Shown here one piece after another: positions 1 through 64,000 of a DNA stretch of 64,000 nt. Source of the stretch: Crocinitomicaceae bacterium (lineage in GTDB: Bacteria > Bacteroidota > Bacteroidia > Flavobacteriales_D > Crocinitomicaceae). A program made the position numbers and the translations under genes. The notes beneath the pieces are model-generated. The model was not told where the DNA came from. It did no database searches and worked only from the letters and a program-made list of their open reading frames with translations. The stretch is taken from contig JAJTCM010000007.1 of NCBI GenBank assembly GCA_021325675.1, positions 1 to 64,000 on the forward strand, given 5' to 3'. Within the stretch, counting starts at the first letter, position 1. Each line of letters begins with the position of its first letter.

Positions 1-75
1 AATTTTACTTTTTTTTCTCCTCTAACCAATCTTTTCAACACTTATCTTTTGAAAACGTTTCCTCAAAAGCGAGTG

Positions 76-106
76 CAAAGATACAGTGCTTTTTTGGATT
101 TGCAAG
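76..106 (-). promoter_or_regulatory. Bacteroidota-type promoter reading out of the left edge
   Basis: Read on the minus strand, a -7 box TATCTTTG (76-83) lies 19 bases downstream of a TTG -33 element (103-105). This matches the TTTG-N19-TAnnTTTG pattern of Bacteroidota housekeeping promoters. It would drive a minus-strand gene that starts to the left of the window. The leader on the left (1-70) carries a small CTTTTGA/TCAAAAG inverted repeat and ends before any gene is visible. Confidence 0.5.
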
Positions 107-166
107 CATTCCGATAAAAAAAATTGAAAGTTTTTTAAACTAATTTTACAAGGGGTTAATATACAG

Positions 167-1144
167 CTAGTTTGAGCTTAATATTTTTTTAATCAATTCT
201 GAGGTTTCCAGGGATAAGGGCGCATTCTTATGCTTAATACCTTCTTCAATGGGAATACTATACAGTACATCGCCCTTAGAAGCCACCATCAGGCCGGTTT
301 TACCGCTAACTAGCAGGTCCACAGCATATATGCCCATTTTTGTTGCCAAAATCCGGTCAAAAGCGCTGGGCGCACCACCCCGCTGCAGGTGACCCAAAAC
401 GGTAGAACGCATATCAACATCAGGTAAAATTTCTTTCATTTTTGTGATCAGATCACTGGCACCACCCCCATCATCACCTTCTGCAACAATCACAATAACG
501 CTTTTCCGGACAGCGAGACTTTCCACTAACTGGCGGCTCACTTCATTGATATCGGTTTTTTGTTCGGGGATCAGCACCATATCAATGCCGGAAGCAATGG
601 CAGCGTTCAGGGCAATAAACCCGGAGTTCCGCCCCATGACCTCAATGAAAAAGACCCGGTGATGGCTCTGGGCCGTGTCACGGATTTTATCAATTGCATC
701 CACAACCGTATTCAAAGCGGTATCATACCCGATCGTACGGTCCGTTCCATATATATCATTGTCAATTGTTCCGGGAATACCGATTATTGGGACCTTCATT
801 TCTTTCGCCAGGATGGTTGCCCCGGTAAAAGTTCCGTCACCGCCAATAACGACCAGGCCTTCGATGCCCAGCCCTTTGAGGTTTTCGATTGCTTTTTTAC
901 GAAAAGCTGCATCTTTGAATTCCTCGGAGCGGGCTGTCCCGAGAATTGTGCCGCCCAAATGAAGTGAGTTGAGCACAACATCTTCTGTCAACAGAAAAAT
1001 ATCCCCCGCAATCATTCCTTTATATCCGTCACGGATCCCGTAAGGCTCCATTTCGTAGTAAAGCGCGGTCTTTACGATGGCACGTAAACACGCATTCATG
1101 CCCGGGGAATCACCCCCGGAAGTTAAAAACGCAATTTTTTTCAT
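167..1144 (-). CDS. pfkA: ATP-dependent 6-phosphofructokinase
   Basis: Converts fructose 6-phosphate and ATP to fructose 1,6-bisphosphate, the committed step of glycolysis, in the cytoplasm. The 325-residue product has the usual length of bacterial PfkA. It shows the N-terminal nucleotide loop TSGGDSPGMNA, the GGDGTFTGA loop, the catalytic segment GTIDNDIYGTD and the substrate-binding MGRNSGF motif. I place the start at the ATG of MKKIAFLTSGG (1142-1144); a longer reading to 1204 adds 20 residues with no family similarity. It is transcribed away from the sigma-factor operon, and only 66 bases separate the two starts. No good promoter match was found in that gap. The family is certain; whether it uses ATP rather than pyrophosphate is inferred from the GGDGT loop. 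Confidence 0.95.
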   Translation of the reverse strand: MKKIAFLTSGGDSPGMNACLRAIVKTALYYEMEPYGIRDGYKGMIAGDIFLLTEDVVLNSLHLGGTILGTARSEEFKDAAFRKKAIENLKGLGIEGLVVIGGDGTFTGATILAKEMKVPIIGIPGTIDNDIYGTDRTIGYDTALNTVVDAIDKIRDTAQSHHRVFFIEVMGRNSGFIALNAAIASGIDMVLIPEQKTDINEVSRQLVESLAVRKSVIVIVAEGDDGGGASDLITKMKEILPDVDMRSTVLGHLQRGGAPSAFDRILATKMGIYAVDLLVSGKTGLMVASKGDVLYSIPIEEGIKHKNAPLSLETSELIKKILSSN

Positions 1145-1210
1145 ATTTTTGACTGAATCTTCCCCTAAAGTTATGGAAAAAATCAATGTCCTGCATCTGA
1201 ACAAATAGAT

Positions 1211-1786
1211 ATGTTTTCATTTAAACGGAATAAATACCGGCAATTGAGCGATGCGGAGCTCACCCAGGCCCTGAAACTACAGCAGGACAAGGCAGCGCTG
1301 AGCGTTATATACGAACGTTATTCCCACCTCGTGCTCGGTACCTGTCTGAAATACCTGAAGGACGAAGCGGAAGCCCAGGACCTCACGTCTAAAATATTCG
1401 AGGAGCTTGTTCCTAAAATTGTGCGCCATGAGATCAGTTATTTCAAAGCCTGGCTCTATCAACTGGTGAAAAATGAATGCCTGATGCACCTGCGCAAAAA
1501 CCAATACCTGTTCGTGCGGAATGATTTTGCCGGCATCACCACGGAAGCCAGCACCGAGGATAAGCACGCCAAAGAACGCAAGATGGAACTCCTGGAAGAA
1601 GCAATCGAACAGCTTAACCAGGAACAGGCTGACAGCATCCGCTTATTTTATCTCGAAAACAAATCTTACGCCGAGATCAGCCTGGAGCTAAAACTCGACC
1701 TGAACAAAGTGAAAAGCTATATCCAAAACGGAAAACGAAACCTGAAGAATTTATTACTGCAACATGAAGAATTTGAACAAAAATAA
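1211..1786 (+). CDS. ECF-type RNA polymerase sigma factor
   Basis: A 191-residue sigma-70 family protein of the extracytoplasmic-function type. Region 2 is visible around residues 25-95 (YERYSHLVLGTCLKYL through the KAWLYQLVKNECLMHLRK segment). Region 4 follows at about 130-185, with a helix-turn-helix around KSYAEISLELKLDLNKVKSY. A short acidic linker separates them. The gene overlaps the next one by 23 bases, so the two are surely co-transcribed; in this phylum such a partner is often a membrane anti-sigma or sensor. The target regulon cannot be read from the sequence. The spacing suggests it controls, or is coupled to, the lipoprotein and TPR genes downstream. Confidence 0.88.
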   Translation: MFSFKRNKYRQLSDAELTQALKLQQDKAALSVIYERYSHLVLGTCLKYLKDEAEAQDLTSKIFEELVPKIVRHEISYFKAWLYQLVKNECLMHLRKNQYLFVRNDFAGITTEASTEDKHAKERKMELLEEAIEQLNQEQADSIRLFYLENKSYAEISLELKLDLNKVKSYIQNGKRNLKNLLLQHEEFEQK

Positions 1787-2819
1787 AATCCATAGCCGGG
1801 CAGACTTTGAAAAGCTGGCACAAAGCGGGAACATTCCGCCGGAGCTGGATGACTTTGAGCGTGACGCACTGGAAGGCTGGAAAACCAACGCCGCTTCTTT
1901 CGACTTGCTGAAGAAAACCGATAAACGCTTTTTGAAACAGAAAACATACCTCTGGATGGCGGCCGTTTTAGTGCCTGTTTTTGTCCTTATATATATAGGT
2001 GTAAATTTCAACTCCGGAAACACCCCGAAAACGGGCAAAAAATCCAGTCAGATCAAAAGGGCTTATATCGAAAAAACGGACGTGGAAACGCCGGCGAAAA
2101 TCGAAGATCTGAAACCTATTGCTCAAAAGAAAATCATCCTCGCTAAAACCCTCCAGCAAAACTTCCAGGATAAAAACGAAACCCAGCAGCGGGAAACAAG
2201 CGCAGTAAATGAAGAAAACCCAGAGATTGAGCTGGAAACAAAAAAAGCCGAAGAGATCCGGGACAACCTTCCTGTTAAAACAGAAAGACACAATTTAAAG
2301 GCAGCTGAAATGTATGTGAACGATCTCCTGATAGTGGATTACAGAAAATACCGCTTCAAACCGGCCATTAAAACCGAACAGGCGATTATCACCGGTACAC
2401 CGGCCAACATGGAGTCGCAGGAGGACGAGGTCGAAGAGATGCAATGGGAACAGGTCAATATCCCTTACGTGGAATACATCAGTAAAACGATGGGGATTTT
2501 CGCCAGGGGCAATTACAAAAAAGCGCTTACCCGTTACCTGGAAATCCTGGACACTTACCCGGACGACCTGAACGCAAGTTTTTACGGCGCGCTCTGCTAT
2601 TACAATTTAGGCGAATTCGACCGGGCCTACCAGCTTTTTACTTCCTGCAAAATTCATAAATTCAACAATTTCACTGAAGAATCCGCCTGGTATGGCGCTA
2701 AATCCCTCATTTCCATGAAAGAAACCGACAAAGCTAAAATGCAGCTGGAAGAAATCATTTCCAATAAGGGTTTTTATGCTGAAAAGGCCAGGATTGAACT
2801 GGAAAAGCTCAAAAAATGA
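1764..2819 (+). CDS. Single-pass membrane protein with C-terminal TPR repeats, sigma-factor partner
   Basis: 351 residues. The N-terminal cytoplasmic stretch contains a DDFERDALEGW motif of the type seen in Bacteroidota proteins paired with ECF sigma factors. One transmembrane helix follows (about 64-82, WMAAVLVPVFVLIYIGV). Next come a long charged low-complexity periplasmic segment (about 90-220) and two or three TPR-like helices at the C-terminus (about 235-345). The start codon lies inside the sigma-factor gene. A role as anti-sigma factor or membrane sensor is inferred from the overlap and topology only; no classical zinc anti-sigma motif is present. The TPR part could equally scaffold the two downstream envelope proteins. 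Confidence 0.75.
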   Translation: MKNLNKNKIHSRADFEKLAQSGNIPPELDDFERDALEGWKTNAASFDLLKKTDKRFLKQKTYLWMAAVLVPVFVLIYIGVNFNSGNTPKTGKKSSQIKRAYIEKTDVETPAKIEDLKPIAQKKIILAKTLQQNFQDKNETQQRETSAVNEENPEIELETKKAEEIRDNLPVKTERHNLKAAEMYVNDLLIVDYRKYRFKPAIKTEQAIITGTPANMESQEDEVEEMQWEQVNIPYVEYISKTMGIFARGNYKKALTRYLEILDTYPDDLNASFYGALCYYNLGEFDRAYQLFTSCKIHKFNNFTEESAWYGAKSLISMKETDKAKMQLEEIISNKGFYAEKARIELEKLKK

Positions 2820-2915
2820 GCCCAGAAACGGCCGTTTCAAAAATTAACGATTTTTAAGTCGGCTTTTTTCCTGAAAATCGTAACTTTAAGGTCTGATTTT
2901 TGATTGGGAAACCAC

Positions 2916-3443
2916 ATGAGATATGCTGCATTTTTGATTTTGACTTTATCGCTCCTTGCTTGCCAGGATTTGAAAAAGGACGGACAAATCAAAGAAATTG
3001 AAGCGCTGGAACAAAAGCTTGACAGGATTAAACAGGTTTTGGAGGACAACCGCACGGATTCAGTAACGCTGATCATTGCCAATGCAGCACTTGTGGAAGA
3101 TAACCTGCGGATTCGGGCCGAATCTGATACAGTGACACGCGAACAAGGCGAAAAAATCAATGAGTTCAAAAAGATCCGTCAGCAATTGCCTCCCGTATTG
3201 AAAATCCACAGTGAGCTCCAAAAAAGGATCCGGGAAGAAGAAAAAGCGCTGCAAAACCTGAAAGCGGACATTGACAAAGCGGCAGGTGACAAAGCAAAAT
3301 ACGATGAGTATATCGCCCTGGAACGCCAAAAAACGACAGAGTTGGGAACAGAGCTTGAAAACACGCTCGCGGTCCGGAAGCAATGTTTTGACTCATACAA
3401 ACGTTTACATAAGGAAATGGAAGCATTTTCAAAAAGCTTATAG
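2916..3443 (+). CDS. Coiled-coil lipoprotein of unknown function
   Basis: 175 residues. A signal peptide ends in the lipobox LLAC (cysteine at about residue 16), so the protein should be lipidated and held in the envelope. The rest is almost entirely charged heptad-like sequence (KEIEALEQKLDRIKQVL and similar), indicating a long coiled coil. I choose the ATG at 2916; a TTG four codons upstream is also in frame. It follows the sigma/TPR pair by about 100 bases and precedes the large TPR protein by 6 bases. The gap before it holds a perfect palindrome (2825-2838) and an ACGATTTT/AAAATCGT inverted repeat (2847-2881). No enzymatic motif was seen. Confidence 0.7.
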   Translation: MRYAAFLILTLSLLACQDLKKDGQIKEIEALEQKLDRIKQVLEDNRTDSVTLIIANAALVEDNLRIRAESDTVTREQGEKINEFKKIRQQLPPVLKIHSELQKRIREEEKALQNLKADIDKAAGDKAKYDEYIALERQKTTELGTELENTLAVRKQCFDSYKRLHKEMEAFSKSL

Positions 3444-3449
3444 AAGAAA

Positions 3450-5279
3450 ATGAAAATATATATCGGCATATTATTCCTGTTCATTACCCTCGGCTTGCGC
3501 GCCCAGGAAAGTGATTTACAGCTGGCACAATACTATTTTTCGAATGGTGAATTTGAAAAAGCCCTTCCTTATTGCCAGAAAGTTTACCAAAAGGACAACA
3601 GCAAATTCAATTTCCTGCGCTACTACGAATGCCTGCAGAAAACCGGCAACGAAAAAGATGCGGAAAAGCTCCTGAAAAAACAGATCAGCGCCCACAAGGA
3701 CGACCTGGACTTTACATTTATGCTGGCCGAGCTGTACCAAACCCAAAACAAAAGCAAGGACGCCACCAAAATTTACGAGGACCTCGTGGATGAATATGCC
3801 AAATCGAGCTTTACCGTGGCTGATCTTTACCAGCATTTCCGGAAGCGCAACCTGACGGACTGGGCCATGAAAACCCTGGAAACCGGCCGCAAGCAGCTAA
3901 AAAACGATTATCCGCTGCATATCCAGTTTGCGGAGCTTTATCTCATGCTGGGACAAACGGACAAAATGATCGAAGAGTACATCGAGTTCCTGGAAGTGCA
4001 GCCGAATAACCTCGACCAAATCCAGACTTCACTGAGCAACAACATCGACTTCACCAATGAAAACAGCAAAGAAGCCGATTTATTGAAGCAAAAGCTGCTC
4101 GAAAAAGTACAGAAAAAACCCAACGAAACAATTTACGCCGAAATGCTCATCTGGATGTTTATTCAGAAAAAACAATTTGCTTCGGCGATCGTTCAGGCCC
4201 AGGCGCTTGACAAACGTGAAGGAAATGACGGTTACCGCGTATTGGAAATCGGGAACATGTGCCTGCAGAACAAAAATTACAATGACGCCCGTAAAACCTT
4301 TAAATACGTGGTTTCCCTGGGTGATGACAAACAATATTATTTCCAGGCGGAATACGCATTGCTGAACACACGCTATACTGAAATTACGCAGCAGCGCAGT
4401 TACTCACAGGAAGAAATAACGGAAGCACTCGGCGAATACCAGGTAGTTCTCAACCGTCTCGGAATGAACCGGAAATCCGTAGCAATTATCCGGGAAATGG
4501 CCCACATCAAGGCTTTTTATGCCAATCAAACGGATGAAGCAATCGCCTTACTGAAAAAAGGACTGGAAATTCCCGGCTTGACCGCTATGGAAACCGCCGA
4601 GCTGAAAATGCTGCTGGCCGATACCTACGTGCTGATCAATGAAATCTGGGAGGCCTCACTCCTATATATGCAAGTGGATAAAGAATTTAAGTTTGACCCG
4701 ATCGGCTTTGAGGCTAAGTTCAAAAATGCCCGGATATTCTACTACGACGGCGATTTCAAATTTGCGCAGTCACAGCTGGACGTCCTGAAGCAATCTACCA
4801 CCAAGCTGATTGCCAACGACGCCATGAAGCTTTCGATTTTGATTACCGACAACTACGGTTTAGACAGTAATTTCGTTGCTATGAGCAAATTTGCCCAGGC
4901 GGATTTATTGCTTGAGCAGCATCAATATGCCAGCGCTTTCGAATTGTACGATTCCATCATGAAAGATTTTCCATACCACGGGCTAGCCGATGAAATCACG
5001 CTCCGCAAGGCGCAGGCCATGCAGCAGCAGGGAAAATGGACCGAAGCCGTTGCTTACCTTGAAGAGCTCCTCAAATACCATGCGCAGGATATTTTAGCTG
5101 ATGACGCCCTTTTCCAGCTCGGATCGATTTACGAAAACAATCTCCTCAATAACGAAAAAGCGATGGAGATGTATAAAAAAATCCTCTTCGAATACAAAGG
5201 AAGCCTTTACACCGCCGAAGCCAGGAAACGTTTGCGTATCCTCCGGGGTGATAAGGGGATCGAAGAGGATGAGCTTTAA
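3450..5279 (+). CDS. Large periplasmic TPR protein
   Basis: 609 residues with a cleavable signal peptide (about 1-19, ending LGLRAQ). The remainder is tandem TPR-type helical pairs spread over the whole length, for example FSNGEFEKALPYCQKVY near the start and DALFQLGSIYENNLLNNEKA near the end. It has no enzymatic domain. It begins 6 bases after the coiled-coil lipoprotein gene and is the last member of the sigma-factor cluster. Proteins of this type usually act as scaffolds for envelope assemblies. The partner here is unknown; the adjacent lipoprotein is the obvious candidate. Confidence 0.8.
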   Translation: MKIYIGILFLFITLGLRAQESDLQLAQYYFSNGEFEKALPYCQKVYQKDNSKFNFLRYYECLQKTGNEKDAEKLLKKQISAHKDDLDFTFMLAELYQTQNKSKDATKIYEDLVDEYAKSSFTVADLYQHFRKRNLTDWAMKTLETGRKQLKNDYPLHIQFAELYLMLGQTDKMIEEYIEFLEVQPNNLDQIQTSLSNNIDFTNENSKEADLLKQKLLEKVQKKPNETIYAEMLIWMFIQKKQFASAIVQAQALDKREGNDGYRVLEIGNMCLQNKNYNDARKTFKYVVSLGDDKQYYFQAEYALLNTRYTEITQQRSYSQEEITEALGEYQVVLNRLGMNRKSVAIIREMAHIKAFYANQTDEAIALLKKGLEIPGLTAMETAELKMLLADTYVLINEIWEASLLYMQVDKEFKFDPIGFEAKFKNARIFYYDGDFKFAQSQLDVLKQSTTKLIANDAMKLSILITDNYGLDSNFVAMSKFAQADLLLEQHQYASAFELYDSIMKDFPYHGLADEITLRKAQAMQQQGKWTEAVAYLEELLKYHAQDILADDALFQLGSIYENNLLNNEKAMEMYKKILFEYKGSLYTAEARKRLRILRGDKGIEEDEL

Positions 5280-5355
5280 TTTCTATTTTTGGGTTAACTC
5301 ATTTACCCCATAGTTAACGGGCTTCAATAACAGTATACTCAAAACACATTTACAT

Positions 5356-5631
5356 TTATTTTTTACCTATTGCCAGTAAAAAGTCATTCTTGTATTGCAA
5401 ACCAAGCGGTACTTCTGATTTACCTAACATGACCGAGGCGTTTTTGACAGCCGTTATGTGTTTTTTAGAAATTAAAAAGGAGCGGTGCACCCGTAAAAAA
5501 TCATTGCTCTGATCAAGCAATTCCTGCTCCATTTTCGAGAAGGAAACCAATGGCTTTAGAATCTTGCCGCTACTCAAAATTACCTTAGTATGATTTTTCA
5601 TTGCCTCACAAAATTGAATATCGCTTAACAA
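5356..5631 (-). CDS. LytTR DNA-binding half of a frameshifted response regulator
   Basis: 91 residues that correspond to the C-terminal LytTR DNA-binding domain (EAMKNHTKVILSSGK, FLRVHRSFLISKKHI, VPLGLQYKNDFL). The reading frame opens at a TTG inside the preceding receiver gene and overlaps it by 26 bases. Removing one base near 5626-5634 would join the two frames into a normal LytR/AlgR-type regulator of about 240 residues. The short form has no receiver and no good start of its own. This is therefore a broken gene, a sequencing error, or, least likely, two separate products. Confidence 0.65.
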   Translation of the reverse strand: MLSDIQFCEAMKNHTKVILSSGKILKPLVSFSKMEQELLDQSNDFLRVHRSFLISKKHITAVKNASVMLGKSEVPLGLQYKNDFLLAIGKK

Positions 5632-6085
5632 ATACGGGATAACTCATGCCTTCAGACTTAATATAAATCGTTTTGTCCTGGGGCAAAATTCCGTTTAAAG
5701 AATTTGTTGTCAATCTGATACTTTCAATAGCTTTAAAGGCAGCAATAGCAAATCGTTCAAACGAAAAAGGCTTCAGCAAATAATCAATCGCATTCACTTC
5801 ATAACTTGCGACGGCATATTCGGAATAAGCTGTTGTAAAAATTATTTTAATATCTTTTTTTACAATTTTAGCCATCGCTAAACCTGTCAGGTTGGGCATA
5901 TTAATATCTAAAAAAATAATTTGAATCGAATTGTCCCTTGATATCATCTCCAAAGCTTCGATTGCATTTTTACACTCACCCGCATTTTCCAGGCAAGCTA
6001 TTTGTGCAACATAGCTGCTAATAATTTTCCGGGCAATTGGCTCGTCATCCACAATGACAGACCGATATTTTTGACTGTTTTCCAT
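5606..6085 (-). CDS. LytTR-family response regulator, receiver half (frameshifted)
   Basis: 159 residues. The receiver domain is complete: acidic pair in VDDEPIARK, phospho-acceptor aspartate in IIFLDINMPNLTG, conserved lysine in DYLLKPF. After a linker the first strand of the LytTR domain begins (YIKSEGMSYPVF), then the frame runs into a premature stop at 5606-5608. The DNA-binding remainder continues in another frame (5356-5631). The start codon overlaps the stop of the upstream kinase gene by one base, so the two form a two-component operon. As written, this product could be phosphorylated but could not bind DNA. Confidence 0.8.
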   Translation of the reverse strand: MENSQKYRSVIVDDEPIARKIISSYVAQIACLENAGECKNAIEALEMISRDNSIQIIFLDINMPNLTGLAMAKIVKKDIKIIFTTAYSEYAVASYEVNAIDYLLKPFSFERFAIAAFKAIESIRLTTNSLNGILPQDKTIYIKSEGMSYPVFVKRYSIL

Positions 6086-7137
6086 TATTTTAAATGAATC
6101 GTTAGTGCAACATGGAAGAACCTTTCGTCCTGGTGAAAATTCAAAACATGCTTTTCATCCGGATAAAGGACGTTTAAGCGTTTTCTGGCATTTTCCAATC
6201 CAATTCCTTTTTCATGGGTGAAGCTATTCTGAGCATGTGTATTGTAATTGTTTTTCACATTCAAGCTTAAAACCCCGTCTTCCGTAACCGTAATGTTTAT
6301 GGCAATAAAAACAGGCTCATCTACTGTATTCCTGGCATGCTTAAATGCATTTTCAATAAAGATGATAAAAAGTAAAGGCGCGATCCGGTACTTTTCGCAA
6401 TCCTTTATATCTACACTAAATTCGATGTCTAAATTTGATTCCAGGCGGATTTTTTCTAATTCTATATAGTTCTTCAAATAATCTATTTCGTCTTTCAAAG
6501 GCACTTTTTCCTGCTGGGTCTCGTATAAGGAATAGCGCAGTAAGTCCGAGAGACGAATCATTAAATCAGGCAATTTTTTAGAATTCTCAACTGCTAATCC
6601 GTAAAAATTGTTCATCGTATTGAATAAAAAATGGGGGGAAATCTGTGCTTTCAAATTTTCCAGCTCAAAATGCAATTGCATTTTCTGTTGCTGATTCTGA
6701 TGGTAGCGGAGTATAAAATTATCTTTTAAATATTTGAAAACCACTACAAAAATATAGAACAAAAAGTAAATAGGAAGATTGTTCAGGATAATCTCACTGA
6801 GCTTTGAATTGGCAACGTTGGGTATGGATTGCATCATTCCTTTCATTAAAAAACCCCTCAAAACAACAAAGGAGAACCAAAGTAAAGCGCCCGAGGACAA
6901 GAATATAAAATAGTGCCTCTTAAGAACCATTCGCTTGTATAAAAACAGCGTTAAATACACAAATACCACGAAAAACAAATCCGACACAAGCATGAAATTC
7001 AAGTAGGCCGGATAGTACAAAACCGTTATGTAGTAATTTCTAAAAACGTATAAAACATAAAAAACCCAAAAAGCGCAATGCCAAACCCAGCGGTTTTCAA
7101 TAAGAATTTTGCTGATATTAAACTTTTCCGGTTTCAT
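6085..7137 (-). CDS. LytS/YehU-type sensor histidine kinase
   Basis: 350 residues. The N-terminal half carries four hydrophobic segments (about residues 15-35, 45-68, 76-97 and 120-140) and no recognisable sensory domain. The kinase region starts with the phospho-acceptor helix LKAQISPHFLFNTMNNFY typical of the His_kinase family that partners LytTR regulators. An ATPase domain follows, with the N-box FIIFIENAFKHA and a glycine box KGIGLENARKRL. It signals from the inner membrane to the LytTR regulator encoded immediately downstream (one-base overlap). The stimulus is unknown. Confidence 0.9.
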   Translation of the reverse strand: MKPEKFNISKILIENRWVWHCAFWVFYVLYVFRNYYITVLYYPAYLNFMLVSDLFFVVFVYLTLFLYKRMVLKRHYFIFLSSGALLWFSFVVLRGFLMKGMMQSIPNVANSKLSEIILNNLPIYFLFYIFVVVFKYLKDNFILRYHQNQQQKMQLHFELENLKAQISPHFLFNTMNNFYGLAVENSKKLPDLMIRLSDLLRYSLYETQQEKVPLKDEIDYLKNYIELEKIRLESNLDIEFSVDIKDCEKYRIAPLLFIIFIENAFKHARNTVDEPVFIAINITVTEDGVLSLNVKNNYNTHAQNSFTHEKGIGLENARKRLNVLYPDEKHVLNFHQDERFFHVALTIHLK

Positions 7138-7353
7138 GAATACGTTTTAAAAATCAAAGATGATCCTTTTTTTATTAAGCTGCAAACTTTAGGGACGAAC
7201 AGCGCATTTCCATGACAAAATACGATTTTATTGACTTCGTCAGGGTTTTTCATCTTTCCGGCTTCAAAACTTATGTATCCGGACCCAGGTAGTTTTTTTA
7301 ATCAGGGTATGTGCCTAATTTCGGTTTTGATAACCCCGTAAACTTTGGAAATC

Positions 7354-9186
7354 ATGAAAAAAATCTTACTTATTACAATTTTATTAGCTGCCTGTTTTCA
7401 GACGAATGCTATTACGTTTAAAGAAAACTTATTATTTACCTCCAGCATGGACGGCCAGCATGCCATTCCTGCGGTCTCAACTTCAGCTAAAGGAAATGGC
7501 AGCTTTATGCTGAACAAGACCAGGGACAGCATTTCTGTCAATATCAGCTTTGCCATGCTGAGCGGAGCTCCGGTCAACGTGAGTATTTACCAAGGAGCTG
7601 AAGGGACTAACGGTACCTTATTCCTGGATCTGACCCCATTTATTGTTGGCAATAAAATCGTTACCACAATCTCCGGAACAAATGTCACGGCTAACCTGGC
7701 AAAGTATTTTAGCGATGATTTATATGTTCTTGTAAAAACCGCCGACAACCCGGGCGGGGAAATTCGCGGACAGATAAAACTGGAAACGGATTTACATTTT
7801 GTATCCGATTTAAATCGTATGGAAACAATTCCTATGATCATGGAAGGCAGCGCTTATGGTTTAGGATCATTTGGCTTGTCTATGGACAATAGTAAATTAA
7901 ATTTTAAAATCATTTGCCAGGAGTTGACAGGAGCAATTACCAGTGCAAAATTATATGCGGGAACGACGGGAATGGTTGGTATTGAAGTAGCCGATATATC
8001 TTCTTTCATCAATGGCAATGTCATTACGGGAAGCATCATCCCTACGGTTTCCATGCTCAGTAGTTTACTCATTGGAGAAATATATCTGAACATTACAACA
8101 GCTCAAAATCCTTCCGGGGAGTTGAGGGCGCAATTAGTCAATCATAAGGGGCTTACCTTTGATGGTAGCCTGGATGGTTCACAGATGGTTCCGCCGGTTT
8201 CAACTCCGGGCCAGGGTGTTTGTGTCATTTATTTTAGTCCTGATTTAACAACGATGTATTACGATATTGTTGTTGACGGCGTTTCATCATCCATAGATTA
8301 TAGTCATTTACATATCGGTGATTTTGGCCAGCCCTATAATTCTTCCTCGGTTCAGGTAAATTTTACTGCAAATATCAATGGGCATAGAATCAAGGGAAGC
8401 GCAAATAACATCAGTGCAGTAAACAAAGCCAGGCTTTTGAGGAACAACTTAACACTCCTGATCCATACCGCAGATCATCCTCAGGGTGAGATCAGGTCGC
8501 AGGTAGTGAGGTATGCAAGAGAAGGCTTTAGCATAAATCTCGAAGGACAGCAAGTGGTGCCGCTTGTTGCAAGTGCGGCCTATGGCTCCGGAATTGTATC
8601 CATAAGCCGGGATGAAGAAAATGCCCGTTATGATTGGCTGGTAGGAAACCTGAGCTCTCCGGCTACCGATAGTCATTTCAAAAATAGTGTTAGCGGCCAA
8701 AACGGACCTGTTATTTATGATATGGGACCGGCAATGACTGTTGAAGGAAACAATGTTTCGGCAAGTGGTTTTTGGAAAAACGCTGACGCTACTCCTTTTT
8801 TAGCGCTCAATTCCGCTCAGTTTTCTGCTAACAGTGTTTACCTGGACGTTCATACCGGCGCTTTCCCGGACGGTGAAATAAGAGGCCAGGTCTTGAGTAA
8901 TTATGTGAATTATACATTAGGGACAAGCAGTGAGCTTTTAGATGTTGATTTCCTGGCTTATCCTAATCCGGGCGCAGGTACAATAACACTATCTATACCG
9001 GGCCTTAAGAATCCGAAAACCAGGATCGAAATCCTTGACCTGTCAGGACGGTGTGCTTTCAGTGATGAGTATTCCATTATCGGATCTGACTTAAACCTGG
9101 ATTTAAGTGCCTTATCAAAAGGGAATTATATTCTGAAAGTTTCAAATGATAACCACTCCACAACCAAAAAAATTACTTTAAATTAA
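7354..9186 (+). CDS. Secreted protein with four CHRD domains and a T9SS sorting domain
   Basis: 610 residues from the ATG at 7354; a TTG three codons upstream is also in frame. Signal peptide MKKILLITILLAACFQTNA. Four CHRD-type repeats follow, at about 25-130, 132-255, 257-385 and 388-520. Each ends in a variant of the same strand: GGEIRGQ, SGELRAQ, QGEIRSQ, DGEIRGQ. The last 75 residues are a T9SS type A sorting domain (FLAYPNPGAGTITL ... GNYILKVS). CHRD was first described in chordin; its bacterial role is not established. The protein should be exported across the outer membrane and be cell-surface attached or released. A strong terminator follows. Confidence 0.85.
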   Translation: MKKILLITILLAACFQTNAITFKENLLFTSSMDGQHAIPAVSTSAKGNGSFMLNKTRDSISVNISFAMLSGAPVNVSIYQGAEGTNGTLFLDLTPFIVGNKIVTTISGTNVTANLAKYFSDDLYVLVKTADNPGGEIRGQIKLETDLHFVSDLNRMETIPMIMEGSAYGLGSFGLSMDNSKLNFKIICQELTGAITSAKLYAGTTGMVGIEVADISSFINGNVITGSIIPTVSMLSSLLIGEIYLNITTAQNPSGELRAQLVNHKGLTFDGSLDGSQMVPPVSTPGQGVCVIYFSPDLTTMYYDIVVDGVSSSIDYSHLHIGDFGQPYNSSSVQVNFTANINGHRIKGSANNISAVNKARLLRNNLTLLIHTADHPQGEIRSQVVRYAREGFSINLEGQQVVPLVASAAYGSGIVSISRDEENARYDWLVGNLSSPATDSHFKNSVSGQNGPVIYDMGPAMTVEGNNVSASGFWKNADATPFLALNSAQFSANSVYLDVHTGAFPDGEIRGQVLSNYVNYTLGTSSELLDVDFLAYPNPGAGTITLSIPGLKNPKTRIEILDLSGRCAFSDEYSIIGSDLNLDLSALSKGNYILKVSNDNHSTTKKITLN

Positions 9187-9214
9187 ATTTTAATTATTCT
9201 AAATAGTTAAAATG

Positions 9215-9246
9215 AGCCCGGCAATACCGGGCTTATTTTTTTTAAA
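9215..9246 (+). terminator. Rho-independent terminator after the CHRD gene
   Basis: Perfect 7-bp stem AGCCCGG (9215-9221) / CCGGGCT (9227-9233) with a 5-base loop, followed by a T-rich tract to about 9246. It closes the CHRD transcript. The A-poor left side makes it one-directional. Confidence 0.85.
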
Positions 9247-9259
9247 TTTTCTGGCTCCA

Positions 9260-10426
9260 TCATTCAATTAACGCTTGCTTCAAATCCCTCCAGATATCGT
9301 CCACATGCTCGAGACCGATTGACAGGCGAACCAAACCATCCGAGATTCCGACGGCGGCCCGTTCTTCGGCTTGCAGCTTCGAATGTGTTGTTGAGGCAGG
9401 GTGTGTGGCAATGCTTTTCACATCGCCGAGGTTCGGGGTTAAAGAGAATAAACGCAATTTATTGAGGAACTTCCGGCCGGATTCCAAACCGCCTTTCACT
9501 TCAAAAGTGATAATCGCCCCGCCGCCGGACATTTGTTTTTTGGCGGTTTTATAATGCGGATGGCTCGCCAGGAAAGGATAGCGCACGTTCAAAACTGCCG
9601 AATGTTTTTCGAGCTTTTTGGCAATTTTCAAGGCGTTTTCCGTCATGCGTTCCACACGCAGGTGAAGTGTTTCAAGTGATTTGGAAACGATCCAGGCGTT
9701 GAACGGACTCAAAGCCGGGCCACTGTGACGGGCAAAACCTTCAATTTTGGAAATGATTTCCCGGTTGGAAAGGATGAGGCCACCAAGCGTTCTACCTTGT
9801 CCATCCATGAATTTGGTGGTAGAATGAATCGAAATATGCGCACCCAGTTTCAAAGGCTGCTGCAAAACCGGAGTGGCAAAACAGTTATCTACTGCAAAGA
9901 GAATCCCGGCTTTTTTACAGATTTTCCCCACTTTTTCAAGATCGATTATCTCCAAAGCCGGGTTCGAAGGCGATTCCAGGTAGAGGATCTTCGTAGTTGG
10001 GGTGATCGCTTTTTCGTAACCGGTATAATCCAAAGCGTCAACGTAAGTCGTTGTGATCCCCCATTTCGGGAAAACTTCAGTAAACAAACGGTGCGTCGAC
10101 CCGAAAACCGAGCGGCTCGAAACAATGTGATCGCCCGATTGCAGCAGAGCCGCAAAAGTTGTAAAAACCGCCGCCATACCCGAAGCTGTAGCCCAGCCCG
10201 TTTCCGAGCCTTCCAGCAAAGCGGCCTTGTCGATCAGTTCCTGCACATTCGGGTTCGAATAGCGCGAATAAATATTCCCGTCCTGCTCGTCGGCAAAAAC
10301 GGCCGCCATTTCCTCCGCAGAATCAAAGGTAAAGCTGCTCGTCAGGAAGAGCGGGTTCGAATGTTCTTTTTGCGCGGTCCGCTCAATTTGCGTGCGGATG
10401 GCGAGTGTTTCGTTGTGTTGTTTCAT
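9260..10426 (-). CDS. metZ: O-succinyl/O-acetylhomoserine sulfhydrylase (PLP-dependent, trans-sulfuration family)
   Basis: 388 residues of the Cys/Met metabolism PLP family. The Schiff-base lysine sits in HSTTKFMDGQGR and the phosphate-binding region in ATASGMAAVF. The FMDGQGRTLGG segment resembles MetZ O-succinylhomoserine sulfhydrylases more than cystathionine beta-lyases. It would combine activated homoserine with sulfide to give homocysteine. It is the last gene of a run (metX, hom, OsmC-like, metZ) on the same strand, 60 bases after the OsmC-like gene, so it is probably also under the SAM riboswitch. Acyl donor specificity (acetyl or succinyl) cannot be decided by eye. Confidence 0.88.
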   Translation of the reverse strand: MKQHNETLAIRTQIERTAQKEHSNPLFLTSSFTFDSAEEMAAVFADEQDGNIYSRYSNPNVQELIDKAALLEGSETGWATASGMAAVFTTFAALLQSGDHIVSSRSVFGSTHRLFTEVFPKWGITTTYVDALDYTGYEKAITPTTKILYLESPSNPALEIIDLEKVGKICKKAGILFAVDNCFATPVLQQPLKLGAHISIHSTTKFMDGQGRTLGGLILSNREIISKIEGFARHSGPALSPFNAWIVSKSLETLHLRVERMTENALKIAKKLEKHSAVLNVRYPFLASHPHYKTAKKQMSGGGAIITFEVKGGLESGRKFLNKLRLFSLTPNLGDVKSIATHPASTTHSKLQAEERAAVGISDGLVRLSIGLEHVDDIWRDLKQALIE

Positions 10427-10486
10427 AATATTCCTTCTAAAATCCTTCCCTTTGGTCCCCGTTGACTTCGTCGGATGCTGTGCAAC

Positions 10487-10897
10487 TCAAAGAGAGGAAA
10501 CTTGATATGTTACCTTAATGTCGCTGGACAAACTCGCCGCCACGGAGCAATATTTCTCCACGCTCAGCTGTATGGCTTTTTCAATTTGTTCCTGCGGATC
10601 CTTTTCCCCGGTTTCGAATTGCAAATGGATACTTTCAAAAGAAGCGGGTACGGTGTCGCGGCGTTTGGCTGTGACTTTCACTTCAAAATGTTCCGGAATA
10701 ATCCGTTTTTTTTGCAGGATCAATAATACATCGATACTTGCGCAAGCCGCTAAAGACGAAGCCAGCAGTTCCATCGGGCGCATTCCCAGACCTTCACCGC
10801 CAATTGCCGGGCTGGCGTCAATCAAAACCTTTTTTCCGTCTTTGTTTTCCGCTGCGAAAGCCAGTTTATCATTCAGGCGCTTTAATTTGATTTCCAT
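10487..10897 (-). CDS. OsmC/Ohr-family protein inside the methionine operon
   Basis: 136 residues from the ATG at 10895-10897. OsmC-like fold with the conserved helix SSLAACASIDVLLILQKK carrying one redox-type cysteine. The second conserved cysteine lies in SVEKYCSVAASL. OsmC proteins reduce organic hydroperoxides through these cysteines. The gene lies two bases beyond the hom stop, so translation is probably coupled. A thiol-dependent peroxidase inside a sulfur-amino-acid operon fits sulfur metabolism, but that link is inference. Confidence 0.82.
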   Translation of the reverse strand: MEIKLKRLNDKLAFAAENKDGKKVLIDASPAIGGEGLGMRPMELLASSLAACASIDVLLILQKKRIIPEHFEVKVTAKRRDTVPASFESIHLQFETGEKDPQEQIEKAIQLSVEKYCSVAASLSSDIKVTYQVSSL

Positions 10898-10899
10898 AA

Positions 10900-12150
10900 T
10901 CAACTATTGAACACTTGTAAAAAGAGGTTTTCTTCTTTTTTAACGCCAAATTCTTCTTCGCCTAAAAAAGCATCGGGTAAAATGGCAAAAAATAAATCTT
11001 TCAAAGCATTGAAATTAAACTGGCGAAGCTCGCTGAATTTCACCCAACCCGTCTGGAAATTGTAGCCCTTGCTCTGGAAAACTTCATCAATGCTGTAAAA
11101 CGGAATTTCCTGGATAGCTTCAATGAATTCAGATCCAATGTAAATTTTCAGGAAAAAATCTTCTGTAAATTCCAGGTTGTCGTTTGACCCGGCCGATTTT
11201 TTGTACTCGTAAGCATAATCATACTGCAAAGCCGAGATATCGGACAAAACCGCCGAAGCAGTCGGATAAGCGCCTGCTCCTTTGCCTAAAAACAACTGTT
11301 TGTCAGAAAAAAGAGCTTCTACCGAAACCGCGTTAAACTCATTATCAATATTATAGCTTGTGTTTTTGGAATCGATGAAATGCGGCGCCACAAAACCGTA
11401 CAATTCATTCCCGTTTTTCTGTGCACGGGCAAATAATTTGATGCGCAGCCCTTTTTCTGTCGCATAACGTACGTCTTGCTCCTTGATGTTCCGGATCCCG
11501 TAGTTGAACAATTGCTCCGGCTTCAGGTTGAGCCCGAATGCATGTTTGATCAGCAAAACCAATTTGAATTTCGGGTCAAAACCTTCCACATCGAGCGTAG
11601 GGTCAGACTCCGCAAAGCCCAATTCCTGCGCTTCCGCCAGGGCCGTATCGTAATCTTTGCCATAATTTGTTTGCGTCAGGATGTAATTGGTTGTTCCGTT
11701 CACAATCCCGCTAATCCCTGAAAGCGAATCGTTGTTGTAATATTCTTCCAAATTACGGATGATCGGGATACTTCCGCCCACCGAGGCTTCGTAAAGCAGG
11801 GAAACCTTATTGTCTTTTGCCAGCTGCACCAATTCTTCGAGGTTTTCAGCCAGCATTTTTTTGTTCGCTGTCACCACATGTTTTCCACGTTTCAAGGCTT
11901 CCGAAACAATCAGGTAAGCCGCATTCGCATCGTCGATCAGCTCCACCACCACATTGATTTGCGGGTCGAGCAAAATATCCGATTTATCGTAGGAAAAATT
12001 TTCCTTCCCGATTTTCCGTTCCTTATTCGGGTTTTTCACCACGATCCGCTTGATTTCCGCATCCAGCAGCCCCGATTGGTTCAACACTTCGTAGAGTCCG
12101 TTACCCACGCAGCCGAAGCCAAATAATCCAATTGTCAGTTTATTTCTCAT
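10900..12150 (-). CDS. hom: Homoserine dehydrogenase
   Basis: 416 residues. N-terminal Rossmann nucleotide-binding motif IGLFGFGCVGNGLYE, then the catalytic domain with GIVNGTTNYIL and DPTLDVEGFDPKFKL. It reduces aspartate semialdehyde to homoserine, the shared precursor of methionine and threonine. There is no fused aspartokinase. The C-terminal part (after about 320) looks divergent and does not show a clear ACT domain. The start overlaps the metX stop by four bases (ATGA), so the two are translationally coupled. Placement under a SAM riboswitch suggests this copy is dedicated to methionine supply. Confidence 0.92.
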   Translation of the reverse strand: MRNKLTIGLFGFGCVGNGLYEVLNQSGLLDAEIKRIVVKNPNKERKIGKENFSYDKSDILLDPQINVVVELIDDANAAYLIVSEALKRGKHVVTANKKMLAENLEELVQLAKDNKVSLLYEASVGGSIPIIRNLEEYYNNDSLSGISGIVNGTTNYILTQTNYGKDYDTALAEAQELGFAESDPTLDVEGFDPKFKLVLLIKHAFGLNLKPEQLFNYGIRNIKEQDVRYATEKGLRIKLFARAQKNGNELYGFVAPHFIDSKNTSYNIDNEFNAVSVEALFSDKQLFLGKGAGAYPTASAVLSDISALQYDYAYEYKKSAGSNDNLEFTEDFFLKIYIGSEFIEAIQEIPFYSIDEVFQSKGYNFQTGWVKFSELRQFNFNALKDLFFAILPDAFLGEEEFGVKKEENLFLQVFNS

Positions 12151-13175
12151 CTTGTTTTTATTTTAGAATTTAAAAATTGATCGATTAACATTTCAAGTAG
12201 TTCCGTTTCCACCAAAAAGCCGTCATGGCCGAAGATGGAATCGATGATTTCGAGCCGCGCTTTAGGAATTGTTGCCGCCAGGAACTGCTGTTCAATGACG
12301 GGAAAAAGCAAGTCGCTCGTGATCCCGATAACCAATGTTTCAGCCCGGATTTCCTGCAAAGCTTTTTCCACCGAAATGCGGTTGCGGCCAACGTGATGCG
12401 CGTCCATCGCTTTCGAAAGGAACCAATAAGAATAGGCATTGAAGCGGCGCACGAGTTTTTCGCCCTGGTACTGCTGATAAGATGCCGCGCGGTAAACATC
12501 CGTCTTGTGGAAATCATGCTCACGCTGGGTTTTGAGGTAGCCGTCATACGAGCGGTAGCTCAGCATAGCGATACTGCGGGCGGCTTTCAAACCTTGCTCA
12601 CCACCATTTTCAACGCACTTCGAAAAAGTAGGATCAGCCTGCAAAGCCATGCGCTGCGCTTCGTTGAAAGCAATCCCGAAAGGAGAATGATATGCATTTG
12701 TAGCAATGAGCACGAGCTGGTGCAGTTTTTCTTTGAGAATGATGGCAAATTCCTGCGCCTGCTGTCCGCCGAGCGACGAGCCGATCAGTAAATCAATGTT
12801 GGTCAGGCCTAATTCGCGCCGTAAGAGTTCGTGGGCGTTTGCCATATCTCGCGGTGTCACCTGTGGAAAGTCCAGGAAATAAGCTTCGCCCGGGATTTTT
12901 TCGCTCAGCGGGCCGCTTGTTCCGTAGCACGAAGCCAGGATATTGGCGCACACCACAAAATATTCGTCTTTGTCGAAATACTGGCCCGAGCCGAAAAGCC
13001 CGTTCCACCAGTCGCTCACGTCTGAATTGGCCGTCAGCGCATGACAAACCCAAACCACCTGTGAGGCTGTTTCCCGCTTACCAAACGTGTGGTAAACGAT
13101 GTTTAACTGTTCAATTTTCTGTCCCGATTCCAAAGCAAAAGCCCCGGAATGGACATACGTATGTCTCTGTTTCAT
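12147..13175 (-). CDS. metX: Homoserine O-acyltransferase (MetX family)
   Basis: 342 residues, alpha/beta-hydrolase fold. The oxyanion region is VCHALTANSDVSDWWNG and the nucleophile serine is in IGSSLGGQQAQE. The catalytic Asp/His are expected near TSDLLFPV and the C-terminal FGHDGFLVE. It acylates homoserine, activating it for MetZ. I start at the ATG of MKQRHTYVHSG (13173-13175); the longer reading to 13226 adds residues with no family match. It is the first gene after the SAM riboswitch, with a leader of about 280 bases. MetX members may use acetyl- or succinyl-CoA; this is not resolved here. Confidence 0.92.
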   Translation of the reverse strand: MKQRHTYVHSGAFALESGQKIEQLNIVYHTFGKRETASQVVWVCHALTANSDVSDWWNGLFGSGQYFDKDEYFVVCANILASCYGTSGPLSEKIPGEAYFLDFPQVTPRDMANAHELLRRELGLTNIDLLIGSSLGGQQAQEFAIILKEKLHQLVLIATNAYHSPFGIAFNEAQRMALQADPTFSKCVENGGEQGLKAARSIAMLSYRSYDGYLKTQREHDFHKTDVYRAASYQQYQGEKLVRRFNAYSYWFLSKAMDAHHVGRNRISVEKALQEIRAETLVIGITSDLLFPVIEQQFLAATIPKARLEIIDSIFGHDGFLVETELLEMLIDQFLNSKIKTR

Positions 13176-13319
13176 ATACTTGTAATTTTGAGTTGAATGC
13201 AAAAAATTACAGGCACATACAGGCAAAGCAAAAGCCTTGACCGGATGACGCGGTACGAATACGTAAATTGGTTAAATAAATGTGTTGTTCCATTATTTCT
13301 CAATTTATATTCTCCTTAA

Positions 13320-13427
13320 GAACCTTTCCCAAGGATCTGGAATTGGCACCGGTTTTCCAATCCGTCAGCTGACGGACTTATAGTTGGTTGCCAGAGGGTC
13401 ATCGAGCCAGTCTCTAACCTCTTCTGT
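13320..13427 (-). promoter_or_regulatory. SAM-I class riboswitch upstream of the methionine operon
   Basis: Read on the minus strand, the region holds the S-box signature: GAGACTGGCTCGATGA, then CCTCTGGCAACC, a variable hairpin (GTCCGTCAGCTGACGGA), and GGTGCCAATTCCAGATCC. The closing helix P1 pairs AAGAG near 13420 with TTCTT near 13318. It should sense S-adenosylmethionine and shut off metX-hom-osmC-metZ when SAM is plentiful. No strong T-tract terminator follows; the leader runs about 140 bases to the metX ATG, so control could be translational. The family call rests on the conserved core and the downstream genes. Confidence 0.92.
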
Positions 13428-13465
13428 ATAAATCAATTTCCACGGACTGTGGACGTTTGATGCGG

Positions 13466-13496
13466 CAAAGATAGGGTGAAAAATCGATTTTGCAAA
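13466..13496 (-). promoter_or_regulatory. Promoter of the SAM-riboswitch methionine operon
   Basis: On the minus strand: -33 TTTG (13493-13496), 19-base spacer, -7 TATCTTTG (13466-13473). Transcription should begin near 13460, upstream of a small TCCAC/GTGGA hairpin (13439-13453) and the riboswitch. Confidence 0.75.
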
Positions 13497-13597
13497 TTAT
13501 TTTTAAAAATTGATGACCGCACAGCAGCGACGAAGTCAATATTGAACCATTATAAGGCTGATAAGATATGGTTCAAACAACTTCTACATAAATTCAC

Positions 13598-13605
13598 TAT
13601 TTTTG
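13598..13605 (+). promoter_or_regulatory. -7 box of ispH, almost abutting the GTG start
   Basis: TATTTTTG matches the Bacteroidota TAnnTTTG -7 element. Its last base is only five positions before the GTG at 13610, so the predicted transcription start falls at or next to the start codon. No clear -33 TTTG is seen at the expected distance. Confidence 0.45.
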
Positions 13606-13609
13606 TACC

Positions 13610-14809
13610 GTGAAACAATTCGATATCCCGGAGTTTTACCGCTCCCCCATCATCAGCAAAGTCAAGGCGCAGCGCAAGGCTGAAGATCCCCGTAAAAAGG
13701 ATTTTACACCTACGCGCTTGTCTTTGGGGAAAATCGAGTTCCTGATTGCGCGCCATTTTGGTTTTTGCTACGGCGTTGAAAATGCGATCGAAATTGCCTA
13801 CAAAGCCATCCGCGAAAATCCGGGCAAAAAAATCTACCTGCTCAGCCAGATGATCCACAACCCGGGCGTTAATGAAGATCTGCAGTCTTACGGTTTGGAT
13901 TTCATCCAGGATACGCACGGAAAACAGCTGATTCCATGGGAAAACATCAAAGCGGAAGATGTTGTGATTATCCCGGCTTTCGGTACAACCCTCGAAACGG
14001 AAAAAATCCTGCGTGATCTCGGCGTGAATGTCGAAAGCTACAACACCACTTGCCCTTTCGTTGAAAAAGTATGGAACCGCTCCGAAAAACTGGGCACAGA
14101 ACAGCATACAATCATCATTCACGGGAAACACGACCACGAAGAAACGCGGGCTACGTTTTCACACAGCCGCCAGAACGCGCCTTCCCTCGTAATCAAAAAC
14201 ATGCAGGAAGCCGAAATTCTCTGCGATTTTATTCTCGGAAAACGACCGGAAGCAGAATTCTACGAGTTTTTTAAAGGAAAATATTCCCCGGGCTTTGATT
14301 TCCGGAAAGACTTTGATAAAATCGGGGTTGTGAACCAAACAACAATGCTCGCTTCCGAAACGCAGGAAATCACCGAAACAATTTATAAAGCCATGGAACA
14401 GCGTTATGGCGCTGAGAACATCAAAGATCACATGGCCGATACGCGTGATACGCTATGCTACGCAACGAATGATAACCAAAGCGCGACTTACGGCCTGATG
14501 GAATCGGATGCCGACCTGGCTTTCGTGATTGGCGGTTACAACAGCTCAAACACCAGCCATTTGGTGGAACTGCTCGAAACAAAATTCCCGACCTATTTTA
14601 TCAAATCCGCGGAAGAAATCATAAATAAGGAGCAGCTGTTCAGCTTCAATATCCACACGAAAGAGCTGGAGCACAAACAGAATATTTTCCCGGAAAAAGA
14701 AATTGTGAAAATTGCTGTTACTTCAGGCGCTTCCTGCCCGGATGCGGTCGTGGACCAGGTGTTACAGAAAATTGCTTCGCTTTACGGCCTGGACTTCGAT
14801 TTGCAATAA
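13610..14809 (+). CDS. ispH: 4-hydroxy-3-methylbut-2-enyl diphosphate reductase, long form
   Basis: Last enzyme of the MEP isoprenoid pathway; an iron-sulfur protein that makes IPP and DMAPP. The three cluster cysteines are in GFCYGVENA, YNTTCPFV and GASCPDAV. At 399 residues it is longer than the roughly 315-residue E. coli type. It has an N-terminal extension and an insertion (about 200-235), resembling the cyanobacterial/plant-type IspH. The only plausible start is the GTG at 13610: an in-frame stop lies at 13589-13591 and no ATG follows for about 80 codons. It is divergent from the methionine operon. Confidence 0.93.
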   Translation: MKQFDIPEFYRSPIISKVKAQRKAEDPRKKDFTPTRLSLGKIEFLIARHFGFCYGVENAIEIAYKAIRENPGKKIYLLSQMIHNPGVNEDLQSYGLDFIQDTHGKQLIPWENIKAEDVVIIPAFGTTLETEKILRDLGVNVESYNTTCPFVEKVWNRSEKLGTEQHTIIIHGKHDHEETRATFSHSRQNAPSLVIKNMQEAEILCDFILGKRPEAEFYEFFKGKYSPGFDFRKDFDKIGVVNQTTMLASETQEITETIYKAMEQRYGAENIKDHMADTRDTLCYATNDNQSATYGLMESDADLAFVIGGYNSSNTSHLVELLETKFPTYFIKSAEEIINKEQLFSFNIHTKELEHKQNIFPEKEIVKIAVTSGASCPDAVVDQVLQKIASLYGLDFDLQ

Positions 14810-14810
14810 A

Positions 14811-14937
14811 TTCCCGCGGATACACGCTGATTTTTTCGCAGATCAGGCAGAATAATTTACTCAACTTCTTTTTTTTGTTCCCCTATCAGAATGTTAGCTT
14901 TGCGTTCTTTGCAAGTCTTTGCTAACTTTGCGTTCCA
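14811..14937. repeat. Intergenic repeat-like sequence after ispH
   Basis: Two motifs common in non-coding DNA of this window. First, a CGCTGATTTTTTCGCAGAT block (14833-14851) resembling 45447-45497. Second, tandem CTTTGCGTTC units (14899-14908 and 14927-14936) framed by a GTTAGC/GCTAAC inverted repeat (14893-14926). No gene is visible here. The DNA resembles the CTTTGCG-rich stretches at 33.8-34.0 and 59.8-59.9 kb. Confidence 0.45.
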
Positions 14938-15001
14938 AAATACCCGATGCACCTATGTGCTTATAATAAAATATTGCTACCTTTAGAACGTTAAAAGAAC
15001 C

Positions 15002-16708
15002 ATGGAGCACTTTATCAATATTCTGATTGTTGACGACAACCCTACCAACCAGCGTGGTTTAAAAGAAATCCTGAACGGGGGTGGAAATAACGTTTTGCTT
15101 GCTGACTCGACTGAAGAAGCCTTGCACAGCCTGAACCAAAAAGAAATCGGGATCCTGATCGTAAATATCGACAAACGGGAATTCGGCGGTATTGAGCTGC
15201 TCACAGAAATCAAAAACAAGGAACAATTCCGGAATGTTTATAAAGTCGTTCTCACGGAACAATCAAGCACGTCGACGCATATTGTACGCGGCCTCAACGA
15301 AGGGGCGATTGATTTCCTGACGATGCCTTTCAGCCCCAACCTGGTGAAGGCCAAAATTGAGATTTACAAATCCTTATATTACAAAGACGGGCGGATCCGC
15401 CAGCTTCTGACGAACATTTTCCCGGAAAAGGTACTCGAAGACCTCAACACCAGCGGAAAATTTTCCCCGAAACGAATCGAAAACGGGGTTGTTTTATTCA
15501 CCGACTTCGTGAACTTCTCCAACAAGGCGAAAGCCATCAACCCGATGAAGCTGCTCAAAAAGCTGGAATCGTATTTCACCAAATTCGATGAGATCACGAA
15601 CCGTTACCGCCTGGAGAAAATCAAAACCATCGGGGATTCCTATATGGCGATCGCCGGGGTGACCGAAACGCTGGAGCACCCTGAAATCCGGGCTTGCCTG
15701 GCAGCGCTCGAAATGCGTGATTTCATGCACAACGAACGCGACGTGGCCAAAGCCCTGCGCAAGGACTTTTGGGAAATCCGCATCGGGATCCACGCCGGGC
15801 CGCTGGTAGCCGGTGTGATAGGTACTAAAAAATTCAGCTTCGACGTTTGGGGCGATACGGTGAACATAGCTGCCCGCGCCGAGCAGTCTGCCGAAAATGA
15901 CTCTATACTCATTACGAAATCAGTTTCTAAAATGGTCGAGGATTATTTCGATATTTCAAACCCGAAAGAAGTTGAGATCAAAAAACGCGGCGGTATGATC
16001 GAAATGTTCAAGCTCGACCGCCTGAAATTGCCTTACTGTCTTTACGGTGAAGGAAAAATTGCCAACGCCGATCTCCTGCGTAAATGCGAATTACCAAGCA
16101 GCGATTTCGATCACATGCAGAAAGATATTCTTAACCGGCTCAAATCCATGCTGCCTGAAGAGCTCGCTTACCATGATATCAACCACACCTGTAATGTTGA
16201 AAAGGCTGCGCTCCGTTTTGCCAAGCTCGAAGGCCTTTCTTCTTACGAAATGATGCTGCTGCGCACGGCGGTTTATTATCATGATGCCGGTTTCCTGGTT
16301 CAATATGACGATAATGAGGATTTTGCCATCAAAATGGCGCAAAGCCTGCTACCATATTACGGTTACAGTGAAGACGAGATCGAAGTGATTACCGGGATTA
16401 TCAATGCCACCAAAAGCCACAATGAACCGGAAAATATCCTGCAAAAGATCATGTGCGACGCTGATCACGATTACCTCGGACGTGCAGACTATTACCACGT
16501 AGCCAAAAAACTGCGCGAGGAAATGGAAAATTACGATGTAATGATGTCCGACATCGAGTGGGTGGAATTTCAGCTTAATTTCCTGGAAAACAAGCACGAA
16601 TATTATACGGAAACAGCCAAAAATATTCGCCAGGGCGGCAAAAAAGCCCGGATCAACGAATTAGGCAAGCTGCGTGCTGAGCTCCTGAAAAACGCTGCGA
16701 TCAAATAG
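15002..16708 (+). CDS. Pseudo-receiver / class III adenylate cyclase / HD-domain protein
   Basis: 568 residues in three parts. Residues 1-125 are a receiver fold: the acidic pair D11-D12 is present, but the phospho-acceptor position is N55 (LIVNID) and the conserved lysine is M108 (LTMPF), so phosphorylation is unlikely. Residues about 160-340 are a class III nucleotide cyclase with metal ligands D168 and D212, substrate-specifying K208 (EKIKTIGD) and D281 (FDVWGD), and transition-state N288 and R292. The K/D pair predicts ATP as substrate and cAMP as product. Residues about 385-500 resemble an HD phosphohydrolase (H395, H427-D428, distal aspartates near 486-489). The protein may therefore both make and hydrolyse a nucleotide. 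It is soluble, with no signal peptide. A weak -7 box TACCTTTA lies near 14978. Confidence 0.85.
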   Translation: MEHFINILIVDDNPTNQRGLKEILNGGGNNVLLADSTEEALHSLNQKEIGILIVNIDKREFGGIELLTEIKNKEQFRNVYKVVLTEQSSTSTHIVRGLNEGAIDFLTMPFSPNLVKAKIEIYKSLYYKDGRIRQLLTNIFPEKVLEDLNTSGKFSPKRIENGVVLFTDFVNFSNKAKAINPMKLLKKLESYFTKFDEITNRYRLEKIKTIGDSYMAIAGVTETLEHPEIRACLAALEMRDFMHNERDVAKALRKDFWEIRIGIHAGPLVAGVIGTKKFSFDVWGDTVNIAARAEQSAENDSILITKSVSKMVEDYFDISNPKEVEIKKRGGMIEMFKLDRLKLPYCLYGEGKIANADLLRKCELPSSDFDHMQKDILNRLKSMLPEELAYHDINHTCNVEKAALRFAKLEGLSSYEMMLLRTAVYYHDAGFLVQYDDNEDFAIKMAQSLLPYYGYSEDEIEVITGIINATKSHNEPENILQKIMCDADHDYLGRADYYHVAKKLREEMENYDVMMSDIEWVEFQLNFLENKHEYYTETAKNIRQGGKKARINELGKLRAELLKNAAIK

Positions 16709-16716
16709 AATCGCAG

Positions 16717-17391
16717 TCACAAGCTGATACAGGCCTTCAGAAAAGTATAAACCAAGGGATGCGGGATTTCCCGCGTGGAGGAGATTTGCGGACAAAAACC
16801 GCAGGCAATAAAGAAAGGATGGGTCTTCAGGCTGATAATTTCCGGCTCTTCAAACTGGTTATAGCCTTCAATATCGACTTCACTCTCTGTCAGGTAAGAA
16901 ATCAGCTGCGGGTACATGCTGTAGCGCGAGCTGGTCAATTCCACATTGCTGTGGTTTTCATAGATTTTAATCAGTTCCCTGGAATGCGGAAGGATTTCCA
17001 TGCGCTCAAAGACTTCACCGTCCACCAGGTTTTCTGAAATGAGCTTTTCTCCCTGTGAATTCAGGTTGTTGCGCTGAATAATAACCTCGATTAAAGCCTT
17101 GTAACCTTCACCTGTAATAAAGGTTGGGATATTTTGGCGGGAAACCAGGTCTACCATTCCCGTGAGCAGGAAAGGACTTTTAAAAGGGCCGGGACTGATC
17201 CAGATTCCGTCAAAATCCAAAAACTGGTTTGATTTGAACTGACAGGCTTCGGAAAGCTTGATCCAATAATAACTGATTTCGATTTCCAGGAAATGACTCG
17301 CGTGGTCCAGGGCTAAATTTGTCGCATGATGAGTGTTGTAAGTAAAGTTGTAATCTCCGATGATGGCTATTTTTAAACTAGTCTTACTCAT
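16717..17391 (-). CDS. CTP-synthase-like glutamine amidotransferase homologue lacking catalytic residues
   Basis: 224 residues resembling the glutaminase domain of CTP synthase. The oxyanion-side strand FDGIWISPGPF and the C-terminal HPFFIACGFCPQ ... PHPLVYTFLKA line up with CTP synthase DGILVPGGFG and HPFFVGVQFHPEF. The nucleophile elbow, normally G-x-C-x-G, reads TGEG (93-96) with no cysteine. The histidine/glutamate of the triad are replaced by C200 and Q202. Amide hydrolysis should be lost, so a binding or regulatory role is more likely. It lies 8 bases from the convergent cyclase/HD gene and 22 bases after a lipoprotein gene on its own strand. Confidence 0.7.
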   Translation of the reverse strand: MSKTSLKIAIIGDYNFTYNTHHATNLALDHASHFLEIEISYYWIKLSEACQFKSNQFLDFDGIWISPGPFKSPFLLTGMVDLVSRQNIPTFITGEGYKALIEVIIQRNNLNSQGEKLISENLVDGEVFERMEILPHSRELIKIYENHSNVELTSSRYSMYPQLISYLTESEVDIEGYNQFEEPEIISLKTHPFFIACGFCPQISSTREIPHPLVYTFLKACISL

Positions 17392-17413
17392 TCAGCAGCT
17401 TTAAATTTAACGT

Positions 17414-18058
17414 CTAGCGCTTAAACCAACCATCGAATACGCCGTCCGTAATGCTGATGGAATCGCGCTCAAGCGGTAATGTATTAATCGTCCGGTAGAG
17501 GTAGCACGAAAATTCTACTTTAAATTTCGCGTAATCACCCGTATTATCGGATTCGGTTGTAATTTCCTTAAATAAAACGGTTTGTGGGTTCGTACTTGTC
17601 GGATCTGAAACCCATACATTTCCGAAGTTATCCGTATAGCTTACTTCAAAACCGTCAACAGCGCCTGAAGTATAAGGAATTCCTGTCATTTCCTCCCTGT
17701 CTTCAAAAAATGCATTAAACTCTTCTACAGATGGCTTTTCCAATGCACCGGCATCCCAGTAAATACTTCCGATCCCTACTTTAAGGGAACGGTCGATCAG
17801 GTTGGAAGTCATGTTGCAGAAATAAGAAACGGATGAAGGGCTCGGTGAAGTCAGGATCAGCTGGGCGTCGCTTGTTTCTCCGTTGAAACCATCCACGTCG
17901 TTTGTGTATTCTACATCCGTACCGTTGATGTTTCCTTCAAAATGTACTTCCAGGTCAACTAAAGGTTCCGGAGCGGGAATAACTTCATGTTTGATGCAGG
18001 AAGAAAGAAGTGTGCCGAAAAGAAGGGCAAAAGAAACAAGTATATAAGACGTTTTCAT
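17414..18058 (-). CDS. Secreted lipoprotein of unknown function
   Basis: 214 residues. Signal peptide with lipobox LLSSC (cysteine about residue 21), so lipidated. The mature part is acidic and beta-rich, without a domain I recognise. It is the first gene of a probable two-gene unit with the amidotransferase-like gene 22 bases downstream. A -7 box (18093-18100) lies about 35 bases upstream of its ATG. Its single-domain, all-beta look resembles many small Bacteroidota surface lipoproteins; no function can be assigned. Confidence 0.72.
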   Translation of the reverse strand: MKTSYILVSFALLFGTLLSSCIKHEVIPAPEPLVDLEVHFEGNINGTDVEYTNDVDGFNGETSDAQLILTSPSPSSVSYFCNMTSNLIDRSLKVGIGSIYWDAGALEKPSVEEFNAFFEDREEMTGIPYTSGAVDGFEVSYTDNFGNVWVSDPTSTNPQTVLFKEITTESDNTGDYAKFKVEFSCYLYRTINTLPLERDSISITDGVFDGWFKR

Positions 18059-18092
18059 GTATTTTTAACTTTTTGGTTCGCAAAAAAGTACT

Positions 18093-18100
18093 CAAATGTA
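18093..18100 (-). promoter_or_regulatory. -7 box of the lipoprotein/amidotransferase-like pair
   Basis: TACATTTG on the minus strand fits TAnnTTTG and predicts a leader of about 30 bases. No TTTG is seen at the -33 position. Confidence 0.45.
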
Positions 18101-18167
18101 TAAAAAAAATTTTAACAGCATACATTTGGTCCTCCATATAACGAAAAAAAAGTCAAAAAGTTGTCTC

Positions 18168-18488
18168 TCAGGCGCGGATTTCCGTATATTTCTCCTGAAA
18201 AATGTAAGCATTCATCCATTCGTTGTTCCACCCGCCGTTTTGCATATCCAGGCTGTAGATACAAACTTCTTCGTTCAGCTGTGTGATTTCAAGCTCAGCA
18301 AACAAATCCGTTTCAGGATTGAAATACTGAAGATTACCCAGGATTTTGTTCAGCTCCGAATGTGAAATAATGAAATGAGTTTGCGTTTTAAGCCCTTTTT
18401 GCGTAAGTTCGCAGCTCATAAACACGTCGCTTGCATCCAGTTGGAATTCTAATCTTGTCAGTTGGTTGAAGTGATAAATTGTTCCCAT
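18168..18488 (-). CDS. Small hypothetical protein
   Basis: 106 residues from the ATG at 18486-18488 (MGTIYHFNQ). A longer reading to 18557 would cross its own -7 box TAACTTTG (18506-18513), so I prefer the short form. There is no signal peptide or membrane segment. The composition is mixed with several aromatic residues, ending in an NGGWNNEWMNAYIF region. No family was recognised. It stands alone between a lipoprotein gene and the divergent aminopeptidase. Confidence 0.6.
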   Translation of the reverse strand: MGTIYHFNQLTRLEFQLDASDVFMSCELTQKGLKTQTHFIISHSELNKILGNLQYFNPETDLFAELEITQLNEEVCIYSLDMQNGGWNNEWMNAYIFQEKYTEIRA

Positions 18489-18611
18489 ATCGTTTTTATT
18501 TGAAGCAAAGTTACCGGGGGTAGAACGTAAACTATTTACGTACATAAAAACTTTCACCGAAAAGCACCGGAAAAAGGATTATTTACTATCTTTCAACCCA
18601 AATTTGAATCC

Positions 18612-19907
18612 ATGAAATACGATCGTATCCCCAAAGAGCTCTTTATCAAAAACCGGGAAAAATTTACCAAAAGAATGAAAGCCAATACACTGGCTGTTTT
18701 CAATTCCAACGATATTTACCCTGTTAGCGCAGACAGTACGATGCCTTTCCAGCAGCACCGGGATATTTTTTACTTAACGGGCGCCGACCAGGAAGAAAGT
18801 ATTTTAGTGTTATTCCCGGAATGCTCGAATGAAAAGCACCGCGAAATCCTGTTTTTGAAGGAAACCAGTGAATTAATCGCTGTTTGGGAAGGAGAAAAAC
18901 TAACGAAAGAACAAGCTTTTGAAGTAGCCGGGATCCGCACGGTTTACTGGCTGCAGCAATTTGATACGATTTTCAAGGCCCTGATGGCGGAAGCTGATGG
19001 CGTTTACCTGAATACAAACGAACATCTCCGCGCAAGCACAGAAGTGCAAACCCGCGAAGACCGCTTTATCCTGAAATGCCGCGAGGAATACCCGGCCCAC
19101 CAGGTACATAAAAGCGCCCCTATCCTGCATGAGCTCCGCTCTGTCAAAGAAAAAATTGAGATCGACCTGATGCAGCAGGCATGCGACATTACCAAAAAAG
19201 GGGTTGAGCGCCTGCTGAAATTCATTAAACCGGGCGTTTGGGAATACGAAATTGAAGCTGAGCTGGCCCACGAGTTTCTGCGTAACCGCTCTAAAGGCTT
19301 TGCTTACACGCCAATCGTAGCTTCCGGCAAAAATGCCTGCGTCCTGCATTATATTGAAAACAACCAGCAATGCCAGGACGGAGACGTGATCCTGCTCGAT
19401 GTCGGGGCGGAATACGCCAATTATTCTTCCGACCTGACGCGCTGCCTTCCGGTGAACGGAAAATTTACCCCGCGCCAGAAAGAAGTTTACAACGCGGTGC
19501 TGCATGTGAAACGCGAAGCAGAAAAAATGCTCGTTCCGGGCACAGTCATGGCAGAATACCACGCTGAAGTTGGCCGGATCATGGAAAGCGAGCTCATCAA
19601 GCTCAAACTGATCGATGCCACTGACGTGAAAAACCAGGACCCGAACTGGCCGGCGTATAAGAAATACTTTATGCACGGAACTTCGCATTTCCTGGGACTT
19701 GACACACACGATGTAGGTTTGTGGAACCGCCCGATCCAGGAAGGAATGGTCTTTACCTGCGAGCCGGGGATTTATATTCCGCAAGAAGGCCTCGGGATCC
19801 GTCTCGAAGACGATCTTGTTGTAACGAACAACGGCAAACCGTTTAACCTCATGGCCGATATTCCGCTTGAAGCAAATGATATCGAAGACTGGATGAACAG
19901 TAAATAA
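18612..19907 (+). CDS. pepP: Aminopeptidase P family metallopeptidase (Xaa-Pro)
   Basis: 431 residues. An N-terminal creatinase-like domain (about 1-165) precedes the pita-bread catalytic domain. Metal and substrate motifs are visible: DVGAEYANYSSDLTR (metal aspartates), GTSHFLGLDTHDVG (metal histidine) and FTCEPGIYIP (metal glutamate). The final EDDLVV strand carries the last ligand. It removes N-terminal residues preceding proline from cytoplasmic peptides. A near-consensus -7 TATCTTTC lies around 18587. An alpha/beta hydrolase gene follows after 20 bases and is probably co-transcribed. Confidence 0.92.
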   Translation: MKYDRIPKELFIKNREKFTKRMKANTLAVFNSNDIYPVSADSTMPFQQHRDIFYLTGADQEESILVLFPECSNEKHREILFLKETSELIAVWEGEKLTKEQAFEVAGIRTVYWLQQFDTIFKALMAEADGVYLNTNEHLRASTEVQTREDRFILKCREEYPAHQVHKSAPILHELRSVKEKIEIDLMQQACDITKKGVERLLKFIKPGVWEYEIEAELAHEFLRNRSKGFAYTPIVASGKNACVLHYIENNQQCQDGDVILLDVGAEYANYSSDLTRCLPVNGKFTPRQKEVYNAVLHVKREAEKMLVPGTVMAEYHAEVGRIMESELIKLKLIDATDVKNQDPNWPAYKKYFMHGTSHFLGLDTHDVGLWNRPIQEGMVFTCEPGIYIPQEGLGIRLEDDLVVTNNGKPFNLMADIPLEANDIEDWMNSK

Positions 19908-19927
19908 ACCCTTAATAATTTTACAAC

Positions 19928-20662
19928 ATGTTAAACCACAAAATTTACGGCCAGGGAAGGCCGGTTGTCTTCCTGCACGGTTTTTTGGAATCGCTTTCCA
20001 TGTGGGAAGTGTTTGACCTTGATAGCTGTCCTTTTCAATCCATCCTGATCGATTTGCCGGGGCATGGAAACTCACCTTTAAATAAGGAGTACAAAAACCT
20101 CGCGGAAATTGCAGCTGAAATCAAAGGCCATCTGGAAACTTTGGGAATTTCGCAATTTGACATCGCTGGCCACTCTTTGGGCGGCTATATTGCTATTGAG
20201 CTGCACAAGCTAAGCGATCAGAGCGGGAAGCTGATGCTCTTTCATTCCAACTTCTGGGGAGATGACGAACAAAAGCAGCAGGACCGCAACCGGGTGATTG
20301 AAGTCGTGCGTAAAAACAAGACTCTTTTCCTCAATGAAGCCATCCCCAACCTTTTTCTTCCGGAATTCCGCAAAGAAGCATTTGTAGCTGAGCTCCGGGA
20401 AGAAGCCGGGAAGATTGACGCCGAAACAATCGTTTTATATTCCGCATGGATGCGTGACCGGGAAGCCCATGATGACTACATTAAAACACTGACTGACAGA
20501 ATGTTATTTGTTCAGGGTAAAAAAGACCACATCGTTCCGCGCCAGGGAATTGAAAGCCGCGGAGAGCTCATTCCGGTACTTTATACTGAAGCCGGTCACA
20601 TGGGACATTTCGAACAAAAAGAGCTTGAATTTGAAATTATTCAAACTTTTTTTAAGAATTGA
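19928..20662 (+). CDS. Alpha/beta hydrolase
   Basis: 244 residues. Oxyanion loop HGFLESLSMWEVF at about 18-30, nucleophile serine in IAGHSLGGYIA, candidate acid near KKDHIVPRQG and catalytic histidine in EAGHMGHFEQ. There is no signal peptide, so it is cytoplasmic. It lies 20 bases after the aminopeptidase gene. The substrate is unknown; the short length and motif order fit small carboxylesterases and similar enzymes. Confidence 0.82.
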   Translation: MLNHKIYGQGRPVVFLHGFLESLSMWEVFDLDSCPFQSILIDLPGHGNSPLNKEYKNLAEIAAEIKGHLETLGISQFDIAGHSLGGYIAIELHKLSDQSGKLMLFHSNFWGDDEQKQQDRNRVIEVVRKNKTLFLNEAIPNLFLPEFRKEAFVAELREEAGKIDAETIVLYSAWMRDREAHDDYIKTLTDRMLFVQGKKDHIVPRQGIESRGELIPVLYTEAGHMGHFEQKELEFEIIQTFFKN

Positions 20663-20756
20663 CCAACCAAAAATAATTTTAAACGTTTTTTTAATTGCAA
20701 ACCTTGTTTGTGTTAAAATTTTTATAATTTTACACAGCAAAAAATTTAATTTAATT

Positions 20757-22949
20757 ATGAAAAAATTTACTCTTAGTGTATTTTCTATTTGCCTTGGTGT
20801 AGCTACTATTGCTCAGGTAAACGAGAATCTCAACTTAGCTAATCCTAAGTATGCCAAAAAGACGAATGAGTTTAATTCTCCTGTGAAAGGTAATCCGAAC
20901 AGAGATAAAGCTACATTCTACACAAATGACTTTTCCAATCCAGGTGATTGGCAAATCGGTACGAACGATGCAACAACTGACAACTGGGTAATCGGTACAT
21001 CCGGTCCTGCAGGTGGTTTTGCTATCGATCCGATCGCTTCTACAACTGCAGCAAACGGTTTCGCACTGTTTGACTCAGATTTACTGTGCAGCGGTAACCA
21101 AAGAGCTTGGGTTGCTATGAACACAGGTGTTGACTGTTCAGGTCACCCAACTGTAGCAGTTGATTTCGAGCAATTCTTCAGATCTTTCCAGGATCAGACT
21201 TTCCTCGAAGTAAGTGTTGATGGTGGTTCTACATGGACTCAGTTCGAAGTTAATGCTGATCTGGCAGATAACTCTTTAACTGAAAACCCTGAATTGACTT
21301 CAGTAAACATTACTTCTGTTGCTGCTAACCAGCCGGACGTTAGAATCCGTTTCTACTTCTACAGTGAAGCTGGTGTAACAGGTGCACTCGGTGGTTGTGC
21401 TTACGCATGGATGGTAGATGACGTAGCTTTCAGAGATGTTGATCCTTTTGACCTTTCTTTGACAGGTGTTTACTGGGGAACTACAGGATACTGGGGAGCT
21501 CGTTTGCCTTACACAATGATCCCTGTTACTCAGATCCAGCCTATCTATTTCGGTGGTTTGGTATCTAACCAGGGTAGCGCTGACCAAAATGACATCGTTT
21601 TCGGTGCTACAGCAGGTGCATTCACAGGTGTGAGCGCAGTGACTCCATTGGCTGCTCAGACTTCTGATACGCTTGAGACTCAGACTCAGTTGACTTTGCC
21701 GGCAGTAGTTGGTACAACAACAGTTAACTTTGCTGTAACTTCATCTGCAACAGACATCAACCCTGCAGACAACGTGGCTTCACAGGAAATTTCTGTAACA
21801 AGCAGCGTTTATGCACGTGACCTTGATAACATGGACGGTGGTTCATACAACCAGGGTAACGGTTACGAAGTTGGTAACGTATTCGACATCTTCGCTAACA
21901 CACAAACAAACAGCGTAACTTTCTTCCCGGCTGCAACTTCTACAGTTGGTGCACAAGTTTATGCACGTGTATACGGTAGCGGATTCAACTTCTATGCTGA
22001 GTCTGACCTGCACACATTGACAGCTGACGAATTAGGAACTGCAGTAACGTTGACTTTGCAAAACACTGTTGACCTGATTGCTGACTCTTCTTATGTAATC
22101 GTTGTTGGTTCTTTCGGTGACGGTGGTGCTACAGATGACCTCGTTACAGGTACTTCAGGCCAGTCAGAAGAGCAAACTAGCTTCTACTTTGACATGACTG
22201 ACCAGACTTGGTACTATGTTACTTCTACTCCAATGGTTCGTTTGAACACAGGTATCGCTCCTGTAGTTGCAATTACTGCTGGTGACGCTAACCTTTGCGA
22301 AGGTGAATCAGTAACATTGATGTCTGATATGGCAACTGGAAACGTATGGTCTAACGGTGAAACTACACAGTCTATCACTGTAACAACTGCTGGTTCTTAC
22401 TTCGTAACTGTTGACGGAATGGCTTCTGATCCAACTGTTGTTACTATGACAACAATTGATGCTACTGCAACTAACAGCGGTTTAGGTATCCTTACTGCTG
22501 GTGAAGCTGCTGGTGCTGGTGTATCTTACCAGTGGATTGATTGTGGAACATCTACAGATGTAGCTGGTGCAATCTTCCGCGATTACACTCCACTTACAAA
22601 CGGTGACTACTCTGTTAGAATTACTAAAAACGGATGTACTGAAACAAGTAACTGTATTTCTATCGCAAACGCTTCTGCAGCTGTATTGCCAGGATTGAAC
22701 GCACTTACTGTTTCTCCAAACCCTGCAACTGAGAAAATTGCTATCTCTTTTGATTTGCAAAACGAAACTACAGTTGCTGTCTCTGTAAGAGATTTGTCTG
22801 GTAAAGTTGTTTACAGCGCTGACTTCGGTAAGAAAGCTGGTAAAGATTTTATCACTGTTAACACAAAAGCTTTCGCTAACGGTATCTACGTAGTGAGCTT
22901 CGAAACAGAAAAAGGAATCGCAACTGAGAAATTGGTTATCAACAACTAA
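20757..22949 (+). CDS. Abundant T9SS-secreted surface protein with Ig-like repeat
   Basis: 730 residues from the ATG at 20757 (MKKFTLSVFSICLG); the longer open frame from 20508 overlaps the upstream gene and is rejected. After the signal peptide comes a beta-sandwich of the MAM/jelly-roll type (about 50-210, with WVAMNTGVDCSGHPTVAVDF and CAYAWMVDDVAF). A second beta domain follows, then Ig-like strands (LCEGESVTLMSD ... NVWSNGETTQSITVT), and a type A sorting domain (LTVSPNPATEKIAIS ... ANGIYVVSF). Codons are strongly skewed to GGT, GCT, ACT and AAC compared with all neighbours, the usual mark of very high expression. A strong UUCG-loop terminator follows. Confidence 0.85.
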   Translation: MKKFTLSVFSICLGVATIAQVNENLNLANPKYAKKTNEFNSPVKGNPNRDKATFYTNDFSNPGDWQIGTNDATTDNWVIGTSGPAGGFAIDPIASTTAANGFALFDSDLLCSGNQRAWVAMNTGVDCSGHPTVAVDFEQFFRSFQDQTFLEVSVDGGSTWTQFEVNADLADNSLTENPELTSVNITSVAANQPDVRIRFYFYSEAGVTGALGGCAYAWMVDDVAFRDVDPFDLSLTGVYWGTTGYWGARLPYTMIPVTQIQPIYFGGLVSNQGSADQNDIVFGATAGAFTGVSAVTPLAAQTSDTLETQTQLTLPAVVGTTTVNFAVTSSATDINPADNVASQEISVTSSVYARDLDNMDGGSYNQGNGYEVGNVFDIFANTQTNSVTFFPAATSTVGAQVYARVYGSGFNFYAESDLHTLTADELGTAVTLTLQNTVDLIADSSYVIVVGSFGDGGATDDLVTGTSGQSEEQTSFYFDMTDQTWYYVTSTPMVRLNTGIAPVVAITAGDANLCEGESVTLMSDMATGNVWSNGETTQSITVTTAGSYFVTVDGMASDPTVVTMTTIDATATNSGLGILTAGEAAGAGVSYQWIDCGTSTDVAGAIFRDYTPLTNGDYSVRITKNGCTETSNCISIANASAAVLPGLNALTVSPNPATEKIAISFDLQNETTVAVSVRDLSGKVVYSADFGKKAGKDFITVNTKAFANGIYVVSFETEKGIATEKLVINN

Positions 22950-22994
22950 GATTAATCCTCCGGGATCTTAACTTAGTTAAGCCTTATATAAAAA

Positions 22995-23026
22995 GTCATT
23001 CGTCTTCGGGCGGATGACTTTTTTTT
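22995..23026 (+). terminator. Strong terminator with UUCG tetraloop
   Basis: A 10-bp stem GTCATTCGTC (22995-23004) / GGCGGATGAC (23009-23018), with two G-T pairs, closed by TTCG and followed by eight Ts. It ends the abundant T9SS transcript just before the fabD promoter. Confidence 0.9.
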
Positions 23027-23040
23027 ATGGATCTAATTGT

Positions 23041-23048
23041 TATTTTTG
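23041..23048 (+). promoter_or_regulatory. -7 box of fabD
   Basis: TATTTTTG fits TAnnTTTG and gives a leader of about 14 bases. The expected -33 position falls in the T-tract of the preceding terminator, and no TTTG is seen there. Confidence 0.4.
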
Positions 23049-23066
23049 CAGGAAATAAAAAACCAG

Positions 23067-23948
23067 ATGAAAGCATATGTATTTCCGGGCCAGGGAGCCC
23101 AGTTTTCCGGGATGGGAAAAGACCTTTACGATAAATCGGATTTAGCAAAATCGATGTTCTCCAAAGCGAACGAAATCCTGGGTTTTGATATCCAGAAAAC
23201 CATGTTCGAAGGAACGGACGAGGAGCTGAAACAAACGAAAGTGACCCAACCGGCAATTTTCCTGCATTCAACTATTCTCGCAGCCTGCCTTGGCGACAGT
23301 TTCCAGCCTGACATGGTGGCGGGCCACTCCCTGGGCGAAATCTCTGCTCTGGTAGCGAACAAAACACTTCGCTTCGAAGACGGCTTAAAACTGGTTTATA
23401 AAAGAGCGCTCGCCATGCAAAAAGCATGTGAGGCTGAACCGTCAACGATGGCCGCTATTCTTGGCCTGGAAGATGATGTCGTAGAGAAAATCTGTTCTGA
23501 AGTAGATGGAATTGTTGTGGCGGCGAATTATAACTGCCCGGGGCAATTAGTAATCTCAGGCGCTGTTCCGGCAGTAGAAGAAGCCTGTGCCCGCTTAACC
23601 GAAGCCGGAGCGAAGCGTGCTATGATCCTGCAGGTAGGCGGCGCTTTCCACTCTCCTTTAATGGAGCCTGCCCGCGAAGAGCTGGCGGCAGCTATTGAAG
23701 CAACGGAATTTTCAACACCTGTTTGCCCGGTTTACCAAAACGTTAATGCGAAAGCCGTTTCTGATCCGGAAGAAATCCAAAGGAACCTGATTGCACAGCT
23801 CACCGCACCGGTAAGATGGACGCAAATTATGAACCAAATGATCGCTGAGGGCGCTTCTGAGGTCATTGAAGTTGGTCCGGGCAAGGTTTTACAGGGACTC
23901 TTCAAAAAAGTCGACAGGACCTTCCCTTGTTCCTCCGCAGAAATTTAA
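23067..23948 (+). CDS. fabD: Malonyl-CoA:ACP transacylase
   Basis: 293 residues from the ATG at 23067. N-terminal VFPGQGAQFSGMGKDLY, nucleophile serine in GHSLGEISAL, active-site GGAFHSPLM (histidine) and C-terminal EVGPGKVLQGL, all standard FabD motifs. It transfers malonyl groups from CoA to acyl carrier protein for fatty-acid chain elongation. A phosphopantetheinyl transferase, which activates ACP, lies about 1 kb downstream on the other strand. The gene ends in a palindromic repeat shared with the convergent neighbour. Confidence 0.95.
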   Translation: MKAYVFPGQGAQFSGMGKDLYDKSDLAKSMFSKANEILGFDIQKTMFEGTDEELKQTKVTQPAIFLHSTILAACLGDSFQPDMVAGHSLGEISALVANKTLRFEDGLKLVYKRALAMQKACEAEPSTMAAILGLEDDVVEKICSEVDGIVVAANYNCPGQLVISGAVPAVEEACARLTEAGAKRAMILQVGGAFHSPLMEPAREELAAAIEATEFSTPVCPVYQNVNAKAVSDPEEIQRNLIAQLTAPVRWTQIMNQMIAEGASEVIEVGPGKVLQGLFKKVDRTFPCSSAEI

Positions 23949-23965
23949 GAATTATATAAAAAACG

Positions 23966-24022
23966 AAAAGGGCTGTTTTGGCGTGTGTTTTTGATTGAAA
24001 ACCATGCCAAAACAGCCCTTTT
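23966..24022. repeat. Palindromic repeat, copy A (also a likely bidirectional terminator)
   Basis: Perfect 17-bp arms AAAAGGGCTGTTTTGGC (23966-23982) and the complement (24006-24022) around a 23-base partly paired centre. Read on the minus strand, the core GTTTTGGCATGGTTTT-N-CAAAAACACACGCCAAAAC (23975-24013) is the same as at 42005-42041 and 46163-46200. Here it sits between two convergent genes with A/T tracts on both sides, so it could end both transcripts. Confidence 0.8.
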
Positions 24023-24030
24023 ATATGAAA

Positions 24031-24768
24031 TCAGGAATTCTTAACGTAAGCCTGAATATCCAGTAAAAAATCCAGGTTCTCTTCAAGCCTGTTGCCGATC
24101 ACGATAACGTTAGTCTTACTTTCATGATAATTACGGATCCTGTCAATATCGCGGATCCCGCCGCCGACAATCACCGGCAAATCCGTGTATTTTCGCAGCT
24201 CACTGATGAATTCCGCCGGAACACAGTCTTTTGCACCGCTGCCGGCATCAAAATAGATTACTTTTTTACCTTGTAAAACGGCAGCTAAAGCAGTACTCAC
24301 GGCAATGCTCTTCTGGTCACACGGAATCGGTGTTGTCTGGCTCACATAAGCAACAGAGCTTTTCGTGCCGCCATCCACTAAAATATAACCCGTAGGAATG
24401 ACCTCAATGCCCAGCTGGAAAACCTCCAGGGCGCTGTTCACGTGATGCGTGATCAAAAAATCAGGGTTGCGTCCGGAAACCAGGCTCAGGTATAAAATCC
24501 CGTCAGCTTCGGCCGATAATTGCTGATTGCCGCCCGGGAAAATTACCACCGGGATTTGAGTCAGTTTTTTGAGCAGGGAAATCGTTGTTTCAATCTCTTT
24601 ACGGGAAACGGTGCTTCCACCAACAAAGAAGTATGAAACACCGGCAAACTCCGCCTTTAGGGCCAAAGGAAGCAGCTGTTCTTCCCGGTTTGTTTTCTCC
24701 GGGTCGATCAGTACGGCGATTTGTCCGAAACGGGCAGAAAATTGCTGAAACAGGTTAATTCCGGACAT
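24031..24768 (-). CDS. Geranylgeranylglyceryl phosphate synthase family protein (bacterial PcrB-like)
   Basis: 245 residues, TIM-barrel prenyltransferase that joins a polyprenyl diphosphate to glycerol 1-phosphate. Motifs: AVLIDPEKTN near the N-terminus, FVGGSTVSR, VIFPGGNQQLS, IPTGYILVDGG, YFDAGSGAKDCVP and the phosphate-binding loop PVIVGGGIRD plus IVIGNRLEEN. Archaea use the family for ether lipids. The Bacteroidota members are known homologues with poorly defined cellular roles. It overlaps the phosphopantetheinyl transferase gene by 14 bases, so the two are co-expressed. Confidence 0.88.
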   Translation of the reverse strand: MSGINLFQQFSARFGQIAVLIDPEKTNREEQLLPLALKAEFAGVSYFFVGGSTVSRKEIETTISLLKKLTQIPVVIFPGGNQQLSAEADGILYLSLVSGRNPDFLITHHVNSALEVFQLGIEVIPTGYILVDGGTKSSVAYVSQTTPIPCDQKSIAVSTALAAVLQGKKVIYFDAGSGAKDCVPAEFISELRKYTDLPVIVGGGIRDIDRIRNYHESKTNVIVIGNRLEENLDFLLDIQAYVKNS

Positions 24769-25390
24769 AGCTTACTTCGTGTGCGTTGATGGTGATCACA
24801 TATTCTTTAAAGCGCAGTGTTTCCAGCTCGACATGCACAACTTCATCCGGGTTGATGATTTTTGCAATGCAGCCATTATCACGCTTTTCTAAAAGTAATA
24901 AATCTTTTTTAAAATCAATGCGCTTGCGGCCTGCTAATTTGTAAAGCGTTTCCTTGTACGACCAGCAGCTGATCATTTCTTCGGCGTTGAATTCATCGAA
25001 ACGAAGCAGCTCATTTTCATTGAGGAACTTGTGTGTCAGCTTCAGTACTTTCGGGTGGATCTCCTCCATATCGAAGCCAATAGCAAAACCGGGGTTGCTC
25101 GCTATACCAACGAGATTGCGTGCATGACTGATGGAAATAAAACCGGCATTTTCGAGGTAAGGCGCACCATGGTCCCGGTATTTAATTTCTTCGTAACCAA
25201 AAAGCTGGTGGCGCAGAAAACGGGTGGCAACAAATTCCTGGCGGCGCTTATCGTGCTTAAAAGCGAAATAGCGCTCCCTTTCAATATCTGTAAGCGTGTC
25301 CAAATAATCCTTAGGATCAAATTCATCGCTGAACTCCAGTAAATGGATCGTGCTTGAATGCAGCTCCAGCCGATGCAATTGATAAGGCAT
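24755..25390 (-). CDS. 4'-phosphopantetheinyl transferase (Sfp-like)
   Basis: 211 residues. The magnesium-binding GFDMEEIHP and the WSYKETLYKLAGR signature are both present, as is the upstream SISHARNLVGIA segment. It transfers the phosphopantetheine arm of CoA to carrier proteins such as ACP. The start is about 16 bases from the frr stop, so it is probably co-transcribed with pyrH-frr upstream and the GGGP synthase downstream. At this length it is a compact single-gene PPTase rather than a long Sfp. Confidence 0.85.
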   Translation of the reverse strand: MPYQLHRLELHSSTIHLLEFSDEFDPKDYLDTLTDIERERYFAFKHDKRRQEFVATRFLRHQLFGYEEIKYRDHGAPYLENAGFISISHARNLVGIASNPGFAIGFDMEEIHPKVLKLTHKFLNENELLRFDEFNAEEMISCWSYKETLYKLAGRKRIDFKKDLLLLEKRDNGCIAKIINPDEVVHVELETLRFKEYVITINAHEVSYVRN

Positions 25391-25406
25391 AAGAAATTAA
25401 GATGGA

Positions 25407-25970
25407 TCAGATGGTCATGATATCCTTTTCCTTGGCATCAACGAGATCGTCTACTTTTTTAATGTAGATATTAGTGATGTTCTGGATCTCGGCTTCGCTG
25501 TCTTTCACCATGTCTTCAGACAAGCCGTCAGCTTTCAGCATTTTGACCATATCCAGGGCATCTTTGCGGTTATTGCGGATTCCAACTTTAGCATGCTCAC
25601 CTTCTGCTTTCGCCTTTTTTACCAAATCGCGGCGGCGCTCTTCAGTGAGGGGCGGAACGGAAATTATGAGTACTTCACCATTATTTTGCGGGGCAAATCC
25701 TAAATTGGAATTGATGATGCCTTTAGCGATATCGTTGAGTATGGTTTTTTCCCAGGGCTGAACGGTAATCGTACGCGCGTCCGGAGTAGAGATATTTGCA
25801 ACCTGTGAAATCGGTGTCGGGCTGCCGTAATAATCCACCATAACGCTTTGGAGCATGGATGGCGTCGCTTTTCCGGCACGAACTTTCTGGAGTTCTGTCT
25901 CCAGGTGGCTCAGTGATTTTGCGTTAGATGATTTAAACTCGTCGTAAATTAATTGTACTTCTTCTGTCAT
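25407..25970 (-). CDS. frr: Ribosome recycling factor
   Basis: 187 residues, the standard length. Motifs: LETELQKVRAGKATPSML, YYGSPTPISQVANI, QPWEKTILNDIAKGI and LTEERRRDLVKKAK. With EF-G it splits the post-termination ribosome. It follows pyrH by 19 bases, the usual bacterial order pyrH-frr. Confidence 0.97.
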   Translation of the reverse strand: MTEEVQLIYDEFKSSNAKSLSHLETELQKVRAGKATPSMLQSVMVDYYGSPTPISQVANISTPDARTITVQPWEKTILNDIAKGIINSNLGFAPQNNGEVLIISVPPLTEERRRDLVKKAKAEGEHAKVGIRNNRKDALDMVKMLKADGLSEDMVKDSEAEIQNITNIYIKKVDDLVDAKEKDIMTI

Positions 25971-25989
25971 AATCAGTGCTTTAAGCTTA

Positions 25990-26709
25990 TTATATTAGTG
26001 CGTCGTTAGTTACGATTGTCCCGACTTTTTCGCCGGCAAGTAATTTTTTGAGGTTGCCCGGCGTATCCATGTCGAACACAATGATCGGGAGGTTATTTTC
26101 GTTGCAGAGCGTAAAAGCGGTCATATCCATGATTTTTAAGCCTTTGCCGTAAGCATCGTCGAAAGAAATGGAATCGTATTTAACGGCTGTCGGGTCTTTG
26201 AACGGATCGGCGGTATAAATCCCGTCAACTCGTGTTCCTTTGAGGATTACATCGGCGTTGATTTCGATCGCACGCAGGGAAGCGGCTGAATCTGTTGTAA
26301 AGTAAGGATTTCCTGTACCGGCGCCAAAAATCACGACACGGCCTTTTTCCAGGTGTCTTACTGCCCTTCTGCGTACAAAAGGCTCAGCGATCTCTTTCAT
26401 TTCGATAGCGGACTGTAAACGCGTGATTACGCCATGGGATTCCAAAGCAGCCTGCAGCGCCATACTGTTGATCATCGTGGCGAGCATCCCCATGTAATCC
26501 CCATGTGTACGGTCCATGCCGCCTTCTTCAGCCTGAACACCACGAAAAATGTTACCACCGCCAATGACGATAGCAACTTCTACACCTGAATCGCAAACTT
26601 CTTTGATTTGTTGTGCATAGGAATTGATCCTGTTGTTATCAATCCCAAACTGCTTGTCACCCATGAGTGACTCACCGCTTAATTTAAGCAATATACGTTT
26701 ATATCTCAT
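25990..26709 (-). CDS. pyrH: UMP kinase
   Basis: 239 residues of the amino-acid-kinase fold. [11 protein letters not shown] at the N-terminus, nucleotide-binding [11 protein letters not shown], the [16 protein letters not shown] helix and the [13 protein letters not shown] loop are all PyrH signatures. It makes UDP from UMP in pyrimidine nucleotide synthesis. It heads the pyrH-frr-PPTase-GGGPS run. A weak TAATTTTA -7 element lies near 26735-26742. Confidence 0.96.
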
Positions 26710-26828
26710 CTACCTCAACTAATTAAGTCGAGTGTAAAATTATGAATTTTATTTCAATCTGGAATTGCCTGCCTGAATTATTTCTTAACAGTTTGCAAGC
26801 TCTGTTAACCGGTATTTGTAAAGGGTTT

Positions 26829-27020
26829 TTAATCCAACCACTTATCGTTTTTAATTTCACCTAAAACGTTTACCTGTTTTGTGCGCTTGTATTCTTCAGC
26901 GGCTACCAACATTTGTTCACGTGTATCCCTGCGTACGAAAACGGCGCCTGTTCCTGAATTCTTAACCTCAATGTAAAATCCGTCGCGTAGTTTTGCTGGT
27001 TTTGTTGCTGGACGTCCCAT
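26829..27020 (-). CDS. Small conserved protein
   Basis: 63 residues, basic N-terminus (MGRPATKPAKLRDGFYIEV) and a compact core with FVRRDTREQMLVAAEEY. It has the look of a small conserved Bacteroidota protein; no function is known to me. The MGRP start and RDTREQM segment suggest a nucleic-acid-binding or regulatory peptide, which is inference only. It stands alone between pyrH and rpmH. Confidence 0.65.
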   Translation of the reverse strand: MGRPATKPAKLRDGFYIEVKNSGTGAVFVRRDTREQMLVAAEEYKRTKQVNVLGEIKNDKWLD

Positions 27021-27114
27021 AAATCTGTCAATTTTTCGTTATTATTTTGAATGATTATAAATATAAACATTATAATCCGCATAATGTTGTGCAATTAAGA
27101 ATTTTTAACAAAAT

Positions 27115-27144
27115 AAAAAAGGGCTGCTTCCCCAGAAACAGCCC
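27115..27144 (-). terminator. Terminator of rpmH
   Basis: On the minus strand: GGGCTG (27139-27144) / CAGCCC (27121-27126) stem with a 12-base loop, followed by a T-rich tract (27111-27120). It lies 25 bases after the rpmH stop. Confidence 0.75.
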
Positions 27145-27168
27145 GAAATATGTTAAAGTCCGGAAAAA

Positions 27169-27327
27169 TTAACGTTTGTGGTTTGCTTCGTCAGAAACAG
27201 TTAATTTTTTTCTGCCTTTGCGACGACGTGCAGCCAAAACTTTACGGCCGTTTTTTGTTGCCATACGACTGCGGAAACCATGTTTATTCTTTCTTTTTCT
27301 AACAGAGGGTTGAAACGTTCTTTTCAT
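27169..27327 (-). CDS. rpmH: 50S ribosomal protein L34
   Basis: 52 residues, translated by hand. The N-terminus [20 protein letters not shown] and the [16 protein letters not shown] segment are the classic L34 sequence, with a short Bacteroidota tail ending NHKR. It is highly basic. It has its own promoter (27372-27401) and terminator. It is not next to rnpA or dnaA here, unlike the arrangement in many other bacteria. Confidence 0.96.
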
Positions 27328-27371
27328 GACTAATTATTCTTTTAATTGCGTTTTTTCTGAAATTCGGATTG

Positions 27372-27401
27372 CAAAGATAGGTAAAAATTCTTTAAAAACA
27401 A
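27372..27401 (-). promoter_or_regulatory. Promoter of rpmH
   Basis: Minus-strand -33 TTG (27399-27401), exact 19-base spacer, -7 TATCTTTG (27372-27379). One of the best matches in the window, as expected for a ribosomal protein gene; leader of about 40 bases. Confidence 0.75.
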
Positions 27402-27499
27402 GCGATTGCTTAAAATTAATTTATTTAATGCCGGGCCCCGAATTTTTCGCCTTGCATTAATGTGTATTTTTGCACTGCAAATTTATACAATTTCCGGCA

Positions 27500-29311
27500 A
27501 TGCTCCGTCCTAAAAAAGAAAAAAAACAAAAAGTTAAGCTCACTAAAGAAGGAATCCGAAAAGCGAAAGGTATTTTCCGCTACCTCAAACCATACGCATT
27601 TATCTTTTCAATCGGCTGGATTTTCCTTGTACTATCAACGAGTGTAGGACTTGTTTTCCCGCTCATGATGGGACAATTACTAGGTGCCAACTCCATGAAC
27701 AGCACCGAAGATGCGATCCGCGTTATTTCCCTAGAGAACATCAACCAGGTGGCGCTGGCACTCTTCCTGCTTTTTGCTGCCCAGGCGGTTTTTTCCTTTT
27801 TCAGGGTAATTATTTTTACCAATGTGACGGAAAATGCCCTGCGGGACATCCGGAAAGATGCTTTTTCTCGGCTGATATATATGCCGATGGACTTTTTCAA
27901 CCGCAACAAAGTGGGTGAGCTGACCTCACGCCTTGCCTCAGACATTGTACAGGTGCAGGAAACGCTGCGCACGACCATCGCCGAGTTTTTCAGGCAAATT
28001 GTTATGATTGTCGGGGGAATCGTTTTCCTGATGCTCATTTCGTGGAAATTATCGCTAATCATGCTGGCAACCGTTCCTGTAATGGCGATTGTTGCCGTAG
28101 TGTTCGGGAAATTTATCCGCAGACTGGCGAAAGTAGCCCAGGACGAAACAGCCAAATCAAATGTTGTTGTGGAAGAAAGCCTGACGGGAATTTCGAACGT
28201 GAAAGCTTTCACCAATGAGCTCTTTTCGATTCAGAGGTACACGAAAATTGCAGAAGAGATCCGCCGGCTGAATGTAAAAAGCGGCTTGTGGCGCGGGGTT
28301 TTCGCTTCGTTTATTATTTTCTGCCTTTTCGGGGCTATCGTATTCATTATCTGGCAGGGAATGCTCATGACACAAGGAACTAACCCCGAAATGAGCAGCA
28401 AAGATTTTTATACGTTTATTTTCTATACGATCATGATGGGCGCTTCCGTAGGCTCCCTCCCGGAATTATACGCCAGCATCCAAAAAGCGATCGGCTCAAC
28501 GGAAAACCTCATGGACATCATCCAGACCGAAGGAGAAAAGGAAATCATGAGCGGGACTTCCAGGCCGGTGATTACGGGCAAAGTGTCTTTTAAAAACATC
28601 TTTTTTCACTATCCCCAGCGACCGGATATGCCCGTCCTGGAAGGCGTAAACCTTGATGCTGAGCCGAATGAAACAATCGCCCTGGTAGGTTCGTCCGGCG
28701 CCGGGAAATCGACAATCGCATCCCTCCTGCTCCGCTATTTCGAAACCACGTCGGGTGAAATCCTTTTTGACGGAGAAAACATCCGCGATATCGACATTGA
28801 ACATTTGCGCTCCAACATGGCGCTCGTGCCGCAAGAAGTGATCCTTTTTGGTGGCAGCGTTCGTGAAAATATTGCCTACGGAAAACCGGAAGCCAGCCTG
28901 GAAGAAATCGAAGAAGCAGCCCGCCAGGCCAACGCTTATGACTTCATCAGCTCATTCCCGGACGGCTTTGAAACTCAAGTGGGCGACCGCGGGATCCAGC
29001 TTTCGGGCGGACAAAAACAACGGATTGCGATTGCGCGGGCTTTGCTCAAAAACCCTACTATCCTGATCCTGGACGAAGCGACATCAGCACTTGATTCTGA
29101 AAGTGAAAAACTGGTACAGGATGCGCTCGAACACCTGATGAAAGGCCGTACCTCTTTTGTGATTGCCCATCGCCTGTCAACGATCCGGAACGCCGACCGC
29201 ATTTTCGTGATCGACCAGGGCAAAGTTGCCGAACAAGGCAAACACGATGACCTTATTGCACTTGAAAGCGGGATTTACGCCGGACTAATCAACCTGCAGA
29301 TGCGCTCCTGA
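27500..29311 (+). CDS. ABC exporter, fused permease and ATPase (MsbA-like)
   Basis: 603 residues from the ATG at 27500; the TTG at 27470 lies inside the -7 box TATTTTTG (27465-27472) and is rejected. Six transmembrane helices occupy about residues 25-320. The ATPase domain follows, with Walker A GSSGAGKST, Q-loop ALVPQEV, signature LSGGQKQR, Walker B ILILDEATSALD and H-loop IAHRLST. Half-transporters of this form work as homodimers that export lipids, peptides or drugs across the inner membrane. MsbA-type lipid flipping is possible; the substrate is not visible in the sequence. Confidence 0.9.
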   Translation: MLRPKKEKKQKVKLTKEGIRKAKGIFRYLKPYAFIFSIGWIFLVLSTSVGLVFPLMMGQLLGANSMNSTEDAIRVISLENINQVALALFLLFAAQAVFSFFRVIIFTNVTENALRDIRKDAFSRLIYMPMDFFNRNKVGELTSRLASDIVQVQETLRTTIAEFFRQIVMIVGGIVFLMLISWKLSLIMLATVPVMAIVAVVFGKFIRRLAKVAQDETAKSNVVVEESLTGISNVKAFTNELFSIQRYTKIAEEIRRLNVKSGLWRGVFASFIIFCLFGAIVFIIWQGMLMTQGTNPEMSSKDFYTFIFYTIMMGASVGSLPELYASIQKAIGSTENLMDIIQTEGEKEIMSGTSRPVITGKVSFKNIFFHYPQRPDMPVLEGVNLDAEPNETIALVGSSGAGKSTIASLLLRYFETTSGEILFDGENIRDIDIEHLRSNMALVPQEVILFGGSVRENIAYGKPEASLEEIEEAARQANAYDFISSFPDGFETQVGDRGIQLSGGQKQRIAIARALLKNPTILILDEATSALDSESEKLVQDALEHLMKGRTSFVIAHRLSTIRNADRIFVIDQGKVAEQGKHDDLIALESGIYAGLINLQMRS

Positions 29312-29342
29312 TTTGAGCAATATTGCCGGAACACAGGATCAA

Positions 29343-29825
29343 TTAAAAAATCTCGTTTTCTTTCTGGTCCGCTTCGTAACCTTCATCAATAAGTAAAGGC
29401 GTTTTATCGGAAGCTGCAACCGCCAGGAAATCACAGCGCTCGTTTTCGGGATGGCCGTTGTGTCCCCTCACCCATTCAAACTGCAAATTGAATTTGGGAT
29501 GAAGCTTCAGGTAGCGCTGCCAGAGATCGGCGTTTTTCTTGCCCTTAAAGCCTTTTTGCTTCCAGCCGAAAACCCAGCCCTTGGTGATTGAATCCAGTAC
29601 ATATTTGGAGTCGGAGTAAATTTTAACGGGGATATTATTCGTTTTCAATTGCTCCAGCGCAACGATTACAGCCATGAGCTCCATGCGGTTGTTGGTTGTC
29701 AAGCGGTATCCCTGGGAAAGCTCTTTTATCTTGCCTTTATAACGCAGCAAAGCGCCATACCCCCCCTTCCCGGGGTTTCCCTTAGCGGAACCATCTGTAA
29801 ATATTTCAATCAGCTCTTCCCCCAT
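29343..29825 (-). CDS. rnhA: Ribonuclease HI
   Basis: 160 residues. Catalytic carboxylates in IFTDGSAKGNPG (Asp), NRMELMAVIVAL (Glu), IYSDSKYVLDSI (Asp) and the C-terminal RCDFLAV (Asp), with the conserved histidine in WVRGHNGHPEN. It degrades the RNA strand of RNA-DNA hybrids. I start at MGEELIEIFTDG (29823-29825). Its ATG overlaps the stop of the upstream YdcF-like gene by one base, so translation is coupled. Confidence 0.94.
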   Translation of the reverse strand: MGEELIEIFTDGSAKGNPGKGGYGALLRYKGKIKELSQGYRLTTNNRMELMAVIVALEQLKTNNIPVKIYSDSKYVLDSITKGWVFGWKQKGFKGKKNADLWQRYLKLHPKFNLQFEWVRGHNGHPENERCDFLAVAASDKTPLLIDEGYEADQKENEIF

Positions 29826-30592
29826 TATAAATAACCCATGATTGCGTAAGTAACATAACCGAACCACTCCTTGATCAGGCCATTCCAGTTGAACAAAACC
29901 TCTACGTCCGGTACAATGAACTGGTCCCAGTAATAATGGCGTTTCGGGCCGGTATAAAGATCAGTGGAAAAAGTATCGAATTCAAAACCCTGCTTTTCGA
30001 AAATAGCGCGGGCGCGCCGCATGTGCTGTCCGGAAGTGATGAGCAGGCATTTGTTGATATGCGGATAAGAGCGCGTCAGGATTTTTTTGGTCTCGACAGC
30101 ATTCTCATACGTATTTTTAGACTTTGTCTCCGTGATAATGTCCTGCTCCGGGATCCCCCAGCCGACCAGTACTTCTTTCAGCTGCCGGGCTTCGTTGAGG
30201 CCACGGTCGGTCACGTAGCCGGATCCGCCGGTAAGCAGTATTTTTTTGATCTTACCTTTTTTATACAAGGTCAAAGCCTGCCAGATCCGGTCAACTCCCC
30301 GGCGGGTGGAAAGCACATCCAGGTCGCTGTTGTATTCAAACATCCCGCTGAGCACGATGCCTACTTCGTATTTTTTGACCTTGTTCATTGGAGTTCCGTG
30401 AATTTCCCACAGGCGCTCAAATTCCATAAAGATGAAGCTATTGGAAAAAAAGAGCAGCAAAACAATGAGGGAAATCTTAAAGCGCTTCTTCCAGGCGGGC
30501 TTGCGGAAGAACAGGTAGGCGAAAAACAGGATCAGGATCCAGCTGAAGGGATTAATGAAAAAGTACAATGCTTTGGAAAGAATGAAAAACAT
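29825..30592 (-). CDS. YdcF/DUF218-family membrane protein
   Basis: 255 residues. Two hydrophobic N-terminal segments (about 5-28 and 36-56) anchor it in the inner membrane. The DUF218 core follows: VGIVLSGMFE, KILLTGGSGYVTDRG, ESKNTYENAVE-like KSKNTYENAVETKK and CLLITSGQHMRRA. Members of this family (YdcF, SanA, ElyC) are linked to cell-envelope metabolism; their exact chemistry is not settled. It is cotranscribed with rnhA downstream. Confidence 0.82.
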   Translation of the reverse strand: MFFILSKALYFFINPFSWILILFFAYLFFRKPAWKKRFKISLIVLLLFFSNSFIFMEFERLWEIHGTPMNKVKKYEVGIVLSGMFEYNSDLDVLSTRRGVDRIWQALTLYKKGKIKKILLTGGSGYVTDRGLNEARQLKEVLVGWGIPEQDIITETKSKNTYENAVETKKILTRSYPHINKCLLITSGQHMRRARAIFEKQGFEFDTFSTDLYTGPKRHYYWDQFIVPDVEVLFNWNGLIKEWFGYVTYAIMGYL

Positions 30593-30610
30593 GGTATTGG
30601 TGCAAAATAA

Positions 30611-30641
30611 AAAACCCCGGGTTCCTTTCGGACTCCGGGGT
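30611..30641 (-). terminator. Terminator of rplS
   Basis: Minus-strand stem ACCCCGG (30635-30641) / CCGGGGT (30614-30620), with partial inner pairing and a GAAA loop, then a T tract (30605-30613). Confidence 0.85.
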
Positions 30642-30661
30642 CAAATATACTAATTCCGCAC

Positions 30662-31021
30662 TTATGCGTGGGAAAAACTTCTTTTTTCTTTGATACGGGC
30701 AGCTTTACCTGTAAGGCCACGGAAGTAGAAAATACGTGCACGACGTACAGCACCTCTTTTGTTCACAACCACATCCTCCAGGAACGGGGAAGCAATCGGG
30801 AAGATACGCTCAACTCCGACGTTACCTGACATTTTTCTTACAGTAAATGTTTCAGTAGCACCAGAACCGCGGCGCTGCAAAACAACACCTTGAAACTGCT
30901 GAATACGCTCTTTGTTTCCCTCTTTAATTTTATATGAAACGGTAACAGTGTCCCCGCTTGAAAAAACCGGGAAATTTTTTACTTCTGTTAATTCTTTCTG
31001 AAGCTCTTTAATGATATCCAT
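30662..31021 (-). CDS. rplS: 50S ribosomal protein L19
   Basis: 119 residues from the ATG at 31019-31021 (MDIIKELQKEL). Signature segments FSSGDTVTVSYKIKEGNKER, FQGVVLQRRGSGATETFTVRK and GVERIFPIASPFLEDVVV. It lies at the 30S-50S interface. A longer reading to 31090 runs through the non-coding leader and is rejected. It has its own terminator; no partner such as trmD is adjacent. Confidence 0.95.
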   Translation of the reverse strand: MDIIKELQKELTEVKNFPVFSSGDTVTVSYKIKEGNKERIQQFQGVVLQRRGSGATETFTVRKMSGNVGVERIFPIASPFLEDVVVNKRGAVRRARIFYFRGLTGKAARIKEKRSFSHA

Positions 31022-31131
31022 GACTGTATAAATTCTAGTATTATGCCCTAAATCGGGGTGCAATATTACAAAATAATTCTGAATTAACACCCAGCTGTTG
31101 AACTTTTTTTTTATTTTTTTTTGAATTCGTC

Positions 31132-32040
31132 TTATTGCGGAACGTTTTTCGGGTTCAGCAAATCGTAGAATTCATTGATTTTAGGCAGGATAATGATCCT
31201 CGTTCTGCGGTTGGTCGACATGTTCGCAGGAGAATCGTTCGGCACCAGCGTATTGTACTCACCGCGTCCCGCAGCAATCAGGCGGTTCGGGTTGATGTTA
31301 TACTTTGTTTGCAGTGCACGTACCACGGAAGTTGCACGTTTTACGCTCAAGTCCCAGTTGTCGATCATACAGTTGTTTTTAATCGGAACGTTATCCGTGT
31401 ATCCTTCAACCATTACTTCCAGCTCCGGACGGGATTCGATGATCTTCGCGATTTTCGCCAGTACTTCGTCCGCTTTTGCCGTCAGCTCAGAGCTTCCGCT
31501 TTTGTAAAGCACTTTGTCGGACAGGTTAATGAATACAACCGTTTTATCTACCTTAATATCCACATCCTGGTCGTCGAGCCCTTCTTTCAACACGCTTTTC
31601 AGGTTCACCGCAAGCGCAAGGTTGATGGAATCCGCTTTGGTTTTGGCCGCCTGGAGCAACGTGATGTACTTATCCTTGCTTTCCAGCTGGGACAACGTTT
31701 CCTTAATGTTATCATTCGCAGCCTGTGTAAGCACAGTCAAATCGCCAACCTGTGTCAGCTGCTTGTCACGCAAAGCTTTGCAATCCGCCAATTGCTCTTT
31801 CAAATCCGCCACCTGGTCTGTTTTCGCAATCAGGGAGCTGTTCGCAATAACGAGGTCGCTGTTGAGCTTCGCTACCTGGCCCTGGGCAGAATACAGGTCG
31901 TTTTGTGATTTTGCAAGCTGTTCGGTACATCTTGCATTAGCCGCTTCCAGCTCGGTTTTAAGGGCCGTGTATTTCTTTTTACTGACCATACAGGACGAAA
32001 AGGAAATAAGTAAAGTTGTGAGAAAAAATAGTTTATACAT
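31132..32040 (-). CDS. OmpA-like peptidoglycan-associated lipoprotein with coiled coil
   Basis: 302 residues. Lipobox SFSSC (cysteine about residue 17), then a long coiled coil (about 25-150, KLNSDLVIANSSLIAKTDQV and similar), then an OmpA/MotB-type domain at about 180-285 with VEGYTDNVPIKN, NWDLSVKRATSVV and ANMSTNRRTRIIIL. The C-terminal domain should bind peptidoglycan while the lipid anchors the protein in the outer membrane. A -7 box TATTTTTG (32069-32076) lies just upstream, giving a short leader. Confidence 0.88.
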   Translation of the reverse strand: MYKLFFLTTLLISFSSCMVSKKKYTALKTELEAANARCTEQLAKSQNDLYSAQGQVAKLNSDLVIANSSLIAKTDQVADLKEQLADCKALRDKQLTQVGDLTVLTQAANDNIKETLSQLESKDKYITLLQAAKTKADSINLALAVNLKSVLKEGLDDQDVDIKVDKTVVFINLSDKVLYKSGSSELTAKADEVLAKIAKIIESRPELEVMVEGYTDNVPIKNNCMIDNWDLSVKRATSVVRALQTKYNINPNRLIAAGRGEYNTLVPNDSPANMSTNRRTRIIILPKINEFYDLLNPKNVPQ

Positions 32041-32068
32041 CTTAATCGTTTTAAGTGATGATTAAATA

Positions 32069-32076
32069 CAAAAATA
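32069..32076 (-). promoter_or_regulatory. -7 box of the OmpA-like lipoprotein gene
   Basis: TATTTTTG on the minus strand, about 29 bases before the ATG. No matching -33 element was found. Confidence 0.4.
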
Positions 32077-32220
32077 AGTCAAAAAGCGAAAAAAATCTCA
32101 TTTTAGGCGAATTTAATAGCCGCTTTTTTCCTTAAGCCTTAATTTTCAAGCGCTTCAATAAAGAGTTGGAGGACGGAGTCCCTGATAAATATCGGAAGAA
32201 GAATGAGAGCGGGGATGAGA

Positions 32221-32985
32221 TTAGCTTTCCTCAAAATTCAGGGCAATATATTCCCGGGCCTGGTCCTGCGTCAATACTGAAAATTTGCGGTAACGGTAGT
32301 GCACATCGATGATTTCCTCCAGCGCATCTGCTACCAATTCGCGGTTTTCCCAGTTTTTTAAATCCTGAACTACTGTTTGCAGGCAGCCTTCTTTGTAAGC
32401 GATCTGACCGATTACATGAACCAGGGTCGAACGAACGCGTTTGGTTTCATCAAACTGCAATTCTTTCAGCAAAGGCAGGATGTCTTCGGGGTACTTACGG
32501 CCGCGCAGCTCGATCCCATGACAAATTTCACGGCGGATTTCCTTGTCGGGATGGTGCAGGTATTCTTTTGCCCAGGACAAAACAGGAACCGGGTTCACCT
32601 CGCCCATCTTTTTAATGGAGCCGATAACGGCATTACGCGGTGAATGATGCTCATCAAACAATCCCGTATCAAACAGGTGCCGCACCAAATCAAAATCTGT
32701 TTTACCAATTTCGCCGCCGGCATTGATCGCAGTTTGACGCACTTTAAAATCTTCATGACCGAGCAGCTCTTCCAACACGCGAAGTATTTTTCCCCGCAGA
32801 AAATTGTTCCGGCTAAAAATACGGCCGATGGCCAAATACGCCGATTTGCGGATATATGTGTCGCCATCACTGAAATAGGTAAGCATTTTGCCCTGTTCAC
32901 CGGATTTTAGCTCAGCGAGAATGTCATTGCTGATTTGGGCAACAAGCCGGTAACGCTCACCGGGTGGTAAATCGTAAAAAGCCAT
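32221..32985 (-). CDS. HEAT-repeat protein
   Basis: 254 residues built of paired helices of the HEAT type, for example GDTYIRKSAYLAIGRIF, HEDFKVRQTAINAGGEIG and HPDKEIRREICHGIELRG, spaced about 35-40 residues apart. There is no signal peptide or catalytic motif; probably a cytoplasmic scaffold. It starts 3 bases after the hydrolase gene (32989-33774) on the same strand, so the two form an operon. HEAT proteins of this size have been assigned DNA-glycosylase-like (AlkD) roles in some lineages, but no such active-site residues stand out here. Confidence 0.75.
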   Translation of the reverse strand: MAFYDLPPGERYRLVAQISNDILAELKSGEQGKMLTYFSDGDTYIRKSAYLAIGRIFSRNNFLRGKILRVLEELLGHEDFKVRQTAINAGGEIGKTDFDLVRHLFDTGLFDEHHSPRNAVIGSIKKMGEVNPVPVLSWAKEYLHHPDKEIRREICHGIELRGRKYPEDILPLLKELQFDETKRVRSTLVHVIGQIAYKEGCLQTVVQDLKNWENRELVADALEEIIDVHYRYRKFSVLTQDQAREYIALNFEES

Positions 32986-32988
32986 GTT

Positions 32989-33774
32989 TTAGCGGAGACA
33001 AAAGCCCAGAACAAGGTCAAGAAATTCTTTCGGCGCTTCAGCATGGACCCAGTGACCGGCGTTAGGAACAGAAACCAGGCTCGCATCCGGGAAAATGGCT
33101 TCAATTTCCGGCCAGTCTTCATCGAGGATATAATTGGATTGTTCACCGCGTATAAATAAGGTCGGTACAAATACTTCCGGTTCAGCACGAACTGCTTTGA
33201 GGATTTCATCCATTTTAGCTTCCAGCACCGGGATATTCATGCGCCAGGCCAGCTTTTTAACTCCGTCGCTGCCTTTGGTCTCATCGCTCCAATACAGGTT
33301 TTTCAGCAGGAACTGGCGCACACCGAAGGAATCCACGTGTTCGGAAAGCTGTGCTTCGGCTTCACTCCTGCCCGGATTTTTGGATAAATCAATCGCCTTT
33401 AAGCCACGGATAATCTGCTCATGATGCATCGGGTAACTTTTGATCCCCATATCGACGATAATGAGCTTTTCGATCAGCTCCGGGTATTTCTGCGCAAAGA
33501 ACATCGCTGTTTTACCGCCCATTGAGTGTCCCATGAGGATCATTTTCTCCAAACCAAGCTGATCGCAGAGCTCCTTTAAATCTTCCGCCATCAGCTCGTA
33601 AGAAAAATCTTCACTCCAGCCGGAATGCCCGTGATTGCGCTGATCAACGAGGATTACCCGGTAATAATCGGCAATTTTTTTAGCGTGCGTTTGCCAGTTG
33701 TCGGAATACCCGAACAAACCGTGTAAAATTACAAAGGGCTGTCCCTCACCCATTTCGCGGAAATGCAGTTGCAT
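32989..33774 (-). CDS. Alpha/beta hydrolase (YbfF-like)
   Basis: 261 residues from the ATG at 33772-33774 (MQLHFREMGEGQPF). Oxyanion loop HGLFGYSDNWQ, nucleophile serine in GHSMGGKTAMFFA, general acid near GEQSNYILDEDW and catalytic histidine in NAGHWVHAEAP. A TTG five codons upstream is in frame, but the -7 box TATATTTG (33787-33794) lies almost on it. The motif order resembles YbfF/acyl-CoA esterases. It is cytoplasmic and probably an operon with the HEAT-repeat gene. Confidence 0.85.
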   Translation of the reverse strand: MQLHFREMGEGQPFVILHGLFGYSDNWQTHAKKIADYYRVILVDQRNHGHSGWSEDFSYELMAEDLKELCDQLGLEKMILMGHSMGGKTAMFFAQKYPELIEKLIIVDMGIKSYPMHHEQIIRGLKAIDLSKNPGRSEAEAQLSEHVDSFGVRQFLLKNLYWSDETKGSDGVKKLAWRMNIPVLEAKMDEILKAVRAEPEVFVPTLFIRGEQSNYILDEDWPEIEAIFPDASLVSVPNAGHWVHAEAPKEFLDLVLGFCLR

Positions 33775-33786
33775 CTTTTTTTTCTG

Positions 33787-33794
33787 CAAATATA
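33787..33794 (-). promoter_or_regulatory. -7 box of the hydrolase/HEAT operon
   Basis: TATATTTG on the minus strand, 13 bases before the hydrolase ATG, giving a very short leader. Confidence 0.45.
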
Positions 33795-33888
33795 AAGACT
33801 TTCCAAAATGTAATTATGTTTTGAATCGCAAAGGCATCAAAGATCAGCGCAGAGAATGCAAAATTAAAGCAAACAAGGAATGCAAAGC

Positions 33889-33951
33889 TTTCAAACCACA
33901 AGGGATATACAGATAACTATTTTTTCTTTGTGAAACCTTGTGTCTTTGAAA
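33889..33951. repeat. Long intergenic inverted repeat
   Basis: Arms TTTCAAA-CC-ACAAGG (33889-33903) and CCTTGT-GTC-TTTGAAA (33936-33951), 32 bases apart, in a 266-base gap between divergent genes. The surrounding sequence repeats the words AATGCAAA and CTTTG. It could form a stem of 13 paired bases with one internal bulge. No gene is seen in the gap. Confidence 0.5.
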
Positions 33952-34010
33952 CTTAGTGGCTAATTCTCTATGAAGCAAAAAAAGCGGCAGACCGAACATT
34001 AAAATTTAAC

Positions 34011-34018
34011 TATCTTTG
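34011..34018 (+). promoter_or_regulatory. -7 box of the Glu/Leu-type dehydrogenase
   Basis: TATCTTTG, exact fit to TAnnTTTG, about 23 bases before the ATG. No clear -33 TTTG. Confidence 0.5.
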
Positions 34019-34040
34019 TGCCGGAAAAATTAAAGACCAG

Positions 34041-35270
34041 ATGAAAGAATTACTTCACAAATTTGAACACAAAAGACCTGAAATCGTTTTTGAATGGAAA
34101 GATGCCGAAACGGAAGCCGAAGGATGGGTTGTTATCAACTCCTTAAGAGGCGGAGCAGCCGGTGGCGGAACGAGAATGCGGATCGGGCTTGACAAGCGTG
34201 AAGTAGAATCACTGGCAAAAACCATGGAGGTGAAATTTACCGTTGCAGGCCCACCAATCGGCGGAGCAAAGTCTGGTATTAACTTTGATCCGAAAGACCC
34301 GCGCAAAGAAGGCGTTTTACGCCGCTGGTATGCTGCGGTGACCCCCTTGCTAAAGCATTATTACGGAACGGGAGGTGACCTGAACGTTGACGAAATCCAT
34401 GAAGTTATTCCGATTACAGAAGATTGTGGCGTATGGCACCCGCAGGAAGGTGTTTTCAACGGGCATTTTCAGCCAAAGGAAGCACAGAAAATCCACCGCA
34501 TCGGGCAGTTGCGCCAGGGCGTTTTGAAAGTGATAGAAAATGAACAGTTTTCTCCGGACGTGACCCGCAAATTCGTGGTAGCCGATATGATTACCGGTTA
34601 CGGCGTTTCTGAATCCATCCGTCATTATTACAGCATTTGGGGCGGATCGCTCCAGGGCAAAAAAGTGATCGTGCAGGGCTGGGGAAATGTTGGCTCGGCC
34701 GCAGCTTATTACCTGGCACAGGAAGGCGCACAAATCGTCGGGATTATTGACCGCGTTGGCGGATTGATCAATGAAAACGGCTTTAGCTTTGAAGAAATTA
34801 AAACCTTGTTCCAGAATAAAAAAGGCAACGAATTGTCCCACCCGGAGCTGATCCCTTTTGAGGAGATCCACGCTAAAATCTGGGATGTGAAAGCAGACGT
34901 TTTCATTCCTTGCGCGGCTTCCCGCCTGATTACGCAAAACCAATTGGAGCGCATGATCAAAGCCGGTGTTGAAGTTATTTCTTCCGGGGCGAACGTTCCT
35001 TTTGCCGATCCTGAAATTTTCTTTGGCTCGATTGCTGAACATGCGGACAGCCACCTTTCCGTGATCCCGGATTTTATTTCCAACTGCGGAATGGCGCGCG
35101 TTTTTGCCTACCTGATGAGCAGCAACCTGAAATCGCTTACGGACGAAGGCATTTTCGAAGACACGAGCGAAACGATCAAAAATGCTTTAGTGAAAGCCCA
35201 CGCCAAGAACCCGGCGAAGACGAACATTGCTAAAGCAGCATTTGAAATTGCCCTGAGCCAGCTGGTATAA
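34041..35270 (+). CDS. Glu/Leu/Phe/Val dehydrogenase family protein
   Basis: 409 residues. The substrate domain carries GGAAGGGTRMRIGLDK and the catalytic-lysine motif PIGGAKSGINFDP. The GTGGDLNVDE segment and the Rossmann motif VQGWGNVGSAAAYYL for NAD(P) follow. C-terminal ISNCGMARVFAYLM completes the family pattern. It catalyses reversible oxidative deamination of an amino acid. Length and motifs fit glutamate dehydrogenase somewhat better than leucine dehydrogenase, but substrate cannot be assigned safely. It stands alone with a 280-base gap after it. Confidence 0.88.
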   Translation: MKELLHKFEHKRPEIVFEWKDAETEAEGWVVINSLRGGAAGGGTRMRIGLDKREVESLAKTMEVKFTVAGPPIGGAKSGINFDPKDPRKEGVLRRWYAAVTPLLKHYYGTGGDLNVDEIHEVIPITEDCGVWHPQEGVFNGHFQPKEAQKIHRIGQLRQGVLKVIENEQFSPDVTRKFVVADMITGYGVSESIRHYYSIWGGSLQGKKVIVQGWGNVGSAAAYYLAQEGAQIVGIIDRVGGLINENGFSFEEIKTLFQNKKGNELSHPELIPFEEIHAKIWDVKADVFIPCAASRLITQNQLERMIKAGVEVISSGANVPFADPEIFFGSIAEHADSHLSVIPDFISNCGMARVFAYLMSSNLKSLTDEGIFEDTSETIKNALVKAHAKNPAKTNIAKAAFEIALSQLV

Positions 35271-35550
35271 GAATTTATTCGAAGATTTCTCCGCTAACGC
35301 GTAATTCATAGATTCGATGAACAAATTCCATCTACGAATTTCGAATCTTCGAATTCCTAATTTTCCATTACCTGCGGTGCTGCCTGCGGCGGTCTTAATT
35401 CTCCATTTTTAATTCTTATCAAAACTCTTTTGTTGATTAGTCTGTAACCCGCGTAAGATTAAGCGTTATGCATTTCCTTAATTTTACTGTGCATTTACGC
35501 CAGGCTGAAAATTCAGCTCAGGATATGCACTTACTTACTAAATAATCATC
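35271..35550. other. Gene-free spacer before nhaD
   Basis: 280 bases with no credible reading frame. It holds short self-complementary words (CGAATTTCGAATCTTCGAATTC around 35334-35355), a CTGCGGTGCTGCCTGCGGCGG patch (35373-35394) and AATTCTCCATTTTTAATTCT near 35398-35418. These resemble the degenerate intergenic filler common in this phylum. No convincing promoter box was found close to the nhaD start. Confidence 0.4.
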
Positions 35551-36993
35551 ATGGAAGCCCTTGTTGTTGCTGTTTTTATCCTTGGTTATGCCGCCATCAC
35601 AATGGAGCACAGCCTGAAAATCGATAAGCTGATCCCCGCTTTGCTGATGATGGCTTTTGCCTGGGCAATCGTAGCCTTCGGCATGGATTCTTTTCACCAA
35701 TGGGTGTCACCGCATACCGGGAAAATGCACTCGCTGGCAGGCTGGGACCACGCCAAACGAATCATCACATTGGAAGATACTTTACTTCACCACTTCGGGA
35801 AAACGGCCGAAATCCTGATTTTCCTGATGGGAGCAATGGTTATCGTAGAAATGATCGACCAGTTTGAAGGTTTTTCCGTGATCAAAAAAGCAATCCGTAC
35901 CCGCAGGAAAATTACGCTTCTCTGGATTGTATGCGCCCTGGCCTTTGTTTTATCAGCGATTATCGACAACCTGACAGCAACGATTGTTCTCATCACTATT
36001 TTACGAAAAATCATCCCGGAGCAGAAAGACAGGCTTTGGTTTTGCGGCTTTGTGATCATCGCTTCCAATGCAGGCGGTGCGTGGACGCCAATCGGCGATG
36101 TGACGACAACAATGCTGTGGATGGCAGGAAAGGTGAGCACCGGGAAACTGATGCTGCTAATCGGGCTTCCAGCTCTTGTAAACATTCTTGTTCCGCTTTT
36201 CATGAGCTTCTTTTTACCGGCCTTCAAAGGTGAAATTGCACCGAAGTCAGAGACCGAAAGCTCAAACAAATATGCTTCGCTGATGTTTTGGCTGGGATTG
36301 GGATTAGTGATCTTTGTACCGGTATTCAAAACCATTACGCACCTCCCTCCTTACATCGGCATGATGCTTTCCCTGGCGATTTTTGCCCTGGCCGCTGAAA
36401 TTTTAAGCAAAAAGAGCTTTTCACTCACGGCGCTTTCTGAAGACGGGCAGTCCAACGGCGTTACTTTTAAAGCCCTGAAACAGATCGAAATGCCGTCTAT
36501 CCTGTTTTTTCTCGGCATCCTGATGACGGTTGCTGCGATGGAAAGCCTGGGCCTGATCTACAACTTCGGACAAACGGTCAACGCGAATGTCCCTCAAAAC
36601 CTGTTTATTACTTTACTGGGCATGGGCTCAGCTGTGATTGACAACGTTCCGCTCGTGGCCGCTTCGATCGGTATGTTCCGCGATGCACCGGACAGCGGCG
36701 TTTGGCACTTCATTGCTTATGCGGCCGGAACCGGCGGAAGCCTTTTGGTTATTGGCTCTGCGGCGGGTGTTGTTGCCATGGGCATGGAAAAAATCTCCTT
36801 CTTCTGGTACCTGAAAAACATTTCATTCCCTGCATTGCTCGGCTATTTTGCCGGAACAGGCGTTTTACTGCTTTTACTGAACTACAGCTCTCCCAAACCT
36901 GCAGCTCTACCCGCACATAACAAAACGGTGTGGAAAACTATCTCCCCGCAGCCTGAAGCCAAGGGATTATCCACGTATTTTTACACTCAATAA
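35551..36993 (+). CDS. nhaD: NhaD-type sodium/proton antiporter
   Basis: 480 residues, about 12 transmembrane helices across the whole length. NhaD/ArsB ion-transporter superfamily features include the polar helix segment SAIIDNLTATIVLITIL, SNAGGAWTPIGDVTTTMLW and a second repeat half with GSAVIDNVPLVAASIG and AGTGGSLLVIGSAAG. It exchanges sodium for protons at the inner membrane, useful for pH and salt balance. It is the first gene in a run with ExbB, ExbD, TonB-like and FolC genes; the gap to exbB is 11 bases. Confidence 0.9.
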   Translation: MEALVVAVFILGYAAITMEHSLKIDKLIPALLMMAFAWAIVAFGMDSFHQWVSPHTGKMHSLAGWDHAKRIITLEDTLLHHFGKTAEILIFLMGAMVIVEMIDQFEGFSVIKKAIRTRRKITLLWIVCALAFVLSAIIDNLTATIVLITILRKIIPEQKDRLWFCGFVIIASNAGGAWTPIGDVTTTMLWMAGKVSTGKLMLLIGLPALVNILVPLFMSFFLPAFKGEIAPKSETESSNKYASLMFWLGLGLVIFVPVFKTITHLPPYIGMMLSLAIFALAAEILSKKSFSLTALSEDGQSNGVTFKALKQIEMPSILFFLGILMTVAAMESLGLIYNFGQTVNANVPQNLFITLLGMGSAVIDNVPLVAASIGMFRDAPDSGVWHFIAYAAGTGGSLLVIGSAAGVVAMGMEKISFFWYLKNISFPALLGYFAGTGVLLLLLNYSSPKPAALPAHNKTVWKTISPQPEAKGLSTYFYTQ

Positions 36994-37004
36994 ATTTTAT
37001 CGAA

Positions 37005-37760
37005 ATGAAAAAACACATCAAGTTTACAGTTGCAGCTATCGCACTTTCTGCCTTTGGTACTTTCATGCTGGCCCAGGACAGTACTCAAACTGCGGCTGAT
37101 CCCGGCAAAAAAATTGTTGGGGTTACCGAGATTTCTGCTTTTGATTTCCTCATCAAAGGGGGTGTTTTCCTGATCCCGATCGCCCTGCTTTTATTTTATA
37201 CGATTTTTCTTGCCGTTGAAAAATACCTGTACATCCGCAGGATGGCAAAGCATGACAAAAACCTGTTGAGCGATATCCGTACGAGCCTTAATTCAGGCAA
37301 CCTGGACAGCGCCCTGACAATCGTTTCCCGCGATAAAACCGGTTTCGGAAGTATCGTGAAAGAAGGCATCATGACTATTGGCCGCCCTGTTTCGGAGATC
37401 GAGTCGAACATGGAAAAAGTGACGAACATCGAAATCGCTAAAATGGAGCGTAACCTCGGTCACCTGGGACTAATCGCAGGGATCGCGCCAACACTCGGTT
37501 TCATCGGTACGATTTCCGGGGTAATCAAGATCTTCTACAGCATTTCCATCACGGAAAACGTAAGTATCGGTAACATCTCCGCCGGTTTGTACGAAAAAAT
37601 GATTTCCAGTGGGTCCGGTTTGATTGTCGGGATCGTTGCTTTTGCCATCTATCACATGCTGAACGCGATTATCGACAATTTCTCCCTGAACGCACAGAAA
37701 GTAAACCTTGATTTTGTAAACATCATTCAAAGACCAGGCCATGGCGATCAAACGAAATAA
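37005..37760 (+). CDS. exbB: MotA/TolQ/ExbB proton-channel protein
   Basis: 251 residues. An N-terminal signal-like helix (about 1-22) is followed by the three membrane helices typical of ExbB (about 48-70, 145-170 and 195-220). The conserved core is MERNLGHLGLIAGIAPTLGFIGT. With ExbD it uses the proton-motive force to energise TonB at the outer membrane. The extra N-terminal hydrophobic segment ending MLAQ is a frequent Bacteroidota feature. It overlaps exbD by 20 bases. Confidence 0.9.
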   Translation: MKKHIKFTVAAIALSAFGTFMLAQDSTQTAADPGKKIVGVTEISAFDFLIKGGVFLIPIALLLFYTIFLAVEKYLYIRRMAKHDKNLLSDIRTSLNSGNLDSALTIVSRDKTGFGSIVKEGIMTIGRPVSEIESNMEKVTNIEIAKMERNLGHLGLIAGIAPTLGFIGTISGVIKIFYSISITENVSIGNISAGLYEKMISSGSGLIVGIVAFAIYHMLNAIIDNFSLNAQKVNLDFVNIIQRPGHGDQTK

Positions 37761-38136
37761 ACGCTTTCATGTTGAAGTAGCTACTTCAGCACTGAGCGAC
37801 ATCATGTTCTTTTTGCTTTTGTTCTTCCTCATTATTTCGACATTGGCAAACCCGAACGTGATCAAGATGGACCTGCCGAAAGCGGAAACGCCTGACAAGA
37901 CACCGCAGCAGCATTTGAGCTTGTCGGTTACGAAGGAGAAGAAGTTTTTCCTCGACAAGGAAGAAGTACCTTACGATCAGCTTGAGCAGCGCCTGGTACA
38001 AAAAACGACACAAATGAACGACAACACGGTTGTGGTACGTATTCCCTTCGATATGGAAGTTCAAAACCTGATCGACGTGCTTGAAATCGGGATTAAAAAC
38101 AATTTGAAGTTCGTAATTGCAACAAAAGCGAATTAA
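37741..38136 (+). CDS. exbD: ExbD/TolR biopolymer transport protein
   Basis: 131 residues: one transmembrane helix at about 18-40 (LSDIMFFLLLFFLIISTL), including the essential aspartate of the family (SDIMFF), then a periplasmic domain with MDLPKAETPDK. It forms the rotary/proton unit with ExbB. Its start overlaps exbB by 20 bases and an 84-base gap precedes the TonB-like gene. Only one ExbD is encoded here, whereas many Bacteroidota clusters carry two. Confidence 0.9.
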   Translation: MAIKRNKRFHVEVATSALSDIMFFLLLFFLIISTLANPNVIKMDLPKAETPDKTPQQHLSLSVTKEKKFFLDKEEVPYDQLEQRLVQKTTQMNDNTVVVRIPFDMEVQNLIDVLEIGIKNNLKFVIATKAN

Positions 38137-38220
38137 TTCCGTATACAGTCAAAGTTCCAAAAAAGCCAGGAAAATGTAACCAGGCACAGTTTTTGGGATT
38201 ATACATAAAAACTAAAAGCC

Positions 38221-38973
38221 ATGCAAACAATAGAAAGCATTCAGCTAAAAGACAAAAAAATTGGATTTATTTCTTCTTCAGCATTTTTGTTGCTCTTATG
38301 CCTGGGCTTATACATTTATACTTTAAAGCCATACAGGGAGCCAAAAGAGGTGGTCCAGGCAGAGGTTTTCATGGAAATTCCATTGGAAGCTTACCACGAA
38401 ATTCCGCCAAGAGGATCTAAAGTCGGCGGTGGCGGTGGCGGTACCCCGAGCAATGATCCGGTGGACAACCCAAAGCCACAAACGGAAAAAATCATTACAA
38501 ATTCCAACGGTGAGGTTAAAACCCATTCCGGGCAATCCAACAACCAGAACGCCAACAACTCTCAAAATACGTCTACCAGCACTCAAAAAGCAGAAAATCC
38601 TTTCGGCGACGGCGGTGACGGCGGAGGAAAAGGCGGCGGCCGCGGAAAAGGAACAGGATTTGGCCGTGACGAAGGTACCGGAAGCGGCTCAGGCGGCGGA
38701 GATGGTGACGCAAGCAAGCCACGTGTACGTTTGAATGACCCGAACAACGACAATATTTCTTCCAGCCAATCCTGCAAGGTGTGCCTGAAGTTATCCATTA
38801 ACGCGCAAGGCGACGTGGTTCGTGCGGAAAACCTCACATCCAAAACCACAACAACCAACCAGACTGTAATCAACCAGGTAATTTCGAATGTAAAAAACCA
38901 GGTTAGGTACAACAAAAAAGAAGGCGCATCCCTGGAGCAGGTATACCTTACGGTGAACATTTCCGCGAAGTAA
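38221..38973 (+). CDS. TonB-like energy transducer with glycine-rich linker
   Basis: 250 residues. A single membrane anchor (about 16-34) is followed by a long periplasmic linker. Instead of the usual proline-rich sequence it has glycine tracts (KVGGGGGGTPS near 66-76 and a G/D-rich stretch at about 130-165) with an Asn/Ser/Thr-rich part between. The C-terminal domain (about 185-250) has a CKVCLKLSINAQGDVV strand and VINQVISNVKNQVRYN, consistent with a TonB C-terminal fold. Its place after exbBD supports that role. The stop overlaps the folC start by one base. Confidence 0.72.
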   Translation: MQTIESIQLKDKKIGFISSSAFLLLLCLGLYIYTLKPYREPKEVVQAEVFMEIPLEAYHEIPPRGSKVGGGGGGTPSNDPVDNPKPQTEKIITNSNGEVKTHSGQSNNQNANNSQNTSTSTQKAENPFGDGGDGGGKGGGRGKGTGFGRDEGTGSGSGGGDGDASKPRVRLNDPNNDNISSSQSCKVCLKLSINAQGDVVRAENLTSKTTTTNQTVINQVISNVKNQVRYNKKEGASLEQVYLTVNISAK

Positions 38974-40217
38974 TGACCTACGCAGAGTCTGTAGACTGGC
39001 TTTTTTCCCAATTTCCTGCATATCAAAAGGTAGGCGCTTCAGCATATAAACCTGACCTGGATAATGTCCTGGCACTCTGCGATTATTACAAGGTCGATTA
39101 TTCACACCTGAACTTCATTCATATTGCAGGCACAAACGGAAAAGGCTCGGCAGCGAATTATTTAGCATCTATTTTACAGGAAAACGGCCAAAACACCGGC
39201 TTGTTTACTTCTCCCCATATTTTGGATTTCCGGGAACGAATCCGTGTAAACGGCATCATGATCCCGGAGGAAAAGGTGATTGCTTTTTGTGAACGCGTTC
39301 GTCAATCCGATTTTACGGTGATGCCTTCGTTTTTTGAAATCACCTGGATCCTGGCGCTCCAGCATTTCCTGGATGAAAACTGTGAGATTTGCGTGATAGA
39401 AACAGGACTGGGCGGACGTTTGGACGCTACGAATATTATTACTCCCATTTTAAGTTATATCAGCAACATCGGGCTTGACCATACGGCTATCCTGGGCAAC
39501 ACCGTAGAAAAAATCGCTGCTGAAAAAGCCGGGATCATCAAAGCAAATGTGCCCGTACTGATCGGTGAATACAACCCTAAAACCCAGCCTGTTTTCGAAG
39601 ACAAGGCCAACGAAGTGAACGCACCTTTGTTCTGGAGCGATGACTTCCATTTTGACAGCTATATTTTCCCGGAGGGCACTTACCTGAGAAAAAATGAGCA
39701 CAAGGTCCGGTCGCTGGTACAAGTATTGAATACGCTGAATTTTCTGATCTCACACGAAGAATGCGACCGCGGGTTCCTGAATGTGGCACGGAATACCGGT
39801 TTCCGGGGACGGTTCCAGCAATTGAGTCAAAAACCGCTTTCTTTTATTGATGCCGCACATAATGCTGACGGAGTTGCGCAACTAATGTTGAGTATCCGCC
39901 AATATTCTTACAAACAGCTCCACGTGATTTATGGTGCAACCAACGACAAGGACGTCAGCTCCATCCTGAAGCTTTTCCCGGAAAATACGCACTTTTACCT
40001 TTGCCCGTTTAACAACATGCGCAGCCTGAGCCTGGACGAGCTATACAAGCTTAAAGAACAATTGCCGTATAACATTCGAATTTTTAATAAAATTGAAGAA
40101 GCAAGCAATTTCGCACAAGAAACTGTAAATGAAAACGATATGTTGTTAATCACGGGGAGTTTTTTCCTGCTGAGTGATTTTTTTGAATTTTTTTCCAAAA
40201 AAGGTTTGCCGGATTAA
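38973..40217 (+). CDS. folC: Dihydrofolate synthase / folylpolyglutamate synthase
   Basis: 414 residues of the Mur-ligase fold. ATP loop IHIAGTNGKGSAANYLAS, then TSPHILDFRERIRVNG, ETGLGGRLDATN, NIGLDHTAILGNTVEKIA and the late FIDAAHNADG motif. It adds glutamate to dihydropteroate and to folates. The ATG overlaps the TonB-like stop (TAATG). The location of folC after an energy-transduction cluster looks like genome neighbourhood rather than a shared function. The gene is followed by a tRNA with its own promoter, which starts inside the folC 3' end. Confidence 0.94.
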   Translation: MTYAESVDWLFSQFPAYQKVGASAYKPDLDNVLALCDYYKVDYSHLNFIHIAGTNGKGSAANYLASILQENGQNTGLFTSPHILDFRERIRVNGIMIPEEKVIAFCERVRQSDFTVMPSFFEITWILALQHFLDENCEICVIETGLGGRLDATNIITPILSYISNIGLDHTAILGNTVEKIAAEKAGIIKANVPVLIGEYNPKTQPVFEDKANEVNAPLFWSDDFHFDSYIFPEGTYLRKNEHKVRSLVQVLNTLNFLISHEECDRGFLNVARNTGFRGRFQQLSQKPLSFIDAAHNADGVAQLMLSIRQYSYKQLHVIYGATNDKDVSSILKLFPENTHFYLCPFNNMRSLSLDELYKLKEQLPYNIRIFNKIEEASNFAQETVNENDMLLITGSFFLLSDFFEFFSKKGLPD

Positions 40218-40235
40218 AAAAAGTACATATATTTG
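40205..40235 (+). promoter_or_regulatory. Promoter of tRNA-Val
   Basis: TTTG (40205-40208), 19-base spacer, TATATTTG (40228-40235): a full Bacteroidota consensus promoter overlapping the end of folC. Transcription should start near 40240, about 30 bases before the tRNA. Confidence 0.8.
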
Positions 40236-40269
40236 CACTCGCTAACAAAACGATGTTAGTTTAATATTT

Positions 40270-40344
<75 letters not shown>

Positions 40345-40351
40345 CTCTGAT

Positions 40352-40380
40352 AAAAGCATCCACTTGTGGGTGCTTTTTTG
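40352..40380 (+). terminator. Terminator of tRNA-Val
   Basis: Stem AAAAGCATCC / GGGTGCTTTT with a six-base loop (one G-T pair) and a run of six Ts, 8 bases after the tRNA. Confidence 0.8.
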
Positions 40381-40440
40381 TTTAGAACGAATCGAACTTG
40401 TTCGTATGAGCTCAAAATGAAAAAAGCACAACAACGAACG

Positions 40441-40510
40441 CACGCCAAAACAGTTTCATTTCCTCCCTTTTTTACAGGACTGCATCCCTGCCGATTTATA
40501 GTTAAATACC
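40441..40510 (+). repeat. Partial copy of the dispersed intergenic repeat (copy D)
   Basis: Contains CACGCCAAAACAGTTTCA (40441-40458), then ACAGGACTGCATCCCTGCCG (40474-40493). This is very similar to 42031-42085 downstream of copy B. The left half of the palindrome (GTTTTGGCATGG) is missing. The remainder of the 330-base gap 40345-40673 has no gene; a -7 box TAGATTTG (40616-40623) probably serves the next gene. Confidence 0.7.
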
Positions 40511-40615
40511 TAAAGACATTGATTGATGCTTCAGAATTTTTTTTAATTCTTTTAAGAATAAGTTATCCTACCCATTCAATATTAAATCGTTGTTCCTGTT
40601 TTAAGTTTTATTATT

Positions 40616-40623
40616 TAGATTTG
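40616..40623 (+). promoter_or_regulatory. -7 box of the secreted peptidase gene
   Basis: TAGATTTG fits TAnnTTTG; leader of about 45 bases. No convincing -33 partner. Confidence 0.4.
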
Positions 40624-40673
40624 TACATGCTCGCTCAAACAAAATAATTAGTAATAACGCTAATACCACTTTT

Positions 40674-41978
40674 ATGAGAAAAATAGGTTGCGGATTGTTG
40701 ATGTTCATTTCTTTCATCGGCTACGGGCAAAAGAGTCAATCCGTCATTACGGATGACATTCAGAATTTTTGGAAGGCATACGAACAAATCCTGATCACCG
40801 GGGATAGCCTGAAAAAGATTGAAATAATACAAACGCAGTATATTGACAAAGGGACGGAAGGCTTAAAAAGTATCATGCAGGCAAGACGGTATACTGCTGC
40901 CGAATATATCCAGGCAATAGAGCACTATCCGCTTTTCTGGAAATCCGTCAGGGAAAACACATTGAAAGTGAGTTCTTATGCCCGTGAGCTTGAAAAAGGG
41001 ATTAAACGGCTAAAGAAAATCTATCCTGGTTTAAAACCGGCAAAAATTTATTTTACAATAGGTGCGCTGAGAACAGTTGGAACGACATTGGATGACAAAG
41101 TATTGATCGGTGCTGAAATTGCAATGGCTGATGATCAGGTTGTCACCAGTGAGTTTGGGGAATACTTATCTCATCTTCCCTCCTATTTCGCTGCTAACCC
41201 TTTAAAAAACCTGACATTCCTGAATATTCACGAATACATTCACACACAGCAAAAGACTACGATAGGCAATACCTTATTAGCGCAAACGATTATTGAAGGT
41301 GCAGCCGAGTTTGTTGCCGCCACAGCACTTCAAATCAATTCACCGAATGAACAGGTAACGTTCGGGAAGCTGAATGATGAGAAGATAAAAAAAGCCTATG
41401 TAAAAGAAATGTTTTCGACCAATTTTAATAACTGGATCTGGAATTCTCCTGATAACGAATTTCACATGAGAGATCTCGGTTATTATGTCGGCTATGCGAT
41501 CTGCGAAAAATATTACGCGCTTGCCCACGATAAAAAACAAGCCGTCAAACACATGATCGAACTGGATTACAATGACCGGGAACAATTGATCCGCTTTGTT
41601 GAAGCTTCCGGGTATTTTGAACAGGACTTATCAGTGTACGAAAAAGAATTTGAAGCATCCAGGCCGGTCATTGTTAAAATAGAACCTTTTGAAAATGGAA
41701 AAAGCGATGTTGACGCAGGCATAAAAAAGGTTACCCTCCATTTTTCCCAGCCAATGAACAAAAGCTCAGCTGACTTTGACATAGGGCCGCTGGGTGATCA
41801 ACATGTCATGTGGCTTGAAAAAAGACTTGGCTTTTCCGCTGATGGAAAATCATACAGCTTTGAAATCAAATCCTTAGTCCCTGGTATGCGTTATCAGTTA
41901 CTTGTGACGGGTGATTTTACAAATAGCTCGGGAATACCATTGAAGCCATACCTGATTGATATCGAAACCTCCAAATAG
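40674..41978 (+). CDS. Secreted zinc peptidase (HExxH gluzincin-like) with C-terminal Ig-like domain
   Basis: 434 residues. Signal peptide at about 1-19 (ending IGYGQK). Zinc motif HEYIH at 186-190, with a downstream EGAAEF (208-213) whose glutamate is the likely third ligand, as in gluzincins of the DUF2268 kind. The flanking KNLTFLNIHEYIHTQQ strand-helix is typical. Residues about 335-430 form an Ig-like beta domain (IKKVTLHFSQPMNKSSADF). There is no T9SS tail, so it is probably periplasmic. It is bracketed by two related non-coding repeats (40441-40510 and 42005-42110). The substrate is unknown. Confidence 0.75.
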   Translation: MRKIGCGLLMFISFIGYGQKSQSVITDDIQNFWKAYEQILITGDSLKKIEIIQTQYIDKGTEGLKSIMQARRYTAAEYIQAIEHYPLFWKSVRENTLKVSSYARELEKGIKRLKKIYPGLKPAKIYFTIGALRTVGTTLDDKVLIGAEIAMADDQVVTSEFGEYLSHLPSYFAANPLKNLTFLNIHEYIHTQQKTTIGNTLLAQTIIEGAAEFVAATALQINSPNEQVTFGKLNDEKIKKAYVKEMFSTNFNNWIWNSPDNEFHMRDLGYYVGYAICEKYYALAHDKKQAVKHMIELDYNDREQLIRFVEASGYFEQDLSVYEKEFEASRPVIVKIEPFENGKSDVDAGIKKVTLHFSQPMNKSSADFDIGPLGDQHVMWLEKRLGFSADGKSYSFEIKSLVPGMRYQLLVTGDFTNSSGIPLKPYLIDIETSK

Positions 41979-42004
41979 CATATCTTCATTGGCTTAAAGT
42001 AGTT

Positions 42005-42110
42005 GTTTTGGCATGGTTTTACCAAAAACACACGCCAAAACAGTTTCACAATTCACTCCTTTTGCAGGGACTGCATCCCTGCCGATGTATATTTCATGCC
42101 TAACGGCATT
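42005..42110 (+). repeat. Dispersed palindromic repeat, copy B with tail
   Basis: Core GTTTTGGCATGGTTTT (42005-42020), ACC, CAAAAACACACGCCAAAAC (to 42041). The tail includes a GCAGGGACTGCATCCCTGC hairpin (42064-42082) and ATGCCTAACGGCATT (42096-42110). Core and tail recur in part at 40441 and 46163. The rest of the gap to 42290 is gene-free. Confidence 0.8.
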
Positions 42111-42216
42111 GGAGAGCCCAATCACTGACGGACGAAGTTAAAGAAACTGAGATTGTTTAACGGTTTTCTGTCAGGAGAGAAGTTGGAGGACATGTTGCGG
42201 AATAAGCTGAGTTTTG

Positions 42217-42240
42217 AAAAAAGGTAGGTTAGCATACCTA
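42217..42240 (-). terminator. Weak terminator of the outer-membrane protein gene
   Basis: Minus-strand AGGTA / TACCT stem with an eight-base loop, followed by six Ts. The stem is short, so this is tentative. Confidence 0.35.
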
Positions 42241-42290
42241 AATTAAACTATATTTATGAAAAACTCTGGTTTAGTAGTGTTTTGTTCATC

Positions 42291-44732
42291 TTATCCGTTA
42301 CCCTGTCCTCCAACGCGCTGCTTTAAATCATCGGCCCCACCCTGTCTGCGGCGCGCGCTGTTCTGCGCAGAGCCAAAACGGTAGGTGAAGCCGATTGTTG
42401 CAACCCTTGTTTCTCTTGTGACTAAAAAGTTTTCCCTGTAATCCGTGAATGTTACGTCTGCGCTGATCTGGTTTGTGAAGAAAGCGTCAGACACGTTTAC
42501 CCGGATTGTTCCCTTATTTTTGAGGATTTTAGCCTGGTAACCGAAGCCTACCGACCAGATCCTGTTGATGGAATCAAAAGCATATACTTCCCGCGTCCGG
42601 TAATTCCCCGTCAGCTCCATGGAATGGTTTTTATTGATAATGATATTGTTGACCATGTTGACATTGCCGTTATACGTCCCGTTTCCGGAAATCTGCGTAT
42701 TGGCAACATTTCCTGAATACAAGGCGAGATAACCGTTCAGGTCAAGGCGCAGCGACCACCATTTTGTGAGATCGAAAGGCAGGCTGACATTGGCGTAAAT
42801 CAAATCAACCGACTCCAGGTTTACGTTCGTCTGGATTGTAATATTCTGCTGATACGCCGAAGGGGCAATAATTTCCGTAATGTTGTTGAACGTACGGGCA
42901 ATCCCAACAAGCGTGTAGAATTTATCCCTGAACATATGCCCGATATCCAACCCCATCGTTGTTTGCGGTTTCAGGTAAGGGTTTCCTTCCTTGAAAGTTG
43001 TAGGGTCAAGGTAAAACTTGAAAGGGTTCAGCTGATCATAGCTTGGGCGGTCGATCCGGCGGTTGATGTTCACGTCGAAGCTGTGTTTGTCATTCGCCCT
43101 GAAACGCATGCTCAGTGACGGAAACACCTGGATATAGGACGTATCAAAGCGCTGCTGGTAAACGAGCTGGTTTCCTGTGATATTCGTGTTTTCAACACGT
43201 AAACCAAGCTGGTACGTCCATTTTTTATGCTGGAAATTGTAATTCGTATAAACAGCATTGATATTTTCCGTGTAAATGAAATGGTTGCTTTTGAGACTGT
43301 CGTAGACATTGCCCGAATTACTGCGGTCGTAAAACTCAATGTTGTTATCCGCTTCCACGTAGCTGGATTTCGCACCGAACTCGAAGCTTGAACCGTTTTT
43401 AAATGCGCGGCTTCGATCGGCTTTCAGGGAATAAATGGATAATTGGCCGTTGAGGTCACCGTAAAGCAGGTAAGGCGATTGCAGCAGGCCGCCGTTGAGA
43501 TCGTAATAATTTGTTGTGAAATTTTGTTCCGTTTTGTTACCGTACTGCGCATAATCGAGGTCCATCGAAAACGTTGAGCCCAGCGTATCCGTATTGCGGC
43601 GGTAATTGAGGTTCAGCCCGCCGGAGTACCAGCTGTCTTCTGAGCGGTTTTCCGTCTGGAAACTGGAAACCGGCACATAGTTTTGGTTGTAAACATCCGT
43701 TATATTGGTACCGTTCGGGTTGAATTTATTGCTTACCGCACTGAATACAAAGCCCAGCGTGCTTTTGGAATCAATTTCATAATCGAATCCCCCGCGAAAA
43801 ATGTTGTTCCGGAAAGGAAAAGTGATGTAATTATCCTGTTTGTAAGCCAGCATGAACGTATCATTCGTGTAAAACTTACGCTCAAGCTCCAGGCGGTTGA
43901 AAGCCTTGCGGTTGGCATAGGAATAATTTCCGAAGAAATTCCACTTTTTGGTGCGGTGGTTGAAGCTGAGGCCCGTGTTGAGCTTGTGATAAACGCCTTG
44001 TCCGTAGCTCGCATTTACTGTCCCGTTGGAACCGTAGCGTGTGTCTTTTTTCATGCGGATATCGATAATCATGGAACCGGACGCATCGTATTTGGAAGAA
44101 GGGTTCGTGATGAATTCGATTTTTTCAATGCTCGACGACGGGATCCCGCGCAGGTAATTCGCCAGGTCAGTTCCGGACATTTGCAACGCTTTTCCGTTCA
44201 CTTGTACCGCAATCCCCTGTCTTCCGTTGATCGAGATCTGGTCGGTCATACTGACGGCAACGCCCGGGGATTTTTCGATGATCTCAAAAGCCGAAGAACC
44301 GGTAGACTGGATGCTTTGCTCCACGTTGACGATCATTTTTCCAGGCAGGCGCTCAATGAAAGGCTTTTTGCCTACAACGGCCACTTCCTTCAGCTCCTGT
44401 TCGCTTTTTACAAGCGCAAAAGCTTCGAGGTCGAGGTTTTTATCCAACAGGATTTCCTTGGAGCAGAAACGCTCAAAATCCGGGTTTTTAACACAAATGA
44501 AGTAAGTCCCTTCTTTTACCTGCTGAAAAAGAAAAATCCCGTTTTCGTTGGTAAACTCGGTTTTCACCAGGCTGGAATCCGCTTTGGTATACAGGTAAAC
44601 CACCTCATCTTTCATGGCAGTCTTTCCCGGATCGAGTACCGAACCCTGGAGAGTGAAGCCCGCACCGCTTTCCTGGGCAAAAAGCCTGAAGAAAGGAAGT
44701 ACTAACAAAATGATGAGTGAGATTTTTTTCAT
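42291..44732 (-). CDS. TonB-dependent-receptor-like outer-membrane beta-barrel protein
   Basis: 813 residues. Signal peptide (about 1-20, ending RLFAQ), carboxypeptidase-regulatory-like beta domain (about 25-110, GFTLQGSVLDPGKTAMKDEVV), a plug domain (about 120-215, with FEIIEKSPGVAVS and SINGRQGIAVQVNGK) and a C-terminal barrel of the Bacteroidota outer-membrane family (about 230-800). It ends in a low-complexity Arg/Gly-rich tail (ARRRQGGADDLKQRVGGQ). Ligand unknown. The gene is divergent from a MarR regulator, and the 282-base spacer holds a palindrome, so repression by MarR is likely. A TACCTTCG box at 44756-44763 may be its -7 element. Confidence 0.88.
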   Translation of the reverse strand: MKKISLIILLVLPFFRLFAQESGAGFTLQGSVLDPGKTAMKDEVVYLYTKADSSLVKTEFTNENGIFLFQQVKEGTYFICVKNPDFERFCSKEILLDKNLDLEAFALVKSEQELKEVAVVGKKPFIERLPGKMIVNVEQSIQSTGSSAFEIIEKSPGVAVSMTDQISINGRQGIAVQVNGKALQMSGTDLANYLRGIPSSSIEKIEFITNPSSKYDASGSMIIDIRMKKDTRYGSNGTVNASYGQGVYHKLNTGLSFNHRTKKWNFFGNYSYANRKAFNRLELERKFYTNDTFMLAYKQDNYITFPFRNNIFRGGFDYEIDSKSTLGFVFSAVSNKFNPNGTNITDVYNQNYVPVSSFQTENRSEDSWYSGGLNLNYRRNTDTLGSTFSMDLDYAQYGNKTEQNFTTNYYDLNGGLLQSPYLLYGDLNGQLSIYSLKADRSRAFKNGSSFEFGAKSSYVEADNNIEFYDRSNSGNVYDSLKSNHFIYTENINAVYTNYNFQHKKWTYQLGLRVENTNITGNQLVYQQRFDTSYIQVFPSLSMRFRANDKHSFDVNINRRIDRPSYDQLNPFKFYLDPTTFKEGNPYLKPQTTMGLDIGHMFRDKFYTLVGIARTFNNITEIIAPSAYQQNITIQTNVNLESVDLIYANVSLPFDLTKWWSLRLDLNGYLALYSGNVANTQISGNGTYNGNVNMVNNIIINKNHSMELTGNYRTREVYAFDSINRIWSVGFGYQAKILKNKGTIRVNVSDAFFTNQISADVTFTDYRENFLVTRETRVATIGFTYRFGSAQNSARRRQGGADDLKQRVGGQGNG

Positions 44733-44860
44733 ATGTGCCGGTATTGAATCTGGGACGAAGGTAGAGGAAAGCTATGGAAATAAAATGTTAAAATTTATGA
44801 ACGGTTAAATACTGGTTTACAGAATCTAAATTACTTATTTAAAAGGTTTAATCATATATT

Positions 44861-44885
44861 TGATATATCAACTGTTGATTTATCA
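44861..44885. promoter_or_regulatory. 25-bp palindromic operator, probable MarR site
   Basis: Centred on 44873: TGATA (44861-44865) ... ATCAAC-T-GTTGAT (44867-44879) ... TATCA (44881-44885). All positions pair except one T-T. A -7 box TATATTTG (44887-44894, plus strand) begins two bases after it, so a bound dimer would block the promoter. It lies between the outer-membrane gene and marR. Confidence 0.65.
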
Positions 44886-45014
44886 CTATATTTGAACACG
44901 CGCACGTAGAAATAAAAATAATCCGGGTGATTAAAATAGCATTCAAATGGTGATTTTTCTATATAAAGCGGCTTTTTTAAGGATAAACGGATAAAAGTTC
45001 ATATATTTACGGCC

Positions 45015-45443
45015 ATGGAGAAACTGGAAAGTATCATTTTCTATAGTATTGATAAAGCCATCCGCACCTATCGTCAGTATGCCCAGAACCAGCTCAAGCA
45101 GCATGGCTTTGAGATGACGATAGATCAGTGGATTGTCTTGAAATGCATCCTCGAAAACCCGGAAATTACCCAAAGCGAAATTGCTGAGAAAGTTTTCAAG
45201 GACAATGCTTCCGTTACCCGTATTATCAGCTTATTGATTAAAGCCAAACACCTCAGCAAACGCACTATGCGCAGCAACCGCCGCCGCGTGGTTCTCACTA
45301 TCACACCACAAGGAATCGAAACCCTGAAAGGCATGGAACAAATCGTGCTGAAAAACCGCTCCAAAGCCCTGGAAGGAATTTCCCAGCAGGAAATCGAGCT
45401 GGTGAAAAATGTGATGGTAAAGATGGCTGCAAACTGCGAGTAG
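45015..45443 (+). CDS. MarR-family transcriptional regulator
   Basis: 142 residues. Winged helix-turn-helix at about 35-100: TIDQWIVLKCILENPEITQSE, IAEKVFKDNASVTRIISLL (recognition helix) and the wing SNRRRVVLTITPQG. Long dimerisation helices lie at both ends. Such regulators usually bind their own promoter and release it on binding a small aromatic ligand or on oxidation. A 25-bp palindrome lies about 130 bases upstream, in the spacer shared with the outer-membrane protein gene. Confidence 0.9.
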   Translation: MEKLESIIFYSIDKAIRTYRQYAQNQLKQHGFEMTIDQWIVLKCILENPEITQSEIAEKVFKDNASVTRIISLLIKAKHLSKRTMRSNRRRVVLTITPQGIETLKGMEQIVLKNRSKALEGISQQEIELVKNVMVKMAANCE

Positions 45444-45446
45444 TTA

Positions 45447-45497
45447 TTTTCCCGCTGATCGCGCAAATAAATTTCGCAGATTAACGCTGATTTTTAC
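45447..45497. repeat. CGCAGATTAACGCTGATT-type intergenic repeat
   Basis: CCCGCTGATCGCG (45452-45464) and TTTCGCAGATTAACGCTGAT (45471-45490) resemble 14813-14851 after ispH. Gene-free and degenerate; found just after a gene end in both places. Confidence 0.45.
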
Positions 45498-45529
45498 TCC
45501 CTGCCTGAGGAGAAATCGTTTAATCGAAG

Positions 45530-45862
45530 TCAATACCTTAAAATATCATTCAGGCAGGTTTTTATCTTTTTCAATTCTTCTTTCGTGATTTTTCCGACTT
45601 GCTTTTTTAAGCGCTGTCGCGACAAAGAACGGACGTGAAACGTCAGGATTTCGGATGCTTGTTTCAGACCATTTTTAGTATCCGGAGCGAGCACTACGTT
45701 TCCATGATAATTTTTCACTTTTGTTGTAAGCGGGCAGCAAATTACCAAACCGGCGTTATCATTTAACAGGTTACCGCTAATAATCACCACAGGACGAAAA
45801 CCAGCCTGTTCGCTTCCTTCAATCGGATCGAGCATAGCATTCCAGATTTCACCCTGCTTCAT
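45530..45862 (-). CDS. MazF/PemK-family endoribonuclease toxin
   Basis: 110 residues. The MazF fold shows KQGEIWNAMLDPIEGSEQAGFRP near the start with the conserved arginine, VVIISGNLLNDN, CCPLTTKVKNYHGNVVL and the late SLSRQRLKKQVGKI. Such toxins cut mRNA at short specific sequences when their antitoxin is lost. The start overlaps the antitoxin stop by four bases (ATGA), the usual toxin/antitoxin coupling. The length is normal and no key residue is missing. Confidence 0.88.
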   Translation of the reverse strand: MKQGEIWNAMLDPIEGSEQAGFRPVVIISGNLLNDNAGLVICCPLTTKVKNYHGNVVLAPDTKNGLKQASEILTFHVRSLSRQRLKKQVGKITKEELKKIKTCLNDILRY

Positions 45863-46092
45863 TCTTCTAAATTTCGCATGTATTCTTCCATCCCTTCTTC
45901 AGCTATATCAAGCGTATCGGAGTCATCCGCGAGCTGGCGGTAACTTTTCAGATAAGCCGCCCGGTTCAGTTGATCGAGATAAATCCGCAGCGCCTTTTCG
46001 ATAAGCTTATTTTTGGGTAGGGAGAGCTCTTTCGCTTTTTCAGCCAGCAAGCTCATCAAATCATCGGGAAGGGTGCTCGTGAAGGTTGTCAT
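45859..46092 (-). CDS. Ribbon-helix-helix antitoxin of the MazF pair
   Basis: 77 residues. N-terminal MTTFTSTLPDDLMSLLAEKAKE fits an RHH/CopG-type DNA-binding strand and helix, followed by LPKNKLIEKALRIYLDQ. The acidic C-terminus (DTLDIAEEGMEEYMRNLEE) would wrap the toxin. It would both neutralise the toxin and repress the operon. A -7 box TATATTTG (46116-46123) lies 24 bases upstream. Confidence 0.85.
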   Translation of the reverse strand: MTTFTSTLPDDLMSLLAEKAKELSLPKNKLIEKALRIYLDQLNRAAYLKSYRQLADDSDTLDIAEEGMEEYMRNLEE

Positions 46093-46115
46093 TTGTGAAA
46101 TATATTTATGAAATA

Positions 46116-46123
46116 CAAATATA
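46116..46123 (-). promoter_or_regulatory. -7 box of the toxin/antitoxin operon
   Basis: TATATTTG on the minus strand in an A/T-rich stretch; leader of about 20 bases. The antitoxin probably binds here. Confidence 0.45.
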
Positions 46124-46162
46124 AATCATATTTTTAAATTATGCAAATTAAACTTTCAGATC

Positions 46163-46260
46163 GTTTTGGCATGGTTTTCATCAAAAACACACGCCAAAAC
46201 CCATTTTCACAAAGAGATTCTATCTCAACAGATATTGTATGCTTACGGCATTCGTTCCAG
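46163..46260 (+). repeat. Dispersed palindromic repeat, copy C with tail
   Basis: GTTTTGGCATGGTTTT (46163-46178), CAT, CAAAAACACACGCCAAAAC (46182-46200). The tail keeps TTTCACA and ends TGTATGCTTACGGCATTC (46237-46254), matching the tail of copy B. It lies between the antitoxin promoter and the glnN terminator. Confidence 0.75.
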
Positions 46261-46308
46261 CTCATCACACCTTTCTATTTGAAAAAAATCTGTGTAGCCT
46301 GCGGGAAA

Positions 46309-46338
46309 ATAAAAAAGGCCAACCTTGCGATTGACCTT
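46309..46338 (-). terminator. Terminator of glnN
   Basis: Minus-strand AAGGTCAA (46331-46338) / TTGGCCTT (46315-46322) with one G-T pair and an eight-base loop, then a T tract (46309-46316). Confidence 0.75.
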
Positions 46339-46358
46339 CCGTTATATTTTGGATAAGA

Positions 46359-48545
46359 TTATCTTGTGAAAAGCATTTCACGGAACTTAGGCATCGGCCA
46401 CAGCTCATCATCAACCAAGAGCTCGAGTTTATCTGCATGGTAGCGGATTTCTTCAAAATGAACTTTTACCTGGTCGCAGTAAGCAATCGCTTTTGCTTCG
46501 AGGTCTTCAAGGTCGTTGGCCCTTTTACGTGCTTCGAGCATGACATCACACTTGGATTTAAGACCGTTCAGATGCAATGAAATTTCCTCGATCAGCTCTA
46601 ACTGTGCTTTCGCTGAAGTCTTAGCCGTTTTTTCACCGAGGATAGCAAACAAGCCCTGAACATTCTGGATCAGTTTGTTCTGGTAGGTGATCACTGCCGG
46701 GATAATCTGGCTTTGAGCAATGTCGTTGATAATGCGCGCTTCGATCTGTAATTTCAGGATATAACTGTCGAATTCGATTTCCTGGCGGGCATGTAATTCG
46801 CGCGGTGTCAAAATGTTCAGGCTATCGAAGAGCTTCGCTACTTTTTTGTCGCCCCACACTTTCAATGCACGCGGCGTGTCTTTCAGGTTGGATAAACCAC
46901 GTTTTTCAGCGTCTTTAACCCATTCATCACCGTAACCGTTCCCTTCGAAGCGAATTTTTTTGGAATCTTTGATCAGTTTCTGCAATTCTTTCAGGATCGC
47001 TTCATCCTTGCTTTCTCCTTTATCAATACGGCTGTCAACATTTTTCTTGAAATCCTTGAGCTGGTTTGCCATAATCGTGTTGAGGACGATCATCGCAGAA
47101 GAACAGTTGGCGGAAGAACCTACCGCGCGGAACTCAAACTTGTTACCGGTGAAGGCAAAAGGTGAAGTCCTGTTACGGTCTGTGTTATCCAGCATGATTT
47201 GCGGAATTTTGCCGATGTTGAGCTTCAGCTCGGTTTTATCTTCCGGGGTCATTTTGCCCGCTTTTACGTTTTTCTCAATTTCGTCGAGCAAGCTGGAAAG
47301 CTGTGAACCGATGAAAGCAGAAATAATTGCCGGCGGAGCTTCGTTGGCCCCTAAACGGTGGTCGTTGCCCGCTGATGCGATACAAGCGCGGAGCAAGTCA
47401 GCGTTATCGTGGATCGCTTTGATCGTATTGACGAAAAACGTCAGGAACTGTAAGTTTGTTTTCGGATTTTTACCGGGAGCCAATAAGTTTACGCCTGTAT
47501 TTGTACTCAGTGACCAGTTGTTGTGTTTCCCGGAACCATTTACGCCGGAGAATGGCTTTTCGTGGAACAGCACACGGAAATCGTGCTTGCGCGCTACTTT
47601 CTCCATGATATCCATGAGCAAGAGGTTGTGGTCGTTCGCCAGGTTACATTCTTCGAAGATCGGTGCGCACTCAAACTGGTTCGGCGCTACTTCGTTGTGG
47701 CGGGTTGTTACCGGAATTCCCAAAGAAATCGCTTCGTTTTCGTATTCACGCATAAAAGCGGTAACACGCTCAGGAATCGAACCAAAATAATGGTCTTCGA
47801 GCTGCTGTCCTTTCGCTGCAGAATGCCCGAACAAAGCACGGCCGGTCATCATCAGGTCGGGACGCGCATTGAACAAAGCCTGGTCAACGAGGAAATATTC
47901 CTGCTCCCAGCCGAGTGTTGCGTTTACTTTCGTTACGTTTTTATCAAAATACTGGCATACGTCAACCGCCGCCTGATCGACTGCGTGCAGCGCTTTCAGC
48001 AAAGGCATTTTGTAATCCAGGGATTCCCCGGTATAGGAAATAAAGATTGTCGGGATACACAAGGTTTTACCGATCACAAACGCCGGTGAAGACGGGTCCC
48101 AGGCTGTATAACCGCGTGCTTCAAAGGTATTGCGGATCCCCCCGTTCGGGAAAGAAGACGCATCCGGCTCCTGCTGAACCAATAAATCACCGTCGAAACG
48201 CTCGATCGCCTTACCCGGGCCAACCGGCTTGAAGAATGCATCATGTTTCTCGGCAGTTGAGCCCGTTAGCGGCTGAAACCAGTGTGTATAATGTGTTGCG
48301 CCTTTAGTGATTGCCCAGTCCTTCATTGCTGAAGCTACCTGGTCGGCCATTTTACGGTCCAAACGCGTACCGTTCTGGATGGATTCCATCATTGATTTGT
48401 ACGCATCACTTGGAAGATATTCACGCATGGTATCTGCATGAAATACATTTTTCGCGAAAAGCTCTGAAACCTTTCCATCATAATCCATGTGTTTCGGTGT
48501 CCTGTTCAACACATCCTGGTAAGCCTGCAATCTTTTAGTAGCCAT
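46359..48545 (-). CDS. glnN: Glutamine synthetase type III
   Basis: 728 residues, the size of the GSIII family rather than the roughly 450 of GSI. GSIII marks: WEQEYFLVDQALFNARPDLMM, FNEVAPNQFE-like TRHNEVAPNQFECAPIFEE, GVNGSGKHNNWSLSTNTGVN, FRAVGSSANCSSAMIVLN and ANDLEDLEAKAIAYCD. It makes glutamine from glutamate and ammonia; it is the main enzyme of this kind in Bacteroidota. It has a good promoter (48573-48605) and terminator, so it is monocistronic. Confidence 0.95.
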   Translation of the reverse strand: MATKRLQAYQDVLNRTPKHMDYDGKVSELFAKNVFHADTMREYLPSDAYKSMMESIQNGTRLDRKMADQVASAMKDWAITKGATHYTHWFQPLTGSTAEKHDAFFKPVGPGKAIERFDGDLLVQQEPDASSFPNGGIRNTFEARGYTAWDPSSPAFVIGKTLCIPTIFISYTGESLDYKMPLLKALHAVDQAAVDVCQYFDKNVTKVNATLGWEQEYFLVDQALFNARPDLMMTGRALFGHSAAKGQQLEDHYFGSIPERVTAFMREYENEAISLGIPVTTRHNEVAPNQFECAPIFEECNLANDHNLLLMDIMEKVARKHDFRVLFHEKPFSGVNGSGKHNNWSLSTNTGVNLLAPGKNPKTNLQFLTFFVNTIKAIHDNADLLRACIASAGNDHRLGANEAPPAIISAFIGSQLSSLLDEIEKNVKAGKMTPEDKTELKLNIGKIPQIMLDNTDRNRTSPFAFTGNKFEFRAVGSSANCSSAMIVLNTIMANQLKDFKKNVDSRIDKGESKDEAILKELQKLIKDSKKIRFEGNGYGDEWVKDAEKRGLSNLKDTPRALKVWGDKKVAKLFDSLNILTPRELHARQEIEFDSYILKLQIEARIINDIAQSQIIPAVITYQNKLIQNVQGLFAILGEKTAKTSAKAQLELIEEISLHLNGLKSKCDVMLEARKRANDLEDLEAKAIAYCDQVKVHFEEIRYHADKLELLVDDELWPMPKFREMLFTR

Positions 48546-48572
48546 TTTTTGAAATTTTTATAAATTTTGAGG

Positions 48573-48605
48573 CAAAGGTATAAATTTTTAGGGGGTATTT
48601 TCAAA
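48573..48605 (-). promoter_or_regulatory. Promoter of glnN
   Basis: Minus-strand TTTG (48602-48605), 21-base spacer, TACCTTTG (48573-48580); leader of about 25 bases. Confidence 0.65.
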
Positions 48606-48699
48606 TTTTATCTATTTTTTATAAACATTTAATGAAATTTAAGGGGTAAGATTCAAATAATGACCCAAAAATTAAATTTTAGCAATTCCGAGGAAATGT

Positions 48700-48707
48700 T
48701 ATATTTG
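48700..48707 (+). promoter_or_regulatory. -7 box of the membrane TPR/HTH gene
   Basis: TATATTTG, 15 bases before the ATG, predicting a very short leader; no clear -33 element. Confidence 0.45.
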
Positions 48708-48721
48708 CTTCAAAAAGCACC

Positions 48722-50443
48722 ATGAAAACAGGCTTGCTTCTTATTTTTCTATGCGTTTCCTCCTTCCTGTATCCACATAGTTTCACTGAAATAAGTGCGA
48801 TTACGGGCGGCACGTATCACGAAAAACAGTTCCGGGAAATGCTGCAGGAAGAAAAAAACAAGTACCGGCAAACCGGCAATAAGCACTATTTACTGACCGC
48901 AAATTATATCGAGGCCTTTATTTATGGTAACCGGGGCGAAAACAACAAGCGCATTTTAAAATTCCTGTGGGTGATCGAAAATTGCCCGGAGCAGGAATAT
49001 GAAATTTATACCCAGGCCAATTACCACCTCAGCTCTTACCTGGTTTTCTGTAATTCCGATGAAACGGCAGCTATATTTGCCAATAATTCCCTGCAAGCCG
49101 CAAAAAAAGGAAAAATCAAGGGCATGATGCCGCTCATTTATTCCCTGAAAGGATCGATTTACTACAATCTCAAAAATTACCGCAAAGCCATTGTCAACTA
49201 TAAAAATGCCCTCCTCTATTATACAGATAGAAAGGACAAGCTTTTCGAGGCATCCATGAACAACAACATCAGCCTGTGTTTTATGCAGCTGGGGAATTAC
49301 TCCAAATCCAATCATTTTATTGAGCGCTCCCTGAAAAAACTGGACCAGATCCGGAGCAAAAATGAAGGGGAAGAGTTTTTCCACGCACTGGTACGGGGCA
49401 ACCTGGGATCGAATTATTACCGGATGGAACAATTTGATCAAGCGAAACCTTTGCTCCACGAGGAACTTGACTTTTACCTGGACCATCCGGCTTATGCAGA
49501 AAACGCCTTGCACCCTATCCAGCAGCTATTGAGTATTTATGGGAATGACGGAAATAAAGCGCAGGAAGCTTTCATCCTTTCTAAAATCCCCGTTTTGGTC
49601 AAATCTATTTACAACCTCAAAACCAGGAACGAATTCAATAAAATTCTTTATGACCAGGCTATCAAAACCAACGACCTGAAAAATATCCATCGTTACGGCC
49701 AGGAGCTCATCCGGAACAACCAGCTGATTTTCGATTCCATCATCAACAATTCCCGGATCCTGAACAACACCATTTACGATCAGCAAATCCGCCATTTGAA
49801 AAAACAGTTCAGCACGCGCGACAAATTATTTAAGAAAACCCTTGAAAGCGAACAGCAATCCAACACTTTCCGGGTTTTGCTCTTTTCTTCCATTTCCCTC
49901 ATTTTGGTGATCCTTTTTATTGAGCGCAGCCGCCGTGAAAAACGCAATAAGGTCATCCAGGCGCAGGAACAGCTGATTGAAAACAAAAAACGGATCATCC
50001 TTGAAAACGAGATCAAGCTGAAACAGGAAAAAATCACCAACCTGGCACTGAACCTCAACCTGAAAAAAGAAACCGAAAATGCCTTTTTGCAAAAGATCCG
50101 TGAAATTAAGCGCAAGAAGCAGGCCGATCCTGAAACCATTCTGAAAGAACTGCAGCTGAGCGTGACGAACCTCATCAACATTGACCAGAAAAATGCAGGA
50201 AACTCAATGGATGTGGAAGAAGAAAATTCCCGCTTTACGCTGGAACTGCAGAAACTGCACCCCGAGCTCAGCAAGCAGGAACAAACTTTTTGCTCTTATT
50301 TCAGGATGAACCTCAATTCCAAGGAGATTGCTTCTATCACCAGCATGACTTCCGGGACTGTCCGGGTGTACAAAAACAAAATCAAGGCTAAAGTTGGCTT
50401 AAATGCTGAAGAAAGCCTGAACGATTACCTCCAGGCGATTTGA
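48722..50443 (+). CDS. Membrane TPR regulator with C-terminal LuxR-like helix-turn-helix
   Basis: 573 residues. Signal peptide/first hydrophobic segment at about 1-20, a periplasmic block of TPR repeats (about 85-340, for example GMMPLIYSLKGSIYYNLKN), one transmembrane helix (about 380-400, FRVLLFSSISLILVILF), a long coiled coil (about 405-480) and a cytoplasmic HTH at about 515-570 (MNLNSKEIASITSMTSGTVRVYKNKIK). This is a recognised Bacteroidota layout in which outside signals sensed by TPRs drive DNA binding. Target genes are unknown; the large secreted protein just downstream is one candidate. Confidence 0.82.
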   Translation: MKTGLLLIFLCVSSFLYPHSFTEISAITGGTYHEKQFREMLQEEKNKYRQTGNKHYLLTANYIEAFIYGNRGENNKRILKFLWVIENCPEQEYEIYTQANYHLSSYLVFCNSDETAAIFANNSLQAAKKGKIKGMMPLIYSLKGSIYYNLKNYRKAIVNYKNALLYYTDRKDKLFEASMNNNISLCFMQLGNYSKSNHFIERSLKKLDQIRSKNEGEEFFHALVRGNLGSNYYRMEQFDQAKPLLHEELDFYLDHPAYAENALHPIQQLLSIYGNDGNKAQEAFILSKIPVLVKSIYNLKTRNEFNKILYDQAIKTNDLKNIHRYGQELIRNNQLIFDSIINNSRILNNTIYDQQIRHLKKQFSTRDKLFKKTLESEQQSNTFRVLLFSSISLILVILFIERSRREKRNKVIQAQEQLIENKKRIILENEIKLKQEKITNLALNLNLKKETENAFLQKIREIKRKKQADPETILKELQLSVTNLINIDQKNAGNSMDVEEENSRFTLELQKLHPELSKQEQTFCSYFRMNLNSKEIASITSMTSGTVRVYKNKIKAKVGLNAEESLNDYLQAI

Positions 50444-50632
50444 CCTCATTTAACAGAATGATAAAATTTTAACAAGGCAACATTAAGTCTTTACAAATTA
50501 ACGCATCATAAAAATTAAATTATTAATCTCCAACATTTTAACACAAACACAATTAACACTTTTTGAAAATTTCAGCCCTGTAGACTAACACTAATTAACA
50601 CCCAAAATCGATATAGCTGGTTCATGTTGCGG

Positions 50633-50640
50633 TAATTTTG
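50633..50640 (+). promoter_or_regulatory. -7 box of the large secreted protein gene
   Basis: TAATTTTG fits TAnnTTTG, 25 bases before the ATG. The rest of the 220-base gap after the TPR/HTH gene is A/T-rich and gene-free. Confidence 0.4.
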
Positions 50641-50664
50641 TTCGCAGAATTATTCGCAACACCT

Positions 50665-53600
50665 ATGAAAACATTTACTACACTCCTTTTCTTTTTTTGC
50701 GTGACACACGGACTACTGGCCGCCGTAACTGTCACAGCGCCAAGCTTAAACATTTCCACCTGCACTTTTTCTTCTTCTTATACAGGATTAGGAAACATCG
50801 TATTATCAGAAGGCGCCAACACCGATATCCCGCTTACAGCGATCAACACCAATTATACCATTACTTTAAGCGCTCCGGCCAATTTCCAGTTTAATCCCGG
50901 AACAGGGTCAGTCAATGCTTCATCCGGCGATATTACCAGCATGTCTGTTACCGTTACCGCATCCACGATCACCATCACTTACGCCAGCAACCAGGCCAAC
51001 CGGACTAACGGACTGGACGTCATCACAATTTCAGGGATCCAGGTGCGGGCGATTACTGCGGCAGCCACCCAAACCATTACCAAAACAGCCGGTAGTGAAA
51101 GTATTACTGGTCTTGCCAACGCAACCGTTGTCGGAAACCTTTCTTCAACCGTTGCCTGCGGATGTACGCACACTGTGCGGCTCACAGATACTTACGGCGA
51201 CGGATGGAACGGAGGTATTGTAAAAGTACAGGTCAACGGCGCGGACGTGTTAACCAATCTCGGCCCTACCTTTACAACAGGCAGCGGCCCGGTAGATTTT
51301 ACGTTCTCAGCCGCGACCGGCGCAACGATTACTGTCATTGAAACCTCCGGTGGCTCCTACGAAAGCGAGATGCGTGTGGAAGTACTCGATGGCGGCGGAA
51401 CTTCCATCATTGCAAGCCACAATCCCGGCGGCGGAACCAGCGGAACAGGAAATTGCCCTCCCCCAATGTCGCTCACCGGAGCAACTGTAACGCAATCTTC
51501 AACGACATCCGTAGCGCGGTGCGCCAGCAACCAGCAAATTGTTTGCCTGCAAATAACAACAACAGGCGTCACTTCCCCGATCAGCGTGACACAAATTCAG
51601 ACCAACGTCAGCGGAACGGCCGGAACAGCAGCCTTAAGCGGAGCTGATATCTATTATACCGGGACCTCATCTACCTTTTCAGCAACCACATTATTCGGAA
51701 CAAGCGCTTCGCCATCCACAACAACTTATAACATCAACGGATCACAAGCGCTCGCCAGCGGAACGAATTATTTCTGGCTTGTTTATGATTTCAACAACTC
51801 CGGCACCGTTGGAGCAACAGCAGACGGCCTGATTACCCAGTTTACCGCAGGGGCCGTAAATTACACCGGCAGCTCAACACCCGCAATCAGCGTTACCGAT
51901 CCGGCAGGCAGCAGGACTTTAACGATGTGTACAGCGCCCGGGGGAGTCACAGCCGGACTCGAAACCTGGGTCAAGGCCGACGGAGGGATCATCAACCAGG
52001 CCTCAGCAGGGAACTCCATTTCCGCGAATGGCTCGCCATCCATTAACAGTGCTTCTACTAGCTACAATTACAATCCTTTCATCGATTTCACTGCTCCTGC
52101 GGGTGTTTACACAGCCAACGGAGCGGACGCCAACCGCCAGTTTTTAAAAATTTCGGGATATAACGGCGTAACCGGGATTGAATTCAGGAGTCTTTTCTGG
52201 ACCGGGAACCTGACCGACCTGACCCGGACATACACCCACCTTGCAACTACAGACGATATTACACACTCTGCTCCTTCCAGCTGTTTACACGGACATATTT
52301 CCGGGGCAGTAGCCGGCTTGAACGATCCCGGTTATGACGTAAATGATTTTGGCTCTTCAGCAGGCCTCGGTACCTGGAAACGAAACGGATCAAGCCTTGC
52401 AGCTGTTGAAGCCCACACGACGAAGAAACAGATCATTTCGGCCTGGAGCTCAGCCGGTGGCGGAACAACGCTCAACCGCTTTTTCGGCGGACAGCGCGAC
52501 CATTCCAGCAGCGGTTTTATGGGCAGTCCAAGGGATTGGAAAGGCCCGGCGGCAGAATTGATCGGTTACACAACTAAAGTCACTGCAACCGAGCGCCAGA
52601 AAATACATTCCTACCTGGCCGTTAAATACGGCATAACGCTTACCGAAGATTACCTGGGCACAAATGGCACAACGATTTATTCCACAACGGCACCGTATAA
52701 CCAAAATATCATTGGGATTGGCCGCGACGATGTGGAAGCACTTTACCAGAAACAATCCCACCAGGACGATGATACCGTACGAATTTATATCAGTACGCTG
52801 ACCGCCACAAATGTAGCCAACGCGGGAACTTTCGCCAGCGACAATTCCTATATTATGATGGGCGCCAACACAGGGAAACTGTGCAATACCGCAAGCGCAA
52901 TCAGCGAAGTCCCGACCGGGCTGACGAGCTGCCTGATCACTTCCCGCCTGGAACGCGAATGGAAAGTAACACGCTCCAACAACAGCGCGGCCTACAACAT
53001 GGATGTTAAGCTGAACGCCTGTGGTGCGCCCGGCTCGGTAACAGTTGCACATTTGCGTTTTTTAGTTGACGATGACGGCAATTTCAGCAACGGGGGAACA
53101 CAGTGTTATTACAACGGCGATGGCAGCGGGATCATTTTCACCTATTCGAACCCAACGATCACCGTTTCAGGTATTTCAACCACACACATTCCGAACAATG
53201 CTACGCGGTTTGTTACCATTGCTTCCATTAACACCCTGACGCCGCTTCCTGTTGAACTTCTAACCTTCGACGCAGCTTTGAACGAAAAGCAAAGCGTTGA
53301 TCTCAACTGGAATACCAGCCGCGAAATCAATAACGATTATTTCCGGGTACAAAAATCTGCGGATGGCACAAACTGGACAGAAATCGGTAGTGTTGACGGA
53401 CACGGGACAACTCCTGAGCCTCATGATTATTACCTGGAAGACCTTTATCCTCAAAGCGGCGTAAATTACTACCGCCTGAAACAAGTTGATTTCAACGGGG
53501 ACTTTATTTATTCCGAGATCCGCCTGATAACTTTGCAGCAGGCTTTTGAGCTAAGCATGTACCCGAACCCGGCAAACAAAAGCGTGACGCTTCTCGGCGA

Positions 53601-53790
53601 AGGAATTTCTGCTGAACAGATCGAGATTTTCAACAGCATCGGTCAAAAAGTGCCGTTTGAAAGCAGCCTTATCTCCAACGGCCAGCTGGAAATAAAAACG
53701 GAACATTTAGCAAATGGCCTGTACCAGGTCAGGTTTACTAACGGCAACGCAGCGCAGGTCAAAAAATTACTTATCACGCATGCTAATTGA
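50665..53790 (+). CDS. Very large T9SS-secreted multi-domain surface protein
   Basis: 1041 residues from the ATG at 50665 (MKTFTTLLFFF). Signal peptide, then Ser/Thr/Ala-rich beta repeats (about 20-170), a CHTVRLTDTYGDGWNGG segment (about 175), and a second beta region. At about 430-700 there is a concanavalin/LamG-like domain of the kind found in Bacteroidota surface proteins (TWVKADGGI ... SYLAVKYGITLTEDYLG). An Ig-like stretch follows, then a C-terminal sorting domain (LSMYPNPANKSVTLLG ... NGLYQVRF). Adhesion or polymer binding is inferred from the domains only. Confidence 0.8.
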   Translation: MKTFTTLLFFFCVTHGLLAAVTVTAPSLNISTCTFSSSYTGLGNIVLSEGANTDIPLTAINTNYTITLSAPANFQFNPGTGSVNASSGDITSMSVTVTASTITITYASNQANRTNGLDVITISGIQVRAITAAATQTITKTAGSESITGLANATVVGNLSSTVACGCTHTVRLTDTYGDGWNGGIVKVQVNGADVLTNLGPTFTTGSGPVDFTFSAATGATITVIETSGGSYESEMRVEVLDGGGTSIIASHNPGGGTSGTGNCPPPMSLTGATVTQSSTTSVARCASNQQIVCLQITTTGVTSPISVTQIQTNVSGTAGTAALSGADIYYTGTSSTFSATTLFGTSASPSTTTYNINGSQALASGTNYFWLVYDFNNSGTVGATADGLITQFTAGAVNYTGSSTPAISVTDPAGSRTLTMCTAPGGVTAGLETWVKADGGIINQASAGNSISANGSPSINSASTSYNYNPFIDFTAPAGVYTANGADANRQFLKISGYNGVTGIEFRSLFWTGNLTDLTRTYTHLATTDDITHSAPSSCLHGHISGAVAGLNDPGYDVNDFGSSAGLGTWKRNGSSLAAVEAHTTKKQIISAWSSAGGGTTLNRFFGGQRDHSSSGFMGSPRDWKGPAAELIGYTTKVTATERQKIHSYLAVKYGITLTEDYLGTNGTTIYSTTAPYNQNIIGIGRDDVEALYQKQSHQDDDTVRIYISTLTATNVANAGTFASDNSYIMMGANTGKLCNTASAISEVPTGLTSCLITSRLEREWKVTRSNNSAAYNMDVKLNACGAPGSVTVAHLRFLVDDDGNFSNGGTQCYYNGDGSGIIFTYSNPTITVSGISTTHIPNNATRFVTIASINTLTPLPVELLTFDAALNEKQSVDLNWNTSREINNDYFRVQKSADGTNWTEIGSVDGHGTTPEPHDYYLEDLYPQSGVNYYRLKQVDFNGDFIYSEIRLITLQQAFELSMYPNPANKSVTLLGEGISAEQIEIFNSIGQKVPFESSLISNGQLEIKTEHLANGLYQVRFTNGNAAQVKKLLITHAN

Positions 53791-53966
53791 TAATCCTTTG
53801 TTTTTTAATGAAACCCAGGAAATTGTGCCCGGGTTGAAAACGTAAAATTTTACTTTCAGGGCAATATTTTATACAATTAGTCCGGAAAAAACTGCTCCTA
53901 GTCCAAAAATCAGAGTACATTTAAAGAAAAAGATTACTTTTATTCAAAGCTAAAACGGTTTACTTA

Positions 53967-56900
53967 ATGAAGAAACTAACATTACTGATTTTCCTGTTAT
54001 TGTCAATGATGTATTTCGCCCAGGATACGACGTGGGTCCAGACATTAACATTTGATTCAATCGCAACCCGGCGCGCCGTTTTTAGCTTCCCCGAGGAACT
54101 CAATGACAAGCGTTTTGAGAAGGTTTTGATGTATTACAAGCTGAAATGCAGTCCTTTGACACCGTGGGACCAATACGATTGCGGTGAGTGGGATTACCTG
54201 ACTTATGCGCGGGTTTTCCAGCACACAGGGATTTATGATTCCACACAGATCAACGCTAAAGGCTTTGTGTCCAATTTCCAGTCGCCGGCAATGATCAGCT
54301 TCAACCAAGTCCCTTACACACAAGCCGACACGTATGTTCGCAATGAAAACAACCGGAGCGGCGCAACCCTGGCTACACAAAACATCAATACAACCTCCGG
54401 GCTGGACCGTATTCCTTTTGATGTATCGAAAAACGGCGGGCGATCGCAGTTCCTTTTCCTTGCTTCAGAGCTTAGCGCCGCTGGAATTACGGCAGGAAAC
54501 ATCGAATCCCTGACTTTATACCTGAGCTCTTTTTTAATGAACGGCGAGCTGAAATACCCGAAAATTTCACTCAAATCAACTTCCGCTATCGAATTAACAG
54601 CTTTGCAAAGCACAGGTTTCACGGAAGTTTACAACGCTTCCCACTGGACCGGCGGTAGTCACAGCGATTTAGTGAACGGCAGCAACGAATTCCTCTTTTA
54701 CCAGCCTTATGCCTGGAACGGAACAGATAATATCATTGTAGAATTTTATTTTGAAGATACCGAAAACGTTGGGACGAACTTTATGCTTTTTGATGCCGAA
54801 AATACGGCTTCAAACACCGGTGTCAGCTTTTCCTCCCTGAACGGGAACATGCGTTTCAGCGGAACCAACCAGGCCCTGACACAGCTTTCCGATTTTTACA
54901 TGGGTGAGCATATGACCATCACTTTCTGGGCAAAAGGCAGCGGCTCGGCCGGAACAAACACTTCCATTTTAGAAGCTTACGATACACTGAATAACCGCAT
55001 TGTCAACCTGCATTTTCCATGGAGCGATAATAACCTCTATTTCGATGCCGGAAACGGCGGCGGAAGCTACGACCGGATCAATAAAGTGATGACCGCAGCT
55101 GAAATCGACAATAACTGGAACCATTGGGCTTTTGTGAAAAACGCCTCAACCGGTACAATGCAAATTTTCAAAAACGGGGCTTTGTGGCACAGCGGAACGG
55201 ACAAAAACGCACCGGTTGGCTACATTCACCGTTTGGTTTTGGGAACAAACCTGAGCGGAGAATATGACTGGAAAGGAAAAATCGATGAATTCCAGGTGTA
55301 CAACGCCGCGCTCAGCCAGGCCGATATCCAGAGCTGGATGAACAAAAAAACCGACAACACGCACCCGAACTGGAACAACCTGCTCGTTTATTACGATTTT
55401 GACAATAAAAACTGGGCGGAAGACATGTCTCAGAACGACAACCGCCTGATGCCGTCCGAATATGGAATGATCCGTTTTGACGAATTCCCGGTAGTAGCCC
55501 AGCAGCAGCTGAACAAACGCCCGGTTTTAGGCTTCGGACAAGGAACGGTTTCGGGAGCCATGGCAACCACACAACATCCTGAAAAACGTTTGAAAGAGCC
55601 GGTTGTCGTGTTTGAATACTCACCTCTGAACCGCCATTTTGATATTGTTAATTCCCGCGTAGGTGTACTAAGCGGTGATGAAATCGTTTACAATGAATTG
55701 AACCAGGTTGTGTCGCAAACGCCGTTCACTGGCTCAAGCACGATGAACAATTCTGATATTTCTTATTACCAGCAGCCGGTGGAACGCGTAAATGACGTCG
55801 AAATCGGGCGCTACATCACACCTTACGGCATTGGTTTCGATCTTGGCCCGAACGGCTTCACCTACATGTATGATGTAACGGATTACCAGCAATACCTGAT
55901 GAACGATGTCGACCTAGAAGCCCACAACACACAGGAATTGATTGACCTGCGCTTCGCTTTCATTGAAGGAATTCCGCCGCGTGACGTACACAGCCGTCAG
56001 CCGATCTGGTCAGAATGGCGCTCGTATCAATATTCCGATATGGATAATAACAACGTACTCCAGGCTGTAAACATTGACCTGGCTGACACTTCCGAAATGT
56101 TTAAGATCAAAACCCGTTTTACGGGACACGGACACAACGGATCGGTGAATTGCTGCGAGTGGGACCCAAAAACACATACAATTAACGTGGATGGCGTACC
56201 CCGCTTCAACTGGGAAATCTGGCAGGCCAGCGAATGCGGTGACAACCCGAATATCGGTCAGGGAGGAACCTGGCCGTACGCCCGCGAAGGCTGGTGCCCG
56301 GGTGATATGGTGAAAGAGCACGACCACGAGCTGACGCCTTATGTGACGCCCGGAGAAAGTGTCAGCATAGATTATGACATTGAAAACGTGCCGGCAAATG
56401 ACCAGGCACAGGGTAATGGAAATTACATCGTCGCCATGGACCTGATTTCGTATTCAGCACCGAATTTCCAGCATGATGCAGCTATTGTTGACGTGTTGAA
56501 CCCCAATAATTACGAATATTACAAGAAATTCAACCCAACCTGTTCCTATCCGCGTGTGATCCTGCAAAATACCGGTGAGCTTCCCTTAACGCAGTGCGTA
56601 ATCCGTATTTACATCGAATCCGACCGCGTAATCGATTTTCCGTGGACGGGCAACCTGGCTTTCCTGCAAAAAGAAATTGTTGAAATCCCGGTGGATGACA
56701 TGGAATGGTGGCAGTCAGCAAGCGGCACCCACACTTTCCATGCGGAAATTATTTCACTGGAAGGGTCGGCAACGGGCGACGAATACGCGCAGAACAATAT
56801 CAAAACAACGCGTTTCCAATCCCCGGAAATTGCGCAGGGGCCGTTTTTTGTGTGGTTCATCACCAACAACAAAGCTTCCGAAAACAAATACACGTTAATC

Positions 56901-57443
56901 AGGGACAACGGTGCTGTTGTGTTCCAGCGCCAGAACATGGCAAACCAAACGCATTACAGGGATACGTTTAACCTCGATCCGGGTTGCTACAGCATTATCC
57001 TCGAAGACAGCGACCACGACGGAATTTCTTTCTGGTATTCCCAGCAAGTCGAAGGGGAAAGCAGCGGATCGTTCATGGTGCGCAGGGTTGGCGGGCCGAC
57101 ACTCGAAACTTTCCCGGGCGATTTCGGTCATTATCACCGCTATAATTTCTCTATCGGAATGGATAACCTCAGCACCGAAGAATTGATTGAAAATTCAGGC
57201 ATTTCCATTTTCCCGAACCCGACAACAGGAGAATTTTACATTGATCTCGGGGGGAAAAATATTCAAACGGCCGAGCTCGAAATTACGGACGTTTCGGGAA
57301 GGACAATCCTGCAGCGGGAGATGAAAGCAACGCCGTCAATGGCTGAAACTACCGTTGACCTGAAACAGGCGCCCGCCGGACTTTATTTTGTCAAAGTTAA
57401 AACCGAAGGCCGCGTTTATACAGAACAAATCATCAAAAAATAA
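53967..57443 (+). CDS. T9SS-secreted PNGase F-like glycosidase with internal LamG module
   Basis: 1158 residues. Signal peptide (1-18). Peptide-N-glycosidase F N-domain starts at about 21 (FPEELNDKRFEKVLMYYKL, then CGEWDYLTYARVF with D76). It resumes only at about 606 (VEIGRYITPYGIGF ... FAFIEGIPPRD, E667) and leads into the C-domain (TGHGHNGSVNCCEWDPKTHTI, E731; GGTWPYAREGWCPGD). D76, E667 and E731 match the PNGase F acidic residues D60, E118 and E206 as I recall them. Between 90 and 605 lies an inserted region with a LamG domain (about 290-455). A sorting domain ends the protein (ISIFPNPTTGEFYIDL). It should cleave N-linked glycans outside the cell. Confidence 0.83.
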   Translation: MKKLTLLIFLLLSMMYFAQDTTWVQTLTFDSIATRRAVFSFPEELNDKRFEKVLMYYKLKCSPLTPWDQYDCGEWDYLTYARVFQHTGIYDSTQINAKGFVSNFQSPAMISFNQVPYTQADTYVRNENNRSGATLATQNINTTSGLDRIPFDVSKNGGRSQFLFLASELSAAGITAGNIESLTLYLSSFLMNGELKYPKISLKSTSAIELTALQSTGFTEVYNASHWTGGSHSDLVNGSNEFLFYQPYAWNGTDNIIVEFYFEDTENVGTNFMLFDAENTASNTGVSFSSLNGNMRFSGTNQALTQLSDFYMGEHMTITFWAKGSGSAGTNTSILEAYDTLNNRIVNLHFPWSDNNLYFDAGNGGGSYDRINKVMTAAEIDNNWNHWAFVKNASTGTMQIFKNGALWHSGTDKNAPVGYIHRLVLGTNLSGEYDWKGKIDEFQVYNAALSQADIQSWMNKKTDNTHPNWNNLLVYYDFDNKNWAEDMSQNDNRLMPSEYGMIRFDEFPVVAQQQLNKRPVLGFGQGTVSGAMATTQHPEKRLKEPVVVFEYSPLNRHFDIVNSRVGVLSGDEIVYNELNQVVSQTPFTGSSTMNNSDISYYQQPVERVNDVEIGRYITPYGIGFDLGPNGFTYMYDVTDYQQYLMNDVDLEAHNTQELIDLRFAFIEGIPPRDVHSRQPIWSEWRSYQYSDMDNNNVLQAVNIDLADTSEMFKIKTRFTGHGHNGSVNCCEWDPKTHTINVDGVPRFNWEIWQASECGDNPNIGQGGTWPYAREGWCPGDMVKEHDHELTPYVTPGESVSIDYDIENVPANDQAQGNGNYIVAMDLISYSAPNFQHDAAIVDVLNPNNYEYYKKFNPTCSYPRVILQNTGELPLTQCVIRIYIESDRVIDFPWTGNLAFLQKEIVEIPVDDMEWWQSASGTHTFHAEIISLEGSATGDEYAQNNIKTTRFQSPEIAQGPFFVWFITNNKASENKYTLIRDNGAVVFQRQNMANQTHYRDTFNLDPGCYSIILEDSDHDGISFWYSQQVEGESSGSFMVRRVGGPTLETFPGDFGHYHRYNFSIGMDNLSTEELIENSGISIFPNPTTGEFYIDLGGKNIQTAELEITDVSGRTILQREMKATPSMAETTVDLKQAPAGLYFVKVKTEGRVYTEQIIKK

Positions 57444-57457
57444 CCTACCTGCCACAC

Positions 57458-57592
57458 ATGAATATGCTAAACTATAAAAACCAAAATACAATGAAAGAAC
57501 TGTTTGATTTTCTGTTGTATGTCGTACTCAACAACATCCTGCCCTTTATCGTCATTTCTATGACAGCACTTTATTTTGTCTTTTTCAGCTGA
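57458..57592 (+). CDS. Possible small membrane peptide
   Basis: 44 residues from the ATG at 57458, or 33 from the ATG at 57491 (MKELFDFLLYVVLNNILPF). The last 30 residues are one hydrophobic helix ending LYFVFFS. It sits 15 bases after the PNGase-like gene and 21 bases before a terminator, so it would be carried on that mRNA. A tiny frame with a clear membrane helix and a terminator placed right behind it is suggestive but not proof. Confidence 0.4.
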   Translation: MNMLNYKNQNTMKELFDFLLYVVLNNILPFIVISMTALYFVFFS

Positions 57593-57612
57593 TTGATCAG
57601 CTTACATGTTCT

Positions 57613-57639
57613 GAAGCCGGGTTCTGCCTGGCTTTTTTT
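57613..57639 (+). terminator. Terminator after the PNGase-like gene
   Basis: Stem AAGCCGGG / CCTGGCTT with a TTCTG loop (one G-T pair) and seven Ts. Confidence 0.8.
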
Positions 57640-57697
57640 ATGCTTACAAGCTACCAGGAGCTTATTTTCTGCTAACAGGACTTTTTTGCATAATGAC

Positions 57698-57755
57698 AAA
57701 CAAATTTTCGTTTGTTTATACGACATTATTTCGCTACATTCGCTAAAAATTAGCG
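57698..57755 (+). promoter_or_regulatory. Promoter and likely operator of alanine dehydrogenase
   Basis: An inverted repeat AAACAAA (57698-57704) / TTTGTTT (57711-57717) overlaps a -33 TTTG (57711-57714). After a 20-base spacer comes TACATTCG (57735-57742), a one-base variant of the -7 consensus. A second hairpin CGCTAA-AAA-TTAGCG (57741-57755) touches the ATG. The first repeat looks like a regulator site; the second may hold down translation. Confidence 0.55.
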
Positions 57756-57756
57756 C

Positions 57757-58977
57757 ATGATTACGGATCCGAACATTTTAAAGCAATTGATCAAGGAAGG
57801 CAGTTTGATGCCCCAGGAAGAGATGCTTGAAATCCAACGCAAAAAAGGCCAGCTCCACATCGGGATTCCCCGGGAGACTTCTTTCCAGGAAAGACGTGTT
57901 GCTTTGGTTCCGGAAGCCGTTTCCCTGCTGACTTCAAATGGTCACCGCGTGATGGTCGAAACGAAAAGCGGTGAAAATTCCAATTTTTCGGACAATGACT
58001 ACAGCGAAGCAGGGGCCGAAATTTGTTACGACAGGGCCGAAATTTTCAAATGCGATATTATTTTCAAAGTAGCGCCTCCTTCCGATGAAGAAGTGGAAAT
58101 GATGACGGGCAACCAAACCCTGATTTCAGCCCTCCAGCTGTCCGTTCAGCCGAAAGTAATCCTGCAGAAGCTGATGCAGAAAAAAATTACGGCCGTTGCC
58201 TGGGATTACATCCAGGATGAAGCCGGCGTTTATCCCGTTGTCCGCTCCATGGGTGAGATTGCAGGAACAACTTCAGTACTGATTGCCGGTGAGCTTCTTT
58301 CTTCCTACCAATCCGGGAAGGGGATCATGCTCGGCGGCGTTGCCGGGATCCAGCCAACGGAAGTGGTAATCATCGGCGCAGGAACGGTTGGAGAATACGC
58401 TGTTCGTGCCGCACTTGGGCTTGGCGCTTCGGTCAAAGTATTCGACAGCTCGCTTTCACGTCTCAGAAGACTTCAAAATGATATAGGAAGACGGGTTTTC
58501 ACCTCCGTTCTTCAGCCTAAGGTGCTCGCCAAGGCTATTCGCCGGGCAGATGTGGTGATCGGCGCTTTACGTGCACCCTTGGGAAGGACTCCCTGCGTAG
58601 TAACCGAAGCGATGATCCAGGATATGAAGCCAGGCTCCGTTGTTGTTGACGTCAGCATCGACCAGGGCGGCTGTTTTGAGACATCGCAGGTAACAAACCA
58701 CAATAACCCCACTTTCGTAAAGCACGAAGTCATTCATTATTGCGTACCGAATATTGCGTCGCGTGTCTCCCGGACAGCGTCTTTTGCACTTTCCAACATT
58801 TTTTCACCTATACTTTTGCAAATGGGTGACCAGGGCGGTTGTGCCGAACTCATCAAATACGATATCGGCTTCCGCAGCGGAGTATATATTTACAAAGGCA
58901 ACCTGACCAGCGAGGTGCTCGGCAAAGTCTTCAACCTGAAGTATAAGGATATTGATTTGTTGGTGTTAGGAATGTGA
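57757..58977 (+). CDS. ald: Alanine dehydrogenase (Ald/PNT family)
   Basis: 406 residues. The N-terminal substrate domain shows IGIPRETSFQERRVALVPEA and ISALQLSVQPKV. NAD-binding Rossmann motif VVIIGAGTVGEYAVRAALGLG at about 205-225 (GxGxxG), then SIDQGGCFETS and HYCVPNIASRVSRTAS. The sequence fits Bacteroidota alanine dehydrogenases, which are longer at the N-terminus than the 370-residue type. It interconverts alanine and pyruvate plus ammonia. It has its own promoter with two inverted repeats; it may be controlled by an Lrp/AsnC-type regulator (inference). Confidence 0.87.
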   Translation: MITDPNILKQLIKEGSLMPQEEMLEIQRKKGQLHIGIPRETSFQERRVALVPEAVSLLTSNGHRVMVETKSGENSNFSDNDYSEAGAEICYDRAEIFKCDIIFKVAPPSDEEVEMMTGNQTLISALQLSVQPKVILQKLMQKKITAVAWDYIQDEAGVYPVVRSMGEIAGTTSVLIAGELLSSYQSGKGIMLGGVAGIQPTEVVIIGAGTVGEYAVRAALGLGASVKVFDSSLSRLRRLQNDIGRRVFTSVLQPKVLAKAIRRADVVIGALRAPLGRTPCVVTEAMIQDMKPGSVVVDVSIDQGGCFETSQVTNHNNPTFVKHEVIHYCVPNIASRVSRTASFALSNIFSPILLQMGDQGGCAELIKYDIGFRSGVYIYKGNLTSEVLGKVFNLKYKDIDLLVLGM

Positions 58978-59018
58978 TCTTAATGGATGAATGTGCTAAT
59001 GCTTAATGTGATAATCCC

Positions 59019-59816
59019 ATGAAAATTTACGTTCTAAGCCTTTTGCTGATACTTTCCAATGCAGCCAAAGCCCAGGAAAAACCTTTCGTTTTGGGTGAAA
59101 TCACGGAATTAAACTCTGAAATTCTTGGAGAAAAACGCGTTCTCAATATTTATCTTCCGGAAGGTTACCGCCAAAACGACAGTCTCTCCTACCCGGTGAT
59201 CTACTTGCTCGACGGCTCTGCAGACGAAGATTTTATCCATGTTTCCGGGCTCGTTCAATTTGCCAATTTTTCCTGGGTAAACCTCTTGCCGCAAAGTATT
59301 GTTGTAGGTATTGCCAACGTTGACCGGAAGCGCGATTACACTTTTCCGACCACGATTGCGGAAGATAAAACCAAAACCCCAACCTCCGGCGGCTCTGAAA
59401 AATTCCTGGCTTTCCTCGGCAAGGAGCTCATACCTTTCGTGGAGAAAAACTACCGGACAAATTCTGATAAAATGCTCATTGGGCAATCTCTCGGCGGTTT
59501 AGTGGCCACCGAAATCCTGTTCAAAAAACCGGAAATGTTCAATCAGTATGTCATCATCAGTCCAAGCTTGTGGTGGGACAAAGAATCGCTTCTCCACGTT
59601 GAGCCTGCATTCAAAGGAAAAAGCAACAGCGGAACTTCAGTTTTTGTAGCTGTAGGCAAAGAAGGCGACATGATGGTAAAACCCGCCAAAGCCTTGCATA
59701 AGCTCTTGAAAAAAAATGGATTTAGCACAGAATTCAGCTACTTCGGTGACAAAAACCACGCGACGATCATGCACCAGGCGTTGTATGAAGCGTTTGAGTT
59801 TATGGGCAAGCAATAA
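59019..59816 (+). CDS. Secreted esterase (Fes/IroE/esterase D-like)
   Basis: 265 residues. Signal peptide at about 1-18 (ending AAKAQ). Alpha/beta hydrolase of the putative-esterase family: VIYLLDGSADEDF, PQSIVVGIANVDRKRDY, nucleophile serine in IGQSLGGLVATE, and a C-terminal FGDKNHATIMHQALYEA with the catalytic histidine. Periplasmic. Relatives cleave ferric siderophores or other esters. No iron gene is next to it, so the substrate is open. Confidence 0.82.
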   Translation: MKIYVLSLLLILSNAAKAQEKPFVLGEITELNSEILGEKRVLNIYLPEGYRQNDSLSYPVIYLLDGSADEDFIHVSGLVQFANFSWVNLLPQSIVVGIANVDRKRDYTFPTTIAEDKTKTPTSGGSEKFLAFLGKELIPFVEKNYRTNSDKMLIGQSLGGLVATEILFKKPEMFNQYVIISPSLWWDKESLLHVEPAFKGKSNSGTSVFVAVGKEGDMMVKPAKALHKLLKKNGFSTEFSYFGDKNHATIMHQALYEAFEFMGKQ

Positions 59817-59825
59817 AACTATTTT

Positions 59826-59942
59826 GGACCGCGAAGAACGCCATATTCACGCAAAGTCAGCCAGGTTCATATTATAAGTTAAATGCTTTATTTTCCTTTT
59901 ATTCCGCGACCTTTGCGCATTCTTTGCCTGCTTTGCGATCGT
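59826..59942. repeat. CTTTGCG-rich intergenic filler
   Basis: Contains ACGCAAAGTCAGCCAGG (59853-59869), ACCTTTGCGCATTCTTTGCCTG (59909-59930) and GCTTTGCGATCG, partly self-complementary. It resembles 14893-14937 and 33825-33951. No gene is seen in the 181-base gap between esterase and gyrB. Confidence 0.4.
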
Positions 59943-59951
59943 AAACAAAAA

Positions 59952-59973
59952 AGGCCAACCTTTCGGCTGACCT
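59952..59973 (-). terminator. Terminator of gyrB
   Basis: Minus-strand AGGTCAGCC (59965-59973) / GGTTGGCCT (59952-59960), two G-T pairs, GAAA tetraloop, then a T tract (59947-59951). Confidence 0.85.
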
Positions 59974-59997
59974 CTTGTATTTCATTGCGGTAAACGA

Positions 59998-62022
<2,025 letters not shown>

Positions 62023-62129
62023 TTACGGCCTTTGAAAAGCAAGTATTTATCAACAAAATATTAACTTTTCAACAGCTTTTAAGAAGAAATGAAACTAATT
62101 TTTCCGCTAAAAAAGGGAGGAATTAAAAG

Positions 62130-63095
62130 CTAATGAATAAGTACGATTCTTTTGACGGTGGAAACGTTTTGATTTTGCGCTTTTACGAAGTAATTTCCAT
62201 CGGGAAGACCAGCGAGATTGAAACGCATTTTATCACCCTCCACAATTCCTTCGAGCCAGATTTCTTCCCCCAGGTTGTTTACAATTGAAACCCGGCTGTT
62301 TTCAATCTCCGGTCCTTTGACATACACAAGCTCTTTCACCAGCGAAGGATACACGAGGTAATCTCCTCCGTAAAACGTATTGGAAAGACTTTGCAGTATT
62401 TGCGTTTGCCCGTTGAAATCCGTTTGGCTCAGGCGGTAATAGGCTTCCCCGGTAAAAGGATTTTTGTCCGTATAAGAATATGCTGCAGTTTCCGCTGTCG
62501 TGCCGGCGCCATCAATGATTGCCAGCTCCTGCCAGTATTCACCGTTTGAAGAAACCTCCAGGCGATAAAAATCGTTATTACGCTCACCCTGGCTCATCCA
62601 GCTCAGCACCACTTCTTTCGGTTTATTTTCCAGGTCAAAACCTGTCAGCTGGACCGGCAGAGGCGCCGAACAGCCAATCCCCGCCGGACCGATCACCGGC
62701 AGCGTTAAAAGCGTACCGCTCCATTCTGTCACACCACCGATAAGTACGGTATTCGTACTGAACACGTTGAGACTTGGCACGAGCGTTCCCAGGAGAAAAA
62801 AACCAAGACAGGAACCGGCAGGCAGGCTGATAGAGCGGTTTGAGCCAAAGAGGAGCTCACCCCCAACAAAAATATTTACCGGTGAGCCGCAGGCAGACAT
62901 ATTCACATTGGCGCTTACCGTCACAATTGATCCGAACGGGATAAAAATATCATCGCCACAGGCAGGGACACGTCCGCAGCTCCACGTTCCGGCGTTGTTC
63001 CAGTTGCCACCGATTAAATTAGCTGTGCAAAGGGCTGCGCGTGCCTGAAAATTTGACAATAGAATTGCCAGCGAAAGGAATAGAAATGCTTTCAT
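62130..63095 (-). CDS. Small T9SS-secreted protein
   Basis: 321 residues. Signal peptide (about 1-20, ending FQARA). The first domain (about 22-145) is a beta structure with NWNNAGTWSCGRVPACGDDIF and several cysteines that could form disulfides. Then an LPVQLTGFDL linker leads to an Ig-like domain (about 150-235). The last 75 residues resemble a T9SS type A sorting domain but with YPSLVKELVYV in place of the usual YPNP motif. Function unknown; expected on the cell surface. Confidence 0.75.
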   Translation of the reverse strand: MKAFLFLSLAILLSNFQARAALCTANLIGGNWNNAGTWSCGRVPACGDDIFIPFGSIVTVSANVNMSACGSPVNIFVGGELLFGSNRSISLPAGSCLGFFLLGTLVPSLNVFSTNTVLIGGVTEWSGTLLTLPVIGPAGIGCSAPLPVQLTGFDLENKPKEVVLSWMSQGERNNDFYRLEVSSNGEYWQELAIIDGAGTTAETAAYSYTDKNPFTGEAYYRLSQTDFNGQTQILQSLSNTFYGGDYLVYPSLVKELVYVKGPEIENSRVSIVNNLGEEIWLEGIVEGDKMRFNLAGLPDGNYFVKAQNQNVSTVKRIVLIH

Positions 63096-63295
63096 AAACA
63101 GAATTTTTGGTCAGAATTAAAGTTAGCTAGCGAATAGTTGCAAAAAAGAGGGGTCAGAAATGTTAATATCAAGCTACCACTTATTTTTTGAATCCTGGAA
63201 TGAAAGTCTGTAATTAACCTCCCTCAGCCGTTAATTGACGTGAACCAATCGACAACCTGTAACTCAATTTAAACTATAAAAATCGTTTAAAGTTG

Positions 63296-63787
63296 TTAAT
63301 AAACCTTTCGAAAAGTAAGATTAACCCTTGGAATTGAGACTTTTGCACTTTTAGCAACCTGGTGTTTCCAAAAATGCTGCATTTCTCCACCCATAACGAG
63401 CAAACTGCCGGATTTAAGCTGTAATGAAATTTTTTCTTTAGTGATTTTATGTCTCAGGTCAAAACGCCGTTCGGCCCCAAGGCTCAGCGATGCAATCAAC
63501 GGGTTTTTCCCCAGCTCTTTTTCATCATCCGAATGCCATCCGTTGGAATCCATTCCGTTCCGGTAAAGATTAGCCAGTACACAATTAAATTCTGAAGGAA
63601 TATTTTCCGTTTCGAGGAGATGAACAATCTTGTTTTTGACTGCTGATAATTCAGGTGTAAAAGGATTTACTGTAAGCTTTTTCCCGGAATAAGCATAGTG
63701 CTGCCCGTTTTCGGCGTAAAAAGCCTCCAGCCGCGGTGTGTCATAGGTTTTTCCGAAGATTTGAATACGGCTGCTTTCCCAGGACAA
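63296..63787 (-). CDS. AlkB-family 2-oxoglutarate/iron dioxygenase, start unresolved
   Basis: Repairs alkylated bases by oxidative demethylation. The HxD motif is in NGWHSDDEKELGK, the substrate region in PLIASLSLGAERRFDLRHK, and the distal iron histidine and 2-oxoglutarate arginine in MQHFWKHQVAK and IPRVNLTFR. This frame opens with a TTG, but in-frame translation upstream to about 63883 gives VVNGWYACYEDFLDQRSAEF. That matches the normal AlkB N-terminus, so the real protein is about 195 residues. No ATG, GTG or TTG exists in that extension; see the findings. Confidence 0.82.
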   Translation of the reverse strand: MSWESSRIQIFGKTYDTPRLEAFYAENGQHYAYSGKKLTVNPFTPELSAVKNKIVHLLETENIPSEFNCVLANLYRNGMDSNGWHSDDEKELGKNPLIASLSLGAERRFDLRHKITKEKISLQLKSGSLLVMGGEMQHFWKHQVAKSAKVSIPRVNLTFRKVY

Positions 63788-63867
63788 TTCGCGCTGGAAT
63801 AAATCAAAGTAAAATTCAGCTGAACGCTGATCCAGGAAATCCTCGTAACAGGCGTACCAACCGTTGA

Positions 63868-64000
63868 CTACTTCTTTTTTGATGCCGGCTTGAGTTGTTT
63901 TTCGATTTCCACATGCAGGCCGAGACCGCGCAGGGAAGTTCCCGCAGCAACGATCATACCTTTGCCGTCAACGAGGAAAGCGGAGGGAATAGAATAAACA
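63868..64000 (-). CDS. 3' end of a TlpA/thioredoxin-like protein
   Basis: Partial. The last 43 residues are visible, with YSIPSAFLVDGKGMIVAAG and RGLGLHVEIEKQLKPASKKK before the TAG. The I-P-S-x-F-L-V-D-G-K-G-x-I-V pattern is that of the cis-proline side of TlpA-type thioredoxins, which act on disulfides in the periplasm. The CxxC site would lie outside the window. The end overlaps the likely 5' part of the AlkB gene. Confidence 0.75.
   Translation of the reverse strand, partial: VYSIPSAFLVDGKGMIVAAGTSLRGLGLHVEIEKQLKPASKKK

Follow-up and report, generated by a model that had tools for sequence, protein, structure and literature searches.

A conserved Crocinitomicaceae protein joining a degenerate receiver, a class III adenylate cyclase and an HD domain with phosphodiesterase-like residues

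The window, i.e., the whole stretch of 64,000 nucleotides of Crocinitomicaceae DNA analyzed here, encodes on its forward strand a protein of 568 aa with an ATG start, in which a receiver, a class III adenylate cyclase catalytic domain and an HD domain follow one another (Table 1). In the Pfam search with this single protein, the first two domains were matched by Response_reg and Guanylate_cyc, the latter with 145.4 bits against a cut-off of 21.9. The HD region on its own stayed slightly under the cut-offs: HD-CE was matched over residues 387–441 (E 3.6e-05, 24 bits vs. the cut-off of 27) and HD (PF01966) over residues 393–489 (E 0.0012, 19.5 bits vs. the cut-off of 22). The full-length AlphaFold2 model, built for a single chain from 41 orthologues, had a mean pLDDT of 89.2 and a pTM of 0.82, and the HD domain folded alone reached a pLDDT of 94.0. 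The open reading frame, the Pfam matches and the fold agree with the sequence-only reading, which had described one protein combining these three domains, and the residues N55, M108, D168, K208, D212, D281, N288 and R292 were confirmed by number. In the model, the receiver and the cyclase are joined by a long helix, a possible signaling helix.

Table 1. Features of the receiver–cyclase–HD gene and their positions in the window.
Feature	Position	Strand	Evidence
Receiver–class III adenylate cyclase–HD protein	15002..16708	+	568 aa + stop; ORF and orthologues
Degenerate receiver domain, residues 7–119	15020..15358	+	PF00072, E 7.3e-17
N55 codon (aat), phospho-acceptor position	15164..15166	+	N 49, D 10, S 7, P 1 of 67 orthologues
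M108 codon (atg), conserved receiver lysine position	15323..15325	+	K in 30/67 orthologues
Long helix joining receiver to cyclase, residues 112–137	15335..15412	+	AlphaFold2 model
Class III adenylate cyclase catalytic domain, residues 157–333	15470..16000	+	PF00211, E 1.8e-42
HD domain, residues 352–548	16055..16645	+	Profiles, fold, model of the HD domain alone
Y390-H391...H395, YH motif and first metal histidine, PDE-like	16169..16186	+	67/67; aligned to PDE4D YHNNIH
H427-D428, HD pair	16280..16285	+	67/67; aligned to PDE HD pair
D488, metal aspartate	16463..16465	+	67/67; aligned to PDE 'ADL' aspartate
Q524-L-N-F527	16571..16582	+	Q 67/67, F 17 / Y 50; aligned to PDE purine-binding glutamine and aromatic clamp

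Matches at E <= 1e-30 were found in 98 of 100 Crocinitomicaceae genomes, some of which contribute only a paralogue of approximately 1300 aa or a similar cyclase–HD protein. Since these matches are accompanied by 67 full-length orthologues, the open reading frame is a real gene. The named organisms with matches included Brumimicrobium mesophilum (of a genus belonging to Crocinitomicaceae), Fluviicola, Lishizhenia and Crocinitomicaceae bacteria. All orthologue counts given below refer to the alignment of 67 distinct full-length receiver–cyclase–HD proteins of Crocinitomicaceae. The remaining family matches mostly show the second architecture of approximately 1300 aa, exemplified by the same-genome paralogue L070:5893-9813:- of 1307 aa with Reg_prop propellers, Y_Y_Y, cyclase and HD domains. 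It has the same cyclase–HD pair (39% identity over residues 128–558) but a large Reg_prop sensor region where the present protein has the receiver. In the phylum-wide sample, an HD domain of this family was detected at E <= 1e-8 in 103 of 296 genomes, either free-standing (approximately 200 aa) or within HD–PycTM, HD–YitT, TPR–HD and GAF–cyclase–HD proteins. The receiver–class III cyclase proteins L194, L178 and L198 have the receiver directly before the cyclase, as here, but no HD domain was detected in them, unlike in the present protein.

The search for conserved neighbors in the relatives returned ispH/lytB, a cobalamin adenosyltransferase, a sigma-70/ECF-type factor and a LuxR-type response regulator as recurrent genes, each named from Pfam on one representative. 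The ispH/lytB gene was found near the cyclase gene in 21 of 54 orthologue loci; in 18 of 50 loci it precedes the cyclase gene in the same orientation, frequently a few bases away, so the cyclase gene may be co-transcribed with this isoprenoid gene. It occupies positions 13610–14809 of the window and was seen, among others, at L033, L035, L037, L044, L072 and L074. Downstream, the cobalamin adenosyltransferase was present in 14 of 50 loci and, on the opposite strand, the sigma factor in 13 and the response regulator in 11. A conserved kinase partner next door was also looked for and none was recognized among the 14 largest neighbor clusters listed.

The mean pairwise identity among the 67 orthologues is 0.595 in the cyclase, 0.518 in the HD domain and 0.405 in the receiver, which is thus the least conserved part of the protein. 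The receiver fold is kept (D104 in 67/67, P109 in 65/67). Of the 67 orthologues, 57 have lost the acceptor aspartate and 37 lack K108, and just three combine D55, K108 and the acidic pair, the full phosphorylation set. The residue check confirmed that the present protein has lost both the acceptor (N55) and the lysine (M108), as had been claimed. In a quick cyclase–HD tree, the D55 rows are scattered among the N55 rows, the three orthologues with the full set are grouped with N55 proteins only, and the four rows nearest to this protein have N55 too, with L or F at position 108. The presence of N55 in the nearest rows and in most orthologues indicates that the loss is old and family-wide; a local error at N55/M108, the alternative raised by the sequence-only reading should relatives have intact receiver residues, is ruled out by relatives with N55 and a variable residue 108. 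The further claim that a normal two-component output is impossible is correct for the present protein but is not extendable to every orthologue, because D55 is retained in 10 of 67 and the full set in 3 of 67. No signal of D55–K108 covariation was obtained from the 67 orthologues, in which such pairs are too few. Hence, in this family two conserved enzymes follow a receiver that has generally degenerated.

Two residues past the lost acceptor, 57 of 67 orthologues have an acidic residue at position 57 (D in 48, E in 9; D57 here, 15170–15172), and T or S occupies position 85, likewise in 57 of 67. Together with D55 in 10 of 67 and with the downstream gene for a response regulator (receiver and LuxR-type HTH, opposite strand, 11/50 loci), these residues could speak for an ordinary phospho-switch that still works, e.g., one that uses D57 or imitates the phosphorylated form. 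However, acceptor and lysine are both missing here, K108 is lacking in more than half of the alignment and no histidine kinase was recognized in the neighbor clusters mentioned above (six representatives scanned), and we consider a working phospho-switch distinctly improbable. The receiver of this protein would instead work without phosphorylation, as a dimerizing or partner-binding input acting via the 112–137 helix.

The alignment with adenylate cyclase 9 showed the complete class III residue set in the second domain, i.e., two metal aspartates, the adenine Lys/Asp pair and the Asn/Arg pair. D168, K208, D212, R260, D281 and N288 are present in 67 of 67 orthologues and R292 in 66 of 67, in accordance with the earlier statement that the cyclase keeps all metal and substrate residues. 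The K/D pair is of the adenine-selecting type established for class III cyclases. Since every catalytic residue is located on one chain, the cyclase is expected to form a homodimer with two active sites, which, judging by its residues, would turn ATP into cAMP. The PADLOC PycC models also match the cyclase (best E 3.3e-12) and might hint at a Pycsar-type defense enzyme, but this match is much weaker than the Pfam class III match, the PycTM effector is absent from this genome and present in only 2 of 60 family genomes, and the protein is broadly distributed through Crocinitomicaceae. A Pycsar role is therefore highly improbable.

The third domain belongs to the HD superfamily both by profile and by fold, as the sequence-only reading had proposed. 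PF01966 was matched at E <= 0.01 by all 41 isolated HD segments of the orthologue alignment (best 5.1e-11), HD-CE by 22 of the 41, and the H...HD...D set is present in 67 of 67 orthologues. Y390, H391, H395, H427, D428, N438, E439, T470, D486, D488, D490, R494, E507 and Q524 are all invariant (67/67). The GYP motif of HD-GYP proteins is absent from the translated sequence. Foldseek ranked bacterial HD proteins first (2pjq at E 2.5e-4, YpgQ 5dqw, 2pq7), with PDE5 at approximately 7e-3. The VIA re-alignment of the Foldseek matches gave Z 17.9 for PDE10A (4dff_B, rmsd 2.9, 194 residues), Z 17.1 for the choanoflagellate RhoPDE (5vyd_A, rmsd 3.2, 202 residues) and Z 17.0 for the bacterial hydrolase 2pq7 (rmsd 3.8, 164 residues). 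As these scores differ by less than 1, they are regarded as tied, and PDE10A fills the VIA list because many PDE10A entries exist.

The resemblance of the HD domain to class I cyclic nucleotide phosphodiesterases (PDEs) is new relative to the sequence-only reading. When an HD alignment of 40 rows was compared with the domains of human PDE4D, PDE9A and PDE10A in an unconstrained hhalign run, E was 2.5e-5 (one comparison), with a probability of 75 and a score of 40.9 over 148 columns; the best of 300 column-shuffled PDE alignments scored 22.1 and the reversed one 13.2. The 40-row alignment (A3) was hand-assembled from Q-carrying HD domains, with the N, S and T rows left out, so the Q in A3 proves nothing alone; the Q counts not chosen by residue are those of the orthologues (67/67) and of the cyclase–HD fusions (44/44). 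The run paired the YH motifs of both sides, H395 with the next PDE histidine, H427-D428 with the PDE HD pair, A469-T470 with the PDE AT, A487-D488 with the AD of 'CADL', Q524 with the glutamine of 'QVGF' and F527 with its phenylalanine. Thus, the profile alignment contains the class I PDE metal ligands H, H, D and D, which we take to be the first-shell residues, together with the YH histidine, and Q524/F527 fall on the purine glutamine and the aromatic clamp. In PMC5617230, the invariant PDE glutamine is described as purine-scanning, and the clamp and eight metal-pocket residues are listed. The remaining PDE metal-pocket residues (the His after the HD pair, a Glu and a further His) were not found in this alignment: the PDE histidine four residues past the HD histidine falls in a gap, and E439 is a candidate equivalent of the metal-pocket glutamate.

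Other comparisons with the PDEs reached less far. PF00233 (PDEase_I) was without a match among those listed at E <= 1 for this protein. The narrower family profile A2 gave a probability of 21.5 and E 0.001 over 82 columns, ending before Q524; the similarity of sequence profiles to the PDEs is weak and confined to the first half of the HD domain, with bacterial HD proteins ranking higher. A free-standing HD protein (L092) touches PDEase_I at E 0.0088, under the cut-off. The Bacteroidota genomes were also considered as a source of PDE sequences and rejected, with PDEase_I in 0 of 247 genomes; as it likewise turned up in none of the control genomes, this negative carries little weight. Because of the missing PF00233 match, the weak A2 result and the gapped histidine, we do not class the HD domain as a class I PDE. 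It shares with PDE4D, PDE9A and PDE10A the fold, the YH motif, the four metal ligands and the Gln/clamp positions, but lacks the profile match and the His following the HD pair, and it is shorter. It plausibly works like a class I PDE. By homology, the metals would be held by H395, H427, D428 and D488, H391 would serve as the proton donor, and Q524 together with F527 would hold the base.

The HD domain might also cleave another substrate, such as a nucleoside triphosphate, pyrophosphate, ppGpp or a cyclic dinucleotide. The closest solved sequences and Foldseek matches include bacterial 2pq7, YedJ and YpgQ with ADP, five of the 41 family HD domains touch the Ppx-GppA domain III profile and, as stated above, about half match HD-CE. 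This reading is nevertheless unlikely in view of the Q/F base-binding pair aligned to the PDEs, the steady partnership with cyclases described below, and the Pfam matches listed at E <= 0.01, which contain no HD-GYP or RelA/SpoT-type profile.

Coupling of cyclase and HD domains is widespread in the family. In 50 family genomes, 85 of 107 cyclase matches have an HD domain after them on the same strand at a distance of up to 250 nt, and 34 of these genomes show this coupling for all of their cyclase matches; some of the 22 cyclase matches without HD lie at contig ends. The present genome has two PF00211 matches, both followed by HD, and a third, distant HD (E 5e-7) stands alone. Among 50 free-standing HDs of the phylum sample, which were collected with a profile trained on cyclase–HD proteins and are related by descent, 10 have a class III cyclase at a distance of no more than 5 kb. 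The number expected from cyclase number and genome size under random placement was 0.37, and none of 100,000 simulations reached 10. At L144 and L152, a free-standing HD gene begins approximately 27 and 21 nt past a cyclase; both loci came from the cyclase-seeded search and are outside these 50, but inside the 11 and the 7 given in the next paragraph.

Position 524 varies with the company that the HD domain keeps. All 44 cyclase–HD fusions with an intact metal site (loci L089–L279) have Q there. Intact free-standing HDs are divided: of the 11 whose fetched locus contains a cyclase no more than 5 kb away, 7 have Q and the other four T, T, A and N, the cyclase neighbors of these four scoring low (22 to 56 bits); of the 37 lacking such a cyclase, 9 have Q. 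HDs with a C-terminal extension longer than 120 aa numbered 31. The two HD–YitT proteins of this set (L094 and L100) have Q, and the other 29, whose tails are Pycsar-like or similar, have N (20), T (4), S (2), G (1), D (1) or Q (1), so that all but one lack the glutamine. Pfam identified PycTM in six of these proteins, including the Q-bearing L273, and in the rest the tail was assigned by eye; in L269, Pfam found no PycTM. PycTM belongs to a cCMP/cUMP system. The HD–PycTM proteins of Bacteroidota (approximately 400 aa) have an HD domain of the same family with an intact metal site, but no cyclase, and position 524 is mostly N vs. Q in the present protein.

Some of these loci deserve separate mention. 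The Bacteroidota proteins at L107–L109, L112–L114, L116–L118 and L260–L279 except L269 have a PycTM-like tail and mostly N at 524. At L277, the HD–PycTM gene (2–1267, +) faces an incomplete frame (1295–1693, -) with a weak match of 28.5 bits to the cyclase model. L094:1531-2988:+ and L100:613-2067:- encode an HD fused to a YitT/DUF2179-type membrane protein, assigned by Pfam for L094 and by likeness for L100, and the L100 gene lies 13 nt past a receiver–cyclase gene.

The HD metal site is dead in 7 of 51 cyclase–HD fusions, which shows that the HD domain can persist as a non-catalytic part. These Bacteroidota proteins (L151, L155, L169, L161, L163, L164 and L166) have intact cyclase residues, and at L151, L155 and L169 the same locus holds a cyclase–HD protein of 466–468 aa with a live HD. 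Other members of 463–469 aa (L156, L157, L159 and L162) have altered cyclase residues. A strict complementary decay within the Bacteroidales gene pairs, with a dead cyclase beside a dead HD, was considered and not seen as such, because the partners of 466–468 aa keep the main cyclase residues, with R260K in two. The dead-metal HDs retained behind intact-residue cyclases demonstrate that the fold can serve without catalysis, and the HD domain of the present protein might likewise be an allosteric sensor of cAMP or another nucleotide for the cyclase, with little or no physiological hydrolysis. Yet the catalytic-type residues are found in 67 of 67 orthologues and would be unneeded by a mere sensor, so we regard a purely sensory HD as quite unlikely.

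Altogether, we consider it fairly probable that the protein is a soluble two-enzyme cAMP device with a cAMP synthase and a phosphodiesterase on one chain and a phosphorylation-independent receiver. The HD domain would act as a compact bacterial class I PDE-like phosphodiesterase for a cyclic purine nucleotide, with the cAMP made on the same chain as its most likely substrate, and the balance of both activities in one molecule would set the steady-state cAMP level or end a pulse. The sequence-only reading is thus partly supported: its residue and HD assignments stand, its statement on the receiver output is narrowed to this protein, and its suggestion that the HD domain could hydrolyze the cyclase product is strengthened by the PDE-like residues, including Q524, and by the association with cyclases.

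An arginine in the cAMP pocket is the usual motif of cAMP binding. It was not seen by eye in the five cNMP_binding proteins of this genome, and consequently a classic cAMP reader is not in sight. The strongest cNMP_binding protein of the genome is a receiver–CRP protein beside a kinase-like gene. At L205 (contig C1 of the same genome, approximately 148.0–150.3 kb; gene names partly assigned by eye), a histidine-kinase-like gene of 405 aa directly precedes a receiver–CRP-like protein of 351 aa, which has the receiver D and K and whose CRP-like part is without the usual cAMP-pocket arginine.

A counterpart outside bacteria is CAPE (COMBINED AC with PDE) of Marchantia and other streptophytes, which consists of a class I PDE and a class III cyclase separated by two predicted membrane helices (PMC5159850, PMC8115329). 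As in the present protein, a class III cyclase and a phosphodiesterase domain with its metal residues kept share one polypeptide. In CAPE, the PDE comes first and the cyclase last, whereas the order here is reversed (receiver–cyclase–HD), and the CAPE PDE is of class I, whereas the present HD is unrecognized by the PDEase_I profile. The protein is hence not a member of the CAPE group as defined by class I PDE, membrane helices and cyclase. No bacterial cyclase–HD or cyclase–PDE fusion was met in the titles and abstract openings of a literature set of partial coverage, with most subscription papers outside it, and a term search of PMC4886424 returned neither 'HD domain' nor 'phosphodiesterase'. 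The Crocinitomicaceae protein is real, conserved and well-formed.

A wider hypothesis, which we offer tentatively and with more doubt than confidence, places the whole HD family as a bacterial sister of the class I PDEs in which residue 524 sets the base: Q for purine cyclic nucleotides (cAMP/cGMP) where the HD is coupled to a cyclase, N for pyrimidine cNMPs in most of those coupled to a Pycsar effector. Bacteroidota would then carry built-in erasers fused to a synthase or to a membrane effector. Under this hypothesis, writer and eraser of cAMP would share a single chain in the present protein, controlled by a phosphorylation-free receiver. If true, residue 524 (Q or N) would be a testable determinant of cyclic nucleotide choice, also relevant to the HD–Pycsar effectors. 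Bacteria would own a compact domain related to the animal PDE domain targeted by drugs, joined to the cyclase that makes its substrate and borne by most class III cyclases of Crocinitomicaceae. One molecule may write and erase its own cAMP signal, which would provide a cheap and direct test of opposing activities coexisting on one chain and open a route into cAMP physiology in Bacteroidota.
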